Source of the DNA: an uncultured Dehalococcoidia bacterium
GTDB lineage: Bacteria; Chloroflexota; Dehalococcoidia; Lucifugimonadales; G958296245
Assembly: GCA_958296245.1 (NCBI GenBank)
Contig: OY282458.1
Location: 2,160,197 to 2,224,196, forward strand
Reading direction: 5' to 3'
DNA: 64,000 bases
Part shown: piece by piece, positions 1 to 64,000 of the stretch
Position numbering within the stretch: position 1 is the stretch's first letter
How the letters are laid out: every line of letters starts with the position of its first letter
Notes under the pieces: model-generated
What the model was told of the DNA's origin: nothing
Seen by the model: the letters and a program-made list of their open reading frames with translations, nothing else
Database searches by the model: none
Made by a program: the position numbers and the translations under genes

Positions 1-264
1 AGTCTCCGGGAAGTGAAGGACGTCGGCGCTGTCGACCCAGACCAAGAGCTGGTCGTACAGCCTGCGCGCGGCCTCCGGCCCGGGGGCGACGATCAGAACC
101 GGGATGCCTGCCCGTCTCCACAATGCGGAGAGCGAGAAGGCGGCGGCCTCCGATGCAGCCTGCATCCGGCCATTCAGGCGGTCTCTACGCACGGAGGCGA
201 GCAGGCGCTTGAAGTTCGGGCTGGCCTCCAGTAGGCTCCATAGTGCCCCGAGGCGTCTTGGCAA
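1..264 (-). CDS. mfd: Transcription-repair coupling factor, N-terminal part only (runs off the window)
   Basis: This is the 5' end of a minus-strand gene whose remaining 3' part lies before base 1. The first 88 codons are visible. They read as the start of the UvrB-like module of Mfd: a LLEASPNFKRLL helix, then PVLIVAPGPEAARRLYDQL and VLHFPE, which match the 'P-V-L-V-V-A-P-x-x-x-x-A' strand and 'FP' box of Mfd and UvrB N-termini. The start is a TTG at 264-262 with the near-perfect ribosome binding site AGGAGG seven to eight bases upstream (about 270-276); no ATG fits. Mfd displaces stalled RNA polymerase and recruits UvrA. The family is about 1100-1200 residues, so over 90 percent is missing here. 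The ATPase motifs cannot be seen, so the call rests on the N-terminal pattern alone; UvrB is the main alternative. Confidence 0.7.
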   Translation of the reverse strand, partial: MPRRLGALWSLLEASPNFKRLLASVRRDRLNGRMQAASEAAAFSLSALWRRAGIPVLIVAPGPEAARRLYDQLLVWVDSADVLHFPET

Positions 265-647
265 GTAGTCCTCCTATGACCCAGCAGATGGTCTCAACAC
301 TCCAAAAGGCCAGCCCCCAAACCGGGCTAGCCTCGCGCCATAGGATTCTAGCACGGCTGGCTTCCCGCCGTGGGAGCTAGGCGGCGCCGTAGGAGGGCGC
401 CCCGCCGCCCCCGTGCAGGCGGCGGGGCCGCGTGGTGGCTCCTAGCAACCATCGCGGCGCTCGCGGCGGCGGTGTTGTTGGCGCGTACCCTGCTCTGAGG
501 CCGTCAGCAAGCTGCCGAAACGTTGAAAACGGCCACCGGTACCCGCTTGAATATCCCGTCGACGCAAGAGCTATGATAGATATTGGAGTGGAGCGAACTG
601 CCCGGGAACGATGCGCCGACAAAGCCGGGCGCTCCCAGGAGAGCAGG
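265..647. other. Divergent intergenic region between mfd and the DUF4096 protein
   Basis: No convincing gene. It must hold the promoters of both divergent neighbours. A nine-base imperfect inverted repeat with one mismatch lies at about 308-334 (GGCCAGCCC against GGGCTAGCC). A possible -10 box TATGAT sits at 572-577 with TTGAAT at 547-552, but the 19-base spacing is long, so it is only a weak promoter candidate. Confidence 0.4.
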
Positions 648-1907
648 ATGGGAATGAAAGACCTCGTTGACGAATCCACCGCCAGAGGCGCCGAGGCGAG
701 GCGAGAAACCGGCGGGCTGATCCTGTCAGAGGAACAGCTCGACGGTATGCTCAGCGAGGTGCGCCGCAGCGCCTCGGCAGCGCCTCCGCCGACCGACGAA
801 GGGGCCGCCGGGAGCAGCTTCACCTTGGCAATTGACCGCTTGGCGCAGATGGCCGTAGATAGCGGGAGGGGCCAGCCGGGCGAGATGACGTTGTCTCTCA
901 ACGATCTAACGCAGATGCTCAGAAAGGCCCACTCCTCCGCGATCAGCGCACAGAAACGCCGGGACCTGCACGAGAGGACGCCGCAGGGGGCACGCCGGAT
1001 CCGGCAACGAGCCGAGCTGGACATGCGGCTCGACGCGAACCTCCTCGCCAATTTGGCGCGGTGGGTTGGCTTCCACAAGCGCACGCTCGGGACGCGAACC
1101 CTACGGTCTCTCGTCGAAACCTACGCAATGACAGGACACCTCAGCCCCACTGCGGCCAAGGTGCTGGTCCGCGCGGAGGCTTTCACTTTCCTACCCGACG
1201 AGTCCTCATACCACGATGCACCCGACGACCACCTCGCCATCGCTTTGCAGAGCCTGCACGGCATCATATACGGCGCCGGCATCCTCCCGGCAGAGCCCCC
1301 GGACCCATTCGAGGTAGCCCACGCCCTGAGGTGGACCGACCATGAGGCGGACGAGGGAGAGGATGCGAAGGCCGCTGTCTCCGCCGGGCAGGACCTGAAG
1401 AAGGGCGCTGTCACGGCTGGTACCAAGCTGCCCCGCGAATACGAGAGAGCGTTGTCGGCCCTCCGGCAGGCTTTCGCCCAGCCTGGATCGAGTGAGGGTT
1501 CGGTAACGGTTCTCGACCCCGATGCGGGCGTGAAGGATGACGCACCTCCGGCGCAATCGACGCCAAGGAGCACGTCTCATCCCACGGACCTGACCGACGA
1601 GGAGTGGGAACGGATCAGGCCCATTGTCCCGGCCACCAAGGCCGGCGGACGGCCTCAGAAGTACGATAGGCGTGAGATTGTGAACGCCATCCTATTCCAG
1701 GCGAAGACCAACTGCCCGTGGCGCAGCCTGCCACCCGGTCTGCCGCCCTGGAAGATCGCCCACCACTACTACCGTACTTGGACGAACAAAGGCGTTTGGG
1801 ATCCGATAAGCGAGGCGCTCGGCCTTACCGATGCGGTGGATGGGGAACGAGGCGGCCGCGCAGCCGGAGGGGCGCCGGACGAGCTCGTCGAGGCGGGCGC
1901 CAGATAG
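648..1907 (+). CDS. Protein with a C-terminal IS5-type transposase N-terminal domain (DUF4096) on an unknown body
   Basis: A 419-residue protein from the ATG at 648, which has AGGAG at 637-641. Residues about 1-310 match nothing I recognise. They are acidic and Ala-rich with a helical stretch around ARWVGFHKRTLGTRTLRSL. Residues about 315-400 read DLTDEEWERIRPIVP, GGRPQKYDRREIVNAIL, CPWRSLPPGLPPWKIAHHYY. This is the DUF4096 domain found at the N-terminus of IS5/ISL2-type transposases, where it helps DNA binding. Here it sits at the C-terminus and the DDE catalytic domain that normally follows is absent; the protein ends about 20 residues later. No inverted repeats of an insertion sequence were seen around it. 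Either a transposase fragment was captured by a host gene or this is a domesticated DNA-binding protein. The domain call is confident, the role unknown. Confidence 0.65.
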   Translation: MGMKDLVDESTARGAEARRETGGLILSEEQLDGMLSEVRRSASAAPPPTDEGAAGSSFTLAIDRLAQMAVDSGRGQPGEMTLSLNDLTQMLRKAHSSAISAQKRRDLHERTPQGARRIRQRAELDMRLDANLLANLARWVGFHKRTLGTRTLRSLVETYAMTGHLSPTAAKVLVRAEAFTFLPDESSYHDAPDDHLAIALQSLHGIIYGAGILPAEPPDPFEVAHALRWTDHEADEGEDAKAAVSAGQDLKKGAVTAGTKLPREYERALSALRQAFAQPGSSEGSVTVLDPDAGVKDDAPPAQSTPRSTSHPTDLTDEEWERIRPIVPATKAGGRPQKYDRREIVNAILFQAKTNCPWRSLPPGLPPWKIAHHYYRTWTNKGVWDPISEALGLTDAVDGERGGRAAGGAPDELVEAGAR

Positions 1908-2044
1908 CCGGAGTCAGGGACGACCTGGCGACGGGTTCTAACCCGTTAGAGACATCTACAGTCGAGCGCGGCTGTGAGGCATTCCCGCCGATGGTGCAGC
2001 ATCGAGGCTCACGTCGAGTTGCCTGCGCGCCGAGGAGCGTTGCC

Positions 2045-2620
2045 GTGGAACTGAAGATATACGCCAAGAACATAACCGTCGACGACCGCACCACCGACTA
2101 CATCCACAAGAAGTTCAACCGACTGAAGCGCCACCTCAGCGCCATTTCCGACGCTAAGCTGGAGGTCTCCCGCACCTCGTCACGCTCTCAAAACGACCGG
2201 GTGGTGGCCCAGATGACCTTGGCCGTCAAGGGGAACGTGCTGCGCGCCCAAGAACACGGCGTCAACATCTTCGCCGCCGTCGACGAGGTCGCCGACGTCC
2301 TCGACAGGCAGATCAGACGGTTCAAGACCCGCGTATACAGGTCCGAGCAGTCCAGGCGGGCGGCTCGGGCCGCATCGGCCAAGGGCGCCGCCCCGGACGG
2401 GGTCCCGATGGAAGAAGACGACGGCGGCGAGGAAGCCCCCAGGGTGGTACGAGTCAAACGCTTTAGGATGACACCCATGACCGCCGGAGAGGCCATCGAT
2501 CGGATGGAGATGCTCAGCCACGAGTTCTTCCTCTTCTACAACGTCGAAACCGAGGAATACAACGTCGTCTATCGGAGAGAGAACGGCAACTACGGCATAC
2601 TCGAGCCCGAACTCGCCTAG
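2045..2620 (+). CDS. hpf: Ribosome hibernation promoting factor, long form
   Basis: A 191-residue long-form HPF, which drives formation of inactive 100S ribosomes when growth slows. The start is the GTG at 2045 with GAGGAG at 2031-2036; the open frame continues upstream but without family similarity. Residues 1-100 are the S30AE/YfiA fold (VELKIYAKNITVDDRTTDYI, AQEHGVNIFAAVDEVADVLDRQI). After an acidic linker, residues about 135-191 are the C-terminal dimerisation domain (RVKRFRMTPMTAGEAIDRMEMLSHEFFLFYN, ending ENGNYGILEPELA). A palindrome ACGGGTTCTAACCCGT at 1931-1946 lies in the leader and may be a hairpin or operator. The gene's last 100 bases are partly duplicated downstream, see 2942-3011. 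Confidence 0.93.
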   Translation: MELKIYAKNITVDDRTTDYIHKKFNRLKRHLSAISDAKLEVSRTSSRSQNDRVVAQMTLAVKGNVLRAQEHGVNIFAAVDEVADVLDRQIRRFKTRVYRSEQSRRAARAASAKGAAPDGVPMEEDDGGEEAPRVVRVKRFRMTPMTAGEAIDRMEMLSHEFFLFYNVETEEYNVVYRRENGNYGILEPELA

Positions 2621-2702
2621 CCGCGGCATTCGCGTCCTCAATCTCGAGGAGCGCAAGCAAGTCATCGAGACCGTGGCGAAAGTGGGCCGCGGGTAGGAGG
2701 GA

Positions 2703-2925
2703 ACTCAACCCTCCGGCCAGCCGTCGGGAACCTCGTTGGCGTCCAGGGCCTACTGGATCGCCTCGGCGGCCTCCGGCGTAACCCAGCTTTCCCAGATGTC
2801 GGGCTTGCTGTTCAGCCACCAGAGGGCAGTATCGTTGGCGCTGGCGTCCGGATTGTCCTTCTGCCAGGCGATGGGCGACAGCCACAATCTCCATAGCCAC
2901 GTGGGGAGTCGCCTTTCCACATAGC
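2703..2925 (-). pseudogene. Remnant of a second proX gene
   Basis: Read on the minus strand, 2703-2875 matches the last 55 or so codons of the intact proX at 3051-3225 (same DGWPEG-type end, same WWL-SK and W-TPEAAEAIQ stretch), but an in-frame stop interrupts it at about 2751 (CTA on the plus strand). Bases about 2880-2925 (AGCCACAATCTCCATAGCCA and on) match proX near 3805-3850, which encodes the SHVVMEIW stretch. The intervening 580 or so bases of the gene are gone. The fragment is therefore a paralogue with a large internal deletion and is not a working gene. Confidence 0.75.
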
Positions 2926-2941
2926 CAGCCGCATGGACCTC

Positions 2942-3011
2942 CCTCCTCTACGACATCATAGAAGAGGAAGGTCCGCAGTTACGGCATAATCGAATCTGAA
3001 TTCGCCCAGCC
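2942..3011 (+). pseudogene. Remnant of the 3' end of hpf
   Basis: The sequence CTCCTCTACGAC, followed after a gap by TACGGCATAATCGAATCTGA, parallels the last codons of hpf at 2529-2618 (FLFYN and YGILEPELA). It encodes YGIIESEFAQ in the matching frame and has lost about 30 bases in between. It has no start codon and no full domain. It is the partner of the proX remnant in the boundary duplication. Confidence 0.6.
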
Positions 3012-3050
3012 GCTGTTCGAGCAGGAAGAGAGGTCGCGTTTGCCCCTCTT

Positions 3051-4142
3051 CTACTCCTCCGGCCAGCCGTCGGGGATCTCGCTGGCGTCCAAGGCCGCCT
3101 GAATCGCCTCGGCAGCTTCCGGCGTAACCCAGCTGTTCCAGATGTCGGCCTTGCTGCTCAACCACCAGAGCGCAGCGTCGTTGGCGCCGGCGTCCGGATT
3201 GTCACTCTGCCAGGCCGAGACCTCTTTATACAAGTCGATGTTGAAGTCCCAGTTCCGCAGCATCTCGACGACGTCCGTGGCTCTGGAGATCATGTCGAAA
3301 TGCACCCCAATCAGGACCGTGGCGTCCTGGTACGCGCAGGCCTTCGTGGTATTCCAGCACTCGTCGCTGTAGGGCGGCTCTTCGAGCCGGACCAAGTCCA
3401 GCAGCAGAGCCGGTTCGTTGGTGCCCCACTGGTAGCCCAGCCAGGGCTCGCCCTTCTCGTATGCCCCGTATATGTCGGCGTTGGCCGCCGCTCCGTCGCC
3501 GGGGTTGACCACGTAAAGGTGGTCTTCCAAGCCATAGGCTGCTATCTGCGCCGCGTTCGCCTCCTCGCAGGACCAGCCGACTACGCACGACACCAGCCGC
3601 GCCTTGCCTTCCGAAGCCGCCGTCTCAAACAGCGCCTTGAACCTGTCTTCCTTCAGGTCCTCGATGCTATCGAGGTCCGGATACTGCTCCTGAAGATAGG
3701 CCGGAATTACGAAGGCCGACTGCCAATCCTTGCTCAAGCTCGCGCCCACTGAAATGACGCTGCCCTCAGCCTGGGCTTCCGCCCATACCTCATTCTGGTT
3801 CGGCAGCCATATCTCCATGACCACGTGGGAATCGCCGTTCCGCAGTCCGTTGAACAGCGGCAGGGTCGCGCCGAACACCACGCCCGTGGGATAGCCGTAA
3901 CCCTTCTCCACGATGTACTGGGCAATTCGGTTCTGGACCTGCGCGCTAGCCCAATTCAGATCGCTGAATATGATGGGATCTTTCGGCGTCTCCATTACCA
4001 TCTCTGTCTCAGCCGCCATTTCCGTCTCAGCTGCCATCTCCGTCTCAGTCGGCGTCGCCTCCTGCGTCTGCGCGCAGGCGGCTACTGCTGCAACCGCCGC
4101 CAACACCGCCGCCACTAAGAACAACCTCTTTATGATTGACAA
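3051..4142 (-). CDS. proX: Glycine betaine/proline-type ABC transporter, substrate-binding lipoprotein
   Basis: A 363-residue solute-binding protein of the ProX/OpuAC family. The start is a TTG at 4142 with GAGGAGG six bases upstream (4149-4155); an in-frame ATG at 4166 has no such site. Residues 1-22 are a lipoprotein signal ending in AVAAC, so it is tethered to the membrane. A short repeat ETEMAAE (three copies, about residues 33-50) forms the stalk. The OpuAC domain follows: FSDLNWASAQVQ, GDSHVVMEIWLPNQ, PWLGYQWGTNEP, ending NSWVTPEAAEAIQ. The aromatic-rich PWLGYQW segment fits a cation-pi pocket for a quaternary amine. Order proV-proW-proX in one minus-strand operon, 101 bases after proW. 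Betaine is the likeliest ligand but choline or carnitine cannot be excluded. Confidence 0.92.
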   Translation of the reverse strand: MSIIKRLFLVAAVLAAVAAVAACAQTQEATPTETEMAAETEMAAETEMVMETPKDPIIFSDLNWASAQVQNRIAQYIVEKGYGYPTGVVFGATLPLFNGLRNGDSHVVMEIWLPNQNEVWAEAQAEGSVISVGASLSKDWQSAFVIPAYLQEQYPDLDSIEDLKEDRFKALFETAASEGKARLVSCVVGWSCEEANAAQIAAYGLEDHLYVVNPGDGAAANADIYGAYEKGEPWLGYQWGTNEPALLLDLVRLEEPPYSDECWNTTKACAYQDATVLIGVHFDMISRATDVVEMLRNWDFNIDLYKEVSAWQSDNPDAGANDAALWWLSSKADIWNSWVTPEAAEAIQAALDASEIPDGWPEE

Positions 4143-4243
4143 TTTAGCCTCCTCTTCAATTACCACTCGAATAGATTCCCGGATGGGACTCCGGCTCCAA
4201 CAGACCTTGGGCTGGTGGGGCGCGTCCTCCCATCATCCCTTCC

Positions 4244-5275
4244 TTAGCCCGCGCTCATCGCTTCTTTCCTGCCGCTGGCCACCGATTGCGTCAACCGGTC
4301 TATCACGATCGCCAGGAACACGATGGCCAGCCCCGCAAGAAGCCCGGACCCCGCATCGTTCTTCTGGAGCGCCCGGTTCACGTGGTCCCCCAAGCCCCCC
4401 GCCGCTACCAGGCTGGCAATGGTCACCATCGCCAACGCCATCATCGTCGTCTGGTTCACTCCGGCCATGATCGTGGGCAGCGCCATCGGGACTTGGACCC
4501 TGGTCAGTATCTGCCAAGGCGACGATCCGAAGGCCCGGGCGGCCTCCACCGTCTCAGCCGGCACCTGACGAATGCCCAGATTGGTCAGCCGGATTACCGG
4601 GGGGATGGCGTAGATGAGGGTGGCGAAGATGCCCGCCGGCTTCCCCAACCCGAAGAACAGGATACCCGGAAGCAGGTACACGAAGCTGGGCATGGTCTGC
4701 ATCCCGTCCAGGATGGGCCGCATCATGTTGTCGGCCAAGCTGCTGCGCGCGCCCGTTACTCCCAGCGGAATTCCCACCGCAATCGCAATGACGACCGCAA
4801 CCACCATCAGCGCCACGGTGTCCATGGTGGTATCCCAGAAGTCCATGAAGCCGATGAACAGCAGCGCGAGAGACGTGAAGACCAGGAGACTCCAACGCCC
4901 CACCGCGAACGACAGGAGGGCGAGGCCGACTAGCACCGCCGGCCATGGCAGCCACTTCAACACTCGGCCAATGTTGGCGAGCACGTAATCAACCGCGGAT
5001 TTCAGCCCGTCGAACAACCACTTGCCCGACCTCGTCATCCACCTCACCCAATCGTTGATGGTGTTCTTGGTGACGTCCCTGATGCTCCTGTCCAAGGTCA
5101 CGACGCCGTCGCTCGAAACCACGCTCGATACCTTCGTTGGGAAGTCCATACTGGGTCCCCAGATCAGCAGGCACCCACCCAGCACGACGACGACGACGAG
5201 CAGCCCTATCCCCCAGCGGTAGGCGGGCCGGAGAGCGCCCAGCGGCGTGCGCGGTGTGGTATTGCCCTGGTTCAT
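4244..5275 (-). CDS. proW: Glycine betaine/proline-type ABC transporter permease
   Basis: A 343-residue inner-membrane permease of the ProW/OpuAB family. Residues 20-45 form a first membrane helix. A soluble stretch (residues about 50-100) precedes further helices. The transport core has the EAA-type loop near residues 240-260 (RQVPAETVEAARAFGSSPWQ), which docks on ProV, and MPSFVYLLPGILFFGLGKPAG upstream of it. The ATG at 5275 is ten bases after the proV stop, so the two are translated from one message. No truncation is visible. Confidence 0.93.
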   Translation of the reverse strand: MNQGNTTPRTPLGALRPAYRWGIGLLVVVVVLGGCLLIWGPSMDFPTKVSSVVSSDGVVTLDRSIRDVTKNTINDWVRWMTRSGKWLFDGLKSAVDYVLANIGRVLKWLPWPAVLVGLALLSFAVGRWSLLVFTSLALLFIGFMDFWDTTMDTVALMVVAVVIAIAVGIPLGVTGARSSLADNMMRPILDGMQTMPSFVYLLPGILFFGLGKPAGIFATLIYAIPPVIRLTNLGIRQVPAETVEAARAFGSSPWQILTRVQVPMALPTIMAGVNQTTMMALAMVTIASLVAAGGLGDHVNRALQKNDAGSGLLAGLAIVFLAIVIDRLTQSVASGRKEAMSAG

Positions 5276-5285
5276 GCCAAGCCTC

Positions 5286-6482
5286 CTAATCGGTGTCGGA
5301 CATGCCCATTAGGAGAGTGCCCCTGTGAATCTCTCCCAACAGGCTCCCGTTGCCCCCGACCACCGCGATCGGATACTCCGTCTGGGCAGCCATCGGGATG
5401 AGATCCTCGATATAGGCATCGGGTTCCGTCGTTACCGCAGGCGTGACCGGCGCCCCTTCCAGTGACCCTTTCCTGTCCTGAGAGACCATGGCCGCGACCT
5501 GCTCCTTCGTGAGGATCCCCCGCAGCGTGAAGTTACGCGCTACCAAGAACAGGAAGTCTATGCCGCGGCGCTCCATGATGTGCAGCGCCGCCCGCGGACC
5601 CTGCCACTCATACACGACCGTGTCCGACTCATTCATGATCCCCTTCGCCTGGATCACCTTCGCACGCGACACGTCCCGCACGAACTCGGTCACGTAATCG
5701 TCCGTCGGCAGCGTCACGATCTCTTCGGGCGACCCCTCCTGGATGATCGCACCGTCCCGCATTATAGCGATCCTGTCGCCTATCTTCAGCGCCTCGTCCA
5801 GGTCGTGAGTGATGAACACTATCGTCTTGCGGAGCTCTGATTGCAGGGCGATCAACTCGTCCTGCATCTCCCTGCGTATCAGCGGGTCCAGCCCGCTGAA
5901 AGGCTCGTCCATCAGCAACACGTCCGAATTCACCGCCAGCGCCCTCGCCAACCCGATCCGCTGCTGCATCCCGCCGCTCATCTCATGCGGGTAGTAGTCC
6001 TCCCAGCCCTTGAGACCCACCGTCTCGACCGCCTCCGCCGCCGCCCTGTACCTCGCCTCCTTCTCCATCCCCTGAACTTCCAGCCCAAAAGCCACGTTGT
6101 CCAATACACGCCGGTGAGGGAGAAGGGCATAGTGTTGGAAAACCATGGCGACCTTACTGCGGCGGAACTGCATCAGCTCCCCCGGCGTGTAGGCGCACAC
6201 GTCCTCGCCGTCGAAGCGTATCTGTCCCCTCGTAGCTTCTATGAGACGGATGAGGCAACGCACCAAGGTTGACTTGCCGCTGCCTGACAACCCCATGACG
6301 ACGAAGATCTGACCGGCGTCAACCCCGAACGAGATGTCCCGCAGACCCACCACCACGCCCAACTCATCCTGGATCTCCGCCCGGCTCTTCGTTGCGTACT
6401 CAGGCTCGAAGACCCGGTCCGGCCTGTCGCCGAATACCTTCCATACCCCCTCGACCTCGATCCGGCGCCCCTCATTGTTCAT
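5286..6482 (-). CDS. proV: Glycine betaine/proline-type ABC transporter ATP-binding protein with CBS domain
   Basis: A 398-residue ATPase of the ProV/OpuAA family that energises the ProWX importer. Walker A is GLSGSGKST (about residues 63-71), the Q-loop is VFQHYALLPHR, the signature is MSGGMQQRIGLARAL, and Walker B is VLLMDEPFSGLDP. The N-terminal VFEPEYATKSRAEIQDELG lead is typical of quaternary-amine ATPases. The last 120 residues are a degenerate CBS region (VVYEWQGPRAALHIMERRGI, FTLRGILTKEQVA), the part that senses ionic strength in OpuA. ATG at 6482 with GAGGAG at about 6491-6496. It is the first gene of the operon, so transcription probably starts in 6483-6856. Confidence 0.94.
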   Translation of the reverse strand: MNNEGRRIEVEGVWKVFGDRPDRVFEPEYATKSRAEIQDELGVVVGLRDISFGVDAGQIFVVMGLSGSGKSTLVRCLIRLIEATRGQIRFDGEDVCAYTPGELMQFRRSKVAMVFQHYALLPHRRVLDNVAFGLEVQGMEKEARYRAAAEAVETVGLKGWEDYYPHEMSGGMQQRIGLARALAVNSDVLLMDEPFSGLDPLIRREMQDELIALQSELRKTIVFITHDLDEALKIGDRIAIMRDGAIIQEGSPEEIVTLPTDDYVTEFVRDVSRAKVIQAKGIMNESDTVVYEWQGPRAALHIMERRGIDFLFLVARNFTLRGILTKEQVAAMVSQDRKGSLEGAPVTPAVTTEPDAYIEDLIPMAAQTEYPIAVVGGNGSLLGEIHRGTLLMGMSDTD

Positions 6483-6856
6483 CGAGCGTCTCCTCGCTGG
6501 GACACGTGTACCCTCTCGGCTCTCCGGTATCCACCGCCGGCAGGCATTATCTCATGAAAGCCTGACCGATTACCAGCGGCGGCGGCATCACGTCAGCAAG
6601 AGCCTGTATCAGTCCCCATAGAGTCGGATCGTGAAAGCCTCCCAAATCGTCATTCGAATCATCAGCCGTCACTCCCCAAATCCCCGCAGCGTCAGCCGCC
6701 TCCCAAATTGTCATTCCGAACGCAGCGGCAGCGGAGTGAGGAATCTAACATACCGCGGGAAATACGGGGTTGTGCAGAGGAGCGCATCCCCCTGGGAGTC
6801 GATCCGGATAACCCTGTGATTCAGAAATGTTGGACCGGCAGGCTATTGAGATGGTT
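6483..6856. other. Intergenic region upstream of proV with short dispersed repeats
   Basis: No gene. It holds two copies of CCCAAATyGTCATTC (about 6641-6656 and 6701-6716). The second continues as CGAACGCAGCGGCAGCGGAGTGAG. The same string occurs at about 20270-20295, so this is a dispersed repeat of the kind that ends in GAGGAATCT. The proV leader and promoter must lie at about 6485-6600; a GATAAT-like box is present at about 6549-6554 on the minus strand without a good -35. Confidence 0.5.
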
Positions 6857-7588
6857 CTAGGCCCCCTGGGGCCGCGTAATCATGGCAGCGGCGTTGTCTC
6901 GGCGCATTCTTGACCGCCCCCAGCGGAGCGCGAACGGCAGGGCCGCGAGCAACAGCGCTTCCACAATCGTCGCAACCGCTATCCATATCGTTGCGTCGAG
7001 GAAGAAGCCCTGCGGGAACATCGCGAGCAGATAGTGCCGCCTCGGGTCTAGCTGCCACAGGTCGTTGCTGAAGCTGACCAGATGGAAGGCCAAGAAAAGC
7101 CGGTCGAACCCCGCGAGGGCCCCAACGCCAGCCAGCGCCGCGAGGCCGAGCGTAACCGCGCCCCCCACCGCCAAACGTCGACCAAGCTGAGGCAGAAAGG
7201 CGCGCCTCCCAAAGTACAGACCCCCTGCAGCGTAACCCAGGAGGTATAGCCCGGTCAGCCACTGCACCGCATAGACTCCACGCACCAGCCCCTTTACGTC
7301 CTTCATGTGAAGGACCTCGCGCTCGGTGTACAAGCTCAACGATACGTCGTTTTGCACAACCCGAACGTCTAGGAACTCCTCATCGTTGTTGAAGTAGTCC
7401 CTGATCTGTTTGCCCGCGCTCAGCAACTCGCTTCGGCTGATGCCCGTGACGGACGGAATGTCGTAGGCGTCGAACCCGTAGCTGTACAGGAACGGCGCGT
7501 TGATGACCAAGCGCGTGTTCGTAGCTATTAGGAAGACGGGGACCGCCGCCACGAACAGGCCGCCGGCCAACATGCGAAGGTATCTCAC
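6857..7588 (-). CDS. TIGR01906 (DUF1461) integral membrane protein
   Basis: A 243-residue membrane protein. Helix 1 spans residues 5-27, then a large outer loop carries the family mark HMKDVKGLVRGVY (about residues 92-104), three further helices follow, and a second family block reads FHLVSFSNDLWQLDPRRHYLLAMFP (split: FH, F-NDLW-LDP, MFP). These blocks define TIGR01906. The biochemical role of the family is not known. Its start overlaps the stop of the RACo-like gene by four bases (ATGA), so it is translationally coupled to it and belongs to the corrinoid operon. This coupling suggests a membrane partner of C1 metabolism but proves nothing about activity. Confidence 0.85.
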   Translation of the reverse strand: MRYLRMLAGGLFVAAVPVFLIATNTRLVINAPFLYSYGFDAYDIPSVTGISRSELLSAGKQIRDYFNNDEEFLDVRVVQNDVSLSLYTEREVLHMKDVKGLVRGVYAVQWLTGLYLLGYAAGGLYFGRRAFLPQLGRRLAVGGAVTLGLAALAGVGALAGFDRLFLAFHLVSFSNDLWQLDPRRHYLLAMFPQGFFLDATIWIAVATIVEALLLAALPFALRWGRSRMRRDNAAAMITRPQGA

Positions 7589-9234
7589 GGCGCGGCCGCC
7601 CCCGTCGAGGCCCGGGGCATCTGCATCGGCTTGAACATGCAGCCCTCTACGAAGATGTCGAAGAAGTCCGGCGCCGTCTCCAACTCCACGTGCTCGATGC
7701 GGCGGACCAGCTCTTCTGCCGCCTCACGCGCCCGGCCGGACGTCAACATGATGGTAGCGCCCTCGAGCGACGCATTGCCCACCTTGGCCACCCTCTCCTC
7801 CGGCACGTTGGCGATGAACCCGATGCTCACGGCGTGCCCCGCGTCTACGTAGTTCGCGAACCCGCCGGCAAGGTAGAGCCGTGACACCTCCTCGGGCGTT
7901 ATCCCATAGCGCCGGAGGACTATCCACTGGCCGCAGAAGTTGGCTGACTTGGCCTGCGCCAGCGCGCTGAGGTCGGCCCGCGATACGTACATGTCCCTGT
8001 CGGGAGCGAAGTAGAACTCTCCCGCCCCATCGTTGAAGGCCCCCAACTCGTTCATGCGTCCTGTGCGCCTGAGCTCCGACAGCAGGTCGACCAAGCCGGA
8101 CCCGCATATCCCTTCAGCCGGGGCGCCCCCGATCGTCTCGTACCGGACCGGCGCGCCGTCTTCAGACAGCCCGACGGCCTCCACCGCGCCATCGTATCCG
8201 GGCATACCGTACGTGATGGCCCCGCCCTCGAATGCCGGCCCCGCCGGGCACGACGCCGCCATCATGCGGAGCCGGTTGCCGACCACCACCTCGGTGTTGG
8301 TGCCCACGTCGACCAGCATCACCGCGTCATCCTGCTCGTTCATCCCAACCGCCATGAGATCGGCCGTAACGTCAGACCCCACGTGACAGCCGACCAGCGG
8401 CGGGCTGTAGACGTTGGCGCCGGGGAATATGCGGAGATCCAGGTCGCGAGCCCTGACTTCAAGGGCCGTCGTGGACCTCTCCCCCGCCTCCAATTCGACC
8501 TCCGTCAGCGACTTGTACGGCTTTTCTCCTATGGACTGCACGTCGACGCCGAACACGATGTCCCGCATCGTGGAGTTGCCCACGAACACCGCCTCGTATA
8601 TGCGGCGGCGGTGAATGCCGAGCCGCCGGCACACCTCCCCCACCTCGAAGTTTATGGCCGACAGCATGACACGCCGCAACTCGCCGCTGTGCTCGCCTCC
8701 GTCATAGGAGATGCGATGCATGACGTCGCTGCCCCCGAACCGCTGCGGGTTCTCGAAGGACGCCGTGTGGACGACCTCGGCGCGCTCCAAGTCGACCACG
8801 TTCAGCGCGACGGTGGTGGTGCCTACGTCCACCGCCAGCCCGTAGATGCCGTCTCTGTATGCATCCACGCGCTCTTCCCCGAAGTAGACGCCGCTCCCTC
8901 GCCGCTCTGTCAGCGGGGCCGGAGCCGTGCGGCGGCGGACCGAACGGGTCAGAATCCTGGGCTGGCGCCGCAGCACCGCGAACTCGACGTCCGCGTCGAC
9001 CTCCGCCACCGCCGCCTGACACGCCAGCCTGTACCCTCCGCGCAGGAATCGCTCGCTCTCCGTGGGCGGAGTCAACCCCTCCATTCCGGAGCGCACCTCG
9101 ACGATGCATTCGTGGCATTCGCCGCTGCGTCCGCATGAAGTCGGGACCCGAACACTCAGGCTGTCCGCGTAGTCGAATATGGTCATGCCGGCTGCCGAGT
9201 CAAGCTCACGGCCTGCATGATGGATCGGCGACAT
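7585..9234 (-). CDS. RACo/RamA-like reductive activator of corrinoid proteins (2Fe-2S plus ASKHA ATPase)
   Basis: A 549-residue protein of the DUF4445/RACo family, which uses ATP to re-reduce inactive Co(II) corrinoid to Co(I). Residues 1-95 are a plant-type ferredoxin domain with C-x5-C-x2-C (CGRSGECHEC, about residues 34-43) and the fourth ligand in RLACQ (about 72). A linker follows, then the actin-like ATPase: LAVDVGTTTVALNVV (phosphate 1), MLVDVGTNTEVV, GICGSGLVDLLSEL and LYLAGGFANYVD. The domain order ferredoxin-linker-middle-ASKHA is that of RACo. The next gene overlaps its stop by four bases. The substrate corrinoid protein is very probably the one encoded at 9664-10476. No methyltransferase gene of the MtbA/MttB type lies in the window, so the methyl donor is unidentified. 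Confidence 0.9.
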   Translation of the reverse strand: MSPIHHAGRELDSAAGMTIFDYADSLSVRVPTSCGRSGECHECIVEVRSGMEGLTPPTESERFLRGGYRLACQAAVAEVDADVEFAVLRRQPRILTRSVRRRTAPAPLTERRGSGVYFGEERVDAYRDGIYGLAVDVGTTTVALNVVDLERAEVVHTASFENPQRFGGSDVMHRISYDGGEHSGELRRVMLSAINFEVGEVCRRLGIHRRRIYEAVFVGNSTMRDIVFGVDVQSIGEKPYKSLTEVELEAGERSTTALEVRARDLDLRIFPGANVYSPPLVGCHVGSDVTADLMAVGMNEQDDAVMLVDVGTNTEVVVGNRLRMMAASCPAGPAFEGGAITYGMPGYDGAVEAVGLSEDGAPVRYETIGGAPAEGICGSGLVDLLSELRRTGRMNELGAFNDGAGEFYFAPDRDMYVSRADLSALAQAKSANFCGQWIVLRRYGITPEEVSRLYLAGGFANYVDAGHAVSIGFIANVPEERVAKVGNASLEGATIMLTSGRAREAAEELVRRIEHVELETAPDFFDIFVEGCMFKPMQMPRASTGAAAP

Positions 9235-9427
9235 GCGGCTACCCTGAATCGGCCTGCATCAGGCTGCGGGACGCTCTCGGCTTCATTGCGGCCCTCCTGG
9301 CCGAGATGAGGAATGGGCTATATCCGGGGAACACCTCAGAACTCCCGGCGGGAAAGCTGCGCTCCTATGCGCAACCCGTATTCCGCAGAACTGCCAGAGC
9401 ACATCCGGGCCTTGGCCTCCGAGCGGC

Positions 9428-9667
9428 TCAGACTTCCCAGGCGCTCCGGTAGTCCAGCTTGCCGCTGCCTATGCAGACCGGGAGGGCCTCCGAGCCGTCC
9501 CTAAGCTGGTTCCTGCATCCGAAGTTGGCCGTGCAGCGGTCCTGAACGTTCTTATAGGGGCACCGCCAGCGAGAAACCTCGTTGACAGTGTCCGACATGC
9601 CCTTGAAAATATGGTAGAGACGCTCCAAGCTGGCCTGGTAGCGCAGTGGGTCAACCTTCCGCCTCAA
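9428..9667 (-). CDS. Small four-cysteine protein coupled to the corrinoid protein gene
   Basis: A 79-residue protein that I cannot assign to a family. It is supported as a gene by context: its TTG start (9667-9665) overlaps the TGA stop of the corrinoid protein gene, and a strong GGGAGG lies seven bases upstream inside that gene. Four cysteines at residues 36, 45, 51 and 65 (RCPYKNVQDRC, FGC, PVC) could bind a metal or an iron-sulfur cluster. The C-terminus reads LDYRSAWEV. No signal peptide or membrane helix. A 193-base gap separates it from the reactivase. A role in corrinoid methyl transfer is inferred only from the coupling. Confidence 0.7.
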   Translation of the reverse strand: MRRKVDPLRYQASLERLYHIFKGMSDTVNEVSRWRCPYKNVQDRCTANFGCRNQLRDGSEALPVCIGSGKLDYRSAWEV

Positions 9668-10476
9668 CTGGAAGCCTCCCTAGCTCCGGCCGCCGTCTCC
9701 AAGGGCGCGGAGCCGTCCCGGACCCCGACGAGAGCCCTCGCCATGTCGACGCAGGCGATGGCGTCCTTGCCGTAGCCGTCCGCGCCCATGTCCTCGGCGA
9801 ACTCCTGTGTTACCGGCGCGCCGCCAACCATGATCGAAACTTCTTCCCGCAGCCCCTCGGCCTCGAATGCCTCTATGGCGCGGCCCATGTTGGGCATCGT
9901 CGTCGTCAGCAGCGCCGACATCCCAAGCACCTGGGCCCCGTGCTCCAATACCGCGTCTATGAACTCCTCCGGCTTCGTATCGACCCCCAGGTCGTGGACC
10001 ACGAAACCGGCCCCCCGCAGCATCATGATGCAGAGATTCTTGCCTATGTCGTGGAGGTCGCCCTTTACAGTGCCCATTATGACGGTGCCCACCGGCTCGA
10101 CCCCGGACTCCGACAGGATGGGCTCGATGTACGCCATGCCCGCCTTCATCGCCCTGGCCGCGATCAGCACCTCGGGAACGAAGATGATGTTGTCCCGGAA
10201 CTTTATCCCCACCACCGCCATGCCGGCTATCAGGCCGTCGTCCAGCACAGCGTTCGCCTCGAATCCGCGCGCGAGGGCTTCCCGGGTCAGCCGGTCAACC
10301 TCGACCTGGTCCCCCGAGATCAGGTTGAAGGCGATCTCGTGCATGATCGGATCGGTGCCCTCGAACAGGCTCCGTATGTGCTTAACCTCGAAAGGCTTGG
10401 TGACGTACCGGATCTCTTTTTCCAAGCCCGCGTGCTGCGTGGTCATGTAGGGCGTCTCCGGGAGATGAGCTTCCAT
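9664..10476 (-). CDS. Corrinoid (B12-binding) methyl-carrier protein, MtbC/MttC type
   Basis: A corrinoid protein that carries a methyl group between a substrate methyltransferase and a second methyltransferase. Residues about 45-130 are the helical B12-binding 2 domain (REALARGFEANAVLDDGLIAGM, FVPEVLIAARAMKAG). The Rossmann domain follows with the cobalt-ligating motif GDLHDIGKN (DxHxxG, His is the lower ligand), then LGMSALLTTTM and MVGGAPVT. An N-terminal extension of 40 or more residues is not usual. The start is uncertain: ATG 10476 has AGAAGGG ahead of it, ATG 10446 has GGAG, and a TTG at 10518 lies upstream of the predicted transcription start. The reactivase and the small Cys protein follow in the same direction. 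Confidence 0.9.
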   Translation of the reverse strand: MEAHLPETPYMTTQHAGLEKEIRYVTKPFEVKHIRSLFEGTDPIMHEIAFNLISGDQVEVDRLTREALARGFEANAVLDDGLIAGMAVVGIKFRDNIIFVPEVLIAARAMKAGMAYIEPILSESGVEPVGTVIMGTVKGDLHDIGKNLCIMMLRGAGFVVHDLGVDTKPEEFIDAVLEHGAQVLGMSALLTTTMPNMGRAIEAFEAEGLREEVSIMVGGAPVTQEFAEDMGADGYGKDAIACVDMARALVGVRDGSAPLETAAGAREASS

Positions 10477-10489
10477 CTGCAACCCTTCT

Positions 10490-10518
10490 ATTATTCGGGC
10501 CTCCGTATCTGTTGTCAA
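10490..10518 (-). promoter_or_regulatory. Sigma-70-type promoter of the corrinoid operon
   Basis: On the minus strand TTGACA (10518-10513, perfect -35) is followed after 17 bases by AATAAT (10495-10490, five of six -10 bases). Transcription would begin near 10483, a few bases before ATG 10476, which argues for an ATG at 10476 or 10446 and against the TTG at 10518. Confidence 0.6.
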
Positions 10519-10531
10519 TTGTCACCCCACG

Positions 10532-10762
10532 GAAGCTGTTCAGCCTCTGCGAGACCTGAAGGGGGAAGTCCAGAGGGATTCTCCCCTCTGACAGGGGGTC
10601 TGGGCGCCTGTGCCAGCTCCGCGTCCGTGATGGCCCGGTTCTCCTCTGACAGGGAGTCTGAGGGCTGTGCCCTAGTTGCCAAGGGGCGGGCGGGAATCAA
10701 AGACGTCTGATTTATTGGGGCTGCGTCAGTAGAAAAGGACCTCACGAACTCTGAACGGTTAC
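10532..10762 (+). repeat. Promoter-proximal inverted-repeat element, copy 1
   Basis: About 231 bp. The left end AGCTGTTCAGCCTCTGCGAG and the right end CTCACGAACTCTGAACGGTT are imperfect inverted repeats of each other. The body has two CTCCYCTGACAGGG boxes and ends in AAGACGTCTGATTTATTGGG, the block shared by all copies. It fills the space between the divergent promoters of the corrinoid operon and the sulfatase-fold operon. Its right end lies 15 bp from the -35 at 10778. Confidence 0.8.
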
Positions 10763-10777
10763 AACCCGCGCGGATGG

Positions 10778-10806
10778 TAGCCATTGGCCTTGAGTGCAAG
10801 TACAAT
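10778..10806 (+). promoter_or_regulatory. Candidate promoter of the sulfatase-fold operon
   Basis: TAGCCA (10778-10783), 17 bases, then TACAAT (10801-10806, five of six). The -35 is weak, but the same TAGCCA-N17-TACAAT arrangement occurs at 14405-14433 downstream of another copy of the repeat element. Confidence 0.4.
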
Positions 10807-10907
10807 CAGGACGGACGCCGCGACCGGGGAATGCCGAATGCATGGGAGAAACCGTTGGAGCCGACTATCGCATCCAGGAGGCGGAGCTTTGCGGACGAGG
10901 GGCTGGG

Positions 10908-12440
10908 ATGAATGAGATACCTCGACTCGCTCGATTTTACCCCCCTCCCCCGATTTTCAAGTTCGTATTCGCCGCGCTACTCATCGCGCTGGCCTTTGCC
11001 GCTACCTATACCTCGTCCGCGGCGGCCTTTTCTGAGCTAGACTTCAGGCAAATCGTCCTATTGGGCGGGGCGGTCAACGCCGTCCTACTGCTCGCCCTGC
11101 TCGCCCCGCTGTTCCTCCTCTCGCGCTTCAGGCTCATAGCCAACGCCGCGCTATCGCTGGCCGTGCTGGCCAGCGTTGCGACGGCGTACATAGTTCATAC
11201 CGACCTCTACCTCACCGGAGATCGCGTCGTCCTCATCCTGTTGTGCGCCGCGTTCGGCGTGGGGCTGTTCACCGCCTTCCGTGTCATCGACGATCTGCGA
11301 TGGGGCGGCGCTGTGCTCTCGGCGGCGGCATTGCTGACGCTGGCGATCGTTGCCGGCGGGCATTGGGCGTCCGGTAGCCCCGCCCCCGCGAAAGGGGATA
11401 CGACGAACATTCGGGGCGTCACATTCCAGGAGACGCCCAACCTGTATTTCATCTCCTTCGATGCAATCGCTCCGAGAGTGCTGATCAATAAATACCTCGA
11501 CATAGAAACCACCGAGTTCCATGACGTTTTCGAGGCGCATTTCCGCCGCTTCCCCAATCTCTTCGCCAACTCTGTCCGCACCGCCCACTCCCTCAACACG
11601 CTCTTGGCGCTGGACCCGGACGTGTACACCTCACAGCAAAGGGAGCTATTGGAGAGGGGTGACGACCCCGACCCGCGCCTCTTTTCGGGTCAGAATCCGA
11701 GCCCGTTGCTCGACATCCTCAACAAGAATGGCTACGAGACCACCTCGATCTACATTGACACCTACTTCGGAAGACGCAAAGGCCCGTACGTGGACAACTA
11801 CGTCACGTTCGAGAAAAACACCGTCTGCAATCTGTTGGACGCCAGCATACGAGACTTGGCTTTCTGGGGCTACTGCCGCTTCTTTGACGGAAGCTACGAT
11901 TGGGACAATATGCTCAGCGCCGAGCGGGTCACGAAGGTGAGCGGCGATAACGGGCCACAATTCGTGATGGCCCACCTGTATCCGCCGGGGCACGTCGACA
12001 AGTCATTCCGCTACGACAATGCAGAGCATCTCGAAAAGTTTAGAGCCAAATACGTCAGGGAAAGCGAAAAAGCAGCCCGCTACTTGGAGCTAATCATCCG
12101 CCACCTGGAAGCAAACGACCCCAACGCCATCCTCTTGGTGTACGGTGACCACGGCCTTTTAGTGTCCCAGGGGCTGGGATTCGAAGACAACCGGGGGTTC
12201 GTCGTCCAGGACAATTACGGCGTTCTGGGCGGCGTCTATCCCCGCGGCGCGTGCTCCGCTTGGTTCGACGAGGCGTCCACCCGGGGCTACATGACTATTC
12301 TGGACGCCGTTCACGCCATACTTCGCTGCCTGTCCGGCGGGGAAAGCGCGTTCATCGAGCCGCGAGAGTATACGCAGCCCCTGTTTGGCCCGATTCCCTG
12401 GCACCCTAAACCTGACTACGAGGAGTTTTTGTATGAATAG
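10908..12440 (+). CDS. Membrane-anchored alkaline-phosphatase/sulfatase-fold enzyme
   Basis: A 510-residue protein. Start ATG 10908 with GAGG at 10898-10901; the open frame upstream has no similarity. Residues 18-165 hold four to five membrane helices. From about residue 175 it is a soluble domain of the sulfatase/phosphoethanolamine-transferase superfamily: LYFISFDAIAP supplies the metal Asp, LFANSVRTAHSLNTLLAL the likely nucleophile Ser/Thr region, and LLVYGDHGLLVS the second metal site. These enzymes transfer or remove phosphate or sulfate groups on surface glycans or lipids. It overlaps the next gene by eight bases, and the set of three is translationally linked. Substrate not deducible; the neighbours suggest a cell-surface sugar. 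Confidence 0.75.
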   Translation: MNEIPRLARFYPPPPIFKFVFAALLIALAFAATYTSSAAAFSELDFRQIVLLGGAVNAVLLLALLAPLFLLSRFRLIANAALSLAVLASVATAYIVHTDLYLTGDRVVLILLCAAFGVGLFTAFRVIDDLRWGGAVLSAAALLTLAIVAGGHWASGSPAPAKGDTTNIRGVTFQETPNLYFISFDAIAPRVLINKYLDIETTEFHDVFEAHFRRFPNLFANSVRTAHSLNTLLALDPDVYTSQQRELLERGDDPDPRLFSGQNPSPLLDILNKNGYETTSIYIDTYFGRRKGPYVDNYVTFEKNTVCNLLDASIRDLAFWGYCRFFDGSYDWDNMLSAERVTKVSGDNGPQFVMAHLYPPGHVDKSFRYDNAEHLEKFRAKYVRESEKAARYLELIIRHLEANDPNAILLVYGDHGLLVSQGLGFEDNRGFVVQDNYGVLGGVYPRGACSAWFDEASTRGYMTILDAVHAILRCLSGGESAFIEPREYTQPLFGPIPWHPKPDYEEFLYE

Positions 12441-12756
12441 AGCATTGCGAGCCGCGCTGCTCATGGCGGCGGTCATCGCAGGCATCGTCTTGCCCGAAGC
12501 TGCCCAAGCCTACGAGAGGGCGGCGGATCTACACACCGGCGGGTCGGTAACGCCGGAGGTCCTACTGGCCTACGTAGACCCGGGCGCGGCGGGCTTCATC
12601 ATCGTATCGGTGCTGGGGTTCCTGGGAGCCATCGGGTATACGGCGCGCGCATATCTCAACCGGGTAAAGCAGCTAGTCTTCCGTGGAGACGGACGGCACA
12701 CGAGGGCGAGGACCCGCCGGAGCAACCGGACGCGTAGGACGCGCAGGGGACGGTGA
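12433..12756 (+). CDS. Small membrane protein with a Y-x-DPG motif
   Basis: A 107-residue protein starting at ATG 12433, inside the end of the upstream gene and with AGGAG at 12421-12425. Residues 5-24 are a signal peptide or membrane helix. AYVDPGAAGFIIVSVLGFLG (about residues 55-75) is a second helix that opens with the 'Y-[LIV]-D-P-G' motif, followed by a YTARAYLNRVKQ amphipathic segment and a very Arg-rich tail (RTRRSNRTRRTRRGR). Small proteins with this DPG helix are often encoded beside sulfatase-fold enzymes; the molecular role is unknown. Its stop overlaps the next start. Confidence 0.7.
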   Translation: MNRALRAALLMAAVIAGIVLPEAAQAYERAADLHTGGSVTPEVLLAYVDPGAAGFIIVSVLGFLGAIGYTARAYLNRVKQLVFRGDGRHTRARTRRSNRTRRTRRGR

Positions 12757-14174
12757 ATCGGATTCTGACCGCGGACGGCGGATCATTCAAGGACCCTGTG
12801 GGGCGAGTGTACCGGATTCCAAGGGAAACGGGCGGCGAGCGCATCGTTCGCGGGCTGAATCAAACAGGAGCCGCTTCTATGGAGAGGCTTCTCGCCGAGC
12901 CCTTCTTCCAAGAGTTGGCGCGCGGCGGACACGTCGTGAAGACCGGACTGCTCGGCGCCGAAGACCCCGCCGCCCGGCGCGTAATGGAAGAGGGTTGGAG
13001 GGGCGCGGCGGAACACGAAGCCATAGACTTCGTCACTTATCCTTACGAGTGGCCGTTTTCGATGCTCAAAGACGCGGCGCTGCTGCAACTGCGCCTGCTG
13101 GAAACGAGCGTGCAGAACGGCTGGATGCTCAAGGACGCGACACCGTTCAACATCCAGTGGAACGGGGCGCGGCCAGTCTTCATTGACGTGCCGTCGTTCG
13201 TGCCGTGGGAGAGCGGCGAATACTGGCAGGGCTATAGGCAGTTCTGCTCTACGTTCCTGACGCCGTTGATGTTGACTGCTCACCTGGGAATCCCGTTCCA
13301 GCCCCTGCTCCGCTCACGACTGGAGGGCGTCCCGCCGGAAGAAGCGGCGAAATACTTCTACGGGCTGCGGCGATTCAAGCGCGGTGTGCTGTCCCATATC
13401 TGGTTTCCGGCCAAGGCGGAGAGCCGGATGCGGCGCCGGGATGGTTCGCGGCAACCCGAGCGGTCGCGGCGTCAGCAGCCTAAGACGATGCTTCTGGGCT
13501 TGCTGGACAGCCTGAAGCGGCTCGTCGCCGGGCTGTCCTACGGTACGCCGAGCTCGGACTGGTCCCAGTACGTGGGGACCTGCTCCTACGACGAGGCGGA
13601 CTTCCAGCGGAAGAAGGATTTCGTGGAACGACACACGTCGGCGAGGCGTCCAGACTTGACCTGGGACCTGGGCGCGAACACGGGGACGTTCTCCCGCATC
13701 GCGGCGCGCCGCTCGCGGCTGGTCGTTGCCGTGGACGACGACCAAGACGCGGTGGAGATGCTCTACCACGAGGCGCGCGGCGGCAGCCTCCGGAACATCG
13801 TCCCCCTCGTGATGGATATGTCGAACCTGTCGCCCGGCCAGGGATGGGCGGGACGTGAGCGCGCGGCGTTTGACCAAAGGGCAAGCCCCGACGTGGTGCT
13901 CTGCCTCGCTCTGGTCCACCACGTGCGCGTCTCAGCCAACATCCCCTTGCCGCTGTTCCTTGGCTGGCTCCGCAGCCTGAACGCGACAATCATCCTGGAG
14001 TTCGTCGGGCGCGACGACGAGATGTTCGGGAAGCTCTTGGAGAACAAGCGCGAGGACTATGCGGACTACACCTCGGAGAACTTCGAAGCGGAGACCCGCA
14101 GGCTCTTCTCAATCAACGATCGGTTGCAATTGAAGGGTGGGATGCGGGAGATGTTCCTGTTGGAGCCGGCGTGA
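12753..14174 (+). CDS. NoeA-like SAM-dependent methyltransferase
   Basis: A 473-residue protein with a GTG start (12753) that overlaps the previous stop by four bases. The N-terminal 200 residues resemble a lipopolysaccharide-kinase-like fold: MLKDATPFNIQWNGARPVFIDVPSFVPWESG keeps an 'D-x-x-x-x-N ... D' pattern. The C-terminal part is a class I methyltransferase with motif I DLGANTGTFSRIAARRS (about residues 305-321) and an acidic VVAVDDDQDAVE loop that binds SAM ribose. This two-part layout is that of nodulation-protein NoeA-like methyltransferases. Last gene of the cassette. Acceptor unknown, probably a surface saccharide. Confidence 0.7.
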   Translation: MNRILTADGGSFKDPVGRVYRIPRETGGERIVRGLNQTGAASMERLLAEPFFQELARGGHVVKTGLLGAEDPAARRVMEEGWRGAAEHEAIDFVTYPYEWPFSMLKDAALLQLRLLETSVQNGWMLKDATPFNIQWNGARPVFIDVPSFVPWESGEYWQGYRQFCSTFLTPLMLTAHLGIPFQPLLRSRLEGVPPEEAAKYFYGLRRFKRGVLSHIWFPAKAESRMRRRDGSRQPERSRRQQPKTMLLGLLDSLKRLVAGLSYGTPSSDWSQYVGTCSYDEADFQRKKDFVERHTSARRPDLTWDLGANTGTFSRIAARRSRLVVAVDDDQDAVEMLYHEARGGSLRNIVPLVMDMSNLSPGQGWAGRERAAFDQRASPDVVLCLALVHHVRVSANIPLPLFLGWLRSLNATIILEFVGRDDEMFGKLLENKREDYADYTSENFEAETRRLFSINDRLQLKGGMREMFLLEPA

Positions 14175-14269
14175 AGCGGATATCCCCGCGTGCCTCTAGG
14201 TCGTACTGACTCCGGTTCTTGGCGCGCCAGGGGCCTTGACCCCTTATCGAATCCCGCAGGCTCCTCACT

Positions 14270-14400
14270 CCCCCCAGCACAGGCAGGGGGTCTGTGAGCT
14301 GTGCCCCCAGTTACCAAGGGGCGGGCGGGTGGGAATCAAGGACGTCTGCTTTATCGGGGCTGCGCCAGTCAAAAAGGATCTCACGAAGTCTGAACTGCAA
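14270..14400 (+). repeat. Promoter-proximal inverted-repeat element, copy 2 (left end lost)
   Basis: About 130 bp. It keeps the AGGCAGGGGGTCTG hairpin part, CAGTTACCAAGGGGCGGGCG, the GACGTCTGCTTTATCGGGGC block and the right end GGATCTCACGAAGTCTGAAC. The left terminal repeat is missing. Its right end lies about 4 bp from the -35 of the RRM gene. Confidence 0.75.
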
Positions 14401-14404
14401 GATG

Positions 14405-14433
14405 TAGCCAGACCCTAAAATTCGTGCTACAAT
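14405..14433 (+). promoter_or_regulatory. Candidate promoter of the RRM-protein gene
   Basis: TAGCCA (14405-14410), 17 bases, TACAAT (14428-14433). Good -10, weak -35, same layout as at 10778-10806. It would give a leader of about 100 bases. Confidence 0.45.
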
Positions 14434-14540
14434 GCTTCTTAACTCCAACGTGCCAATCTAAAGTTCCCTGCGTTCCGGTTTCGGCAAACGCATGCGACGC
14501 TATCGATGGTCGAGGAGAATTTCGTTCGAAGGAGCGCCGC

Positions 14541-14813
14541 GTGAACATCTTTGTAGGCAGTCTCCCGTACTCAACGACAGACGAAGAGCTGGAAGCAGCC
14601 TTCACCGAGTACGGGGAAGTTACGTCCGCCCGCGTCATCATGGACAGGTACACGGGACGGTCGCGTGGGTTCGGGTTCGTGGAAATGGCTAATCAGGAAC
14701 AGGCCAAAGCGGCCATCAACGCCATGAACGGCAAGGACCTCCAAGGCCGGGCCCTCACGGTGAACGAGGCCCGCCCGCGTGAGGACAGGGCCCCCAAGCG
14801 CGACCGCTGGTAG
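14541..14813 (+). CDS. RRM-domain RNA-binding protein
   Basis: A 90-residue single-RRM protein of the bacterial/cyanobacterial glycine-poor Rbp type. The start is the GTG at 14541 with AAGGAG at 14529-14534. RNP2 is NIFVGSLP (residues 2-9) and RNP1 is RGFGFVEM (about residues 42-49), with the usual aromatic residues for stacking on single-stranded RNA. A short basic tail (RPREDRAPKRDRW) follows. These proteins are often cold-induced RNA chaperones; the 100-base leader would suit that, but no cold box was identified. Stands alone between the NoeA-like gene and a convergent phosphodiesterase gene. Confidence 0.92.
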   Translation: MNIFVGSLPYSTTDEELEAAFTEYGEVTSARVIMDRYTGRSRGFGFVEMANQEQAKAAINAMNGKDLQGRALTVNEARPREDRAPKRDRW

Positions 14814-14866
14814 GCCGTCCAACCGGGGACTGTTCACAGACCCCTCAGCCTCGCGGGGCGGAAGCC

Positions 14867-15462
14867 GTCCCGTAATTGGCGTATGTGGTTCTCCCGGGTC
14901 GGGAGAACCACATAGCTTGGCTGGAACTCCCGCCCGGTAAGACCCGGTCCGCCGTGTAGTCCTGGGACGTACAGGCTTCAGCCTGCGCGTCCCAGTTCAT
15001 CGCCTCCAGCAGAACACGGCCATCCACGTCGGGAGGTCCCTTCACGCCAAGAGGGTTGAGCGCCGTCCCGTAATTGGCGTATGTGGTTCTCCCGGGTCGG
15101 GAGAACCACATGCCTTGGCTGTAAAACTCCCGCCCGGTAAGACCCGGTCCGCCGTGTAGTCCTGGGACGTACAGGCTTCAGCCTGCGCGTCCCAGTTCAT
15201 CGCCTCCAGCAGAACACGGCCATCCGCGTCGGGAGGTCCCTTCACGCCAAGCGGGCAGAAGCCGTCCCGTAATTGGCGTATGTGGTTCTCCCGACCCGGG
15301 AGACCGATACGACTTGGCTGTAACTCCCGCCCGGTAAGACCCGGTCCGCCGTGTAGTCCTGGGACGTACAGGCTTCAGCCTTCGCGTCCCAGTTCATCGC
15401 CTCCAGCAGAACACGGCCATCCACGTCGGGAGGCCCCTTCACGCCAAGCAGGTTGAGCGCCG
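14867..15462. repeat. Three tandem 198-bp copies of the phosphodiesterase gene 3' end
   Basis: GTCCCGTAATTGGCG begins at 14867, 15065 and 15264, giving a period of 198-199 bases. The rightmost unit is the real 3' end of the gene on the minus strand; the other two lie beyond its stop. Each unit repeats the codons for GVKGPPDVDGRVLLEAMNWD, then ACTSQDYTADRVLPGGS and RTTYANYGTAS, with a few changes. A 9-base inverted repeat TCTCCCGGG/CCCGGGAGA-like palindrome (about 14893-14910, CTCCCGGGTCGGGAG) lies in the outer copies. Confidence 0.9.
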
Positions 15463-16690
15463 TCGGCGCTACGTCGACGTTCCCAGTCGGCAGCTCCGAT
15501 ACTGTAGTGCGCTTGAACCCTGGGCCTGCGGCGACCAGGGTGCAGCGCATCTCGTGGGCGCTCATTGAACCGTGCATCCCCAGACCCGGCGCCGCGCCGG
15601 CACAATAGGCGTGTCCGGGTACGCCCGCGTCGTTCTCCTCAGAGTTCCAGGCCAGCGAGAGCGCCAGATCCGGAGCGCGCGGCCCCTCGGACCCTACGGC
15701 CTCCGCGGGCGCCGTTCCCTCTATCGGGCCGACGGCTCCCGAGGCCACGAGCGCGCCGCACCACGGCTGCCGCATCAGCCAGACGGCGAGCCTGTCCGCA
15801 GTCTCACGTTCCCGGTTGTGCGCGTAGAAGAGCACCGCCCCGCCGTTGGCTGCTACGGCCACGCCGCCGCGCTGCTCAATCCCTGGGAATCCTGCCGCTC
15901 TCAGCATGGATTCGACCGGAACGGTCTCGCTCACTGTCGAGTAGCCATGATCGGATACCACCATCAAGTTGGTGTCGGCGCCCCGCCCCGTCCTGTCCAA
16001 CTCCTCGAAGAGGACGCCCAGTTCGTTGTCGAGGTGACGGAGGGCGCGGGCGGCCTTTTCCGAACTCACGCCGGAGGCGTGCTGTGACGAATCGGGTTCC
16101 GAGCTCCAGAAGAACGCCGCCTCCGGCGGACGGTCGGAGAAGACCACGCTGCGGAATATCTTCATGGCGTGGGAAATCCGCGCCAGGTCGGGCCGGCGCT
16201 TCGGAGGCCATCCACCGAAGCGCGCCTCCAACTCCGAGCCGAAGCCCGCCGGGATGGTGAATTCGGGATGAATGGTCGCCCCTCCGCCGCCGTCCGGGTG
16301 GGGGTTCTGCACAAACGCGTTGCCGCTGCTGCCGGCGTTCACCGATACGAACTTAAGCCCGGAAGCCGCGAGGATCTCGGGCAGCGTCGGGGCTAGCAAA
16401 ACCCTTCCGGTCGCCTCCATGATGCCGGTCAGGTCGGGCCTGAGAGCCTGTACGACCCTCCTCGGGTCGTAGTCCCTGACGAGCAGCGTATTCCCGGCAA
16501 GTCCATGCCCGCCGGGGTGGCGCCCCGTAACCATGCTGGCGCAGTTCACGCGCGTGACGGTGGGAAACGCGGAGTGGTGGTTGGCGAAGGTAACGCCCTG
16601 CGCGGCTAGGGCGCTCAGGTTGGGCATCAGGCCGGGCGTGACCTGCGAAGGTTGCAGGCCGTCGATCCCAATGATCAGTACGGAAGTCAT
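15242..16690 (-). CDS. Alkaline-phosphatase-superfamily phosphodiesterase/nucleotide pyrophosphatase
   Basis: A 482-residue soluble enzyme of the NPP-like family. VLIIGIDGLQPSQV gives the first metal Asp, FPTVTRVNCASMVTGRHPGGHG the nucleophile Thr (in PTVTR) and the following family block, and VVSDHGYSTVSE the second metal site. No signal peptide or membrane helix is seen. The ATG (16688-16690) follows the upstream metallopeptidase-like gene by one base, with GGAGGG inside that gene's end, so both are one operon. The last 65 codons form the first of three tandem 3' units, so the original C-terminus may have been shorter or different. Likely hydrolyses a phosphodiester or phosphonate; the substrate cannot be read from sequence. 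Confidence 0.82.
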   Translation of the reverse strand: MTSVLIIGIDGLQPSQVTPGLMPNLSALAAQGVTFANHHSAFPTVTRVNCASMVTGRHPGGHGLAGNTLLVRDYDPRRVVQALRPDLTGIMEATGRVLLAPTLPEILAASGLKFVSVNAGSSGNAFVQNPHPDGGGGATIHPEFTIPAGFGSELEARFGGWPPKRRPDLARISHAMKIFRSVVFSDRPPEAAFFWSSEPDSSQHASGVSSEKAARALRHLDNELGVLFEELDRTGRGADTNLMVVSDHGYSTVSETVPVESMLRAAGFPGIEQRGGVAVAANGGAVLFYAHNRERETADRLAVWLMRQPWCGALVASGAVGPIEGTAPAEAVGSEGPRAPDLALSLAWNSEENDAGVPGHAYCAGAAPGLGMHGSMSAHEMRCTLVAAGPGFKRTTVSELPTGNVDVAPTALNLLGVKGPPDVDGRVLLEAMNWDAKAEACTSQDYTADRVLPGGSYSQVVSVSRVGRTTYANYGTASARLA

Positions 16691-16691
16691 T

Positions 16692-17960
16692 CTACCCTCC
16701 TGCCTCTGTTGTAGTATCCGAATGGCGGGCGGCCTCTAAGGCGCGGACGAACTCGGCGTAAGACGCGAAGTCCGACATCGTGATGAGAAAGGCCCCTACG
16801 TCCGGCATCAAGCTTCGAAATTCCTGTACCTGGGCCCCGATGGGGCTGGCCGACGTCGGGCTCGTAGGGTACGTTCCGTGAAACGCGAAGTATGCCTGAT
16901 TTAGCTTGCGTATGTTGTAGCCATTGGCCACGAACAGCTTCCGCCTCTGCTCCATGTACTCCTCGGCCTCCACGACCGCGCCCATTTCAAGTAGCCTATC
17001 CACCCGGCCCCGTGTCTTACGCATCTCGACGCCGAAGTCAAAGGCGGGCTTGCTTTCCGGCTCAGGAACAGGGCCGTGGCCCTGTGGCGGGTCGATTTCC
17101 GTCTCCGCCGCGGGCACGATCATATCGTAAGCCTGGCCGCCGATCTCGCTGCCAACCAGATCGGCGGTCATCTCATTGAGCGACAGCATCTCCGGGCTGG
17201 CGTGGATGTTCACTCCGAGCGGCGTGAATCGGAAGCTCAGGTAGTTGTGCACCCACTCGTGGGCGGCCACCCGCAGCGTCCATTCCAGCGACCGGCTGCC
17301 GACGACCAAGGCCGGGTACGTCGCCAGGCCTCCTATCGGCACGACCAGAGCCGATAGGTCCCAATCCTCTCTCAGCGCGTCCTCCATCCGCCGACTCTCC
17401 GAGAGAGACACCCCGGTTTCCAACAGGACGTCGTAAGCACGCTCTATCTTGTGGCGGGGGGAGGTCACCAATAGCTTCGGAGTCTCCGTCAATCGTATGT
17501 CCACCGGCGGGAACATCATAGGCCCCCAAGACCCTAGCCCGACCTCCAACAGTGCGCTGCTGATCGCGCTCTCCAAGACCTCCTCCGTGTCGTTCCGCAG
17601 CTTTCCCTGCTGCTTTTCGAGCTGCTTCAGTTCCTCCTCCAGCGCGGCCGCAGAGCCGGGCCGGGCCCCGGCGGCGAGCGCACCGAGGCCCGCCCTAGCC
17701 TCGTTTATCTCCTCCGACAGACGGAAGTACTCGGTGACTCCGGCGGCGCTCTCTCCTCCCCTGTTGCGGATCCAGGAGAGCTGCGCCACCATGTGTACCC
17801 ACTTGCTGAGGAGGTTGGCCGCCTCCCACCTTGCGATGCTGTAGCGGTACGGAAGCGCGGCGATCTGCGCCGGATTGAGGTTCAGGTTGTCGGCGCCCGG
17901 CACCATCATGAACAGAGCCAGCGCCGCAAGCACGATAGCCCTTAGAATGCGGCGAAACAC
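16692..17960 (-). CDS. Membrane-anchored HExxH protein, putative zinc peptidase
   Basis: A 422-residue protein with a GTG start. Residues 5-22 are an N-terminal membrane anchor. A helical, probably coiled-coil segment (residues about 85-125, EEELKQLEKQQGKLRNDTEE) precedes a domain with AAHEWVHNYLSF (about residue 235), a textbook HExxH zinc site. LNEMTADLVGSEIG, 30 residues later, could give the third ligand Glu of a gluzincin. I do not recognise a named family. It precedes the phosphodiesterase gene by one base. Gene start: AGGAGG is about 12 bases before the GTG, a little far, so the true start may differ. Confidence 0.6.
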   Translation of the reverse strand: MFRRILRAIVLAALALFMMVPGADNLNLNPAQIAALPYRYSIARWEAANLLSKWVHMVAQLSWIRNRGGESAAGVTEYFRLSEEINEARAGLGALAAGARPGSAAALEEELKQLEKQQGKLRNDTEEVLESAISSALLEVGLGSWGPMMFPPVDIRLTETPKLLVTSPRHKIERAYDVLLETGVSLSESRRMEDALREDWDLSALVVPIGGLATYPALVVGSRSLEWTLRVAAHEWVHNYLSFRFTPLGVNIHASPEMLSLNEMTADLVGSEIGGQAYDMIVPAAETEIDPPQGHGPVPEPESKPAFDFGVEMRKTRGRVDRLLEMGAVVEAEEYMEQRRKLFVANGYNIRKLNQAYFAFHGTYPTSPTSASPIGAQVQEFRSLMPDVGAFLITMSDFASYAEFVRALEAARHSDTTTEAGG

Positions 17961-18264
17961 TGCGGTTAGGTTTCCTCCTCATCCTTTATAATAGCCGAGC
18001 GTATCGCAGGCGAGCTTGGCAACGAAGCCCGTAATGCTCAGCCGGCCGCCGCCTCGCGGCTGTGTGAGTCGGCACGGGTCATCTTCTTGGAAGAAGCCCC
18101 GTGGTCGGTGCGGCGCTTCGCTTTCGTTAGCGGTCTATTCGGCAAATCGCAAAGGCAGGATTGAGGCTTAGGAAGGTACGGGTGGTTCAGCAGGGCAGCG
18201 CCCCTAAGCCTCCGGCCCTTCTGACGGGAAGGGTTCTTCCGCAGCCTGATAGGAGCGTGGTAGG
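17961..18264. other. Divergent intergenic region with an inverted repeat
   Basis: No gene. A perfect 10-base inverted repeat GAGGCTTAGG (18163-18172) and CCTAAGCCTC (18203-18212) encloses 30 bases and could fold in the leader of the oxidoreductase gene. It is followed by GGGAAGGGTTCTTCCGCAG (about 18227-18245), a small hairpin motif also found at 29930 and, on the other strand, near 63880-63900. Confidence 0.4.
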
Positions 18265-19278
18265 TTGACTCTATCGATCTGTGTGGCCGGATGCGGAGAG
18301 TACGCAGCAGGCGTCCTGAACGACGTGCGAGGATCCCTGGAGGGCGTTGACCTGCTCTTTGCCAGCCGGGACGCCGAGAAGGCCCGGGCCTTCAATCACA
18401 GGTACGGCGGCGTGGGCTTCTTCGCCAGCTACGAGGAGGCGGCCGCCTCCCCCCGCGTCGACGCCATGTACTTCGTCACCCCGCACCATCTACACCTTGA
18501 AAACGCCGTGCTCGCCGCCCGAAGCGGCAAGCACGTCCTCATGGAGAAGCCCATCGCCCGCACCGTGGCCGAGGCTGAGCAGATGACTGAAGCTGCGCGC
18601 GCCGAGGGCGTCCAGCTGATGATCGCCGAGAACCACCGCTTCCTTCCGACCGTTGCGATGGCCAAGAGGCTGATCGAAGAGGGAGCCGTTGGCGAGGTGC
18701 GCTACGTCCAGGCCCACGTCGAGAGCTATAACGCGCCTGGCGGGTGGCGCACCAATCCGGAGCTGGCAGGCGGCGGTATGCTCATCGACGGCGGCATCCA
18801 CTACGTCGACGAGCTCGTGTACCTGGGCGGCTTCCCCACCAGCGTCTACGCGTCCATACCGGCTCCCGCTGCGCCAGACGCCCAGGCGGAGGACGGCGTG
18901 TTCCTGATTGCCCGCCTCCCCGGAGGCGTCGTGGGCTCGCTAAGCTTCGTCACGGGTACGCCCGTGAGCCGCAACTTCCACAGGGTATCCGTCACGGGGG
19001 ACGCCGGCCACGTCTCCTTCGCCCCATTCGGCAGCGAGGTTACCCTCGACACGCCCACGGAACTCCGTATGTTCCCGGTACCCGGACACGGAAGGGGCGT
19101 CCGGCAGATGATCGCCGAGTTTCGCGATTGCCTGATGGAGGACAGGGCGCCGAAGATGACCGGAGAGGACGGTATCAGGGACCTAGCCGTGGTGCTGGCG
19201 GCCTACCGATCCGCAAGGACCGGGCAGCCCGTATCCTTGGATGACTTCAGGTCGCTGGATCCTGTGGCGGGCGGGTAG
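18265..19278 (+). CDS. Gfo/Idh/MocA-family oxidoreductase
   Basis: A 337-residue NAD(P)-dependent dehydrogenase. Start TTG 18265 with AGGAG at 18251-18255. Residues 2-120 form the Rossmann fold: SICVAGCGEYAAG (a variant of GxGxxG), VDAMYFVTPHHLH, and GKHVLMEKPIARTVAEAE, whose EKP Lys is the family's catalytic/cofactor residue. The C-terminal half has GGGMLIDGGIHYVDELVYLGG, in which DxxxH provides the active-site Asp and His. Typical substrates are sugars, inositols and related alcohols. It stands alone, so its pathway is unclear. Confidence 0.88.
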   Translation: MTLSICVAGCGEYAAGVLNDVRGSLEGVDLLFASRDAEKARAFNHRYGGVGFFASYEEAAASPRVDAMYFVTPHHLHLENAVLAARSGKHVLMEKPIARTVAEAEQMTEAARAEGVQLMIAENHRFLPTVAMAKRLIEEGAVGEVRYVQAHVESYNAPGGWRTNPELAGGGMLIDGGIHYVDELVYLGGFPTSVYASIPAPAAPDAQAEDGVFLIARLPGGVVGSLSFVTGTPVSRNFHRVSVTGDAGHVSFAPFGSEVTLDTPTELRMFPVPGHGRGVRQMIAEFRDCLMEDRAPKMTGEDGIRDLAVVLAAYRSARTGQPVSLDDFRSLDPVAGG

Positions 19279-19331
19279 CCGCTTCTCCTTAAATCAGCAG
19301 TAAGCCCCGAGCCGCCGTATGGACCGCCCGC

Positions 19332-20036
19332 TCAACGGCGTCTGAACAGATCCAGGAACCGGTCTTGGTAGAAGTCGAACAGGCCCCACCGGTCGAGCTC
19401 ACGCTTCAGTATCTCCGGGGTGGCGCCCTCGTCCACTTCCTTGAATAGCCTATCGATCTGCTCGACGGCGGCCCTGGGGACGCCGCCCAGAGACTCCTGA
19501 GGCTCCAGCAGTCCCCTGCCCTTGAGATCCTGGATGTTGCCGAACAGCGACGACGACGTGAACTCATAGATGAACTTCAGCAGGGCCACGTCCCACAGCT
19601 GGTCGACGCCCACCATCACGACCGCCATGTCTTCTTTCTTCTTCTCGAGATTACCGCTGATCCTGTTGGCTATCTCGCTGGCGGCGCCGCTTACGATCTC
19701 TGTGTTGCCGGACTCATTCTTGTACTGGTACAGGAGACCCGGGCTGTTCGGCCCGGCCTGAAGGGCGACGGCCTGGAAATACTCGTACGCATCCGAGCTG
19801 AAACCCTGAAGGTTCATCGCGTAAGTCGGGGTGACTATGGCGGGCCGCTCTGCGATGACCCGGCCCGTCCGCACGACTCCCTCCTGCTTCCTCGAGTCGT
19901 CATCGAGGTAGATAGGCTCGGTCACTACGTAGTAGGAAATGTTCGTCGAGCCAAACGTGGCAAGGTGTTGCTTTGGGAACCTGGCGACCCACGTCTGCTC
20001 GATGGCGCGCCGCCATGCCCTCTCATTCTCCAACAT
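19332..20036 (-). CDS. Uncharacterised protein, 234 residues
   Basis: I do not recognise the family. The sequence has a plausible single domain without signal peptide or membrane helix. Its features are a basic start with ERAWRRAIEQTWVARFPKQHL, a strand-rich middle (ISYYVVTEPIYLDDD, AIVTPTYAMNL), a charged NLEKKKEDMAVVMVGVDQLWD segment and a helical C-terminus ending DRFLDLFRRR. Codon usage matches the neighbours and a very good promoter lies upstream (20080-20109), which supports it as a real gene. Convergent to the oxidoreductase gene. Confidence 0.7.
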   Translation of the reverse strand: MLENERAWRRAIEQTWVARFPKQHLATFGSTNISYYVVTEPIYLDDDSRKQEGVVRTGRVIAERPAIVTPTYAMNLQGFSSDAYEYFQAVALQAGPNSPGLLYQYKNESGNTEIVSGAASEIANRISGNLEKKKEDMAVVMVGVDQLWDVALLKFIYEFTSSSLFGNIQDLKGRGLLEPQESLGGVPRAAVEQIDRLFKEVDEGATPEILKRELDRWGLFDFYQDRFLDLFRRR

Positions 20037-20079
20037 ATGCGCCGTCTCCGCCTGCCTCGAGCTTCTGATGGCTATCTCG

Positions 20080-20109
20080 ATGCTAGACGCGCCCGCCTTC
20101 CTGTGTCAA
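20080..20109 (-). promoter_or_regulatory. Promoter of the 234-residue protein gene
   Basis: On the minus strand TTGACA (20109-20104, perfect), 18 bases, TAGCAT (20085-20080). The initiation codon follows about 45 bases downstream. A copy of the inverted-repeat element ends 24 bp upstream. Confidence 0.6.
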
Positions 20110-20133
20110 GCGTGTCCGCTCGTCGTTCTCGTC

Positions 20134-20267
20134 GTTGACTGTTCAGACTTCGTGAGGTCCTTTTCGACCGGCGCAGCCCCGATAAAGCAGACGTCTTTAG
20201 ATTCCCACCCACCCGCCCCTTGGTAACTGGGGGCGCAGCCCCCAGACCCCTGCCTGAGGGGAGAACC
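20134..20267 (-). repeat. Promoter-proximal inverted-repeat element, copy 3 (minus orientation, distal end lost)
   Basis: Read on the minus strand it carries CAGTTACCAAGGGGCGGGTG, AGACGTCTGCTTTATCGGGG, then CCTCACGAAGTCTGAACAGT as the gene-facing end. GGGGGCTGCGCCCCCAG makes the internal hairpin. Its far side meets the dispersed AAATTGTCATTCGAACGCAG repeat at about 20270. Confidence 0.8.
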
Positions 20268-20351
20268 TCCCCAAATTGTCATTCGAACGCAGTGAGAAGG
20301 CCGGCTGGATGGGAGTAGCAGGCGCAGCTCATGGCGCTGACTCAGCGTACG

Positions 20352-21377
20352 TTAGCAGAGCCTCAGGTTGGGCACGGCGTCCATGTCCCACTCGTGGCGG
20401 AGTCCTACGCGCAGATGGAACCACGCCGCGGCGCCGATCATGGCGCCGTTATCCGTACACAATGCGGGGCGGGGGACGATGAGGGGCACCGGCGACCTAT
20501 CAGCGAGTTCCTCGCGCAGAAGGCTGTTTGCCGCGACGCCGCCGCCGAGCAGTACCCCCCTGACACGATGCGTTTCCGCCGCCTCGAGCGTCCGCCGGAC
20601 CATCGAGTCCACGATCGCTTCCTGATAGGCCGCGGCCACCCTGCCTATCTCCATGGGATCGGGCGTGACGCCTCGATCGGGAGGATACCAGCCCCTACCC
20701 TCTGCACGGCGGAGCAGAGCGGTCTTTAGGCCGCTGAAGCTGAAATCGAGCGACTCCTTGACTCTGGGCCTCGGGAAGCGAGTTTCCCCGCCTCTGCCCA
20801 TGGCCGACACCCTCTGGATTTCCGGCCCGCCCGGGAAACCCAGGCCCAGTATCCTGGCGCCTTTGTCGAACGCCTCGCCGGCGGCGTCGTCCCGGGTGCG
20901 CCCGAGCAGAGAGTACCGGCCGTGCCCCTCCATTAGGACCAAGTCGGTGTGGCCGCCCGACGCGATGAGGCATACGAGGGGGAAGCCGGGGCTGACTTCC
21001 GGGTCCGTCTCCTCCAGCCATGCAGCGTAGATGTGCCCCTCCAGGTGGTTGACGCCGATTATCGGCAGCCCGGAGGAGAGCGCCAGCCCCTTGGCCGCGT
21101 TGACCCCTATGAGCAACGAACCGGCGAGGCCCGGGCCGTTCGTTACGGCGACGCCGTCGAGGTTGGACAGCTCGACCCCCGCCCCCTCCAGCGCCTTGCG
21201 GACCACTGGGACGATGGTGAGGAGGTGCTGTCTCGATGCGGCCTCCGGGACTATCCCCCCGAAGTCGGCGTGGATGTCGGCCTGAGTGGCGACGACGTTC
21301 GAAAGAATCCGCCTGCCGTCCTCCACGACCGCGACGGCCGTCTCGTCGCACGAGGTCTCGATGCCCAGGACTCTCAA
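20352..21377 (-). CDS. tsaD: tRNA N6-threonylcarbamoyladenosine synthase subunit TsaD
   Basis: The catalytic subunit that transfers the threonylcarbamoyl group to A37 of ANN-decoding tRNAs. From the TTG at 21377 it has 341 residues, the usual length, and opens with LRVLGIETSCDETAVAVV, the canonical N-terminus; GGGAG is eight bases upstream. ATG 21419 or TTG 21437 are in-frame alternatives. Marks: NHLEGHIYA (metal His residues), SGGHTDLVLM, GEAFDKGARILGLGFPGGPEI, and GGVAANSLLR and CTDNGAMIG near the C-terminus (ATP site and metal Asp). Complete. No other tsa gene is in the window. Confidence 0.97.
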   Translation of the reverse strand: MRVLGIETSCDETAVAVVEDGRRILSNVVATQADIHADFGGIVPEAASRQHLLTIVPVVRKALEGAGVELSNLDGVAVTNGPGLAGSLLIGVNAAKGLALSSGLPIIGVNHLEGHIYAAWLEETDPEVSPGFPLVCLIASGGHTDLVLMEGHGRYSLLGRTRDDAAGEAFDKGARILGLGFPGGPEIQRVSAMGRGGETRFPRPRVKESLDFSFSGLKTALLRRAEGRGWYPPDRGVTPDPMEIGRVAAAYQEAIVDSMVRRTLEAAETHRVRGVLLGGGVAANSLLREELADRSPVPLIVPRPALCTDNGAMIGAAAWFHLRVGLRHEWDMDAVPNLRLC

Positions 21378-21553
21378 CTGCCCGTCTCCCGCTGCGCTCA
21401 AGGATTGTGCAATCATATCGGAATGTGCGGCTCCCAAACAGGCGCGGCGTCCGCCGGCGCCTCAACGTGCGCCCTACGGTACGGCGGCGCGCCCTGGCGC
21501 TCCCGCACTGGGAGGTGTGCGGGAAAATTCAGGAATTTTGGGGCTCTGGGTGG

Positions 21554-21583
21554 TTGACGGGTATTTGTAAGAGAAACTACTAT
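21554..21583 (+). promoter_or_regulatory. Promoter of the homocysteine-methyltransferase-like gene
   Basis: TTGACG (21554-21559), 18 bases, TACTAT (21578-21583). Five of six and four of six matches. It gives a leader of about 85 bases before ATG 21676. Confidence 0.5.
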
Positions 21584-21675
21584 GACGCCCTCGGAGCATC
21601 GTGCGTTGTCTGGATCCTGGCGCTTGGCATGGGGAACGGCGAATAGAGCGCTGAGCCATAACGGAGGATCAGGTC

Positions 21676-22737
21676 ATGGCCAAGTATGAGAAGCTGAAGA
21701 GACGCATCGACCACGGCGAAGTGATCATCCTGGACGGGGCCATCGGTACGGAACTGCAGACTATGGGCGTGCCCATGCATCCGGCCTCGTGGTGCGGACC
21801 CGGCAACTACACCCACGCGGCAACGGTGCGGCAGATGCACGAGCGTTACATCCGGGCCGGGGCCGACGTCATAACCACCAATACCTTCAACACCCTGCGC
21901 CCTGCGCTGGAGGCGTCCGGGTACGGAGAGATGGTAAGGGAGATAAACACGCGGGCCGTGGACGCGGCGCTGGAGGCCATAGACCGGGCCGCCGGCGACC
22001 GGCCCGTGTACGTCGCCGGTTCCATCTCGTGCCGAACCCCCATACGCGACCGCAGGACGGGGACGCTTCTGGGCGGCACCGGCTACGGTTACGGCGCCAG
22101 CATCTCGACGGAGGAGCTAAGGGCCTACGCCGGCGAGCAGGCGGACATCCTGGCCGAGTCCGGGGTGGACTTCTTCCTGATGGAGAACATGTGGGCCGAC
22201 AACGAGTCCAGGGCGGTCGCCACCGAGGCGGCCAAGGCCACGGGACTGCCGGTGTGGGTGGGCTTCACAGCCTCCGTGGCGCCTGACGGACAGACGGTTA
22301 GGATGGGTATAAGTGAAGACCGCCAATACACTGGCGGCCTCGGTGTGCCGATGTGGACCTCGAGTTGGCGGACGGTCGACCACGACATGACCCTGGCCGA
22401 AGGCATCGGCGGGATCGCGCCGCTGGAGCCCGACGTAATCGGCGTGTTCCACGCCAAGACGGATGAGACCACGGCGGCGCTCCGGGTCGTCCTCGACCAG
22501 TGGCCTGGCCCCGTTGTGGCCTACCCGGACGCGGGCAGAGAAGACTATCTCGAGACTTGGCAGGACCGCAGCGTTTCCAACGAGGAGAGCGCGGAGGAGT
22601 TGGCGCAGGCGGCTGCCGAATGGGTCGGAATGGGAGTCCAGGTCATAGGCACGTGCTGTGGGTTCGGCGTCGACTACATCAAGCCCCTGAGCGGCGCCCT
22701 GCCGGCCCGCATCTCATCGCCGCGAAAAATCGTGTAG
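21676..22737 (+). CDS. Homocysteine S-methyltransferase family protein with an altered zinc site
   Basis: A 353-residue TIM-barrel protein of the BHMT/MetH N-terminal family. ILDGAIGTELQTMG, ADVITTNTFNT and the C-terminal IGTCCGFGVDYI (the CC pair of zinc ligands) are clear. The first zinc cysteine, normally in GxNC after the sixth strand, is replaced: the matching place reads IGVFHAKTDET. A His there could still bind zinc, or the enzyme acts on another thiol. The SD is AGGATCAGGTC-like and weak. Two FAD amine oxidoreductases follow on the same strand with short gaps. Methyl donor could be a betaine or methylated amine; this is inference from context. Confidence 0.8.
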   Translation: MAKYEKLKRRIDHGEVIILDGAIGTELQTMGVPMHPASWCGPGNYTHAATVRQMHERYIRAGADVITTNTFNTLRPALEASGYGEMVREINTRAVDAALEAIDRAAGDRPVYVAGSISCRTPIRDRRTGTLLGGTGYGYGASISTEELRAYAGEQADILAESGVDFFLMENMWADNESRAVATEAAKATGLPVWVGFTASVAPDGQTVRMGISEDRQYTGGLGVPMWTSSWRTVDHDMTLAEGIGGIAPLEPDVIGVFHAKTDETTAALRVVLDQWPGPVVAYPDAGREDYLETWQDRSVSNEESAEELAQAAAEWVGMGVQVIGTCCGFGVDYIKPLSGALPARISSPRKIV

Positions 22738-22818
22738 GCTACTTAACGCGGAATCCACACGCATCTGAGCAGACGTGACCTAAATCACAGGCCTCCGGAT
22801 CGACAAGAGAGTTCTCAC

Positions 22819-24333
22819 ATGGAATCCAAACCATTGGTGGTTGTGGGAGCGGGGGTAGCGGGGACTGCCGCCGCCATCGAAGCGGCGAAGGCCGGTGTGC
22901 AGGTCACTCTCATAGACGAAAACCCCATCGGCATGTCCATGATGGGGCTGGACATACCTCAGTTCTTCGGCCAACGGATCATGGGCGCGCTGCGCAACAA
23001 AGCCGTGATGCTGGAGAGGGTGGTTGCGGCTAACGATGCTCTGGCGGAGGCGGAAGGAGCCGGCGTCGACGTCCGTCTTGGGACGTATGTGTGGGGCGCC
23101 TTTCGCAATACCGAAACCAGCAGGGCCCTCGACGGCCCGCAACTCGGCCTAGCCGACGACGAGCACTCGTGGGTGATAAGTTACGATCGGCTCATCGTGG
23201 CAGCCGGCTCCCGGGACTTGGGCATGTCCTTTGCCGGGTGGAACATGGCGGGCGCTATGGGGGCCAACGGCGCACACTTGCTGATGAGTCGATACCAGGC
23301 TTTGACCTCGCGGCGCATGGTGGTCATGGGATCCGGCAACCTCGGCCTCAACACCGCCAGGATGGCGCAGGATAGAGGCGTGGAGGTGGCCGCCGTCGTG
23401 GACGTGTCCTCCTCCGTCCGCGGCGACGAGGCCCTCATGACGGGGTTGCAGCGCGGGGGCGCAAAGCTATACACCTCCCACACCGTTAAGGAGGCCGCCG
23501 GCAAGGCCGACGGTATCGAGTCCGTCGTGCTGGTCGAGATCGACGACGATAACGAGCCGGTCGCCGGCTCTGAAAAGGTCATCGCCGCGGACACCGTGTG
23601 CCTCGCCATCGGCTTGGCGCCCAACGTAGAGCTCCTGAGCCTCTTGGACTGCGACCTTACCTTCAAGTCCGAGCTCGGCGGGTACGCGCCGGAACACGAC
23701 GACTGGATGCGGACCAGCGTCGATACCGTGTTCGTCGCGGGCGACGCCGCAGGCTTCCACGACGGAATGGTGCTGGACCCCGAGATTGCACGGAATCAAG
23801 GCCGCCTAGCCGGAATTGCCGCTGCCGAGTCGCTGGGCGCTATCGACAACGCGGAGGCGCTCGCCCGTAGGTCTGACATCCGGTCCTCAGCCGTCGCCGC
23901 GACCCCGGCTGAGGTGCATACGGGCTGGAAGAAGTGGCTTCGGTCCCTCGTCAACGCCGGTGGGCTGGGCATCTTCGCGTGCCCGTGCGAGGAGGTCACG
24001 CGCGCTGACCTCCTCGACTTGCGGCCTCCACGGTATCTGGAGTGGGAATCGGAGCAAATGAGCCGTCGGAACCTACGTACCCTGCTAGAGGACGACCCGG
24101 TCAACCCTAACCAGGTCAAGCGCCTGACAAGGGTCGGAACGGGCCACTGCCAGGGCCGGCGTTGCCGCGAGCAAGTGTCTCTGCTGCTTGCCGAGGAGTC
24201 TAGCGCCGACATAGCCGAAATACCCTTGATGACTTACAGGGCGCCTGTACGACCGCTGCCGCTGAAGGTCATGTGGCCCCACGAAGAGAAGGAGCAGATG
24301 CGCAGGGACTGGGTCAAGTGGTTTACGCCCTAA
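22819..24333 (+). CDS. FAD/NAD(P)-dependent oxidoreductase with BFD-type 2Fe-2S domain (sarcosine/opine oxidase alpha-like)
   Basis: A 504-residue flavoprotein. Residues 5-35 hold the FAD site VVVGAGVAGTAAAIEAA; a second Rossmann motif, VVMGSGNLGLNTARMA (about residues 170-185), binds NAD(P). TVFVAGDAAGFHDGMV closes the flavin domain. Residues about 385-465 are a BFD-like cluster domain: FACPCEEVTRADLLDL provides C-x-C and GHCQGRRCREQ provides C-x4-C. The same architecture occurs in the alpha subunits of opine oxidases, hydrogen cyanide synthase and heteromeric sarcosine oxidase. The partner FAD subunit is probably the next gene. Together they would oxidise an N-alkyl amino acid. Confidence 0.82.
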   Translation: MESKPLVVVGAGVAGTAAAIEAAKAGVQVTLIDENPIGMSMMGLDIPQFFGQRIMGALRNKAVMLERVVAANDALAEAEGAGVDVRLGTYVWGAFRNTETSRALDGPQLGLADDEHSWVISYDRLIVAAGSRDLGMSFAGWNMAGAMGANGAHLLMSRYQALTSRRMVVMGSGNLGLNTARMAQDRGVEVAAVVDVSSSVRGDEALMTGLQRGGAKLYTSHTVKEAAGKADGIESVVLVEIDDDNEPVAGSEKVIAADTVCLAIGLAPNVELLSLLDCDLTFKSELGGYAPEHDDWMRTSVDTVFVAGDAAGFHDGMVLDPEIARNQGRLAGIAAAESLGAIDNAEALARRSDIRSSAVAATPAEVHTGWKKWLRSLVNAGGLGIFACPCEEVTRADLLDLRPPRYLEWESEQMSRRNLRTLLEDDPVNPNQVKRLTRVGTGHCQGRRCREQVSLLLAEESSADIAEIPLMTYRAPVRPLPLKVMWPHEEKEQMRRDWVKWFTP

Positions 24334-24388
24334 TCAATAAGGCGTTGGGGTAGGCGGGGGCGGCCTGGCGGATCATCGGAGTGGCATC

Positions 24389-25555
24389 ATGCCTATCGAC
24401 AGTGCAGAAGTAGTCGTCATCGGGGGCGGCGTTTCGGGCTTGAGCTCGGCCTATTTCCTGGCCAAGGCGGGCAAGGACGTCGTAGTAGTCGAGAAGGGGA
24501 CCGTCGGAAGCGAGGCATCCGGGCGGAATGGCGGGATGATCAGCGAGCGGGTCGACGAGCCGCTGCTGGTGCCGATGGCCGTAGGTTCCTTGAAGATATG
24601 GGCGACGCTGGACGATGAGCTGGGCTATCCCACCGAGTTCACGCAGCATGGCAGGCTCCAAGTCGCCATTAGGGAAGAGCAGGTGGGCGAGGTCTTCTCG
24701 GAACGGGACGGCGCCCTAGCCCACGGCATAAGTATAGAGATGCCCGACCCTTCGGAGATGCGGGACATGATCCCTGGGATCTCCGAAGAGACACTTGTCG
24801 GGGTCTTCTTCCCCAACGGCGGCCATGCCAATCCCCAGCGGACGGTCCAGGCGTTTGCATGGGCTTTTCAAGACATGGAGGGCAGGCTTTACCAGAACAC
24901 CGCCGTCACGGGCATGAAGGTCGTCGGCGGGAGGGTCTCGTCGGTGGAGACGTCCGCCGGGGCCATCGAGACAGAGATGGTGGTCAGCGCCGCCGGGCCT
25001 CAGACCGGACTGATGGCAGAGATGGCGGGCGTTCACGTTCCGGTGGCGCCGGCAAGGGTGGAGATGCTGGCGACGGCTCCACTAGATCCGCTTTTCAAGA
25101 TCGCCCTTGTGGGGAACGGGCTCTACGGGCGGCAAGCCGCCAGGGGCAATCTGCTATTTGGAGGAGGCCCACACGAATGGATCGACGTGGGCTTGACCAC
25201 CGATCCCAGCAAGCCCAACACTCCTCTGATCAGGAATATCGCCCGGCGGCTCGCAGAGCTGCTCCCGGGAGCGGCGGACGTACCGGTAATCCGGAGCTGG
25301 GCCGGTGTGGTGGAACAGAGCCCCGACTATCTGCCCATCATCGACATATTGGACTGGCCGAGCAACTACGTGGTTGTAACCGCGTCGGCTCATGGATTCG
25401 GCCTCGCGCCAGCCACGGGCAAGGCCGTCAGCGACCTGGTGCTCCACGGCGAGTCGAGCATCGACATCAGCGGCCTTGGTCTAGGGCGATTTGCCGACGT
25501 CGGGCCGGACTGGCGGGAGGAGCGCGGCTGGATTCCGGCCCCAGAGCGGCCCTGA
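24389..25555 (+). CDS. DadA/sarcosine-oxidase-beta-like FAD amine oxidoreductase
   Basis: A 388-residue flavoprotein of the DAO family. VVVIGGGVSGLSSAYFLAKAG (split GxGxxG at residues 10-15) binds FAD, followed by EASGRNGGMI, the usual flavin-contact loop. SWAGVVEQSPDYLPIID and SAHGFGLAPATGKAVSDL near the C-terminus are family marks. ATG 24389, 55 bases after the previous gene. It probably forms a complex with the 504-residue protein, with this subunit holding the substrate site for sarcosine, dimethylglycine, an opine or a D-amino acid. Which one cannot be told from sequence. Confidence 0.85.
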   Translation: MPIDSAEVVVIGGGVSGLSSAYFLAKAGKDVVVVEKGTVGSEASGRNGGMISERVDEPLLVPMAVGSLKIWATLDDELGYPTEFTQHGRLQVAIREEQVGEVFSERDGALAHGISIEMPDPSEMRDMIPGISEETLVGVFFPNGGHANPQRTVQAFAWAFQDMEGRLYQNTAVTGMKVVGGRVSSVETSAGAIETEMVVSAAGPQTGLMAEMAGVHVPVAPARVEMLATAPLDPLFKIALVGNGLYGRQAARGNLLFGGGPHEWIDVGLTTDPSKPNTPLIRNIARRLAELLPGAADVPVIRSWAGVVEQSPDYLPIIDILDWPSNYVVVTASAHGFGLAPATGKAVSDLVLHGESSIDISGLGLGRFADVGPDWREERGWIPAPERP

Positions 25556-25790
25556 CCCCTGCGCCCACCATCAATTGGCATGGGATTCCCCTCTGTGAGC
25601 GCCTGCTCGGGATCCCCTGTGCGCCAGAGACGACAGGCTCGGCCCGTGTGGTCCTTGAGGCCTTGGTGTAGGCTCTGCCGATAGTTCGCCTATGCCTGCA
25701 AGCGGGTGAAACTCCTTTGGGAATTAGGTTGCGCAGGCTGGGCGCCGTGGACGCAATTGAAAGCGACTCTTTGGCAGGGAAGGACGCTGC

Positions 25791-26993
25791 ATGACGACCG
25801 CGCCCGACGTTGTGGTCCGCGTCATAAGCGAGCGCGAGTACGCCGCTTGGTACCGTGACCACGAAGTCGCTTTTGGACGACGCGGCACCGCTGAGGAAGC
25901 AAACCGGGCGCGTCCATCCGTAGAGGTGGACCGCGCCCTCGCGGCGTTCGACGGGACGGCGATAGTGGGGACGGCCCACGCACATTCGGTTGAACTGACG
26001 CTGCCGGGCGGCGTCTCCGCAGCCGCCTTGGTGGACATGGTCGGGGTTGCGCCGACCCATAGGCGGCGCGGCGTCCTTACCCGGATGGTGGCCCATCAGC
26101 TCGCCGACGTCTACGACCGCGGTGAGCCATTGGCTGCTCTGACGGCGTCCGAGAGCGTCATATACGGGCGCTTCGGCTACGGCATAGTCGGAATGCAGGA
26201 GAACTGGTCGATCGCCCGGGAGCACTCCGCCCTAGCTGCCAGGTCCGAGCCCGAGGGACGGCTCCGCTTAGTCCACTTAGAAGATGCGAAGGCGCCGATG
26301 CTGGATATATACGCCGGCGTCACCGCGCAGAGGCCCGGCATGGTGAGGTACCGGCCTGAATCGTACGACCTGCTCCTGTCCGACGAAGATGGACAGGCAG
26401 AGGGGACGGTGTTCAGGGCGGTCTACGAGGAGGATAGCCGTCCGCTGGGCTACGCCAAGTACCGAATGGGGAAGGACGTCCTTGCCGTAGAGGAGCTGAT
26501 GGCGCTGACCCCGACTGCTTGGGCCGCTGTCTGGGGCTACTGCCTCAGCATGGACCTGACGTCCGGCACGGAAGCGGTGAGGCGGCCCGTAGACGACCCG
26601 CTGCTGTGGATGCTGGCGGATCCGGCGCGGCTGCAGCGCAGCATTACCGACCGGATGTGGCTCCGCATCGTGGATGTCGGGCCGGCCCTGGAACGGCGGC
26701 GCTACGGCGAGGAAGGCCGGCTGGTGGTGCAGGTCCTAGACGACTTCTGTCCCTGGAACGCCGGCGTCTATGAGCTAGACGCGGGCGAGACCTACGCCGG
26801 GTGCCGCCCGACGAGCTCGGCCCCGGACTTGATTCTCTCCGCGTCCGACCTTGCCGCCGTCTATCTTGCGTCCGCCGGGTTCACGACACTGGCCCGGGCC
26901 GGCCGCGTGATCGAGCAGACGCCGGGAGCGCTGGCCTTGGCGGACTCGATGTTTAGGACGGGGTTGGCACCTTGGGCCCCTTATAACCTGTAG
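25791..26993 (+). CDS. Eis-like GNAT N-acetyltransferase
   Basis: A 400-residue protein of the 'enhanced intracellular survival' family. The N-terminal GNAT domain has LVDMVGVAPTHRRRGVLTRMV (acetyl-CoA loop V-x-P-x-x-R-R-R-G) and ESVIYGRFGYG. A second, degenerate GNAT region and a C-terminal sterol-carrier-like region (DFCPWNAGVYEL, LAAVYLASAGFTTLARAGRV) complete the three-part Eis layout; the protein ends at its expected carboxy-terminal residues. Eis proteins acetylate aminoglycosides or other amines on multiple positions. It is separated by 235 bases from the oxidoreductases, so it may be an independent unit. Confidence 0.85.
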   Translation: MTTAPDVVVRVISEREYAAWYRDHEVAFGRRGTAEEANRARPSVEVDRALAAFDGTAIVGTAHAHSVELTLPGGVSAAALVDMVGVAPTHRRRGVLTRMVAHQLADVYDRGEPLAALTASESVIYGRFGYGIVGMQENWSIAREHSALAARSEPEGRLRLVHLEDAKAPMLDIYAGVTAQRPGMVRYRPESYDLLLSDEDGQAEGTVFRAVYEEDSRPLGYAKYRMGKDVLAVEELMALTPTAWAAVWGYCLSMDLTSGTEAVRRPVDDPLLWMLADPARLQRSITDRMWLRIVDVGPALERRRYGEEGRLVVQVLDDFCPWNAGVYELDAGETYAGCRPTSSAPDLILSASDLAAVYLASAGFTTLARAGRVIEQTPGALALADSMFRTGLAPWAPYNL

Positions 26994-27142
26994 GCAGGCC
27001 ACGGTATCGGGAGCGCCTCCCAACGGAGGCCCAATCCGCCACCCAATACGACCCTTCGTCCGGCGGCCCCGCCAACCTGATCATTACGCCGCTCGTTCTG
27101 ATTCTAGGTGGGCGATTGGGAGGGCAAGGCGCATACCGGTTG

Positions 27143-27171
27143 TTGACCGGGGGGCGTTGCATGGTTACAAT
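27143..27171 (+). promoter_or_regulatory. Strong promoter of the tRNA-tuf operon
   Basis: TTGACC (27143-27148), exactly 17 bases, TACAAT (27166-27171): five of six in both boxes. It precedes the first tRNA by about 65 bases and probably drives the tRNA-tuf transcript. Confidence 0.7.
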
Positions 27172-27238
27172 AGTACTCAGGCCAACTGCGGGACTGCCCC
27201 GTGGCTGGCCGTGTCTTGGTATCCGGTATGCCCGTCCC

Positions 27239-27311
27239 GCCCCAGTGGCGCAATGGCAGCGCAGCCGGTTTGTAACCGGCAGGTTAGCGGGTTCGAGTCC
27301 CCTCTGGGGCT
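27239..27311 (+). tRNA. tRNA-Thr (anticodon TGT)
   Basis: Cloverleaf complete: acceptor GCCCCAG pairs with CTGGGGC (27304-27310), the anticodon stem GCCGG/CCGGC encloses TTTGTAA with anticodon TGT, and the T arm has GTTCGAGTC. CCA is not encoded. It is the first of three tRNAs ahead of tuf. Confidence 0.95.
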
Positions 27312-27406
27312 TGTCTCTCTCCGTGAGCAAGACATCGGGCGGCGTCTGGGTGCGGGTAGCGTTTGGATTGACGGATGCGCTATGCTAAACTGGTTTAAGT
27401 GTTTTT

Positions 27407-27494
27407 GGAGCGGTGGGTGAGCGGTTAATACCACCAGACTGTAAATCTGGCGCCCGGAAGGGCTACGTAGGTTCGAATCCTACCCGCTCCACCA
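27407..27494 (+). tRNA. tRNA-Tyr (anticodon GTA)
   Basis: A class II tRNA with a long variable arm (GCCCGGAAGGGCT region). Acceptor GGAGCGG pairs with CCGCTCC (27484-27490). The anticodon stem CCAGA/TCTGG encloses CTGTAAA with anticodon GTA. CCA is encoded at 27492-27494. Confidence 0.95.
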
Positions 27495-27512
27495 GAGTAT
27501 GTCGTCGGAGAT

Positions 27513-27585
27513 GCCCACATAGCTCAGTCGGCAGAGCGCGTTCTTGGTAAGAACGAGGTCAGCAGTTCGAGTCTGCTTGTGGGCT
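27513..27585 (+). tRNA. tRNA-Thr (anticodon GGT)
   Basis: Acceptor GCCCACA pairs with TGTGGGC (27578-27584). The stem CGTTC/GAACG encloses TTGGTAA, anticodon GGT. T arm GTTCGAGTC. CCA not encoded. It lies 35 bases ahead of tuf, as thrT does in many bacteria. Confidence 0.95.
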
Positions 27586-27620
27586 GAGTAGACGGAAAAA
27601 TCAAAAGGTGAGGAGTCGGA

Positions 27621-28820
27621 ATGGCGAAGGCGAAGTTCGTACGAGATAAGCCCCATCTTAACGTGGGAACCATCGGACACGTGGACCACGGCAAGACCAC
27701 GTTAACCGCCGCGGTGACCCGCGTTCTGGCCGAGTCCGGGTTAGCGGATTACCGCACGTTCGACAGCATCGACAATGCCCCGGAGGAGAAGGCCCGGGGC
27801 GTTACGATCGCTATACAGCACGTTGAGTACTCGACCGAGAGCCGCCACTACGCCCACGTCGACTGCCCGGGCCACGCGGACTACATCAAGAACATGATCA
27901 CCGGCGCCGCCCAAATGGACGGGGCGATCCTGGTTGTGAGCGCGCCCGACGGACCCATGCCGCAGACCAGAGAGCATATTCTGCTCGCCCGTCAAGTGGA
28001 GGTCCCCGCCATCGTGGTTGCCCTCAACAAGGTCGACCTCATGGACGACGAGGAACTGCTGGAGTTGGTCGAGCTGGAGTTGAGGGAGTTGCTGACCCAG
28101 TACGGCTTCCCGGGAGACGACGTGCCTATCGTCAGGCTGAGCGCGCTACAGGCCCTGGAGGCGGAGGACGTTTCGAAAGAGTCCGAGTGGGGTAAGGGTA
28201 TCTGGGACCTGATGGAGGCCGTCGATGAGTACGTGCCGGTCCCCGAGCGGCCCCGCGACCAGCCCTTCTTGATGCCCATCGAGGACGTGTTCAGCATAAA
28301 GGGCCGCGGCACCGTCGTTACCGGCCGCGTCGAGAGAGGGGTGATCGAGGTCGGCCAGACGGTGGAGATCGTGGGCATAAAGGATACGAGCTCGACGGTC
28401 GTCACCGGGGTGGAAATGTTCCACAAGACCCTTGACGAGGGTGAGCCGGGCGACGCCGTGGGCGTCCTCGTCCGGGGCGTCGAGCGGGAAGGCGTCGAGC
28501 GCGGGCAGGTGCTGGCGGCGCCGGGCAGCGTCACCCCCCACAGCGAGGCTCAAGCCCAGGTCTACGTCCTCACCAAAGAGGAAGGGGGTCGCCACACGCC
28601 CTTCTTCAGCGGCTACAAACCGCAGTTCTACATCAGGACGACGGACGTTACCGGTGAGATACAGCTCCCGGAGGGGGTCGAGATGGTGATGCCCGGCGAC
28701 AACATCGAGATGAGCGTCAAGCTCACCACCCCGGTCGCGATGGACGAGCAGCTGCGTTTCGCGGTGCGCGAGGGAGGCCGTACGGTGGGGTCCGGGGTAT
28801 TCACGCAGGTAACGAAGTGA
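27621..28820 (+). CDS. tuf: Elongation factor Tu
   Basis: A 399-residue EF-Tu that brings aminoacyl-tRNA to the ribosome. G1 is GHVDHGKT (residues 19-26), the switch I end is ARGVTI, G3 is DCPGHADY, G4 is NKVD, and G5 is in the SALQALE stretch. The three domains are complete and the C-terminus is [19 protein letters not shown] precedes the ATG at a proper distance. Directly follows tRNA-Thr and is followed by rpmG-secE-nusG. Confidence 0.98.
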
Positions 28821-28850
28821 CCGGACGGGCCTGACTCGAGAGCAATGTAG

Positions 28851-29018
28851 ATGCCGCGAAGAGGCGACAACCGGATACTGATAACGCTCGGATGCACAGA
28901 GTGCCGAGAGCGCACCTACTCGAGCAGCAAGAACCGGCGCAACGATTCCCAGCGGGTGGAGCTGAATAAGTTCTGCCCGCGGTGCGGTAGTCACACGCCG
29001 CATAGAGAGGTCAGGTAG
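28851..29018 (+). CDS. rpmG: Ribosomal protein bL33
   Basis: A 55-residue protein starting at ATG 28851. It has the two zinc-binding CxxC pairs of the zinc-containing form of bL33: CTEC (about residues 17-20) and CPRCG (about residues 42-46), with the SSSKNRRN central stretch. It sits between tuf and secE, the conserved place, with three bases to secE. Confidence 0.95.
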
Positions 29019-29021
29019 GCC

Positions 29022-29249
29022 ATGGCAAGAGCGCCGGGGCAGGTCAGCGCAGAGGGCGCCCGTCGGGCGCCCAGCTTCCGCTTCGTCGGCGACGTCATCG
29101 GCGAACTGAGGCGCGTCACCTGGCCCACACGGGAAGAGACCATCCGGCTCACGGTGATGGTCATCATCGTGTCGGCAATCGTGGGCCTCTTCTTGGGCGC
29201 CGTCGACCTTGTCTTCACCAGGCTCTTCGACGTACTGTTGGGCAACTGA
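29022..29249 (+). CDS. secE: Protein translocase subunit SecE
   Basis: A 75-residue single-helix SecE. The amphipathic helix with ELRRVTWPTREETIRLT (W-P-T-R-E motif, residues about 30-46) lies on the cytoplasmic face, followed by one membrane helix VMVIIVSAIVGLFLGAVD. It clamps SecY in the translocon. Stop and the nusG start are two bases apart. Confidence 0.97.
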   Translation: MARAPGQVSAEGARRAPSFRFVGDVIGELRRVTWPTREETIRLTVMVIIVSAIVGLFLGAVDLVFTRLFDVLLGN

Positions 29250-29251
29250 TC

Positions 29252-29821
29252 ATGGCCCGAACGAAAAGCTTGGAGGCGGCAGACCCACGCTGGTATATCG
29301 TCCACACCTATTCAGGACAGGAACAGCGGGTCAAGAAGAACCTCGATCTCCGGATCGAGACGATGGACGTGAAGGACAAGATCCTGAGCGTCGTCGTACC
29401 GACGGAGGAGGAGATCGAGATCAAGGACGGACAGCGCAAGCCCGTCCCCAAACGCATCTTCCCAGGCTACATAATCATCCAGATGAAGATGGACGATGAG
29501 AGTTGGCACGTGGTCAGGAATACGCCGGGTGTCACGGGGTTCGTGTCGGCGGAAGATGAGAACGAGAGTCGGCCAAAGCCGGTCCCCCTGGAAGAGTCGG
29601 AGGTCGAAGGCATACTCAAGCAGATGGAGTCGGCCCAGCCCAGGGTGAGGATCGGATTCGAACCCGGTCAGACGGTGCGCATCAAGGACGGCCCCTTCGT
29701 GGACTTCATGGGCGCCGTCGACGAAGTGTATCCCGACCGCGCCAAGGTAAAGGTGCTGGTCTCCTTCTTCGGAAGAGAAACCCCGGTCGAGCTGGACTTC
29801 CTGCAGATCGAGAAGGCGTAG
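29252..29821 (+). CDS. nusG: Transcription elongation/termination factor NusG
   Basis: A 189-residue NusG. The N-terminal domain binds RNA polymerase (RWYIVHTYSGQEQRVKKNL, KRIFPGYIIIQMKMD, VRNTPGVTGFV) and the KOW domain near residues 130-165 (VRIKDGPFVDFMGAV) binds NusE or Rho. Complete. Confidence 0.97.
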   Translation: MARTKSLEAADPRWYIVHTYSGQEQRVKKNLDLRIETMDVKDKILSVVVPTEEEIEIKDGQRKPVPKRIFPGYIIIQMKMDDESWHVVRNTPGVTGFVSAEDENESRPKPVPLEESEVEGILKQMESAQPRVRIGFEPGQTVRIKDGPFVDFMGAVDEVYPDRAKVKVLVSFFGRETPVELDFLQIEKA

Positions 29822-29963
29822 GAAGCCACTCCATCGCAGCGGATGCCCGCTAGGCGCATATACCGGCATGACGGTCCGGGACATAAAATCGCCCCCATTC
29901 CCGGCAAGGAAGGGGACTAAAGGAAGGCAACGGAAGGGTTCTTCCGCAGGCTATTTAGAATAG

Positions 29964-30389
29964 ATGGCCAAGAAAGTTAGAGCAGTAATCAAACTACAGA
30001 TCGAGGCCGGTAAGGCGACCCCTGCGCCGCCCGTTGGGCCGGCGCTCGGCCAGCACGGCGTCAACATAATGGGCTTCGTCAAGGAGTACAACGCCCGCAC
30101 CGCTTCCCAGGCTGGTAACATCGTACCCACCGTCCTGACGGTGTTCGAGGACAGGTCGTTCACCTTCGAACTGAAGACCCCGCCGGCTGCGGCAATGCTC
30201 AGGAAGGCCGCCGGAGTCGAGAAGGGGAGCGGCAATGCCAAGGTCGAGAAGGTCGGCGCCGTCTCCCTGGACCAGATTCGAGAGATCGCCGAAACGAAGA
30301 TGCCCGACCTGAACGCCAGCGACGTCGAGGGCGCCATGCGCATCGTCGAGGGAACGGCGCGGAGCATGGGCATTCAGGTCCAGCGCTAG
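29964..30389 (+). CDS. rplK: Ribosomal protein uL11
   Basis: A 141-residue L11 that forms the GTPase-associated centre with 23S rRNA. Typical stretches: [22 protein letters not shown] (split: [16 protein letters not shown]) and [15 protein letters not shown], with the C-terminal rRNA-binding domain ending [15 protein letters not shown]. Separated from nusG by 142 bases. That gap holds the GGAAGGGTTCTTCCGCAG motif (about 29931-29948), 16 bases before the ATG. Confidence 0.98.
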
Positions 30390-30401
30390 AGAGTTACCCA
30401 C

Positions 30402-31115
30402 ATGGCTAAGAAGGGAAAACGGTACAGGATGGCTGCGGAGATGGTCGAAAAGGGCAGGGAGTACCCCGCCCCGGAGGCGGTGTCGCTCGCCAGAATAAGC
30501 GCAACCGCCAACTTCGACGAGACGATCGAACTGCATCTGCGGACCGGCTCGGACCCACGCCACGCCGACCAGCAGGTGCGAGGGGTCACGGTCCTGCCTC
30601 ATGGCACCGGGAAGCCGGTTAGAGTGCTGGTGTTCGCCGATGGGGAGACGGCCGCCGAGGCCCGCCAGGCAGGCGCGGACTTCATCGGTGACGACGAGCT
30701 CATCAAGCGCATACAGGACGGCTGGGTGGACTTCGACGTCTCCATCGCCACGCCCGACATGATGCCCAAGGTGGGCCGTCTCGGGCGGGTGCTGGGCAGG
30801 CGCGGGCTGATGCCCAACCCCAGGACGGGCACGGTCGTACAGTCTGAGGACGTACCGAGAGCGATCCAGGACGCCAAGAGGGGCAGGGTAGAATTCCGGA
30901 TGGACAGGACCGCACTGATCCACGTCCCCATAGGCCGGGCCAGCTTCGACGAGGACCAGCTGATGGACAACCTGAGCGCCGTGTTCGACAACATCGTCCG
31001 TTCTAGGCCCGACGGGGTGAAGGGTCAATTCATCAAGGCCGCCTATCTGTCGACGTCCATGGGACCCAGCATACCGTTGGACCTGTCCGACGCTGCACCT
31101 ATGAAGGTGGACTAG
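30402..31115 (+). CDS. rplA: Ribosomal protein uL1
   Basis: A 237-residue L1, the mobile stalk protein that binds 23S rRNA and can repress its own operon. Clear blocks are GRLGRVLGRRGLMPNPRTGTV, EFRMDRTALIHVPIGRASF and ASFDEDQLMDNL. Twelve bases after rplK with a good ribosome site; the pair is one transcript. Confidence 0.98.
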   Translation: MAKKGKRYRMAAEMVEKGREYPAPEAVSLARISATANFDETIELHLRTGSDPRHADQQVRGVTVLPHGTGKPVRVLVFADGETAAEARQAGADFIGDDELIKRIQDGWVDFDVSIATPDMMPKVGRLGRVLGRRGLMPNPRTGTVVQSEDVPRAIQDAKRGRVEFRMDRTALIHVPIGRASFDEDQLMDNLSAVFDNIVRSRPDGVKGQFIKAAYLSTSMGPSIPLDLSDAAPMKVD

Positions 31116-31149
31116 ATCCCCCGGACCGACTCTGCCCCGATCCTCCTAA

Positions 31150-31278
31150 TATGAAAGGGTGCGTGACCCGGCGGCCTAATGCGCGTGTGTTACTGGACAA
31201 CCGGCGTCCGCACGGACGGCCTGTCACGGGGCAACCCTGAGCCGCCTTTGAGCCCCCGGCTCGAAGGCTTCCGCCGGT
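31150..31278 (+). promoter_or_regulatory. Probable L10 leader (rplJ 5' untranslated region)
   Basis: About 130 bases between rplA and rplJ with several GC-rich stem possibilities. GGCGGCCTAATGCGC, GGACAACCGGCGTCCGC and the final GAAGGCTTCCGCCGGTAATGG stem lie just ahead of GGAGG. The position and shape match the L10 leader, to which the L10-L7/L12 complex binds to repress translation. I could not fold it by computer, so the exact limits are approximate. Confidence 0.5.
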
Positions 31279-31294
31279 AATGGAGGTTATGTCG

Positions 31295-31819
31295 TTGCCG
31301 ACGCAAACGAAAATCGAGGAAGTCGAAGAGGTCCGCAAGCTGATGGCCGATAGCACGGTGGCCATCGCCGCAGACTATACGGGCCTGCCGGTGGCCGCCA
31401 TGACCGAGCTCAGGCGTGTACTGCGTCAGAACGACGTCAAGTTCCGCGTGGTCAAGAACCGGCTGGCGCGGCTGGCAGCCGACGCCGCCGAGCGGCCCGA
31501 GATCAAGATAATCATCGAAGGTCCAACCGGGCTTGCGTTTGGGTTCGGCGACCCTGTGGAGCCGGCTAGGACCCTGAAACAGTACGTCGCCGCGAACCGG
31601 TCGGCGCTCAAGCTGCGGGGTGGGGTCCTGGATGGCCGCGCGCTGTCTGCCGAAGAGGTGGACGAGCTGGCGTCGCTGCCGTCGAAGGACGAGCTGGTGG
31701 CCCAGTTGCTGAGCAGGATCCAATCGCCCATCTACGGCTTGGCGAATGTGCTGAACGCTCCCATCGCCGGATTGGCGAGGGCATTGCGCGCGGTGGCAGA
31801 CTCGAAGGCGGAGGATTGA
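31295..31819 (+). CDS. rplJ: Ribosomal protein uL10
   Basis: A 174-residue L10 that anchors the L7/L12 dimers. The TTG at 31295 lies eight bases from GGAGG (31282-31286) and gives the usual LPTQTKIEEVEE N-terminus. The ATGs at 31280 and 31289 are in frame but too close to or inside the GGAGG. KFRVVKNRLARLA binds rRNA; the long C-terminal helix NAPIAGLARALRAVAD carries L12. Complete. Confidence 0.95.
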   Translation: MPTQTKIEEVEEVRKLMADSTVAIAADYTGLPVAAMTELRRVLRQNDVKFRVVKNRLARLAADAAERPEIKIIIEGPTGLAFGFGDPVEPARTLKQYVAANRSALKLRGGVLDGRALSAEEVDELASLPSKDELVAQLLSRIQSPIYGLANVLNAPIAGLARALRAVADSKAED

Positions 31820-31835
31820 GCCGGCTCTGCAAGTT

Positions 31836-31855
31836 TCTACCCAGGACGGGGTAGA
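31836..31855 (+). promoter_or_regulatory. Hairpin between rplJ and rplL
   Basis: TCTACCC (31836-31842), loop AGGACG, GGGTAGA (31849-31855): a perfect seven-base stem without a T run. It could be an RNase processing site or a partial attenuator that lets rplL be made in excess of rplJ. The overlapping TAGAAT at 31852-31857 could also be a -10 box. Confidence 0.35.
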
Positions 31856-31919
31856 ATAGACGGATTCTCCGGGTTCGAGGCTGGGGCAGTCCGACAAGAG
31901 ACAACCTAGGGAGGGTTAC

Positions 31920-32306
31920 GTGACAACTAAGGAAGAGATCCTAGAAGCGATCAAGGAGCTGTCCGTTCTGGAGCTGAACGGGCTGGTGAAGGACATCGAG
32001 GAGTCGTTCGGCGTGAGCGCGGCCGCCCCTGTGGCCGTCGCCGCCGCGGTCGCAACCGACGGGGCCGCTGCCGCAGCGCCCGAAGAGGAAGAGCAGACGG
32101 AGTTCAACGTGGTGCTGAAAGACTTCGGCGCCGCTAAGATCAACGTGATCAAGGCGGTCCGCTCCGTTACCACACTGGGCCTGAGGGAGGCCAAGGAGCT
32201 GGTAGAGGGCGCCCCGGTCAACGTGAAGGAAGGCGTGCCCAAGGAAGAGGCGGAAGAAGCGCAGAAGGCCCTCGCGGACGCTGGCGCCACCGTCACGGTG
32301 GAGTAG
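31920..32306 (+). CDS. rplL: Ribosomal protein bL12 (L7/L12)
   Basis: A 128-residue L12 with a GTG start at 31920 and AGGGAGG at 31909-31915. N-terminal dimerisation helices ([16 protein letters not shown]), an Ala/Val-rich hinge and the C-terminal domain ([21 protein letters not shown]-like; [19 protein letters not shown]) that recruits elongation factors. Last gene of this ribosomal block; rpoB does not follow. The gene is convergent to endoQ with 29 bases between. Confidence 0.98.
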
Positions 32307-32335
32307 GGCAAGCCCTCGGCTCCGGGGGTCCGGGA

Positions 32336-33565
32336 TCAGCGTCCGGGCCAGATAGTCACCGACCCGTACACGCCGTCGTAGCCTGGCTCGATAGTCAGGT
32401 CGCCGTTTCGCACCCTTGATATGCCCTGTGCGACCCGCTCCCCGGCCAGCGGCGCGATCTCCCCTTCCGGCGCGTCGAGCAGCACGGCAAGCTCGCTGCC
32501 GAAGTGCGAGACCAGGGCCGCGTAGGCGGCGGTCGCCCGCTTCGCCGTGGGCCCGCACTCCAAAGCCTCCGAGACGATCTGGCCCAACGATGCCATCCTC
32601 CTGAACGGTGGGCGGCCGCTCCGGCTCCTTATGAGCCCCGCGCCGTCCACGTCGGCCTCCGCCGGCCTAGCGGACAACTCCTCCACCCGCTGCAGCACAC
32701 CCTTCGTCGTCGGCCTCCCGCACTTTGGACACCGACCGCCGCTCCGTGCAGCCGCAGCCGGGGATAGGCGCACCCCGCACTTCCGGTGACCGCTGTGATG
32801 GTACTTGCCCTCCTCCGGGAAGAGCTCCACCGTGTACTCGATCTGCTGGCGAGCCAGCGCGGCCCTGAGGCCGTCGTAGCTCGGCTCGCCTCGGAATACC
32901 GTAAGCTCTCGGCCCATCCGTCCGGGCGAGTGGGCGTCTGAGAACGAGACGATGGAGACGCCGTCCAGAGACGGCACGCGCCAGCACATGGCCGGGTCCG
33001 CCGACAACCCGCTCTCGACCGCGTGGACGCGCCCGGTCAGGTCGCCAAAGCACTCCTCCAGCGAGTCGAAGCCGGACTTGGCCCCGTAGAGGCCGAACCA
33101 GGGCGTCCACAGGTGCGCGGGAATTACGAAGCACCTTTCATCGACGTCCAGCGCCGCGGCGAGAAGGTCGCGCGGGGACAGACGCAGGGTTGGCCGCCCG
33201 TCGCCCTCGAGGCTGCCGCTGGACGCGAGTCGGGCGTTGATCGCGTCGACCGCGCCGAGGTTAGGCGCAAAGAGCAGGACGTGCACCCGCCGGCCCCGGC
33301 CTCCCTGCTGCGCGGTGCAGTTGACCTCCGTGCCCAGAATGAAGCTCACGCCGTCCAGCGCCAGCAGCCCGTCCGGCGTCTCCGAGAGCGCCGCGCGCGT
33401 CTCCTCGATCCATACGGGGTGGGTGAAGTCTGCCGTCGCCAGCAGGTCGATGCCCTTGGTCTTCGCCCCTCGTACCAGAGCGCCGAAGTCCAGGCTGCGG
33501 CTGGTCCCCATGGCGAACCGGGAGTGAGTGTGCAGGTCCGCGGCGTAGCTCATGACGAGGCCCAT
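32336..33565 (-). CDS. endoQ: Endonuclease Q-like PHP-domain DNA repair nuclease
   Basis: A 409-residue protein of the EndoQ family, which nicks 5' of deaminated bases (uracil, hypoxanthine) and abasic sites. The PHP metal site is built from ADLHTHSRFAMGTSR, TADFTHP, GTEVNC, PAHLWTPWFGLYGAKSGFDS and VSFSDAHSP. The zinc-binding insert has HRKCGVRLSP and RCPKCGRPTTKGVLQRVEEL, the second family mark. The C-terminal domain with AYAALVSHFGSEL and EGEIAPLAGERVAQGI completes the usual EndoQ layout. Start at ATG 33553 (MSYAADLHTH) is an alternative. First named from archaea; bacterial members are sparse. It does not appear to be in an operon. Confidence 0.88.
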   Translation of the reverse strand: MGLVMSYAADLHTHSRFAMGTSRSLDFGALVRGAKTKGIDLLATADFTHPVWIEETRAALSETPDGLLALDGVSFILGTEVNCTAQQGGRGRRVHVLLFAPNLGAVDAINARLASSGSLEGDGRPTLRLSPRDLLAAALDVDERCFVIPAHLWTPWFGLYGAKSGFDSLEECFGDLTGRVHAVESGLSADPAMCWRVPSLDGVSIVSFSDAHSPGRMGRELTVFRGEPSYDGLRAALARQQIEYTVELFPEEGKYHHSGHRKCGVRLSPAAAARSGGRCPKCGRPTTKGVLQRVEELSARPAEADVDGAGLIRSRSGRPPFRRMASLGQIVSEALECGPTAKRATAAYAALVSHFGSELAVLLDAPEGEIAPLAGERVAQGISRVRNGDLTIEPGYDGVYGSVTIWPGR

Positions 33566-33686
33566 GCATGGTTCGACAATGCACGCGCTGAGATTCCCGG
33601 GGTGCTCAGCGCCAACGGATTTTGCTCATCCCGTGGTCTTTAATTACATTCCAACGCGAACAGGACTTTTGACAAGCCTCAGCGCG

Positions 33687-34958
33687 TTATACGTAGTTGC
33701 CGCGGTCCACGCGGCCGCCGCCCAGGAACACGTCAGAGACGTTTCTAAGGGCCTTGATGTCCTTGGAAGGGTCGCCGTCCACGATCAGCACGTCTGCCGC
33801 CTTGCCGGCCGCCAGAGTGCCGACGGTGTCGTCTATCCGGCATGACTTGGCGGAGTCGCTGGTAGCCGAGACTATGGCTTCCATCGGAGACATGCCCACC
33901 TCCACGTGGGCTTCGACCTCGGCCTGGAAGTTGCCCATGGGATAGTATGCCCACGCCGAGTCCGAGCCGCACACGAGCCTGACGCCCTCGGCCCTGACCC
34001 TGGCGAAGTGCTCGGTGGTATCGTAGTAATGCCCTTTCAGCCGGTCGAGCTCGGTCTCCTCCGCGTCGGACAACCCCACGCTTTCCTTCTTGGCGGCGAG
34101 CCGGTCCATGCCGACCTTGCCCTGCGCCAACGTCGGGTTCAGGAAAACCCCGCGCTCGACGATCCTTTCGGTAATCTCGGGGCGGTAGACTATAGAGCCG
34201 TCCGGTTCGACTTGGCGCCCGTGAATGAGGGTGTCTACCCCGGCGTCCAGCGCGTTGACCATGGCCTGCGAGTTGGTGCAGTGGGCCGCGGTGTGCTTGC
34301 CGAACTTGTGCGCCTCGTTGCAGATGGCGGTCAACTCGTCGAGGTTGAAGGAAGGTAGAAGCGGGAAAGACGTCGCCGTGCTGCCTCCGCTGGCGGTGAT
34401 CTTGATGAAGTCGGAGCCCTCCTTGATCAGTTGGCGCACCGCCGCGGTGCACTCTACCGGGCCTGTAGCCTGAATGCCGAAGTAGCTCAGGTGCCCGCCG
34501 ATGATCGCCAACGGCCTGCCGGCCAGCACCAGCCGCGGCGAGGGCGTAACGCCCATCTCGACGGCCTGCCGCAGCATGAAGACGGTGCGGTTCTTGGCGC
34601 CGCAGTCGCGCACGGTGGTGACCCCTGAGTACAGGTGCTCCCTGGCGTTGTGCGCTGCTTGGAGCGTGAGTACCTCGTCGGGCAGCGTCGTCAGGTCGTC
34701 GCCGCGGCGGCCGTCGCCGATGCCGATTAGGTGGACGTGGCAATCTACGAGTCCGGGCAGGATGGTGGCGTCCCCGTAGTCGTATTCCTGGACCGGCGCT
34801 CCCTCCGGAGGAGCGACGGCCTCCTCCGTGCCGACGGCCCTGATCGCGCCATCCTCCACCAGGACCGCGCCGCGTTCGAGCGGTGGCCGGCCGGTGCCGT
34901 CGATCATTCGAGCAGCCTTGATCAGTTTGAACCCGCCGCTGTCTCGCCCCATCGTCAA
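33687..34958 (-). CDS. Imidazolonepropionase-like amidohydrolase, copy A
   Basis: A 423-residue metal-dependent amidohydrolase. VDCHVHLIGIG gives the HxH pair, FIKITASGGSTATS the Lys that is carbamylated in this family, AAHCTNSQAMVNALDAGVDTLIHG the next two His residues, and LVCGSDSAWA the last metal Asp. The N-terminal beta-sandwich (LIKAARMIDGTGRPPLERGAVLVED) and C-terminal TVGTLAAGKAADVLIVDGDPSKDI complete the fold. No signal peptide. About half identical to the adjacent copy B, from which it is separated by 39 bases. Members act on prolidase, imidazolone or aryl-amide substrates, so the substrate is open. Confidence 0.87.
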   Translation of the reverse strand: MTMGRDSGGFKLIKAARMIDGTGRPPLERGAVLVEDGAIRAVGTEEAVAPPEGAPVQEYDYGDATILPGLVDCHVHLIGIGDGRRGDDLTTLPDEVLTLQAAHNAREHLYSGVTTVRDCGAKNRTVFMLRQAVEMGVTPSPRLVLAGRPLAIIGGHLSYFGIQATGPVECTAAVRQLIKEGSDFIKITASGGSTATSFPLLPSFNLDELTAICNEAHKFGKHTAAHCTNSQAMVNALDAGVDTLIHGRQVEPDGSIVYRPEITERIVERGVFLNPTLAQGKVGMDRLAAKKESVGLSDAEETELDRLKGHYYDTTEHFARVRAEGVRLVCGSDSAWAYYPMGNFQAEVEAHVEVGMSPMEAIVSATSDSAKSCRIDDTVGTLAAGKAADVLIVDGDPSKDIKALRNVSDVFLGGGRVDRGNYV

Positions 34959-34997
34959 CCTCCTGCTGTCGTGCCGGCGCCCCTGGGGGAGCGCATC

Positions 34998-36296
34998 CTA
35001 CCCGTACTCCATGCGTGGTTGGATGGTGGCGGCGAGCGACTCCGGGGAGCCCCGGTCTATGCGGCGCCCCGCCGCGAAGACCTCCTTCACGTCCCAGAGC
35101 GCCATGACGTCCTCGGCGGGGTTGCCGCCCACGACGATTACGTCGGCCTCCTTGCCCGCCTCGAGTGTGCCGGTCACGCCGTCGATTCCAAGGGACTTAG
35201 CCGCCTCGCCGGTTACGGACTTCACCCCGTCCATGGCGGACATGCCCGCGGCGACCAGGCATTCGGTCTCGTAGACGGTGTTCCCGAGCTGGTAGCTGCC
35301 CCAGGACGAATCGGAGCCGGTGATTACCTTCAAGCCCATCTCCAAGAGCCTGCGGCAGTCGTCTAGGGCGTGGTCCAGCTGGGACCTGCGCCAGTCGAAG
35401 TCCGCTTGCTCGCGCGGCGTCAGCTTCCGCGACTCGCGCAGTCGGAGGAAGTCCCAGACGAGAGCCCTAAAGACGTGGAGCGTCGGGTTGACGTATGCGT
35501 CCTGGTCCGCGATGCGTTCCGCCACGTCCTCGCGGAATACGTAGGAGCCGTCGAGTTCCCTGAACGTGCAGTGGATGATCATGTCGACGCCGGCGTCGAG
35601 GCAGTTGACGATTCCCTGCGTGGAGGTGCAGTGCGCGGCGGTCAGCTTGCCTAGCTTGTGCGCCTCCTCGGCGATCGCCGTCAGCTCGTCGCGGTTGAAC
35701 GACGGCAGCAGGGGATACGACGTCTTGGTGCTGCCCCCGGTGGCGGTGATCTTGATATAGTCGGCGCCCTCCTTGATCAGCTGCCTAACCATAGCCCTCG
35801 CGGGCTGGGGGCCGGTGACCTCCGATCCCATGTAGCCCATGTGCCCCCCGATCGTCGCCACGGGGCGGCCGCAGAGCACCATCCGAGGCCCAATCTCCCG
35901 CCCGTCTTCGATGGCGCCGCGCAGCCGGAACATGGTGTCGTTCTTGGGGCCGTTTTCCCGTATAGACGTGACCCCTGAGAACAGCGAGACCCTGGCGTTG
36001 CGCGCGGACTGGAGGGTGAGGACTTCGTCGGGCAGCAGGGCGAGGTCGTCGCCAAGGCGTCCGTCGCCGAAGCCGTTATGGTGTGTGTGGCAGTCCACCA
36101 TGCCGGGCATGACGGTGGCTCCGGGGTATTCGAAGACCTCGATTCGGTCTCCCGCCGCCGCCTCGGCCTGCGGCCCCACAGCTGCGATCTTGGCGCCCAT
36201 GAGCAGCACCGCGCCGCCCGTCAAGGGCTTGTCGGAGAGGCCGTCGATCAGCCTGGCTGCCCGAATGAGCTTGAGGGGTTCTTCCCCGTCGTTCAA
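34998..36296 (-). CDS. Imidazolonepropionase-like amidohydrolase, copy B
   Basis: A 432-residue paralogue of copy A with the same metal ligands: VDCHTHHNGFG, YIKITATGGSTKTS, TAAHCTSTQGIVNCLDAGVDMIIH and VITGSDSSWGSY. The copies diverge most in the active-site loop after the last His (CTFRELDGSYVF against GRQVEPDGSIVY), which suggests different substrates. Its ATG overlaps the stop of the bPH2 gene by four bases, so the operon order is bPH2, copy B, copy A. Confidence 0.87.
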   Translation of the reverse strand: MNDGEEPLKLIRAARLIDGLSDKPLTGGAVLLMGAKIAAVGPQAEAAAGDRIEVFEYPGATVMPGMVDCHTHHNGFGDGRLGDDLALLPDEVLTLQSARNARVSLFSGVTSIRENGPKNDTMFRLRGAIEDGREIGPRMVLCGRPVATIGGHMGYMGSEVTGPQPARAMVRQLIKEGADYIKITATGGSTKTSYPLLPSFNRDELTAIAEEAHKLGKLTAAHCTSTQGIVNCLDAGVDMIIHCTFRELDGSYVFREDVAERIADQDAYVNPTLHVFRALVWDFLRLRESRKLTPREQADFDWRRSQLDHALDDCRRLLEMGLKVITGSDSSWGSYQLGNTVYETECLVAAGMSAMDGVKSVTGEAAKSLGIDGVTGTLEAGKEADVIVVGGNPAEDVMALWDVKEVFAAGRRIDRGSPESLAATIQPRMEYG

Positions 36297-36865
36297 GAGC
36301 GGCCCCGCCTTTCGGGGCCGTCGTCCTCATCATCCTCATCGCCGGCGTCGAGTTCGCCGTCAGCGTCTTGGGGGTCTTCCTCGTCCTCGGCGGCGGCGTC
36401 GATCAACTCCTTGATTCGGTCGGAGACGGCCGGGCCGAGGGGAACGTAGCTCAGATCGGCAACCGCGCCATTGTCCAGCATCACGTCCACGGTCTGGTAG
36501 CCGAGGGTCTTGCCGAACAGGCCGAACCTCGATCGGACGTCCTTCAGGCGGTTGATCGGGATGGGGACCCGTTGCACGCCGAAGATGCCGCCCCTCTTGT
36601 ATATGAGCGCCCGGTCGGTGATCGTGTACGAGGTCCTACGTTGCGCTATGTACCTCGGAACGACGACTACGAGGACGACGAGCAGACCGGTAATCTCTTC
36701 AAAGAATCCCAAGTAGTAGATTACGGCTGCTATCGCCAGCCAGGGGAGCGACGACCAGAGCCACGCTAAGGCGACCTGCCGCACGACGATGGCGTCGTCT
36801 CCGACATCCGGCTCGTACTGATCGTCCGGTTGGGGCTGTTCTTCCTCGGGTCTCTCTTGGCTCAT
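36293..36865 (-). CDS. bPH2-domain membrane protein
   Basis: A 190-residue protein starting at ATG 36865, with GAGG six bases ahead. An acidic cytoplasmic N-terminus leads into two membrane helices (LAWLWSSLPWLAIAAVIYYLG and EITGLLVVLVVVVPRYIA). A bacterial PH (YdbS/bPH2) domain follows: RRTSYTITDRALIYKRGGIFGVQRVPIPINRLKDV. The C-terminal 40 residues are nearly all Asp and Glu. Function unknown in the family, probably envelope stress or signalling. Heads the amidohydrolase operon through an ATGA overlap. Confidence 0.8.
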   Translation of the reverse strand: MSQERPEEEQPQPDDQYEPDVGDDAIVVRQVALAWLWSSLPWLAIAAVIYYLGFFEEITGLLVVLVVVVPRYIAQRRTSYTITDRALIYKRGGIFGVQRVPIPINRLKDVRSRFGLFGKTLGYQTVDVMLDNGAVADLSYVPLGPAVSDRIKELIDAAAEDEEDPQDADGELDAGDEDDEDDGPERRGRS

Positions 36866-36957
36866 GGGCGGCCTCGTGTGGGATGCGCCGTGACCGGCCC
36901 GGACAGTATACACGAGCGGAGGCCACGCCACCTTGGATGATGCGCTCTGCCGGAGGC

Positions 36958-37299
36958 TCAGGGCCTTCGGGCGGATCTGAGCATACCCTTGAGCTGCTCG
37001 TTCTCCTCGTGGAGGCGCTGTACTTCTCCGTTGGCGTAGTGCAGCCGGTCCATCAGCCGCATCACGACCTCGACGCCTGCGAGGTTGACGCCGAGGTCCT
37101 CCATGAGGTTTCGTATTCGCCTGACTCGCTCGATGTCCCTGCGCGAGTAGACACGCCGATTGCCCCCCGTGCGGTGCGGCTCGACGAGGCCGATCCGCTC
37201 ATAATATCTGAGGGTCTGCGTCTGAACGCCCAGCATTCGGGCCGCCACGCTTATGACGAAGCAGGGTTCCTCGTATCCGAACATCTCCTCGGTGGTCAT
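36958..37299 (-). CDS. hspR: MerR-family heat-shock repressor HspR
   Basis: A 113-residue protein. The winged helix-turn-helix is at residues 14-75: CFVISVAARMLGVQTQTLRYYERIGLVEPHRTGGNRRVYSRRDIERVRRI (split across the MerR pattern LRYYERIGL). A helical C-terminal region (GVEVVMRLMDRLHYANGEVQRLHEEN) forms the dimer coil. HspR uses DnaK to repress dnaKJ and hsp20 operons. It lies six bases after dnaJ in the same operon. dnaK and grpE are not in the window, so this is a separate chaperone unit. Confidence 0.9.
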   Translation of the reverse strand: MTTEEMFGYEEPCFVISVAARMLGVQTQTLRYYERIGLVEPHRTGGNRRVYSRRDIERVRRIRNLMEDLGVNLAGVEVVMRLMDRLHYANGEVQRLHEENEQLKGMLRSARRP

Positions 37300-37305
37300 T
37301 CGAGC

Positions 37306-38181
37306 CTACCCCTTCCGGCGCGCCGCTTTCAGCTTCTCGACCAGGCCGCGCTCTTCGTCGCTCAAACCCGTCGGCATGACGGGCCGCACAACCAAGTACA
37401 GGTCGCCCCGAGCGTCCGGCTGGCCCAGCTTAGGCATCCCTTGGCCTGCCAGACGGATGCGCTGTCCGCCCCGGCTTTCGGCTGGCACGGTAACATCCAG
37501 CATGCCCTTGATCGTCTGGACCACCGCTTTGCCGCCGAGTATGACGTCCTCGAAGGGCACGTCTATGTCTAAGTACAGGTCGTTGCCTGTGCGCGTGAAC
37601 CTCGGGTGAGGCGCCACAGCCACCTTCAGCAACAGGTCTTGACCCTCACCCGGTCTGACGCGCACCACTGAGCCGTTATCGACGCCGGCGGGAATGGCGA
37701 CCTCTATTCGACGCACGCGGCCTCCTTCGGTGATCGTGACCCTTCGGACCGTACCGGAATATGCCTCTTCCAAGTCGATCTGCACGTCCGTTTCCAAGGA
37801 GCGGCTTGGAGCAGCCGCGCCCGCGCTGAAGACGTCCCCAAAGCCTCCCAGCAGATCGTCGATGCCGGAGGGGCTGCCGTAGCCGCGCCGGGGGCGCCCG
37901 GTCCTCCACGTGAACGGGGGGCCGCCGGCTCCAAATTTGGCCTCGATCTCGTCGGCGTGCTTCCACTTATCCCCGTACCTGTCGTACTTCTTCCTATTCT
38001 CAGAGTTGGACAGGACCTCGTTAGCTTCGCTGATTTCCTTGAACCGCTTCTCGGCGGCCTTGTCGCCGGGGTTGAGGTCGGGATGGTAGGTGCGGGCCAG
38101 CTTCCTGAATGCCTGCCGGATGTCATTCTGGCTGGCATTCCTTGAAACGCCGAGCGCGTCATAGTAGTTTTGTGTAGCCAT
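37306..38181 (-). CDS. dnaJ: DnaJ-family co-chaperone (CbpA-like)
   Basis: A 291-residue type B J-protein. ATG 38181 gives MATQNYYDALGVSRNA; an upstream open stretch has no J-domain relation. The HPD motif lies in RTYHPDLNPGDKAAEKRFKEI. A Gly/Phe-poor linker leads to the C-terminal substrate-binding domains (VQIDLEEAYSGTVRRV, PHPRFTRTGNDLYLDIDVPFEDVILGGKAVV). There is no zinc finger, so this is the DnaJ2/CbpA form. hspR follows it, and it is divergent from hsp20. Confidence 0.93.
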   Translation of the reverse strand: MATQNYYDALGVSRNASQNDIRQAFRKLARTYHPDLNPGDKAAEKRFKEISEANEVLSNSENRKKYDRYGDKWKHADEIEAKFGAGGPPFTWRTGRPRRGYGSPSGIDDLLGGFGDVFSAGAAAPSRSLETDVQIDLEEAYSGTVRRVTITEGGRVRRIEVAIPAGVDNGSVVRVRPGEGQDLLLKVAVAPHPRFTRTGNDLYLDIDVPFEDVILGGKAVVQTIKGMLDVTVPAESRGGQRIRLAGQGMPKLGQPDARGDLYLVVRPVMPTGLSDEERGLVEKLKAARRKG

Positions 38182-38373
38182 GACTATAAGTTTGCTGCGG
38201 GAGGCGTTGACCCGGAAAAGGCCCCTTTCCATTCTCAGGATACCATATCATACTAAGAGTATCGACCCTAAGTATAGTAATTACTTCATATCACTTGACA
38301 CCATATCACTAGTATTGCTATACTTCGGACATAGGCCCCCGGATGGGCTAATTAGAACATAGGAGGGATTAGC
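38182..38373. promoter_or_regulatory. Shared divergent heat-shock control region
   Basis: 192 bases, AT-rich against GC-rich surroundings. Plus-strand promoter TTGACA (38295-38300), 18 bases, TATACT (38319-38324) for hsp20. CATATCACT occurs at 38287-38295 and 38302-38310 (period 15) and flanks the -35; CATATCAta occurs again at 38244-38252. These direct repeats are candidate operators. A minus-strand TATACT-like box near 38269-38274 could serve dnaJ. I see no classical HAIR (CTTGAGT-N7-ACTCAAG) element. Confidence 0.6.
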
Positions 38374-38817
38374 ATGGTTTTGCACAGAGGGTACCCAAGG
38401 ACGGACGCGCGGAGGTTTGAGGACGCCATGGACAGGTTCTGGCGGGGGTTTGGGCTGAGGCCGTTCACCTACGGAGACGTGGGAGCGGGAGCGCTGGCGG
38501 TGGATGTCGCGGAGGCGGACGAGAAGGTGACGATCACGGCGTCGCTGCCCGGCTTGGGCGCCGACGAGATCGAGGTCACGGCCCATGACGGGGTTCTGAC
38601 GATCGAGGGCAGGTCTTCCCGTGAGGATGAGGTTGGGGATGGCCGCTACCTGGTCCGCGAGCGGCGCGTCGGCGCGGTACGCAGGTCGGTGCGCCTGCCG
38701 GAGGCCGTCGACGCGGAGAGAGCGGAGTCGGCCTACGAGAACGGCGTGCTCACGGTGACCCTTCCTAAGCGGGAGGAGAGGAAGGCCCGGAAGATAGAGG
38801 TGAAGGCCAGGTCCTAG
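38374..38817 (+). CDS. Small heat-shock protein, Hsp20/alpha-crystallin type
   Basis: A 147-residue holdase. The N-terminal arm (RFEDAMDRFWRGFGLRP) is followed by the alpha-crystallin domain (LAVDVAEADEKVTITASLPGLGADEIEVTAHDGVLTIEGRS) and the C-terminal ENGVLTVTLPKREERKARKIEV with the I/L-x-I/L-like end. AGGAGGG precedes the ATG. Ends at a strong terminator. Confidence 0.95.
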   Translation: MVLHRGYPRTDARRFEDAMDRFWRGFGLRPFTYGDVGAGALAVDVAEADEKVTITASLPGLGADEIEVTAHDGVLTIEGRSSREDEVGDGRYLVRERRVGAVRRSVRLPEAVDAERAESAYENGVLTVTLPKREERKARKIEVKARS

Positions 38818-38846
38818 CTCTGCTGCCGTCGGTCCCTGGCTTGAGT

Positions 38847-38880
38847 GAGGCCCCCGCCGGGGCGGGGGCCTCGGTTTTTC
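38847..38880 (+). terminator. Rho-independent terminator of hsp20
   Basis: GAGGCCCCCGCC pairs with GGCGGGGGCCTC, followed by GGTTTTTC. A 10-12 base-pair stem with a T run, 30 bases after the hsp20 stop. Confidence 0.9.
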
Positions 38881-38889
38881 TTAGCGCTG

Positions 38890-39651
38890 CTATTCTCCAG
38901 GAGGCCGCCTGCGCGGCGCCAGAGCCTTCGAGGCTTTGGCGAGGCCGCCGAGCTTGAGGCGTAGGAGGCCTTTGAGGTTGCGCGCCGCCGTGGGGATGAC
39001 CCTTACCCTTGTGTCGGGGTCGTCCGTCCACGTAACGGGAAGTTCCTTGATCCGGTACCCGTTCTTCTCCGCGATTATGAGCAGTTCGGTATCGAAGAAC
39101 CAGCCCGTGTCTTCCACGACTGGCATGAGTGCTTGGGCCGCTTGGCGGCTGATCGCCTTGAAGCCGCATTGGGCGTCGCGGAATCGTGTTAGGTAGAGGA
39201 CGCGGAAGATCATGCTGTACGCCCTCGACGTCACCTCCCGGCGGAACTGCCGTCCGATGACACGGGAGCCTTTTTGGAGCCGGGAGCCGATTGCGATGTC
39301 AAACCCGTTAAGCTCTATGGCCTCTACGGCGTCGATCAGGCTGGCTAGGTCGGTGGAGAGGTCAACGTCCATGTAGGCGAGGATGTCGGCGCCGCTTTCG
39401 CTCCAAGCCTTGCGAATGGCTCGCCCCCGGCCCCTCACGCCGAGGTCTATCACCCCGACGTTCGACATGGTTTCGGAGAGACGGGCGGCGACTTGGGGGG
39501 TGGAGTCGGTGGATCCGTTCTCGGCGATCAGGATACGCCAGTCGTACGAGTCGAGGTTGGCGCTCAGGAATGCGTGCAGCTTTCTGACGCTGGCCTCCAA
39601 ACCCTTTTCTTCGTTGAGCACCGGGAGGACGATTTCTATTGACGCGGCCAT
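38890..39651 (-). CDS. Glycosyltransferase family 2 (dolichyl-phosphate-mannose-synthase-like)
   Basis: A 253-residue GT-A enzyme. IEIVLPVLNEEKGLEASVRKL is the nucleotide-sugar N-terminus, ILIAENGSTDSTPQVA and ILAYMDVDLSTDLASL (DxD with metal) follow, and DAQCGFKAISRQAA is the DPM-like acceptor loop. No transmembrane anchor except perhaps the C-terminus. It may transfer a hexose to a lipid carrier. The start is 16 bases from purH on the same strand. Confidence 0.85.
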   Translation of the reverse strand: MAASIEIVLPVLNEEKGLEASVRKLHAFLSANLDSYDWRILIAENGSTDSTPQVAARLSETMSNVGVIDLGVRGRGRAIRKAWSESGADILAYMDVDLSTDLASLIDAVEAIELNGFDIAIGSRLQKGSRVIGRQFRREVTSRAYSMIFRVLYLTRFRDAQCGFKAISRQAAQALMPVVEDTGWFFDTELLIIAEKNGYRIKELPVTWTDDPDTRVRVIPTAARNLKGLLRLKLGGLAKASKALAPRRRPPGE

Positions 39652-39667
39652 TGGTGCTGACGCCGTT

Positions 39668-41194
39668 TCAGTGGAGGAAGTGCCGTGTTCCGGTGAATAC
39701 CATAGCCACCCCGAGCTTGTTGGCGGCCTCGATCACCTCTTGATCGCGGAGCGAGCCGCCAGGCTGGACGATGGCTGTTACGCCGCCGGCGGCGGCTATT
39801 TCGACGTTGTCGGCGAAGGGCATGAAGGCGTCGGAGGCGAGCGCGCTGCCTCGCGCTTCGTCACCTGCGAGCCGCAGTGCAAGGTGAACGCTGGTAACCC
39901 TGTTGGGCTGTCCTGCACCCATTCCGACCATGGCGTTGTCCCTGGCCAGGACGATGGCGTTGGACTTGACGTGTCGGGAGGCCTTCCACGCGAGAGCCAA
40001 GTCTCTGCGCTCGGGTCCGTTCGGCGCCCTGTCCGTCACCACCTCCCAGGAGCTGAAGTCCTCGTCGGAGACGTCCGCCGCCTGGATGAGCGCCCCGCCG
40101 CCGATCTTCCGGGCATCCAGGCGGTCTCCGGGTCCACGTTCGGGCGCGGCCCTCAGCACCCTGAGTTGCTTTCGTCTCTTCAGGATGCTCAAGGCTTCGG
40201 GTTCGAAGTCCGGGGCTACGACGATGTGGTAGAGGACTCCGCGCATCGCCTCGGACGTTGCTGCCGTTACAGTGCGGTTGAACCCCAGTATGCCGCCGTA
40301 GGCCGAGGTGGGGTCTCCTTCGAGCGCGCGCTTATAGGCGGTCGGCTGGTCTGGGTGGACGGCGAGGCCGCAGGGGTTGGCGTGTTTTATGACTGTGGCC
40401 ATCGGCGATTCGAAGTCGCAGGCGATCCGCCAGGCCGCGTCTGCGTCGAGGATGTTCGTGAAGGACAAGGCCATCCCGTGCAGTCGCTCCGCGCGCGCTA
40501 TGCCGCCCGTCGATAGGGGATCGGCGTAGAGGGCGCCCGTTTGGTGGGGGTTTTCGCCGTAGCGCAGGTCGTCGAGCTTCTCGTAGCCCAGGGTGATCTG
40601 GCCGCTGAGGGAGTTGTTGGGGCCGGCCAAGTACCGTGATATTGCGGTGTCGTATGCCGCGACGTGTTGGAATGCCTTCTGGGCGAGCCGTTGCCGGTCT
40701 TCACGCGATATGGACGGTGGAGTTCCGTTGAGCCTTTCGGCGACCCAACCATAGTCCGCCGGGTCGACGACCACGATCACGTCCGGGAAGTTCTTGGCGG
40801 CGGCTCGGATCATCGCTGGGCCGCCGACGTCGATGTTCTCCAAGGCTTGGTCTAGGGCCGCTCCAGGGCCGGAGACGGTCTCCACGAACGGGTACAGGTT
40901 CACCACCACGACGTCGATGGTGTCGATCAGGTGGTGCGCCAGTTGGGCCGCGTCGTTTTCGTTGCCGCGCCGGGCCAGAATGCCGGCGTGTACGCTGGGG
41001 TGTAGGGTCTTGACCCGGCCATCCATTAGTTCAGGGAAGCCGGTGATCCGGGAGACCTGGGTCACCGGCAATCCCGCTTCCTCGAGGGCGGCGCCGGTGC
41101 CTCCCGTACTTGCCAACTCAAAGCCGGCTTCGAGCAGTGCGCGGGCGAAGCCGGGGAGGTCGGTCCTGTCGGACGTGCTAATCAGCGCTTTCAT
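39668..41194 (-). CDS. purH: Bifunctional AICAR formyltransferase/IMP cyclohydrolase
   Basis: A 508-residue enzyme of the last two steps of IMP synthesis. Residues 1-150 form the cyclohydrolase (MGS-like) domain: ISTSDRTDLPGFARALLEAGFELASTGGT and GRVKTLHPSVHAGIL. The rest is the transformylase: LRYGENPHQTGAL, VIKHANPCGLAV, and FMPFADNVEIAAAGGVTAIVQPGGSLRDQEVIEAA (with the catalytic Lys-His pair in KHANPCG). Complete. Confidence 0.97.
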   Translation of the reverse strand: MKALISTSDRTDLPGFARALLEAGFELASTGGTGAALEEAGLPVTQVSRITGFPELMDGRVKTLHPSVHAGILARRGNENDAAQLAHHLIDTIDVVVVNLYPFVETVSGPGAALDQALENIDVGGPAMIRAAAKNFPDVIVVVDPADYGWVAERLNGTPPSISREDRQRLAQKAFQHVAAYDTAISRYLAGPNNSLSGQITLGYEKLDDLRYGENPHQTGALYADPLSTGGIARAERLHGMALSFTNILDADAAWRIACDFESPMATVIKHANPCGLAVHPDQPTAYKRALEGDPTSAYGGILGFNRTVTAATSEAMRGVLYHIVVAPDFEPEALSILKRRKQLRVLRAAPERGPGDRLDARKIGGGALIQAADVSDEDFSSWEVVTDRAPNGPERRDLALAWKASRHVKSNAIVLARDNAMVGMGAGQPNRVTSVHLALRLAGDEARGSALASDAFMPFADNVEIAAAGGVTAIVQPGGSLRDQEVIEAANKLGVAMVFTGTRHFLH

Positions 41195-41434
41195 TTCGGG
41201 ATCCTAACAGGCTGCGCAAGGATTTTCTGTACCTTCCTTAAAACCCTCCCTTGGGGAGGAAAGGGAATATATTATATCTGGCAAGGATACCCTCAGACTC
41301 CCGCAAAGCCCTCTGCAAGCCCGTATTCCGCAGCTTGGTAAATTAGGCCCGGCGGCTCGGTGAAGCTTGGGCGTTCACGGCGGCGGTATCGGCGGTCGTG
41401 TGAGGGGGCTGACGTATCCGACGCGGGCGCGGCG

Positions 41435-42841
41435 TCAGACCTCCAGGGCAAGCTTGCCCATCTCCAGTTGCACCGGGATCGGGTGGTTGCCTGTGAAGCA
41501 GCCCATGCAGAGTTCGTTTTGGGGAAGGCCTATGGTCCGCAGAAGCCCCTCTATGCTGAGGTAGCCGAGGGAGTCTGCCCCCACCAGCCTTCGTATCTCC
41601 TCCACGCTCATGTTGGCGGCGATCAGCTCTCTTCGGGTGGCGAGGTCTACGCCGAGATAGCAGGGCCACATTATGGGAGGGGCGCATATGCGCAGGTGTA
41701 TCTCGCTGGCGCCGCCCTTCCTCAGGAGGTTGACGACGTGGGGCGTCGTGGTGCCCCGCACGACGCTATCGTCCACCACGACGAGGCGTTTACCGGCAAT
41801 TATGTTGGGGAGCGGGTTGAGCTTGCGCCGGACTCCAAGATCCCTAAGACGTTGGTCGGGCAGGATGAAGGTGCGCCCTACGTATCGGTTCTTGACCAGC
41901 CCCTCGCTGTAGGGGATTCCCGATTCCTGCGAGTACCCGACGGCCGCGGCTATCGCCGAGTCGGGCACGCCGATGACCATGTCGGCGTCCACGGGGTGCT
42001 CCCTAGCCAGTTCGGTTCCCATGGCCATACGGCTGGTGTAGACGAGCTTTCCGTCGAGCACGGTGTCGGGCCGGGCGAAGTAGATATGTTCGAACACGCA
42101 GGACGCGCGCCCGTTCTCGTGGCGCTTTTGGTACACCGTGCGTAGTCCGGCGCCGTCGACGGCCACCGCCTCACCTGGCTCGACGTCGCGGACGAAGGTT
42201 GCTCCGATGTGGTCTAGGGCGCAGGTCTCGGAGGCGAGCACCCACCCGCCGTTGAGGGCCCCTATGCATAGGGGGCGGACGCCTCTGGGGTCCCTGATGC
42301 CGAGCATGGAGTCCTTGGTCAGCACCACCAGCGAATATGCGCCCTCCAGCCGGCGCATGCAGTAGGCGATCCGGTCCTCCCACGTGGACGCCGGGGCGTT
42401 GGTGAGCAGGTGGGCGATGATTTCCGAGTCGCTCGTCGAGGTGAACTGGCAGCCCCATTCTTCGAGTTCGCTCCTCAACTCGACCGCGTTGACGACGTTC
42501 CCGTTGTGGGCCAGGGCCAACTCTAGACTTGGCCCCTGGGACCTAATGGGCTGGGCGTTGCTGAGGTAGCTGCTGCCGGTGGTGGAGTATCGGGTGTGGC
42601 CGATGGCGTGGGTCCCGGTGAGACCTGCGAGGTCATCCTCGTGAAAGGTCTGTGAGACCAAGCCCATGGCGGTGCGGATGCGGATCTGCTCCCCATCGCC
42701 TGTGGCGATGCCGACGCTCTCTTGGCCTCGGTGCTGGAGTGCAAATAGACCGAAGAAGGCCGCCTTTGCAACGTCTTCTTGAAGGGAATGGACGCCTACT
42801 ATGCCGCAGGCTTCCCTCGCGTGGTCACCGGCGCCGGACAT
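41435..42841 (-). CDS. purF: Amidophosphoribosyltransferase
   Basis: A 468-residue PRPP amidotransferase, the first step of purine synthesis. The propeptide ends at EACGIVGVHS, with Cys as the Ntn nucleophile after processing. GHTRYSTTGSS, NGNVVNAVELR and SDSEIIAHLL complete the glutaminase site. VVDDSVVRGTTTPHVVNLLRKGGA is the PRPP loop. Cysteines in SCVFEHIYFARPD, APPIMWPCYLGVD and NELCMGCFTGNH correspond to the four ligands of the 4Fe-4S cluster found in the Bacillus-type enzyme. A 240-base gap separates it from purH. Confidence 0.97.
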   Translation of the reverse strand: MSGAGDHAREACGIVGVHSLQEDVAKAAFFGLFALQHRGQESVGIATGDGEQIRIRTAMGLVSQTFHEDDLAGLTGTHAIGHTRYSTTGSSYLSNAQPIRSQGPSLELALAHNGNVVNAVELRSELEEWGCQFTSTSDSEIIAHLLTNAPASTWEDRIAYCMRRLEGAYSLVVLTKDSMLGIRDPRGVRPLCIGALNGGWVLASETCALDHIGATFVRDVEPGEAVAVDGAGLRTVYQKRHENGRASCVFEHIYFARPDTVLDGKLVYTSRMAMGTELAREHPVDADMVIGVPDSAIAAAVGYSQESGIPYSEGLVKNRYVGRTFILPDQRLRDLGVRRKLNPLPNIIAGKRLVVVDDSVVRGTTTPHVVNLLRKGGASEIHLRICAPPIMWPCYLGVDLATRRELIAANMSVEEIRRLVGADSLGYLSIEGLLRTIGLPQNELCMGCFTGNHPIPVQLEMGKLALEV

Positions 42842-42883
42842 TGCCGCCTCCGGGCTTCAGAGTCAGCCGGGTAGTGAATTGGC

Positions 42884-42913
42884 ATTATAGGCCCACTGAG
42901 GAGAGAGGGTCAA
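42884..42913 (-). promoter_or_regulatory. Promoter of purF
   Basis: On the minus strand TTGACC (42913-42908), 18 bases, TATAAT (42889-42884, perfect -10). The purF ATG at 42841 follows after about 40 bases. No guanine or PreQ1 riboswitch shape was seen. Confidence 0.65.
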
Positions 42914-43064
42914 TCTGAATGTGGCCGTTCAATGATTATGTCAGGGTGCAAGTGTTCAGTGTTCAGACACCCTCAGGCTACCGGACTCCGCTCCCTTGCG
43001 CTCACCGTATCCCCGCAGCCTGCTGGGGTTGGGCGCCCACCAAGGGGCGCTTAAGGGCGTCGGC

Positions 43065-43787
43065 CTAGCCCCGGCCAAGGTAGGGCATGCCCAGGGGCAG
43101 GATGATGGCCTGGTAGAGATTGACGTCGGGCGGCATGGCGGCCATGGCGACGGCTGCGTCGGCGACGGCTGCGACCTCCATCATGGGCTCGGGGTGTATT
43201 CTGCCGGGGCCGCGCGTCTCGATGTCGACGTTCCCGGGGTGCAGGCAGCATACGGCCACGCCGTGCTCACGCCCCTCTATGGCGGCGGCGTGAGTCAGGC
43301 CGACGACCCCAAATTTCGAGGCGGCGTAGGCGGCGGCGTTTGGGCGAGGCATCTGCGCGGCGGTGCTGCCAATGTTGATTATCCGCCCTCCCCCACGCGG
43401 CATCATGACCCTCATGGCCTCGCGGCAGCAGAGAAATACGCCGGTGAGGTTTACGGCAACGACCCTCTCCCAGGTCTCCAACGGGAGTTCGTGCAGTGGC
43501 CCCCCTTCTTCTATGCCCGCGTTGTTGACGGCGACGTCGACGCGGCCAAACCGGCGGGAGGCATCGTCGAATAGCGCAGCCACTTGGGCCTCGTCCGTCA
43601 CGTCGGTGGGACGCACCGCGACAGTCCCGTACGGCCGGATCTCGGCGGCGGCGCGCTCCAGGCTCTTCCGGTTCCTAGAAGCGATTACGACCGTTGCTCC
43701 CTCGGATGCGAACGCCCGGCTGATGCCCCTGCCGACGCCGGTTGCCCCCCCTGTGATGACTGCCACTTTCGAGTCGAGCTTACCCAC
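43065..43787 (-). CDS. Short-chain dehydrogenase/reductase
   Basis: A 240-residue SDR. Start GTG 43787 with AGGAG six bases ahead; a longer open frame exists upstream without similarity. Cofactor site TGGATGVGRG (residues about 9-18), NNAG (about 82-85), catalytic Ser in GSTAAQ and Y-x3-K in AAYAASK. Acidic loop SRNRKS after the second strand suggests NADP. Divergent from the enolase-superfamily gene, and probably one step of the same sugar pathway. Confidence 0.9.
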   Translation of the reverse strand: MGKLDSKVAVITGGATGVGRGISRAFASEGATVVIASRNRKSLERAAAEIRPYGTVAVRPTDVTDEAQVAALFDDASRRFGRVDVAVNNAGIEEGGPLHELPLETWERVVAVNLTGVFLCCREAMRVMMPRGGGRIINIGSTAAQMPRPNAAAYAASKFGVVGLTHAAAIEGREHGVAVCCLHPGNVDIETRGPGRIHPEPMMEVAAVADAAVAMAAMPPDVNLYQAIILPLGMPYLGRG

Positions 43788-43976
43788 GTGACGCTCCTGG
43801 ATTCCGGCCTTCCACGGGCTGACGGCGGGCCCCAAGGCAACGTTGGCGCCGTCAGCCGTATGTGGGTTATCCTACACCCTACAGGTAGGCCCGTGTTGCT
43901 CTCGGCCAAGCACGCGCCAGGACTCGGGCAGCTTCTCGTCGGCGGCCCACTGCCGGCGAACTGGGAGGCGAAGGTC

Positions 43977-45188
43977 TTGGAAGTAACCGGTATAAAGACG
44001 TTCGTGGCGTATCCGAGCGCGAGGAAGAACCTGTGCTTCGTCAAGGTCGAGACGGACGAGGGGATATACGGCTGGGGGGAGTGCTACACGCAGGCGGACA
44101 GGGACCTGCAGATAGCCGCCCACTTGGACGCCATAGAGCGCTACCTCGTCGGGCGGGACCCGATGCACGTTAAACACTTCATGCAGGTGGCGTACGACGA
44201 CTTCGCCACGCGGCGGGGCGCAATGGACCTCTACTGCGCGCTGAGCGGTCTGGAACAGGCGATGTGGGACATTGCCGGCAAGAAGCTCGGGGCGCCGGTC
44301 TACATGCTGTTGGGAGGGCCCTGCCGGGACAGGGTGCGCGTCTACGCCAACGGGTGGTTCGGGGATGCCAAAACGCCGGAGGAGCTTGCGGAGGCGGCTT
44401 GCAGGGTGGTGGCGCGGGGTTTCACGGCTCTGAAGTTCGACCCTCTGCCGGGCGCGTGGCGAACGTATGTCAACAGGGAGGTGGAGGAGACGGCGGTCAG
44501 GAGCGTTCACACGGTGCGGGAGGCCGTCGGGCCGGACGTGGATATTCTGCTGGACATGCACCGGCGGCTGGCGCCTATGCACGCGGTCAGGGTCGCCCGC
44601 GAGATCGAGGGGTGCCGCCCATTCTGGTATGAGGAGCCGGTGCTTGCCGAGAATCTCGACGCCCTGGCGTCGGTGCGCAGGGACGTCATGATCCCCGTAG
44701 TGACCGGGGAGACGCTGTACACCAAGCACGAGTTCCGGGAGGTCTTTGAGAAGCAGGCCGCCGACATCATAAATCCCGACGTATGCAGCGTTGGGGGGAT
44801 ACTGGAGCTGAGGGAGATCGCCGCCATGGCCGAGCCGTACTTCGTGGCGGTGGCCCCGCACAATTTCAACAGCACCACCGTCGGGCTTGCCGCCACGATT
44901 CAGGCCAGCGCCGGGATGCCGAACTTCCTGATCACAGAGTACTTCGTCAACATGGAGGCGTTCGGGGAGCGGGTCGCTGTCCAGCCCTTCCGGGTCGAGG
45001 ACGGTTACATACGCCTGCCTGAAGGTCCTGGACTGGGCATCGACCTCGACGAGGAGGCGTTGACCGGACATCCGTATCGACAGCTCAGCCCAAGGTCGAT
45101 CCGGCAATACTACGAAGAGGGGCTGCCCAATGGGGATGTTCAGCTCAGGCAGGACATCTCGGAGGCGGAGACGTATCCCGGAGCGTAG
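43977..45188 (+). CDS. Mandelate racemase/enolase-superfamily sugar acid dehydratase
   Basis: A 403-residue protein from the TTG at 43977, with GGGAGG eight bases upstream. The N-terminal capping domain has VETDEGIYGWGECYTQAD. The barrel provides FTALKFDPLPG, LLDMHRRLAPMHAVRVAREI (metal Asp), FWYEEPVLAEN (metal Glu), VVTGETLYTKHEF (metal Glu), and VAVAPHNFNSTTV (catalytic His). This set fits a galactonate/mannonate-type dehydratase. The start codon matters because the open frame extends 400 bases upstream. The epimerase gene 29 bases downstream is in the same operon. Confidence 0.85.
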   Translation: MEVTGIKTFVAYPSARKNLCFVKVETDEGIYGWGECYTQADRDLQIAAHLDAIERYLVGRDPMHVKHFMQVAYDDFATRRGAMDLYCALSGLEQAMWDIAGKKLGAPVYMLLGGPCRDRVRVYANGWFGDAKTPEELAEAACRVVARGFTALKFDPLPGAWRTYVNREVEETAVRSVHTVREAVGPDVDILLDMHRRLAPMHAVRVAREIEGCRPFWYEEPVLAENLDALASVRRDVMIPVVTGETLYTKHEFREVFEKQAADIINPDVCSVGGILELREIAAMAEPYFVAVAPHNFNSTTVGLAATIQASAGMPNFLITEYFVNMEAFGERVAVQPFRVEDGYIRLPEGPGLGIDLDEEALTGHPYRQLSPRSIRQYYEEGLPNGDVQLRQDISEAETYPGA

Positions 45189-45216
45189 CGCGTTCGCCAG
45201 GAGGAGCGCCGACCCG

Positions 45217-46104
45217 ATGGGGAAGCAGACCGACGTTGGCAGGGTTGCGATAACCGGCGGCAGCGGCCGCTTGGGCCGCTGCGTCGTAGACCACTTCCGG
45301 GCCCACGGTGACGTTACGGTGATCGACGTGCGCCCCCCCGATCAACGCGGGGTGAGCTTCACGAAAGCCGACGTCCTCGACTTTGCGGCGCTGGAGCGGG
45401 CGTTGGCCGGCCACGATTCCGTGGTGCATCTGGCGGCCATTCCGAACCAGCGCACCGCCCCGGCCAGCGTGACCTTCGAAATCAACGCGCAGGGCGCTTG
45501 GAACGTTCTGCAGGCGGCTGAGAACGTGGGCGTCCGCCGCGCGGCGGTCGCGTCCAGCGACGCCGCCACGGGTCTCCATTACAACCCCCCGGACTGGGCC
45601 CCGCAGTATCTGCCGGTGGACGAAGCTCACCCGCTGCGTCCCACGGACGCCTACTCTCTGAGCAAGCAAGTGACCGAGGTGATTTGCCGCGCCTATGCGG
45701 TCCGGGGCAAACTCCGGGTGGCGGCGATTCGTCCGAGCCGCATCGTGTATCCGCCGCACTGGCCGGAGCTGGAGGAGTGGGGAGCGGACCCGCGAAACCA
45801 TCACATGTGGGCGTACGTCGAGCCCGAGGACGTCGCCCGGGCGCTGCGGCTGGCCCTTGCGCTGGAAGGCGACCCTTACGACGCCTTCTTCGTCTGCGCC
45901 GACGACGCGTTGGGCCGTAGGCCGACCCTCGAGGTATTAGAGGAGCGTTTCGGCAGGCTTCCGGAGATACGCAAGCCGGAAGTGTACGAGCGGAACCCCA
46001 CGGCGTCGGTGTTCGACAACAGCCGCGCGCGTAGGGTACTGGGCTTCGAGCCCAAGAGCGACTGGAGGCGACTGGCCGCGCGGGCCCGGGGCGGGAAGAC
46101 GTAG
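45217..46104 (+). CDS. NAD-dependent epimerase/dehydratase (extended SDR)
   Basis: A 295-residue extended SDR. ATG 45217 with AGGAGGAG at 45199-45206. VAITGGSGRLGRCVVDHF is the NAD site, FTKADVLDFAALERAL the substrate-side helix, VHLAAIPN, then AVASSDAATG and DAYSLSKQVTE (Y-x3-K). It likely oxidises or epimerises a sugar acid upstream of the dehydratase, as in uronate dehydrogenase-type reactions. Confidence 0.85.
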   Translation: MGKQTDVGRVAITGGSGRLGRCVVDHFRAHGDVTVIDVRPPDQRGVSFTKADVLDFAALERALAGHDSVVHLAAIPNQRTAPASVTFEINAQGAWNVLQAAENVGVRRAAVASSDAATGLHYNPPDWAPQYLPVDEAHPLRPTDAYSLSKQVTEVICRAYAVRGKLRVAAIRPSRIVYPPHWPELEEWGADPRNHHMWAYVEPEDVARALRLALALEGDPYDAFFVCADDALGRRPTLEVLEERFGRLPEIRKPEVYERNPTASVFDNSRARRVLGFEPKSDWRRLAARARGGKT

Positions 46105-46134
46105 GGCGAAGGAAAGAAGCTTCGACGTAAACGA

Positions 46135-49100
46135 TCAGGGCGGGCCCGGCTCCGTTATGGTGGTCGCCTGATCGACTGGGACGTTCCTGATCTCCTGGAT
46201 GCGCCCGCTCGGCCAGATGATGACGACCTCATCCGCCACGGTGGCTGAGCCCACGCCGAACTCCAAGTCGCCGCTGCTCATGGAGAGGTAGCTGGAGCCT
46301 GCGATAACTTCCTGCACCTGGACGCGGGGGGCGGCTGTGCCGGCTACCTGTGTCTTCACGTAGACACGCGCCCCGACGGCGTCGGCGTTGCTTCCTGTGC
46401 CGTCGATGGCCATGCGGCCCTTGAGTCTCAGAGTGATCCAATGGTTCTCGCCACCGCCGTTGAGCCACACGAACAGGGGCCCGGGGGTCAACTCCGGGGT
46501 GGGGGTGTCCGAGAAGGGGTCGGGAACCCCGGGGCCGCTGCTATTGGTGCCGATCAGATCGACGTATCCATCGCCGTTCAGGTCTCCGTGGGCCAGTCCC
46601 TTGCCGTTCTCATGATGCTCAGGGCCGATCTTGAGCCCCTTGACGTAATTCGCTCCGGCGACGTCCAGCAGTCGCGCCCGCACGGTTATGTCCTCAAACC
46701 CGCCCTGGCCGTCTCCCCGGAGCATGCGCCCGGCGGCGGGGTATATCTCCCCGCCCGGCGCCCCGCCGCGGGCGATGGTGGATCCCAGCCAGTACAGGTC
46801 TTGGCGGCCGTCGTTATCGTAGTCGAAGAAGGTGGCGCCGAAGCCGAAGTCGTAGGCGGCCAGCCCCTCCGGGGGCGCGAAGTCCGGGTCGATGTTCGCC
46901 GGGTCCAGCGAGGGCGGCGGGGCGAACGGACTGGGCGCGACGCTGGTCAAGCGCGCCACCTCTTCGAAATCGCCCACGAGTCCAACGACGGGCACGCGCT
47001 TCGTGCCGTCGTTGCGCAGCAGGAAGTGGGAGCAGGTGCCCCAGTCGAAGCGCATGTGGTACTCGCAGACGCCCCGGGGCGTCTCGACGGGCGGCCTCAG
47101 CAGCGGGTGGAAGCCGATGTTGGTGACGAAGACGTCCAAGTCGCCGTCGCCGTCGTAGTCGCCCAGGGCGAAGCCCATCCAGGACCCCACGCTGTCTATG
47201 CCCATCGCGGCGGCGACCGGGGTGAACCGCACGCTGCCGGGGGAGGAGTCGTTGCGGAAGAGGTGGAGCCGGTCGCCGTCGTTGGCCACCCACAGGTCGG
47301 GGTCGCCGTCCTCGTCGTAGTCGAAGAAGAGCGAGGCATGCGTCTGGCCGGTGGGGTCGCCGACGCGGTTGCCCAGCTTATCCGTCCTAGCGGGGTCGTA
47401 GCCTTCATAGCTCTCGCCGGTCAGCGGGTCCACGAAGAGGATGGGCGCGCCGTCGGGGGTGCGCATCAGTATCTGAGGGCCTCGGAGTCCCGCCTGCAGC
47501 GACATCTCCGTGAAGGTGAGGTCGCCGTTGTTGTAGTACAGGGCGTTGTAGTGTCCGGGGTGGTCTGCCCGGTCCATGATGCGGAAGTCGTTATCCAGTA
47601 GGTTTGCGACGTAGATGTCCAGCCAGCCGTCGCCGTCCACGTCAGCGCAGGCGATGCTGGTCGCCGAGCGCAGATTGACGTCGTCTCCGAAGGCGGAGTC
47701 CGTAATGTCACGGAAGCCGCCCGCGCCGTCGTTGAGGAAGAGCCGGTCCTTGTTGGCCGCGGCCTTTGCCGGAGAGCGAAAGTCGAGGCCGTCGAACAGG
47801 ACGCCCCAAGCGCCGACGTAGAGGTCCTGGAATCCGTCGTTATCGACGTCGCACGCCGCCGCGCCCGTGCTGTTCGACCCTGTGGCGGCGACGCCAGCCT
47901 GGGCGGCGGCGTTCGTGAACGTGCCGTCTCCGTCGTTCCGGTAGAGCCAGTTGGCATGTCCCATCTCGGACGTGACGTAGAAGTCCAGGTCGCCGTCGCG
48001 GTCGTAGTCGAAGACCGCGACCCCGGGACGGTCGTTCCAGACCTGATAGCCCTGCTTGAGCACCTTGGAATCCAGGGCGGCGTTCGTGAACGGCGTCACG
48101 TCGGGAGCGTCTGCTGCGTCCGGAGTGACGAGGCTCGCCGCAACGTCGGGCGTCTGCGTTCTGAGGCCGCTCCCGTCGCCGGGGAGCAGCGCGCCCAGGG
48201 CCAAGACGCCTAGGCCTCCGGCAATGCCTATGACCCACACAGAGGCGGCGAAGGCCGCTATGGCCCTCTTTGGCATCACCTTGGCCAGCCCCCAGAACGT
48301 GATCGGCCCCGCGGCTGCGGCGGTGAACAACAGGGTGGCCGCAGGGGCCGTTCCCATTCCTACCAGCAGCAACGCCGCGACCAACGGTATCTCGAACAGC
48401 AGGGGCACGTTGATCAGAAGGCCCGCCGTGGCCGCTACGGCTACGCCTGCAACGTGATCCCCCGCCAAGGCGGACACCGTGTCCGCGTCTATCCACTGTA
48501 TGACCAGGCCGCTGGCAAACCCGGCGATGACCATGATCGGGCCCAGGCGGACCAGATGCTTCAGGCTGGAGCGCATCCAGCCCAAGCCGGCCTCGGTCAG
48601 GGCCTCCTTCCACGTAGAGCCGTCCGCCTGTGTCGGTCCCGCCTCGGCGGGACCCGCCGAGAGCGAACGGCCAATCTGTCCGGCGGCCAGCGCCGCTATC
48701 GGCCCTATCAGAATGGCGCCCGCAACGCTGAGGAGTATCCGCGTGCCGCCTATCATGGGGGCGAACACCATTGCGGTCATGATGAGGGCAGGCAGGTTCA
48801 GGGTGGACGACCCCTGAGCTATGGCTATGGTGGCCTCTATGCTCGCGCCCCGGCCGCGGAAGGCGGCAGACACCGGGACGATGCAGGCGGAGCATAGGGT
48901 CATGGCCGGGCCGACGATGAGCCCTTTTAACGCGCCCTTCACCCCGCCGGTCGAGAACTCCCTGCCGCTGAATCCGGGGAAGACGAATGCCTCGATGACG
49001 CCGGCGACGAGGAAGGCGAATGTCATGCCGACGGCGACGAGCCTCAGGTAGGTGAGAGAGAAGCGCCACCACCGTTCCAGGAAGGTGGTGTCCGGGCTGG

Positions 49101-49353
49101 CCTCTATGCAGAAGCCCTGGAAGCATTCGACCTGCGGCCCGGTGGCGGCATCGAGGTCGCCCTGCACCTCCCCCAGCTTGGGGATGCGGTTGAAGACCAC
49201 GAAGAGCGTGAGCAGGACGGCGAGCAGCAGAAGGCCGGCAACCCGCTTCTTCTTGAGCGCGGTGTCGAAGATTGCCCCGGGGTCGCCGGGCAGCCTACCG
49301 AGGCGGCGCCATGCCGGCCCGGTCGCCACACCCTTCTCGGAGCGCGAGCTCAT
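46135..49353 (-). CDS. Permease fused to ASPIC/UnbV FG-GAP propeller
   Basis: A 1072-residue two-part protein. Residues about 40-385 are a membrane permease of the DUF318/ArsP-YraQ type, with about eight to nine helices: TLCSACIVPVSAAFRGRGA (CS-AC in the family's substrate motif), LIVGPAM, QGSSTLNLPALIM and INVPLLFEIPLVAALLL. Residues about 405-1070 form an extracellular FG-GAP/VCBS propeller: many calcium loops such as DYDRDGDLDFYV, DVDNDGFQDLYVG, DVDGDGWLDIYV, DYDEDGDPDLWV, DYDGDGDLDVFV, then the ASPIC/UnbV module HWITLRLKG, ending IIWPSGRIQEI. No frameshift or internal ribosome site was seen, so it is one polypeptide. The fusion is unusual. Substrate unknown; ArsP-type homologues export arsenicals or metal-organic compounds. 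Confidence 0.82.
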   Translation of the reverse strand: MSSRSEKGVATGPAWRRLGRLPGDPGAIFDTALKKKRVAGLLLLAVLLTLFVVFNRIPKLGEVQGDLDAATGPQVECFQGFCIEASPDTTFLERWWRFSLTYLRLVAVGMTFAFLVAGVIEAFVFPGFSGREFSTGGVKGALKGLIVGPAMTLCSACIVPVSAAFRGRGASIEATIAIAQGSSTLNLPALIMTAMVFAPMIGGTRILLSVAGAILIGPIAALAAGQIGRSLSAGPAEAGPTQADGSTWKEALTEAGLGWMRSSLKHLVRLGPIMVIAGFASGLVIQWIDADTVSALAGDHVAGVAVAATAGLLINVPLLFEIPLVAALLLVGMGTAPAATLLFTAAAAGPITFWGLAKVMPKRAIAAFAASVWVIGIAGGLGVLALGALLPGDGSGLRTQTPDVAASLVTPDAADAPDVTPFTNAALDSKVLKQGYQVWNDRPGVAVFDYDRDGDLDFYVTSEMGHANWLYRNDGDGTFTNAAAQAGVAATGSNSTGAAACDVDNDGFQDLYVGAWGVLFDGLDFRSPAKAAANKDRLFLNDGAGGFRDITDSAFGDDVNLRSATSIACADVDGDGWLDIYVANLLDNDFRIMDRADHPGHYNALYYNNGDLTFTEMSLQAGLRGPQILMRTPDGAPILFVDPLTGESYEGYDPARTDKLGNRVGDPTGQTHASLFFDYDEDGDPDLWVANDGDRLHLFRNDSSPGSVRFTPVAAAMGIDSVGSWMGFALGDYDGDGDLDVFVTNIGFHPLLRPPVETPRGVCEYHMRFDWGTCSHFLLRNDGTKRVPVVGLVGDFEEVARLTSVAPSPFAPPPSLDPANIDPDFAPPEGLAAYDFGFGATFFDYDNDGRQDLYWLGSTIARGGAPGGEIYPAAGRMLRGDGQGGFEDITVRARLLDVAGANYVKGLKIGPEHHENGKGLAHGDLNGDGYVDLIGTNSSGPGVPDPFSDTPTPELTPGPLFVWLNGGGENHWITLRLKGRMAIDGTGSNADAVGARVYVKTQVAGTAAPRVQVQEVIAGSSYLSMSSGDLEFGVGSATVADEVVIIWPSGRIQEIRNVPVDQATTITEPGPP

Positions 49354-49429
49354 CCTGCGCCCAAGTTACACGCCCTAAGTACGGGACGAGCGGCGCAACG
49401 GCTCACGGGCGGCCATCATTCGCCAACGG

Positions 49430-49912
49430 TCAAACGAATCTCGCCGAGGCCATTGCGCCAACGGCGATTATGACCAGAACCGCCGTCGAGCGCGCCAGCA
49501 ACGTCGCCCTGGCCGACAGCCGGTCCGCCTCGGCCCCCTCCGGAGTGGAGGGACCCCCGCCTGCGCCCGCCGCCCTCTTCCAAGTCGACGTGGCGGCTAC
49601 GCCGCTGGTGAGGGCAAGGACGGAAGTGACGAGTCCGACCATCATGGCCCAGCCCCAGCCCGTATCGAGCAGGTCGTCGAACCGCCCCATCCTGATTACG
49701 AGCGCCAGTCCGACCAAGATGGTAACGGTCGCCCCCCCTTCCAGCACGACGCGGAGCGCCGCGGCGAGCGACGCCATGACCTTGCGCTGGACGTCGGGCC
49801 CCAGGGCCTTGAGGCGCGGATCCAAGACCGCCGCCAGGAAGATCGCCGAGCCCGCCCAGATGACGCCCGCCAGTATATGCGCCACGCGCATCGTAACTAT
49901 CTCGAAGTCCAT
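49430..49912 (-). CDS. CopD-like four-helix membrane protein
   Basis: A 160-residue membrane protein. The N-terminal helix RVAHILAGVIWAGSAIFLAAV keeps the His of the CopD/HemJ/DUF2269 families, which in CopD-like proteins ligates copper or haem. Further helices are at about residues 52-72, 83-105 and 138-158. The exact family cannot be fixed. The permease-propeller gene lies downstream on the same strand, 76 bases away; copper or oxidative stress is a plausible common theme but not proven. Confidence 0.6.
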   Translation of the reverse strand: MDFEIVTMRVAHILAGVIWAGSAIFLAAVLDPRLKALGPDVQRKVMASLAAALRVVLEGGATVTILVGLALVIRMGRFDDLLDTGWGWAMMVGLVTSVLALTSGVAATSTWKRAAGAGGGPSTPEGAEADRLSARATLLARSTAVLVIIAVGAMASARFV

Positions 49913-49933
49913 GTCGCATCGCCTCCGCGCCAG

Positions 49934-49962
49934 ATTCTAAGGCGGATGGCTACTTGATTCAA
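49934..49962 (-). promoter_or_regulatory. Promoter of the CopD-like gene
   Basis: On the minus strand TTGAAT (49962-49957), 17 bases, TAGAAT (49939-49934), about 20 bases before the ATG at 49912. Confidence 0.5.
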
Positions 49963-50175
49963 GATGCCGTACACCATAGAGGGCAGTGAATGGACGCAGG
50001 CTGAAGCGATATTCTGAGCGCCTAGCTGGTTGCCCTTCGTCCTGAGCACCTAATTATAGACGAATGAGGCGGCGCGGCGATTGCGGCAGGCTCAGGGCAT
50101 ATGAAGAAAGGGTATCCGTGAAGGGACAAAGGGGCGCCGGGGGGCGGGTCATGCAGGCGCGCCAACTCCCTCAGG

Positions 50176-51975
50176 TCATCTCAGAGCTCCTGTGGGCCAT
50201 ATCGTGAAGTCCTCGAAGCGCGTCGAGTAGCCCGATACGCCGTGCCCAGTGAAGTACGTAGCAACGGCGTATACCCTCCCCGCTCCCATCAGACCTTGGA
50301 GCTGTAGATTGGCGATGTAGTGACCGTTGACGTACAGCTTCCCCTCCTTTCCCGCGGCGGCGATGCGGATGTGGTTACTCTCTGATGCGCCGATGTTTAT
50401 CTCGCCTATGTGCCTATACGCCAAACGCTGATCAGATTCGCCATATCTGCTGGAGCGAAGGTAGTGACGGAAATAGCCGTCCTGGTCGATTATCACAGAG
50501 TGGAAGTCGTTTCTAGTCCCCTCGGTATCCTGAAGTCGGAACAGGAAGCCGCTGCTCCACTGGCCTACGCTCGCGGAGTACGGGTTGTGGAAGTGGGCCT
50601 CGATGATCCCGTTCTCCATTGAAACCCCTCTGGCATAGTAGCTGTCGATAAACCCGTCATCGGGCTCGTGCTCTATCTCGCCGTCCACGGGGCCGAAGAT
50701 GGGCTCCGGCCCCGGCGTGGCAGCTGGGGTTGGTGTGGTGGTTGTGGGATTGGCGGCGTCTGCCAGCAGAACCGGCAGGCGGCCTGCCAGCACGTCGTAC
50801 CGGATGGCGAAGTTGATCCCTTGGGCGTCCTGGCGGCGTTTCGTGTTCATGCCTACGACCTCGCCGCTGAGGTTCAGCAGCGGACCGCCGCTGTTGCCGG
50901 GATTGATGGCCGAGTCGGTCTGGATATGCGCGACGCCGTCATGCATGCGGAAGGCGGAGATTATGCCCGCCGTTATGGTCATGCTCTGCCCCAGCCGGTA
51001 ACCGAAGGGATAGCCGAGGGCTATGACCTCCTCCCCCCCTCGCGCATCTGTCGCGAAGCGCAGCGCCGAGTCGAAGTTAGTATCGACCTTTATCAGAGCG
51101 ATGTCACGGCTGGCGTCGGTCGCAGCCACGTAAGCATCCATCCTGGCGCCGCTGTCTAGTATCACCGTTACCCACGTCGCCCCCCTGACGACGTGCTCAT
51201 TCGTGAGGATGTACCCGGTGGCGTCCACGACGAAGCCGGACCCTGTGCCGGCGCCGGCGTCTATGAGAACTACGCTAGACCTCGCCCTCTCCACCACGTC
51301 GGCGACCGTAGATACGGGAGCGGGGGTACTCGTGGGCGTTGGCGTCCGTGTGGGCGTGGGTGTAGGCGTCGGGGTAGGCGTCGGGGTGGGAACCCGGGTG
51401 GGCGTGGCTGTGGGCGTCTCCGTGGGTGTAGGCGTAGGGGTTGCCGTAGCCGTAGCCGTCGGCGTGGCTGTAGGCGTCTCCGTAGGGGTGGGAGTGGGGA
51501 CAGGCGTCGGGGTAGGTGTAGCCGTCGGCGTGGCTGTAGGTGTGGGTGTAGGCGTGGGCGTGGGCGTCGGCGTGGCTGTGGGCGTCGGCGTGGGTGTGGG
51601 GAGCGGCGTCGCCGTGGCCGTGGGCGTGTTGGTGGGCGTTGGCGTCGGTGTCGCCGTCGGCGTGGCTGTATTGGTGGGTGTGGGCGTAGCTGTGGCTGTG
51701 GGCGTCGGCGTTGGCGTTGGGCTCGGCGTCCGCGTCGGTGTAGGTGTGGCTGTGGGAAGGGCTTCCATGGTCGCCTGAACGGCTGCGGCTATGGCGGCCT
51801 GTTTAGCGGCTTCCTCGGCGGCTTGCGCCGTGGCCGTCGCGTCCATGGACGCGATCCTCGCCTCGACCGTCGCCTCTATATCAGGCGGTTCGCCGCCGCA
51901 CCCGACAAGAGCCGCCATCGCCGCGCTGGCGGCCAAGATCAAGACCCACGCTCTCGCGTCCGGTTTCACCGGCAA
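50176..51975 (-). CDS. Trypsin-like serine protease lipoprotein with Thr-Pro stalk and C-terminal LamG-like domain
   Basis: A 599-residue secreted lipoprotein: signal peptide with lipobox ALVGC (about residues 21-25), an Ala-rich helix, then about 150 residues of [10 protein letters not shown]-type repeats (about 75-235) that form a rigid stalk. The S1 protease domain has [21 protein letters not shown] (His), [11 protein letters not shown] (Asp) and [17 protein letters not shown] (Ser), the HtrA/DegP arrangement, but there is no PDZ domain. The C-terminal 180 residues ([22 protein letters not shown] to [11 protein letters not shown]) are a concanavalin-like/LamG fold. The Thr-Pro run makes the reverse strand read as a long GV repeat. 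Probably a surface protease on particulate or glycosylated substrates. Confidence 0.85.
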
Positions 51976-52417
51976 TCCTCTTGAGGCAATGGATGCGGGT
52001 ACGTCACTGGCGGTACGAATATATTGTAACTATGTCGCCTGCGTGATGGGGAGCATCTCCGATGTGATGCAAGGGCCGCCCCCAAAGATACCCCAACCCC
52101 CCACCTAAATCAGAACGAGCAGCGTAATGGACAGCTTTCTTGGTCCAGGATGATGCGCCTTGACGATGAAGCTCATCCCTCGACGGGAGTCTGAGATCCC
52201 GCCCTGAGCCTGCCGAAGGGGTGTCCCTCAGATATAGATCTCTTCCCATTTTCTGGTCGGGAGGTAGTGGGGATTTGGGGCAGTCGAACTTGACGGCCAG
52301 CTACGAGATAGAGTAGCATCCTTAACTTGTAGCGGTAGCCTCTTTGGCGGCGGGCAAATGCCTTCGGAAGCTAGGGATGCACTGCATAAGCAGTCTCGGC
52401 GCACAGGAGGAAGAGAC
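51976..52417. other. Intergenic region between the protease lipoprotein and the ABC transporter
   Basis: No gene. It contains GAGCCTGCCGAAGGGG (52206-52221), a form of a common dispersed repeat, and the promoter at 52290-52319. A TACAATATATT stretch (about 52018-52032 on the minus strand) may be the protease gene's promoter but lacks a good -35. Confidence 0.45.
52290..52319 (+). promoter_or_regulatory. Promoter of the peptide-type ABC transporter
   Basis: TTGACG (52290-52295), 18 bases, TAGCAT (52314-52319). The transcript would have a leader of about 90 bases before ATG 52418. Confidence 0.5.
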
Positions 52418-54565
52418 ATGAGCCGAATCGGTAACTGGAAGACCCTAATCGCCTTGCTGGTGGGGCTGGCGGCAACGCTGGCTATCGCCTGTGGGTCTGA
52501 GACCGTCAAGGAAGTTGAAGTCATCAAAGAAGTCGAGGTCATCAAAGAGGTCGAGGTCCCGGTGGAGGTGGTGAAGGAGGTCGAAGTGGTCAAGGAGGTG
52601 GAGGTGGAGAAGGAAGTGGAGGTGGAGAAGGAAGTAGTCAAGATCGTGGGCGTCCAGCAGGGGATCCCCTCGGTCGTACAGGACCCGGCAGCTATTCCCA
52701 CCTCGTTCAACGAGGCTCCCATGCTGGCCGCGCGCGTCGCGTCAGGCGCTCTGCCGCCCGTAGAGGAGAGGTTGCCTAGAGAGCCGTTGGTGGTCCAACC
52801 CGCTCACGAGACCGGCAAGTACGGCGGCACTATCGTGATGGGAATGGGATTCACCCCCAACGTTGGCGGCTTCGTCAATAGCAGCCTGAACTACCACGAT
52901 GAGAACTCGCTCCCCATTCCCTGGGTGGCCAAGGGCTTCGAGGTCTCCAACGACGGGCGGACCATGACGTTCCACCTGCGGGAGGGCATGAAGTGGTCCG
53001 ACGGAGAGCCGCTCACCGCCGACGACATCATGTTCTGGTACGAGGACATCATTTCTAACGAGGACCTCGTGCCCACGCCCTCTTCTTGGTTCTTCTCCTC
53101 CGTCACCGAGGAGAATCCGGGCGTATGGAATAAGATCGACGACTACACCGTCAGCGTCACGTTCGAGAACCCCTACCCGGTCTTCCTGTCCGTGATAGGC
53201 TCCATCAGGGTAGGCGGACACCTGATCTACGGTGGGTCCCTCAACGACGTCATCACGCCCAGGCACTACATGGAGCAGTTCCACCCCGATTACGCCGGCC
53301 AAGAGGCAGTGGACAAGATGGCGGCGGACGAGGGGTTCGAGAACTGGCAACAGCTCTTCCGGTCCAGGAACAATCCTCAGGCCAACCCGGACTCCCCCGT
53401 CCTAACCCCGTGGATGTTCACCGTACCTTCCGGCGAAGAGCGGCCGATTATGGTCCGCAATCCCTACTACTTCGCGGTGGACACCGAGGGCAACCAGCTC
53501 CCCTACATAGACAGTGTGGAGTTCGAGAAGGCCACGGACCCCGAAGTACTCTACCTCCGTACTGCTGAGGGCCGTTACCACTTCCAACAGATCGACGAGA
53601 TGCACAGGCTGCCCTTCCTGCTCGACAACGCCGAGAAGGGTAACTACGGCATGAGGCTATGGAACTTCCCCGATGGGTCCGGCAGCGGCTGGATCTTCAA
53701 TACGACCTACGAGGATGACTCGGAGATCGCGAAGTGGATCCAGAGCAAGGACTTCCGCATCGCTCTATCTCACGGCTTCGACCGTGAGGAGATCAACGAC
53801 ATCTTCTTCCTGGGACTGGGCGAGCCCGGCCAGTCGAACCCGCAGGCGGGCATCTACGCCACCGGCCGCGAGTTCGTGCGCAAGTACACCCAGTTCAAGC
53901 CCGCCCTGTCGAACCAGATGCTCGACGACCTCGGCCTAGACAAGAAGGACTCGGAGGGCTTCCGCCTGCGCACCGATAACGGCGAGCGGCTCGTGATCCC
54001 CATTCAGGTCCGCACAGGCGAGGTGGACCACGTCGGCATCAGCGAGAACATAGCCGAGCAGATGGCCAGGAACATCGGGATCAAGATCTTCGTCGACGTC
54101 GTGGACCCCAACTCCTTCTGGGGGCCGCACACCACGAACGAGATCCCCATACACGTTTGGGCCCTCGGCAGCAGCCTGACGCCCATGATCTCGCCCCACA
54201 TGGTGGTTCCCTTCAATCCCGCCCATAGCTGGGGCACGAAGTGGGCCGTCTACTACGCAACCGGAGGCGAGGAGGGGGAGAAGCCGCCCGCGGGCAGCGT
54301 CGCCGCCATGAACCAGGACCTCTTCGACAGGGCCAAGGGCCTTACCATCGAGGAAGGCGCGCCGCTGATGAGGGAAGCGCTGATGAACGTGGCGAACGAG
54401 ATGTTGCTGATGGGCACCGTCGTCAACGTACAGGGCGGCGCCCTGTCCATGTTCGCGGTGAGCAACGACCTGGGCAACGTCCCGGACACGGGCGCGCTGG
54501 ACTCGGTCCACTCGGCGCGCAGGCCTCCCAGCATGGCCTTCCCCAGCCAGTGGTACTTGAGGTAG
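52418..54565 (+). CDS. Family 5 (peptide/opine/nickel type) ABC substrate-binding lipoprotein with KEVEV repeat
   Basis: A 715-residue binding protein, longer than the usual 530-600. ATG 52418 with AGGAGGAAGAG. Signal and lipobox LAIAC at about residues 20-24. A stalk of KEVEV repeats follows (VKEVEVIKEVEV and on, about residues 28-75). The binding domain starts near residue 130: GGTIVMGMGFTPNVGG, FEVSNDGRTMTFHLREGMKWSDGEPLTADDIMFWYEDI (family 5 motif), and DFRIALSHGFDREEINDIFFLG. The C-terminal lobe has GISENIAEQMARNIGI. The cargo cannot be told from sequence, but the glycosidase gene at the operon's end suggests an oligosaccharide or glycopeptide. Confidence 0.9.
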   Translation: MSRIGNWKTLIALLVGLAATLAIACGSETVKEVEVIKEVEVIKEVEVPVEVVKEVEVVKEVEVEKEVEVEKEVVKIVGVQQGIPSVVQDPAAIPTSFNEAPMLAARVASGALPPVEERLPREPLVVQPAHETGKYGGTIVMGMGFTPNVGGFVNSSLNYHDENSLPIPWVAKGFEVSNDGRTMTFHLREGMKWSDGEPLTADDIMFWYEDIISNEDLVPTPSSWFFSSVTEENPGVWNKIDDYTVSVTFENPYPVFLSVIGSIRVGGHLIYGGSLNDVITPRHYMEQFHPDYAGQEAVDKMAADEGFENWQQLFRSRNNPQANPDSPVLTPWMFTVPSGEERPIMVRNPYYFAVDTEGNQLPYIDSVEFEKATDPEVLYLRTAEGRYHFQQIDEMHRLPFLLDNAEKGNYGMRLWNFPDGSGSGWIFNTTYEDDSEIAKWIQSKDFRIALSHGFDREEINDIFFLGLGEPGQSNPQAGIYATGREFVRKYTQFKPALSNQMLDDLGLDKKDSEGFRLRTDNGERLVIPIQVRTGEVDHVGISENIAEQMARNIGIKIFVDVVDPNSFWGPHTTNEIPIHVWALGSSLTPMISPHMVVPFNPAHSWGTKWAVYYATGGEEGEKPPAGSVAAMNQDLFDRAKGLTIEEGAPLMREALMNVANEMLLMGTVVNVQGGALSMFAVSNDLGNVPDTGALDSVHSARRPPSMAFPSQWYLR

Positions 54566-54610
54566 CGTAACGTTCCTGCGGGGACGGTAGGACACGCTCG
54601 AATAGATAGC

Positions 54611-54681
54611 CCATGTCTCCCCGCCGACGGCGGGGAGACATGGAGGACAAGGAGGAGCCGGTTAACGAAGGCTCCTCCTTG
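54611..54681 (+). promoter_or_regulatory. Two tandem hairpins between binding protein and permease genes
   Basis: Hairpin 1, 54611-54643: CCATGTCTCCCCGCCG and CGGCGGGGAGACATGG, 15-16 pairs around a one-base centre. Hairpin 2, 54648-54681: CAAGGAGGAGCC and GGCTCCTCCTTG around a ten-base loop. Neither has a long T run. Hairpins here usually stabilise the upstream message or attenuate readthrough, which gives more binding protein than permease. Hairpin 2 also holds GGAGGAG, the only Shine-Dalgarno-like string nearby. Confidence 0.75.
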
Positions 54682-54704
54682 GTATTTGGAGCAGGTATCA
54701 TCCA

Positions 54705-55724
54705 ATGCTGGCCTATATAGGCCGCCGCATCGTCATAGCCTTGGCGACCATGTGGGGGATCTCCCTGATCGTCTTCGTCATAATCGAGCTCCCCCCCGGC
54801 GACGCCATCACCACCGCGATGAGCCTGCAGGCGGGCGGGGAGAGCGGGACGAGCTTCATCATGACGGACGAGGAGATGAACAACCTCCGCAGGCTCTACG
54901 CCCTCGACAGGCCGTTGCTGGTGCGGTACGTGAACTGGCTTCAGAGGTTGGCCGTTGGCCGATGGGGCGTCTCCTACACGTACGGGGGTTACGCAAGCCC
55001 CACGCCGGTTTGGGAGGTGGTGAGCGACAAATTTGCCATGACCGTCGCCGTCACGGGGGCCGCTACGGTCCTTACGTGGCTGCTCTTCGTCCCGATCGGC
55101 GTCTATTCGGCGGTCAGGCAGTACTCCTTGGGCGACTACGCCGCATCCTTCATCGGCTTCATGGGCATGGCGGTCCCCGACTTCCTGATCGCCCTGGTCA
55201 TGCTGTTCTTGGTCTTCAGGTTCGCCGGCGTCGCGGTGGCCGGTCTCTTCTCGCCCGAATACATCGACGCGGCGTGGAGCCTTGGGAAGCTGTGGGATCT
55301 GCTCAAGCACCTGATCATACCGGGGATCGTCTTGGGCACGGCCGGCACCGCCGGCGGCATCCGAATACTGCGGGCCAACCTCTTGGACGAGATACGCAAA
55401 CCCTATGTGCTGACCGCCCGCACCAGGGGACTGCCGGAGATGAGGTTGTTGCTGAAGTATCCCCTGAGGGTCGCGCTCAACCCCGCCGTAAGCAGCGTCG
55501 GGTACGTGCTGCCGGCTCTGATAGGCGGCAGCGTCATCGTATCGGTGGTGCTGGACCTGAATACGCTGGGGCCGGTGCTCTTGGAGGCGCTGCGCGGTCA
55601 GGATACGCAGCTCGCCGCCTTCATCATGATGCTTATCGGCGGGCTGACCGTCATAGGCACCCTGATTTCGGACATCCTGCTGGCATGGCTGGACCCGCGC
55701 ATCAGGAAGGGATTCACCGGCTAG
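54705..55724 (+). CDS. ABC transporter permease (DppB/OppB type)
   Basis: A 339-residue permease. MLAYIGRRIVIALATMWGISLIVFVIIELPPGD is the typical DppB N-terminus (split RRIVIALATMWGISLIVF and LPPGD). It has the usual six helices and the EAA loop YVLTARTRGLPEMRLLLKYPLRVALNP, which docks on the ATPases. Complete. It forms a heterodimer with the next gene's product. Confidence 0.94.
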   Translation: MLAYIGRRIVIALATMWGISLIVFVIIELPPGDAITTAMSLQAGGESGTSFIMTDEEMNNLRRLYALDRPLLVRYVNWLQRLAVGRWGVSYTYGGYASPTPVWEVVSDKFAMTVAVTGAATVLTWLLFVPIGVYSAVRQYSLGDYAASFIGFMGMAVPDFLIALVMLFLVFRFAGVAVAGLFSPEYIDAAWSLGKLWDLLKHLIIPGIVLGTAGTAGGIRILRANLLDEIRKPYVLTARTRGLPEMRLLLKYPLRVALNPAVSSVGYVLPALIGGSVIVSVVLDLNTLGPVLLEALRGQDTQLAAFIMMLIGGLTVIGTLISDILLAWLDPRIRKGFTG

Positions 55725-55764
55725 GAATCATCGCGTCTGACGTCTCTCCCACTAGGAGATACTC

Positions 55765-56898
55765 GTGTCCGAGCTAGGCATCGCGGAAAGGGCGTCCGAG
55801 GCCGAGGAGCGCGTATATCTGGCGCCCCAGTGGCTGTTGATGTGGTGGCGCTTCCGCAAGCACCGTGTCGCCGTCTTCTCCGCAATCGTCCTGGCCCTCT
55901 TCTACACCGTGGCCTTGGCCGCTGAATTCCTCGCCACCAGCGACCCGGGGCTGCCCGCCGCAAAGCGCAGCCTCCTGCCTCCGCAGAGGGTTCACTTCTT
56001 CGACGGCTGGAGGCCCACGTTGCCCTACGTCTACGCCTTCTCAGGCGCGCGCGATCCGGTGTCCTTCAAGATGGTGTACGAGGTGGACAAGAGCGAGAAG
56101 ATACCGCTGCGGCTGTTTGCCCGGGGCTTCGAGTACAGGTTCCTGAGGCTCATCAGGACGGACCGTCATCTCATCGGGGTCGGAGGAGACCACAGAGCCG
56201 AGGATGTCATATCTTTCCTCGGCGCGGACGAGCAGGGCAGGGACATCTGGTCCCGCCTGATGATCGCAACCCGCCTATCCCTATCCCTCGGGCTCGTGGG
56301 CGTGATCCTGTCCATGACCATAGGGATCGTGCTGGGGGGCGTGTCGGGCTACTTCGGCGGCATCGTGGACACTGCTATCCAGCGGCTGATAGAGGTGCTC
56401 ATCTCGATCCCCGGCATTCCCCTGTGGCTGACTATGGCCGCGGCGCTCCCCCAGGACTGGACCGTCATACAGGTCTACTTCGCCATAACGATAATCCTCT
56501 CGCTCATCGGGTGGACCGGGATGGCGAGGGCGGTGCGAGGCAGGTTCCTCGCCCTGCGGACGGAGGACTTCGTAACGGCGGCCCGGCTGTCGGGCGCCGG
56601 CCAGATACGCACCATGTTCCGCCACATGCTGCCGTCGTTCTACAGCCACATAATCGCCTCCGCCACGCTCGCGGTCCCGGGTATGATACTGGCGGAGACC
56701 TCACTCAGCTTCCTGGGCCTTGGCATGAGGCCGCCCGCCATCAGCTACGGCGTGATGCTCCAGCAGGCCCAGAAGATACAGACCGTGGCGCTTGCGCCCT
56801 GGGTGCTGGTGCCGGCCATCCCAGTAATAGTCGTCGTACTCGCCTTCAACTTCATGGGAGACGGTATCCGAGATGCAGCAGACCCATACGGCCAGTAG
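55765..56898 (+). CDS. ABC transporter permease (DppC/OppC type)
   Basis: A 377-residue permease with a GTG start at 55765 and AGGAG at 55754-55758. FRKHRVAVFSAIVLALFYTVALAAEFLA is the first helix, a long periplasmic loop of about 120 residues follows (longer than usual), then LGADEQGRDIWSRLMIATRLSLSLGL (the DppC mark) and the EAA loop TAARLSGAGQIRTMFRHMLPSF. Overlaps the next gene by 26 bases. Confidence 0.94.
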   Translation: MSELGIAERASEAEERVYLAPQWLLMWWRFRKHRVAVFSAIVLALFYTVALAAEFLATSDPGLPAAKRSLLPPQRVHFFDGWRPTLPYVYAFSGARDPVSFKMVYEVDKSEKIPLRLFARGFEYRFLRLIRTDRHLIGVGGDHRAEDVISFLGADEQGRDIWSRLMIATRLSLSLGLVGVILSMTIGIVLGGVSGYFGGIVDTAIQRLIEVLISIPGIPLWLTMAAALPQDWTVIQVYFAITIILSLIGWTGMARAVRGRFLALRTEDFVTAARLSGAGQIRTMFRHMLPSFYSHIIASATLAVPGMILAETSLSFLGLGMRPPAISYGVMLQQAQKIQTVALAPWVLVPAIPVIVVVLAFNFMGDGIRDAADPYGQ

Positions 56899-57928
56899 CA
56901 GAGCCGCTCCCGAGGCGCCGCCAGCCCTGCTGTCGGTGCGGGATCTGGCGACCCACTTCCCCGTAGACGAGGGGAACGTGGTGGCGGTGGACGGGGTCAG
57001 CTTCGACCTGTACGAGGGGCAGACGCTGGGAATCGTCGGGGAGAGCGGCTGCGGCAAGAGCGTCACCGCCCTGTCCATCATGATGGCCCTAAGCCGACCC
57101 GGCCGCATAGTGAAGGGCGAGATACTCTACCGCCCCCGCGGCCAAGACCCCGGCCCGGACGAGGTCATCGATCTGGCTGCCCTGAAGCCCGACGGCAAAG
57201 AGATGCGCGCGATTCGAGGGGCCGAGATAGGCTATATCTTTCAGGAGCCCATGACGGCCTTCAGCCCCGTACACACCGTCGGCAACCAGCTCATAGAAGC
57301 GATTCGGCTCCATAGAGACGTCGACGGGAAGGAGGCCAAGAGCCTCGCAATCGAACTGCTGCGCCAGGTTGAAGTACCTCTGGCCGAGCAGCGTCTGGAC
57401 GCCTACTCCTGGGAACTGAGCGGCGGGCTGCGCCAGCGCGTCATGATCGCGACGGTCATGGCGTCCAACCCCCGCGTTCTCATAGCCGACGAGCCAACCA
57501 CCGCTCTAGACGTGACCACCCAGGCCCAGATACTGGACCTGATGCGCAGCCTGCAACAGCAGTCGGGCATGGCCATAATCATGATCACGCACGACCTGGG
57601 GGTCATCGCAGAGATGGCCGACTACGTCGCCGTCATGTACCTGGGGAAGGTGGTCGAGAACGCCCCGGTAGACGACATCTTCCACGCGCCCAAGCACCCT
57701 TACACCAAGGCGCTGCTGCGCTCTATCCCTAAGATCACGGAGGCCGAGGAAGAACTGGCTACGATTGCCGGCACGGTGCCCCACGCGTACAGCCGGCCGG
57801 AGGGCTGCCTATTCCATCCCAGGTGCCCGGAGTTCATGGCAGGGACCTGCGACGCCAGAACGCCCCCGCCGCTCCCGGTCTCGCCCGGCCACCACGTGAG
57901 CTGCTTCCTCTACGGCGACGGAGGATAG
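56873..57928 (+). CDS. ABC transporter ATP-binding protein (DppD/OppD type)
   Basis: A 351-residue ATPase. Walker A GESGCGKS, Q-loop YIFQEPMTAF, signature LSGGLRQRVMIATVMASNP, Walker B LIADEPTTALDVT, and the C-terminal oligopeptide domain ending GCLFHPRCPEFMAGTC, the CxxF-HPRC cluster of this family, which holds a 4Fe-4S cluster in some members. First 14 residues are Ala/Ser rich. Confidence 0.95.
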   Translation: MQQTHTASSRAAPEAPPALLSVRDLATHFPVDEGNVVAVDGVSFDLYEGQTLGIVGESGCGKSVTALSIMMALSRPGRIVKGEILYRPRGQDPGPDEVIDLAALKPDGKEMRAIRGAEIGYIFQEPMTAFSPVHTVGNQLIEAIRLHRDVDGKEAKSLAIELLRQVEVPLAEQRLDAYSWELSGGLRQRVMIATVMASNPRVLIADEPTTALDVTTQAQILDLMRSLQQQSGMAIIMITHDLGVIAEMADYVAVMYLGKVVENAPVDDIFHAPKHPYTKALLRSIPKITEAEEELATIAGTVPHAYSRPEGCLFHPRCPEFMAGTCDARTPPPLPVSPGHHVSCFLYGDGG

Positions 57929-57931
57929 GAC

Positions 57932-58990
57932 TTGGCCGCAGAGACTCAACCCGCCGACCGTAGGCTGCTGGAGGTCAAAGACCTCCGGAAGCTCTTCCCG
58001 TTCAGCAGGGGCCTGATCCGACGCGTCCGCGGAGAGGTGAAGGCCGTCGACGGCGTGAGCTTCCACGTCAACGAGGGGGAGACCTTGGGCCTCGTCGGCG
58101 AGACCGGCTGCGGCAAGACCACCACCGCCAGGTGCGTCATCAGGGCCATCGACCCCACCTCCGGACAGGTACTCTTCCGTACCCAGGACGGCCCCGTCGT
58201 CGACATGGCCGCTCTGCAAGGCGGCCATCTGCGCGCGGTACGCCGTGAGATGCAGATGATCTTCCAGGACCCGTTCTCTTCCCTAAACCCTCGTATGACC
58301 CTGTTCGACCTCGTCAGCGAGCCGCTCTACAACTACCGTGTCGGCAACAGGCGCGAGCGCGAGGACAGGGTCGCCGAGCTCCTGCGTCTAGTGGGCCTTC
58401 GCCCCGAGTTCATGAGACGGTTCCCCCATGCCTTCAGCGGCGGCCAACGGCAGCGCATAGGCATCGCGCGCGCGTTGGCCCTAAACCCTCGCCTCATCCT
58501 GGCCGACGAGCCGGTCTCGGCGCTGGACGTATCGGTCCAAGCCCAGGTGCTCAACCTCCTCAAGGGGCTACAGGCTCAGCTCGGTCTAACCTACCTATTC
58601 GTAGCACACGACCTGAGCGTCGTCAGGCACATAAGCAACCGCGTTGTCGTCATGTACGTCGGCAAGGTGGTCGAGTCCGCGCCGACGCGCAGGCTCTTCA
58701 CCGCGCCCAAGCACCCGTACACGGAGGCGCTGCTCTCGGCGGTGCCGGTCGCCGACCCCCGCGCCCGCGCGCAGCGCATCGTGCTGCGGGGCGACGCCCC
58801 CAACCCCGCGGACCCGCCAACGGGCTGTTACTTCCACCCCCGGTGCTCGTACGCAGCGGACGTTTGCAGGACCGATACCCCCGTACCCCGGGAGATCTCG
58901 CCGGGCCACGTCGTCGCCTGCCACCGCGCCCAAGATCTCGAGCTAAAGGGAGTCCACCAGCTCGGCGCGTCCAAACATGACGGCTCATAG
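57932..58990 (+). CDS. ABC transporter ATP-binding protein (DppF/OppF type)
   Basis: A 352-residue ATPase with TTG start (57932), three bases after the previous stop and with GGAGG just inside it. Walker [10 protein letters not shown], a Q-loop [16 protein letters not shown], signature [19 protein letters not shown], Walker [15 protein letters not shown], and C-terminal [15 protein letters not shown]. Completes the five-gene importer. Confidence 0.95.
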
Positions 58991-59017
58991 CTTTCGCATA
59001 GCATCAAGGAGGCTCCA

Positions 59018-60883
59018 TTGACCGGCCCTGACTACACGAGCTGGAAACGCGGCGACCCGGTGGGCTACGTCCGGCAGGATATCCCTGACTTCGACGTGCC
59101 CGCCTACGAGGGGAAGCGATACGCGGCGCTGGCGCCCGATACACTCGACCTGCAGCAGCGCGCCGCCTGGGCCGTCAGCGGCCTCACCGGCATCACCGAC
59201 CCTGACGCGGACTACGAGGTCTACTTCCGCGTCAGGTGCAATCAGAGCCCCGCCATGATGCAGCACGACTACTCCGACGTCGCCATCCAAGTCAAGTTCA
59301 TGGAGGCCTTGCCCCTGATGCGCATAATCAGCGGCAGCGCCCGGAACATCGAGGTGGACCGCCGCTGGATGGAGGTCGGCCTGCGCTGGATCGGCCCGGA
59401 CGGCGCCCCCTACATGCCCTTGGTGGGCCGCCCCTGGGCGCTCATAAACGCCGCCTGGTGGGACATCGAACCTCAAGGCGACTACTACATCTCCCCCTTC
59501 CCCGGCGGCCGCCTCCTCTCGTCGGTGGTGCTCTACGCGCGGCGCAGCCGCGACCCGAGGCTGCTCCGCGAGGCGGAGCGCGTGGTGGACGCTCTCGCCG
59601 CTCTCGCCGTAGACCGCGGGAGCTTCGCCTACTTCTCGCCGTCCGCACATCAGGCCATAAGGGGCCGCACGTCCGACCCGCGCCACCAGTACAAGCACAG
59701 GGGCGCGAACGTCAACTTCATCACCCTGGCCCTCGCCCACCTCTACCGCGAGTCCGGCTACGAGCCAGCCGCCAACCTCGCCAATAAGCTCATCAGGTAC
59801 ACCCTCGACGAGATACGCTACTTCGGAGACGACGGCTCATTCGTAGCCGACCACAAGCTCCCCGGCTCGCCCTGGGCGCACTTCCACATGCACACCTACA
59901 CCCTCCTGGCGATGCTGGAGCACGCCCGCCTCACCGACGACGCCGACCTCCTCGAGCGTGTCCGCCTCGGCTATGAGTACGGCAAGTCCCAGGGAAACGC
60001 CCTGCTCGGATACTTCCCCGAATACCTCAACAGCGAGCAGCAGGAAGAGTCGGAGCTCTGCGAGGTCGCCGACATGATCGCCCTCGGCCTCAAGCTCACC
60101 GACGCCGGGGTGGGCGACTACCTCGACGACGTGGACCGCTGGGTACGGAACATGTTCGCCGAGGGTCAGCTCACGCCGGAGCGGCGCTACTGGCTCGAAC
60201 GCTACACCGACCCGAGCGCAAGCACCCATCGCGAGTCGACCGCCCTCGGAAGAATCGCCGGCGCCGCAGTCAACCCCATGTACCAGACGAACGACCGCGT
60301 CATAGAGAGAAACGTCGGCAATTTCGCGGGCTGGCCCCTCGCAAACGACTGGGGAGTCGAGATACAGCACTGCTGCACCGGAAACGCCGCGCGCGCCATC
60401 TACTTCATATGGGACCACATCCTCGACTACGACGCCGGCAGGCTGCGCGTCGACCTCCTCCTCAACCGGGCTTCCCCGTGGGCCGACGTCGACAGCCACG
60501 TCCCATACACCGGCCGCGTCGACGTACGGATCAAGACGCCCTGCGACCTCTCCGTACGCATCCCGGAGTGGGTCTCCCCCGCCGAGACCAGTTGCGATGT
60601 CTCCGGCGCCCCCCGCGGCACAGGCTGGAACGGCCGCTACGCCGTCGTAGGCGCCGTCAAGCCCGGCGACGTCGTAACCCTAACCTTCCCCATCTCCGAG
60701 CGCACCGAGGAGATCTGGATCGAAAAGCGGCGCTACACCGTCGTCATCAAGGGCAACGAAGTAGTCCGCATCGACCCGCCCGGCAGCGTCTGCCCCATCT
60801 ACCAGCGCGAGCACTACCGCGCCAATACCCCCCTCTGGCGCAACGTGGAACGCTTCGTCTCCAACGAAAACCTCCACGTCTAA
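59018..60883 (+). CDS. GH127-like (DUF1680) glycosidase
   Basis: A 621-residue soluble protein with a TTG start at 59018, with AAGGAGG upstream. The core is an (alpha/alpha)6 barrel: AVDRGSFAYFSPSAHQ, RGANVNFITLALAHLYRESGYEPA, and ESELCEVADMIALGLKL. The catalytic-zinc CC motif, QHCCTGNAARAIYFIWDHILDYDAG (paired Cys after His), and the C-terminal jelly-roll RIPEWVSPAETSCDVSG match DUF1680/GH127, the beta-L-arabinofuranosidase family that uses a Cys nucleophile. No signal peptide, so it probably acts on imported sugars. Twenty-seven bases after the ATPase gene and on the same strand. Confidence 0.65.
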   Translation: MTGPDYTSWKRGDPVGYVRQDIPDFDVPAYEGKRYAALAPDTLDLQQRAAWAVSGLTGITDPDADYEVYFRVRCNQSPAMMQHDYSDVAIQVKFMEALPLMRIISGSARNIEVDRRWMEVGLRWIGPDGAPYMPLVGRPWALINAAWWDIEPQGDYYISPFPGGRLLSSVVLYARRSRDPRLLREAERVVDALAALAVDRGSFAYFSPSAHQAIRGRTSDPRHQYKHRGANVNFITLALAHLYRESGYEPAANLANKLIRYTLDEIRYFGDDGSFVADHKLPGSPWAHFHMHTYTLLAMLEHARLTDDADLLERVRLGYEYGKSQGNALLGYFPEYLNSEQQEESELCEVADMIALGLKLTDAGVGDYLDDVDRWVRNMFAEGQLTPERRYWLERYTDPSASTHRESTALGRIAGAAVNPMYQTNDRVIERNVGNFAGWPLANDWGVEIQHCCTGNAARAIYFIWDHILDYDAGRLRVDLLLNRASPWADVDSHVPYTGRVDVRIKTPCDLSVRIPEWVSPAETSCDVSGAPRGTGWNGRYAVVGAVKPGDVVTLTFPISERTEEIWIEKRRYTVVIKGNEVVRIDPPGSVCPIYQREHYRANTPLWRNVERFVSNENLHV

Positions 60884-61061
60884 CCCTGCGGTTTCGCAAA
60901 GGGGGTCCACCTCAGCCATGCCAGCATCCGATCCGCCACCCTTACGCCGTCCATCCCGATTAGGCGGAGGACCCGGGATAGCCACGCCCCCACGCTGCGC
61001 ACTGCTGACGCAGGATGAACGCTATCCCCGTAGCCTACGAGTGACTGTGCCCAGCTTGACG

Positions 61062-61097
61062 CCCATCAGCCCCATCAGCCCCATCAGCCCCATCAGC
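61062..61097. repeat. Four tandem copies of a 9-base repeat
   Basis: CCCATCAGC at 61062, 61071, 61080 and 61089, perfect copies. On the minus strand it would read GADGAD in one frame. Lies just before the left end of repeat element copy 4. Confidence 0.95.
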
Positions 61098-61106
61098 CCT
61101 TGCAGC

Positions 61107-61376
61107 GTAACTGTTCAGGCTCTGTGAGACCCGAAGGGGGGAGTCCAGAGGTTCTTCCCTCTGGGCAGGGTCTGGGAGCAGGCGAGACGCCTGCGCTCCA
61201 GGCCGGAAGTTCTCCCCTCCGGCCCGAAGGGGGGAGTCGAGGACATTCTCCCCTCTGACAGGGGGTCTGGGGGCTGTGCCCCCAGTTACCAAGGGGCGAG
61301 TGGGTGGGGATCAAAAACGTCTGCTCTATCGGGATACGCCAGTCGAAAAAGGATCTCACGAAGACTGAACAGTTAC
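61107..61376 (+). repeat. Promoter-proximal inverted-repeat element, copy 4 (full length, 270 bp)
   Basis: The fullest copy. Ends GTAACTGTTCAGGCTCTGTGAGA and TCTCACGAAGACTGAACAGTTAC pair as an imperfect 23-base terminal inverted repeat (the outer 12 bases are perfect). CTTGCAGC flanks it directly on both sides (61099-61106 and 61377-61384), a likely target-site duplication. The body has two CTCCCYTCTG boxes and a GGGGGCTGTGCCCCCAG hairpin at about 61267-61285. Confidence 0.9.
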
Positions 61377-61394
61377 CTTGCAGCAACGCTAAGC

Positions 61395-61571
61395 GTAACT
61401 GTTCAGGCTCTGTGAGACACGAAGGGGGGAGTCGAGGACATTCTCCCTTCTGACAGGGGTCTGGGGGCTGTGCCCCCAGTTACCAAGGGGCGGGTGGGTG
61501 GGGATCAAAAACGTCTGCTCTATCGGGATTACCCCAGTCGAAAAAGGATCTCACGAAGACTGAACAGTTAC
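61395..61571 (+). repeat. Promoter-proximal inverted-repeat element, copy 5 (177 bp)
   Basis: Same ends as copy 4. About 90 bp of the left half are lost. It follows copy 4 after CTTGCAGCAACGCTAAGC, an 18-base spacer that also follows copy 5, so copies 5 and 6 look like tandem duplications of element plus spacer. Confidence 0.9.
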
Positions 61572-61589
61572 CTTGCAGCAACGCTAAGC

Positions 61590-61755
61590 GTAACCGTTCA
61601 GGCTCTGTGAGACACGAAGGGGGGAGTCGAGGACATTCTTCCTTCTGACAGGGGGTCTGGGGGCTGTGCCCCAGTTACCAAGGGGCGGGTGGGTGGGAAT
61701 CAAAAACGTCTGCTCTATCGGGATTACGCCAGTAGAACGAAGACTGAACAGTTAC
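61590..61755 (+). repeat. Promoter-proximal inverted-repeat element, copy 6 (166 bp)
   Basis: Left end GTAACCGTTCAG, right end CTGAACAGTTAC. The AAAGGATCTCACG stretch just before the right end has been lost. Its right end lies 16 bp from the -35 of the rpmH promoter. Confidence 0.9.
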
Positions 61756-61771
61756 CTTGCAGCAACGCTAA

Positions 61772-61801
61772 TTGACACTCGTTCGCGCGGGCGGCTAGAA
61801 T
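61772..61801 (+). promoter_or_regulatory. Promoter of rpmH-rnpA
   Basis: TTGACA (61772-61777, perfect), 18 bases, TAGAAT (61796-61801, five of six). The rpmH ATG follows 17 bases later, so the leader is very short. Confidence 0.7.
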
Positions 61802-61818
61802 GAAGCGGTAGGTGAGAG

Positions 61819-61956
61819 ATGCCGAAACGAACGTACCAACCCAAAAACCGGCGCCGGTATCGCGTCCACGGGTTCAGAGCGCGGATGAGCTCTCGCTCTG
61901 GGCGCAAGATACTCAAGCGGAGGATGTTCAAAGGCCGAGCCAGGCTTTCGGTTTGA
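61819..61956 (+). CDS. rpmH: Ribosomal protein bL34
   Basis: A 45-residue L34, very basic: [19 protein letters not shown] then [24 protein letters not shown], with the KRTYQP start and GRxIL-RR-KGR-RL end of the family. GGTGAGAG precedes the ATG. rnpA follows, the universal order. Confidence 0.97.
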
Positions 61957-62000
61957 GCCGATGAAGAGGAGCGCGCCCCGAGCAGCGCGGGAGGCTCGAC

Positions 62001-62375
62001 GTGCTCCCCAAAGCGCGCCGGCTGACGAAGGCCGCGGACTTCGCGGCCTTGAGGCGGGAAGGACGCAGCCGGGCCGACGGCCTTGCGGTGGTAGTAGCGA
62101 GACGTAACGGCTTGGACGTGAGCCGCGTTGGCCTGTCCGTGGGGAAGCGAGTGGGGAACGCCGTCGTAAGGAACAGGACAAAACGTAGGCTGCGTGAGGC
62201 GGTCCGCCTTACGGATGTCTTCGAAGGCTGGGACCTGTTGATCATCGCACGTAAAGACGCTCCCGCCGCCGGGTTCCGGCGCCTCCGCCGCTCAGTGAAG
62301 ACCCTTTTCAAGAGAGCGGGCATCCTTCGCAATGAGAGGCGCGGCGCTGCCGAGCGCGCAGGGGCGCGGCCATGA
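62001..62375 (+). CDS. rnpA: Ribonuclease P protein component
   Basis: A 124-residue RnpA with a GTG start at 62001, GGGAGG six bases ahead. FAALRREGRSRADGLAVVV and the RNR motif GKRVGNAVVRNRTKRRLREAVR (binds RNase P RNA) are clear. Overlaps yidD by four bases. Confidence 0.96.
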   Translation: MLPKARRLTKAADFAALRREGRSRADGLAVVVARRNGLDVSRVGLSVGKRVGNAVVRNRTKRRLREAVRLTDVFEGWDLLIIARKDAPAAGFRRLRRSVKTLFKRAGILRNERRGAAERAGARP

Positions 62376-62581
62376 GGCCGCTGGCCCTCGGCGCCATTCG
62401 GCTGTACCAGCAGGCTGTGTCCCCGTATCTTCCGTCCCTCTGCCGCCACAGCCCGACCTGCTCCGGCTACGCCTACGAGTCGATCGAAAGGCACGGTGTG
62501 GCGAGGGGCTTGTGGCTGGGCTTGAAGCGCTTGGGCCGTTGCCGTCCGTTGGGGACCGGTGGCTACGATCCGGTACCGTAA
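62372..62581 (+). CDS. yidD: Membrane protein insertion efficiency factor YidD
   Basis: A 69-residue YidD: RLYQQAVSPYLPSLCRHSPTCSGYAYESIERHG, with the C-x5-C-S-x-Y cysteine pair and YxxxAI-like helix, then RLGRCRPLGTGGYDPVP, the family end. Overlaps rnpA. YidD helps YidC insertion; yidC usually follows but does not here. Confidence 0.96.
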   Translation: MRPLALGAIRLYQQAVSPYLPSLCRHSPTCSGYAYESIERHGVARGLWLGLKRLGRCRPLGTGGYDPVP

Positions 62582-62626
62582 TACGCTGGATAGGCCCGCA
62601 GGGCCGCATACGGTCCGAGTAGGCTA

Positions 62627-63844
62627 ATGAGTGGACGGAATAGCGGATTGCGTCTTCCGGCCGTCCTCCTGTTTCAGGCCATCTTCCTGCTGCTTGCGTC
62701 GGCGGCCTGCGCAAGGCTGACCACCCCCGAAGGCTGGTCAGCGGTGGCCGTCGCCGCGGACGTCCAGTACAGAGGGGTGACCTATGCGGAGGTCGCCTAC
62801 GTCGGCTCCCGCGAGGGCCGGATCCTAGCCCTGGACGGGAGCAGCGGCGACACCCTATGGGCCTTCGAACTGAGGGGCGAGGAGAGCCGCCGCGCCGTCT
62901 ACGGCACACCCGCCGTGCACGAGGGCGCGCTGTACGTGGGCGGGTACGACGGTGTGCTGTACGTCCTGACGATGGACGGGCGGGACCTGGACGAGCTCGA
63001 GGTGGGCGACGGCGACCCCATAGTGGGCAGCCCGGTCGTTGCGGGCAACATAGTGCTGGTCGGCTCGTCGGACGGCAACCTCTACGCCTACGATATCGTC
63101 CGCACCGGCTCGGACGTCACCCTCAGGGAGAAGTGGATAGCCCCGACTGGCGGCAAGGTGTGGTCCACGCCGGCGGTTGCCGACGGGATAGCCTACTTCG
63201 GCTCGCTGGACCGCAAGCTATACGCCGTCAATCTCTCCGACGGCGCCCCGGCGTGGCCGGAGCCGTTCGCGGCGCGCGGGGCCATAGTCGCCAAACCGGT
63301 CGTGGACGGTGGGCTGGTCTACGTTGGCGCCGTAGACGGCGTCTTCTACGCCGTGGACGCAGCCACCGGCGTGGAGGCAGCGCGGTTCGTCGGCGCCAAC
63401 GGGTGGTTCTGGGCGGGCGCCCTCATGTCCGGCGGCCTGGTGTTCGCACCGTCGCTGGACGGAAACCTCTACGCACTCGACGCGGACGGCCTGTCCCCCG
63501 CTTGGTCCGATCCCCTGCGCACCGGCGGCCCCATCGTAGGGTCCCCGGCCATCGTGGGAGACCGCATAACGGCCCCCTCACTGGACAATAAGGTCGCTAC
63601 CGTCCACTCGGTGCGTGCATCGGACGGCGGCGCAAGCGAGCGGTGCAGCTTTGGGGGCAGAAACAGCACTCAAATCAAGGCATCCCTGACCTCCCATGAG
63701 GGCTACGTCTACGTCGTGGCTACCGACCGCTCGGTGCGCAAGCTGGAGCTGGACGCCCGGGGCGACCTGCACGAGGATTGGGTCAGGTTCACCGACCAAG
63801 ACCTCCCCGCCTCAGCCGACTCCGGCAGGGCCCGCGAATGTTAG
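62627..63844 (+). CDS. PQQ-type beta-propeller lipoprotein (BamB-like)
   Basis: A 405-residue lipoprotein. Signal and lipobox LASAAC at about residues 22-27. The rest is a beta propeller of PQQ-like blades with repeated motifs of the form VYVGSxDGxLYALDxxTGxxxW: VAYVGSREGRILALDGSSGDTLW, LYVGGYDGVLYVL, VLVGSSDGNLYAYD, AYFGSLDRKLYAVN, VYVGAVDGVFYAVDAATG, FAPSLDGNLYALD. Forty-five bases after yidD on the same strand; it occupies the position where yidC lies in most bacteria. BamB-like assembly or scaffolding at the membrane is possible, but no outer membrane is expected in this lineage. Confidence 0.85.
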   Translation: MSGRNSGLRLPAVLLFQAIFLLLASAACARLTTPEGWSAVAVAADVQYRGVTYAEVAYVGSREGRILALDGSSGDTLWAFELRGEESRRAVYGTPAVHEGALYVGGYDGVLYVLTMDGRDLDELEVGDGDPIVGSPVVAGNIVLVGSSDGNLYAYDIVRTGSDVTLREKWIAPTGGKVWSTPAVADGIAYFGSLDRKLYAVNLSDGAPAWPEPFAARGAIVAKPVVDGGLVYVGAVDGVFYAVDAATGVEAARFVGANGWFWAGALMSGGLVFAPSLDGNLYALDADGLSPAWSDPLRTGGPIVGSPAIVGDRITAPSLDNKVATVHSVRASDGGASERCSFGGRNSTQIKASLTSHEGYVYVVATDRSVRKLELDARGDLHEDWVRFTDQDLPASADSGRAREC

Positions 63845-64000
63845 CCGTACCACCCGTGACCCTCCTTCAAGCCCTTTAGCGGCTGCGGAAGAATCCTTTC
63901 CGACCAATCCTTCCCGTCCCTTAACCGGTATGCCGGCTGAGGGTGCCCCAGAATGGCATACCCCCCGTGGGTTTTGTACCAGGTACGCGCTCGCCCAGTG
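63845..64000. other. End of window, no gene recognised
   Basis: No start codon with a ribosome site and no family pattern. GCGGAAGAATCCTTTCC (about 63880-63901) is the reverse-complement form of the GGAAGGGTTCTTCCGCAG motif. Confidence 0.4.

Follow-up and report, generated by a model that had tools for sequence, protein, structure and literature searches.

Tandem elements upstream of rpmH

The window is the whole stretch of 64,000 nucleotides that we analysed (genome positions 2160197-2224196); its host genome (G000) is a single contig of 2,685,284 bp. Towards its right end, upstream of an rpmH-like start and of rnpA (62001), lies a block at 61107-61755 that we read, with high confidence in the explanation as a whole including its CRISPR part, as an IS66-type MITE present in three copies in tandem (copies 4, 5 and 6; Table 1). 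No ORF of at least 100 amino acids spans 61099-61790. Directly after the array stands a promoter-like sequence, TTGACA-18-TAGAAT (61772-61801), with the rpmH-like start downstream of it; several other MITE copies also seem, by eye, to stop just upstream of a promoter-like sequence. A different tandem repeat, three copies of a unit of about 200 bp, lies at 14856-15464 and was unmatched by the MITE copies in BLAST. Rfam matches in the window were tRNAs only.

Table 1 Features of the MITE copies in the window (window positions)
Feature	Position	Strand	Basis or remark
Left target-site duplication copy, 8 bp, CTTGCAGC	61099..61106	.	Sequence; 8-bp duplication family-wide
MITE copy 4, 270 bp, ends GTAACTGTTCAG / CTGAACAGTTAC	61107..61376	+	Sequence
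Copy 4, first CRISPR-like repeat, divergent	61150..61176	+	Weak profile match, E 0.8
Copy 4, hairpin module in spacer position	61177..61207	+	Recurrent in other MITEs
Copy 4, last CRISPR-like repeat	61244..61271	+	
Right target-site duplication copy, 8 bp, CTTGCAGC	61377..61384	.	Sequence
18-bp spacer CTTGCAGCAACGCTAAGC between copies 4 and 5	61377..61394	+	Sequence
MITE copy 5, 177 bp; one CRISPR-like repeat at 61439-61465	61395..61571	+	
18-bp spacer between copies 5 and 6, identical to CTTGCAGCAACGCTAAGC	61572..61589	+	Sequence
MITE copy 6, 166 bp; one CRISPR-like repeat at 61634-61661	61590..61755	+	
Third flank copy CTTGCAGCAACGCTAA, then promoter-like TTGACA...TAGAAT	61756..61771	+	Promoter by eye
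Further MITE copy, 231 bp, flanks 6/8	10532..10762	+	
CRISPR-like repeat 1 of the copy at 10532	10577..10604	+	
Unique 32-bp spacer of the copy at 10532	10605..10636	+	
CRISPR-like repeat 2 of the copy at 10532	10637..10662	+	
Truncated MITE copy	14284..14395	+	
Truncated MITE copy	20138..20269	-	
Source of the spacer at genome 165805 (MITE at genome 165640-165931, 2 Mb away)	13668..13700	+	33 bp identical

A sequence-only reading of this DNA had described CTTGCAGC as directly flanking copy 4 on both sides, and the match is exact: the octamer abuts GTAACTG (61107) on the left and CAGTTAC (ending at 61376) on the right, and occurs again at 61572 and 61756. As a word it is not rare (4 occurrences in the window against 2.26 expected), and we estimate the chance of an 8/8 flank match at fixed ends and family-set length at about 1 in 30,000, given a per-base match rate of 0.271. 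The flanks of copies 5 and 6 are repeats of one spacer, match at 4/8 only and are not duplications, as expected if these copies arose by tandem duplication. The same reading had proposed later amplification of the element together with a repeated 18-base spacer, which fits: CTTGCAGCAACGCTAAGC stands at both the 4/5 and the 5/6 junction, CTTGCAGCAACGCTAA follows copy 6, and duplicating GC-element-CTTGCAGCAACGCTAA reproduces the observed order of copies and spacers exactly. Copies 4 and 5 differ by 93 bp situated between direct repeats, and tandem MITE arrays occur elsewhere in the host genome as well. One MITE copy inserted at CTTGCAGC, upstream of the promoter-like sequence and rpmH-rnpA, leaving the 8-bp duplication that the sequence retains, and the MITE with 16-18 bp of flank would later have been duplicated in tandem.

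An orphan MITE family with IS66-type ends

Matches to the family ends number 271 in the genome at up to 3 mismatches, against 1 in a reversed control. Pairing ends by a fixed pattern among the matches listed, and dropping copies with a damaged end, gave 64 two-ended copies. These span 98-400 bp, most of them 150-310 bp. The element carries no transposase gene and has terminal inverted repeat arms of 23-32 nt that are 81-87% complementary. When left and right flanks were compared at lengths 2 to 14, 8 bp alone stood out, with a mean identity of 0.576 against 0.271 for swapped flanks and a perfect match in 14/64 copies; at least 6 of 8 bases matched in 28/64 copies and in 34/4032 swapped pairs. 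The family thus has the features of a MITE: short length without a transposase gene, terminal inverted repeats, a target-site duplication of fixed length (8 bp) and many dispersed copies. The duplication that had been proposed for copy 4 is real, and other full copies also have one, at exactly 8 bp. In three loci (L182, L215 and L169) the same ends enclose different interiors, rich in a TCATTCTGAGGAGCGCAGCGACGAAGAATC-like repeat; these may be additional subfamilies that move by means of these ends.

IS66 elements are characterized by GTAA ends and 8-bp duplications, and the MITEs have both. The sequence-only reading had suggested looking for a transposase gene in the genome; the search for the IS66 transposase domain (PF03050) in the host gave no match (0/1), so the host MITEs are orphans, although a partner in the same genome is not defining for a MITE. 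PF03050 is present in 15/250 genomes of the order; no genome of the host's own genus or family was found. Among 27 loci from relatives, three (L096, L100 and L109) match 20/22 terminal bases and have GTAACTGTTCAG ends and perfect 8-bp duplications, and two others (L117 and L118) are one and the same IS66 element with a duplication matching at 7/8. The L100 element, about 1.43 kb long, has a single 466-aa gene that matches PF03050 and zf-IS66. Overall, the IS66 copies of relatives share with the MITE the same 12-bp end, similar inner bases and the same duplication length. On these sequence grounds the MITE most likely derives from IS66 and at present lacks a partner in its host. Movement in trans, as the sequence-only reading had it, fits these ends and this duplication length in a host without the transposase, which would have acted in trans and is now absent from the genome.

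Two other accounts of the element and its flanks were considered. The failure to match an IS66 transposase in the host would favour another transposase family that also makes 8-bp duplications; the 12-bp end, similar inner bases and duplication length shared with the order's IS66 copies argue against this, and we regard it as highly improbable. It is also very unlikely that the left CTTGCAGC is a remnant of the 18-bp tandem spacer, left by a 10-bp loss between the two GC dinucleotides. Such a loss can indeed turn CTTGCAGCAACGCTAAGC into CTTGCAGC, but it needs one more lost copy on the left, whereas the family-wide duplications of exactly 8 bp account for the left flank without it.

A CRISPR-like interior

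The more important feature of these elements, missed in the sequence-only reading, is their CRISPR-like interior. It contains a 28-bp palindromic segment, GGTTCTCCCCTCTGGCAGGGGGTCTGGG, which is single in most copies near 175 bp; longer copies have two to five such segments, separated by other sequence. We searched a profile of this segment in 54% of the genome and obtained 177 matches at E up to 1, with 51 neighbouring pairs 20-80 bp apart in 27 loci. The start-to-start distance is 60-62 bp in 32/51 pairs (61 in 22, 60 in 8 and 62 in 2) and 71-73 bp in 8, the remainder lying at 55-59 or 63-64 bp. The gaps measure 32-34 bp in 33/51 pairs (33 in 22, 32 in 8 and 34 in 3) and are mostly unique in sequence; a first pass on 10% of the genome had given the same picture of the geometry. 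The longest array of unique spacers (1848716, L199) comprises four of them between five repeats. Regular repeats separated by unique spacers of fixed length, as in a type I-E array, are therefore present in the MITEs.

Spacers are not common to different loci, with the exception of a hairpin module that is also found elsewhere in MITEs; those that recur are this module, in several MITEs, and repeated spacers within arrays. Because the module recurs in other MITEs, we did not count the one in copy 4 as a captured spacer. A module like GGGAGCAGGCGGGACGCCTGCGCTCC is present in many MITEs, copy 4 included, and in two nearby MITEs of opposite orientation (L171 and L172, genome 1028011-1029480) the palindromic module GGGAGCAGGCGGGACGCCTGCGCTCC forms repeats of period 71. 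At genome 966-1240 (L121), six repeats with nearly identical spacers follow one another in 61-bp steps; here a single unit has expanded in tandem. The arrays of period 71 to 73, which hold other repeated modules, and the array of near-identical spacers at 966 are not explained by spacer capture or by Cas1-Cas2.

Geometry shared with the resident type I-E system

The host genome has three cas1 loci. One belongs to a complete type I-E locus (Cas3, Cse1, Cse2, Cas7, Cas5, Cas6, Cas1 and Cas2), and the resident I-E array (2089299-2093231) has 64 repeats and 62 spacers, all of 33 bp, giving a unit of 28 + 33 bp. A 61-bp period is also found in the I-E arrays of five relatives. Because the spacers of the other two resident arrays measure 34-41 and 38-40 bp, the MITE unit is that of the I-E array and of no other resident array, and we rejected the other two systems as the integrating agent. 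The MITE repeat is nearer to the I-E repeat than are shuffled sequences (0.0065 and 0.0115 for the two strands) and not nearer to the other two, but the likeness is modest and falls short of identity or near-identity. The MITE arrays would therefore work like the resident array without being members of its family. Elsewhere in the genome, a CRISPR array of more than 120 repeats adjoins a Cas4-Cas1-like gene (L226, genome 995500-1004597, extending further left), and its repeat core recurs in an array of a relative, G022.

Chromosomal sources of four spacers

We traced sources for 37 spacers of 26-36 bp, after removing within-array repeats and the copy 4 module; the hairpin module is present in four of them, so that 33 distinct MITE spacers remain. 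Four of these 33 copy distant chromosomal DNA, compared with 0/62 resident I-E spacers (54% of the genome; one-sided Fisher 0.013). The traced spacers are those at 165805 (33/33 bases), 1543673 (32/33), 470780 and 549266, with matches of 48-64 bits against a best of 38.2 among 1110 shuffled spacers. The source piece is 33 bp long in 4/4 cases. In E. coli the type I-E motif is AAG, the G of which is kept as the first spacer base; the source piece starts at the G of AAG in 2/4 cases (chance 0.0014), those of 470780 and 549266, and neither end of the other two pieces has an AAG. The MITE copies of the two AAG sources lost 1-2 and 4 bases, and such small losses from 33-bp pieces account for the odd spacer lengths of 29 and 31 bp. 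A further MITE spacer, at 1954372, has 19 bp in common with resident I-E spacer 24, in the same orientation; the maximum in 30 shuffled sets was 15.

Two further single spacers found no second place in a whole-genome search, and a comparison of three MITE arrays with phage records gave no convincing source. Three exact spacer patterns searched in IMG/VR gave one 18-base match, reaching at most one base into a spacer. The resident I-E array likewise gave nothing convincing against phage records (best E 0.008, scattered pieces), and the phage search of the MITE spacers is for that reason uninformative.

Probable spacer integration by Cas1-Cas2

The 28/33/61-bp geometry, the distant 33-bp chromosomal captures and the AAG register can be read directly in the sequence; Cas1-Cas2 would be the integrating agent. 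We propose that GGTTCTCCCCTCTGGCAGGGGGTCTGGG, 28 bp long and palindromic, serves as an accidental CRISPR repeat. Type I-E Cas1-Cas2 would integrate 33-bp prespacers at this MITE palindrome, which resembles the repeat, duplicating the 28-bp segment each time and turning dispersed MITE copies into mini-CRISPR arrays with a 61-bp unit and 1-4 spacers, most of them unique. We consider this explanation, an IS66-type tandem MITE with off-target spacer integration by type I-E Cas1-Cas2 at its palindrome, very probable when taken whole.

The order of events could also have been the reverse, with a MITE taking up a ready-made mini-CRISPR array and single-repeat copies as the end product of spacer loss by recombination. 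Direct repeats are prone to recombine, copies 5 and 6 resemble copy 4 less the 93 bp between direct repeats, and both copy 4 and the MITE at 294142 have the hairpin module in a spacer position. If the copies had lost spacers from a single ancestral array, however, shared spacers would be expected, and apart from that module none is shared across loci. Other genomes of the order have single cores without such arrays, so the 28-bp segment did not originate as a CRISPR array. We judge the reverse order distinctly unlikely.

An agent other than Cas1-Cas2 might instead have inserted the 33-bp segments, for example template switching at hairpins or some palindrome-using element yet to be recognized, and here the relative G022 (same order, 94% complete) bears on the question. 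It has the same MITE and array-bearing copies, some with 33-bp spacers, but gave no match to I-E Cas1 or Cas7e; the cell that carries the arrays thus has a complete I-E cas set in G000 and none that was found in G022. Because arrays are present there without I-E genes, either type I-E was lost or missed in G022 or another agent is capable of the same. The lack of AAG at two of the four sources and the repeats of period 71 to 73 also point to another agent. Yet a fixed length of 33 bp, a 28-bp duplication and a 61-bp unit equal to that of the resident I-E system are not expected of template switching, nor are AAG at 2/4 sources and the 19-bp overlap with a resident I-E spacer. We hold such an agent to be unlikely and favour Cas1-Cas2, with a type I-E system that would have been present in G022 in the past. 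A long MITE array in G022 (L317), a genome without an I-E cas match, has alternating repeated spacers in 60-bp steps.

The first third of an I-E guide must pair with its target. Both self-derived spacers with an AAG source have small deletions in that first third, whereas the two without AAG are intact or nearly intact, at 33/33 and 32/33, a pattern in four cases that is what selection against self-targeting would leave. We nevertheless think it unlikely that the MITE arrays are functional guide sources.

Relation to known systems and implications

The MITE arrays resemble type I-E CRISPR arrays in a palindromic repeat of 28 bp and spacers of 33 bp, together a 61-bp unit, in the uniqueness of most spacers and in AAG at 2/4 traced sources. 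They differ in that their repeat is not the resident one, in being tiny and scattered in transposons, and in having no known adjoining leader or cas genes. With IS66-family insertion sequences of the single-gene group and MITEs derived from insertion sequences they share GTAA ends, inverted repeats, 8-bp duplications and a PF03050 transposase in relatives; they are set apart by being gene-free, with a partner absent from the host and CRISPR-like units inside. Off-target spacer integration by Cas1-Cas2 is known: in the system of Nivala et al. 2018, as cited in passages of PMC9456107 and PMC11788318, Cas1-Cas2 puts spacers outside CRISPR arrays. There it occurred on overexpression, according to the relevant passage of PMC11788318, whereas here it would be natural and repeated, with one transposon family as the target. 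Ectopic acquisition in Streptococcus thermophilus (PMC7999890) likewise puts new spacers elsewhere than at the usual 5' end, but inside a true CRISPR array. A Porphyromonas gingivalis MITE also has repeated units inside a bacterial MITE, which the text of PMC4596501 that describes it presents as a minisatellite and not as unique captured spacers. Orphan and viral mini-arrays are discussed in PMC8616872. We found no report of CRISPR spacers inside MITEs in the open-licence PMC literature, and a review of prokaryotic MITEs (PMC10969869) mentions neither CRISPR, IS66 nor spacer.

As a practical warning, a small orphan CRISPR call may turn out to be a copy of a transposon. The origin of new CRISPR arrays is an open question, and a high-copy transposon here appears to supply seeds for integration; one genome offers a comparison of scattered copies with one, two and up to five repeats. 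If the MITE arrays guide no interference, they would be an unselected record of Cas1-Cas2 captures, host DNA included (4/33 against 0/62). If their guides were functional, the transposon family would serve as a mobile and dispersed store of CRISPR arrays, or else as a decoy that diverts the memory-making machinery of the host from the real array.
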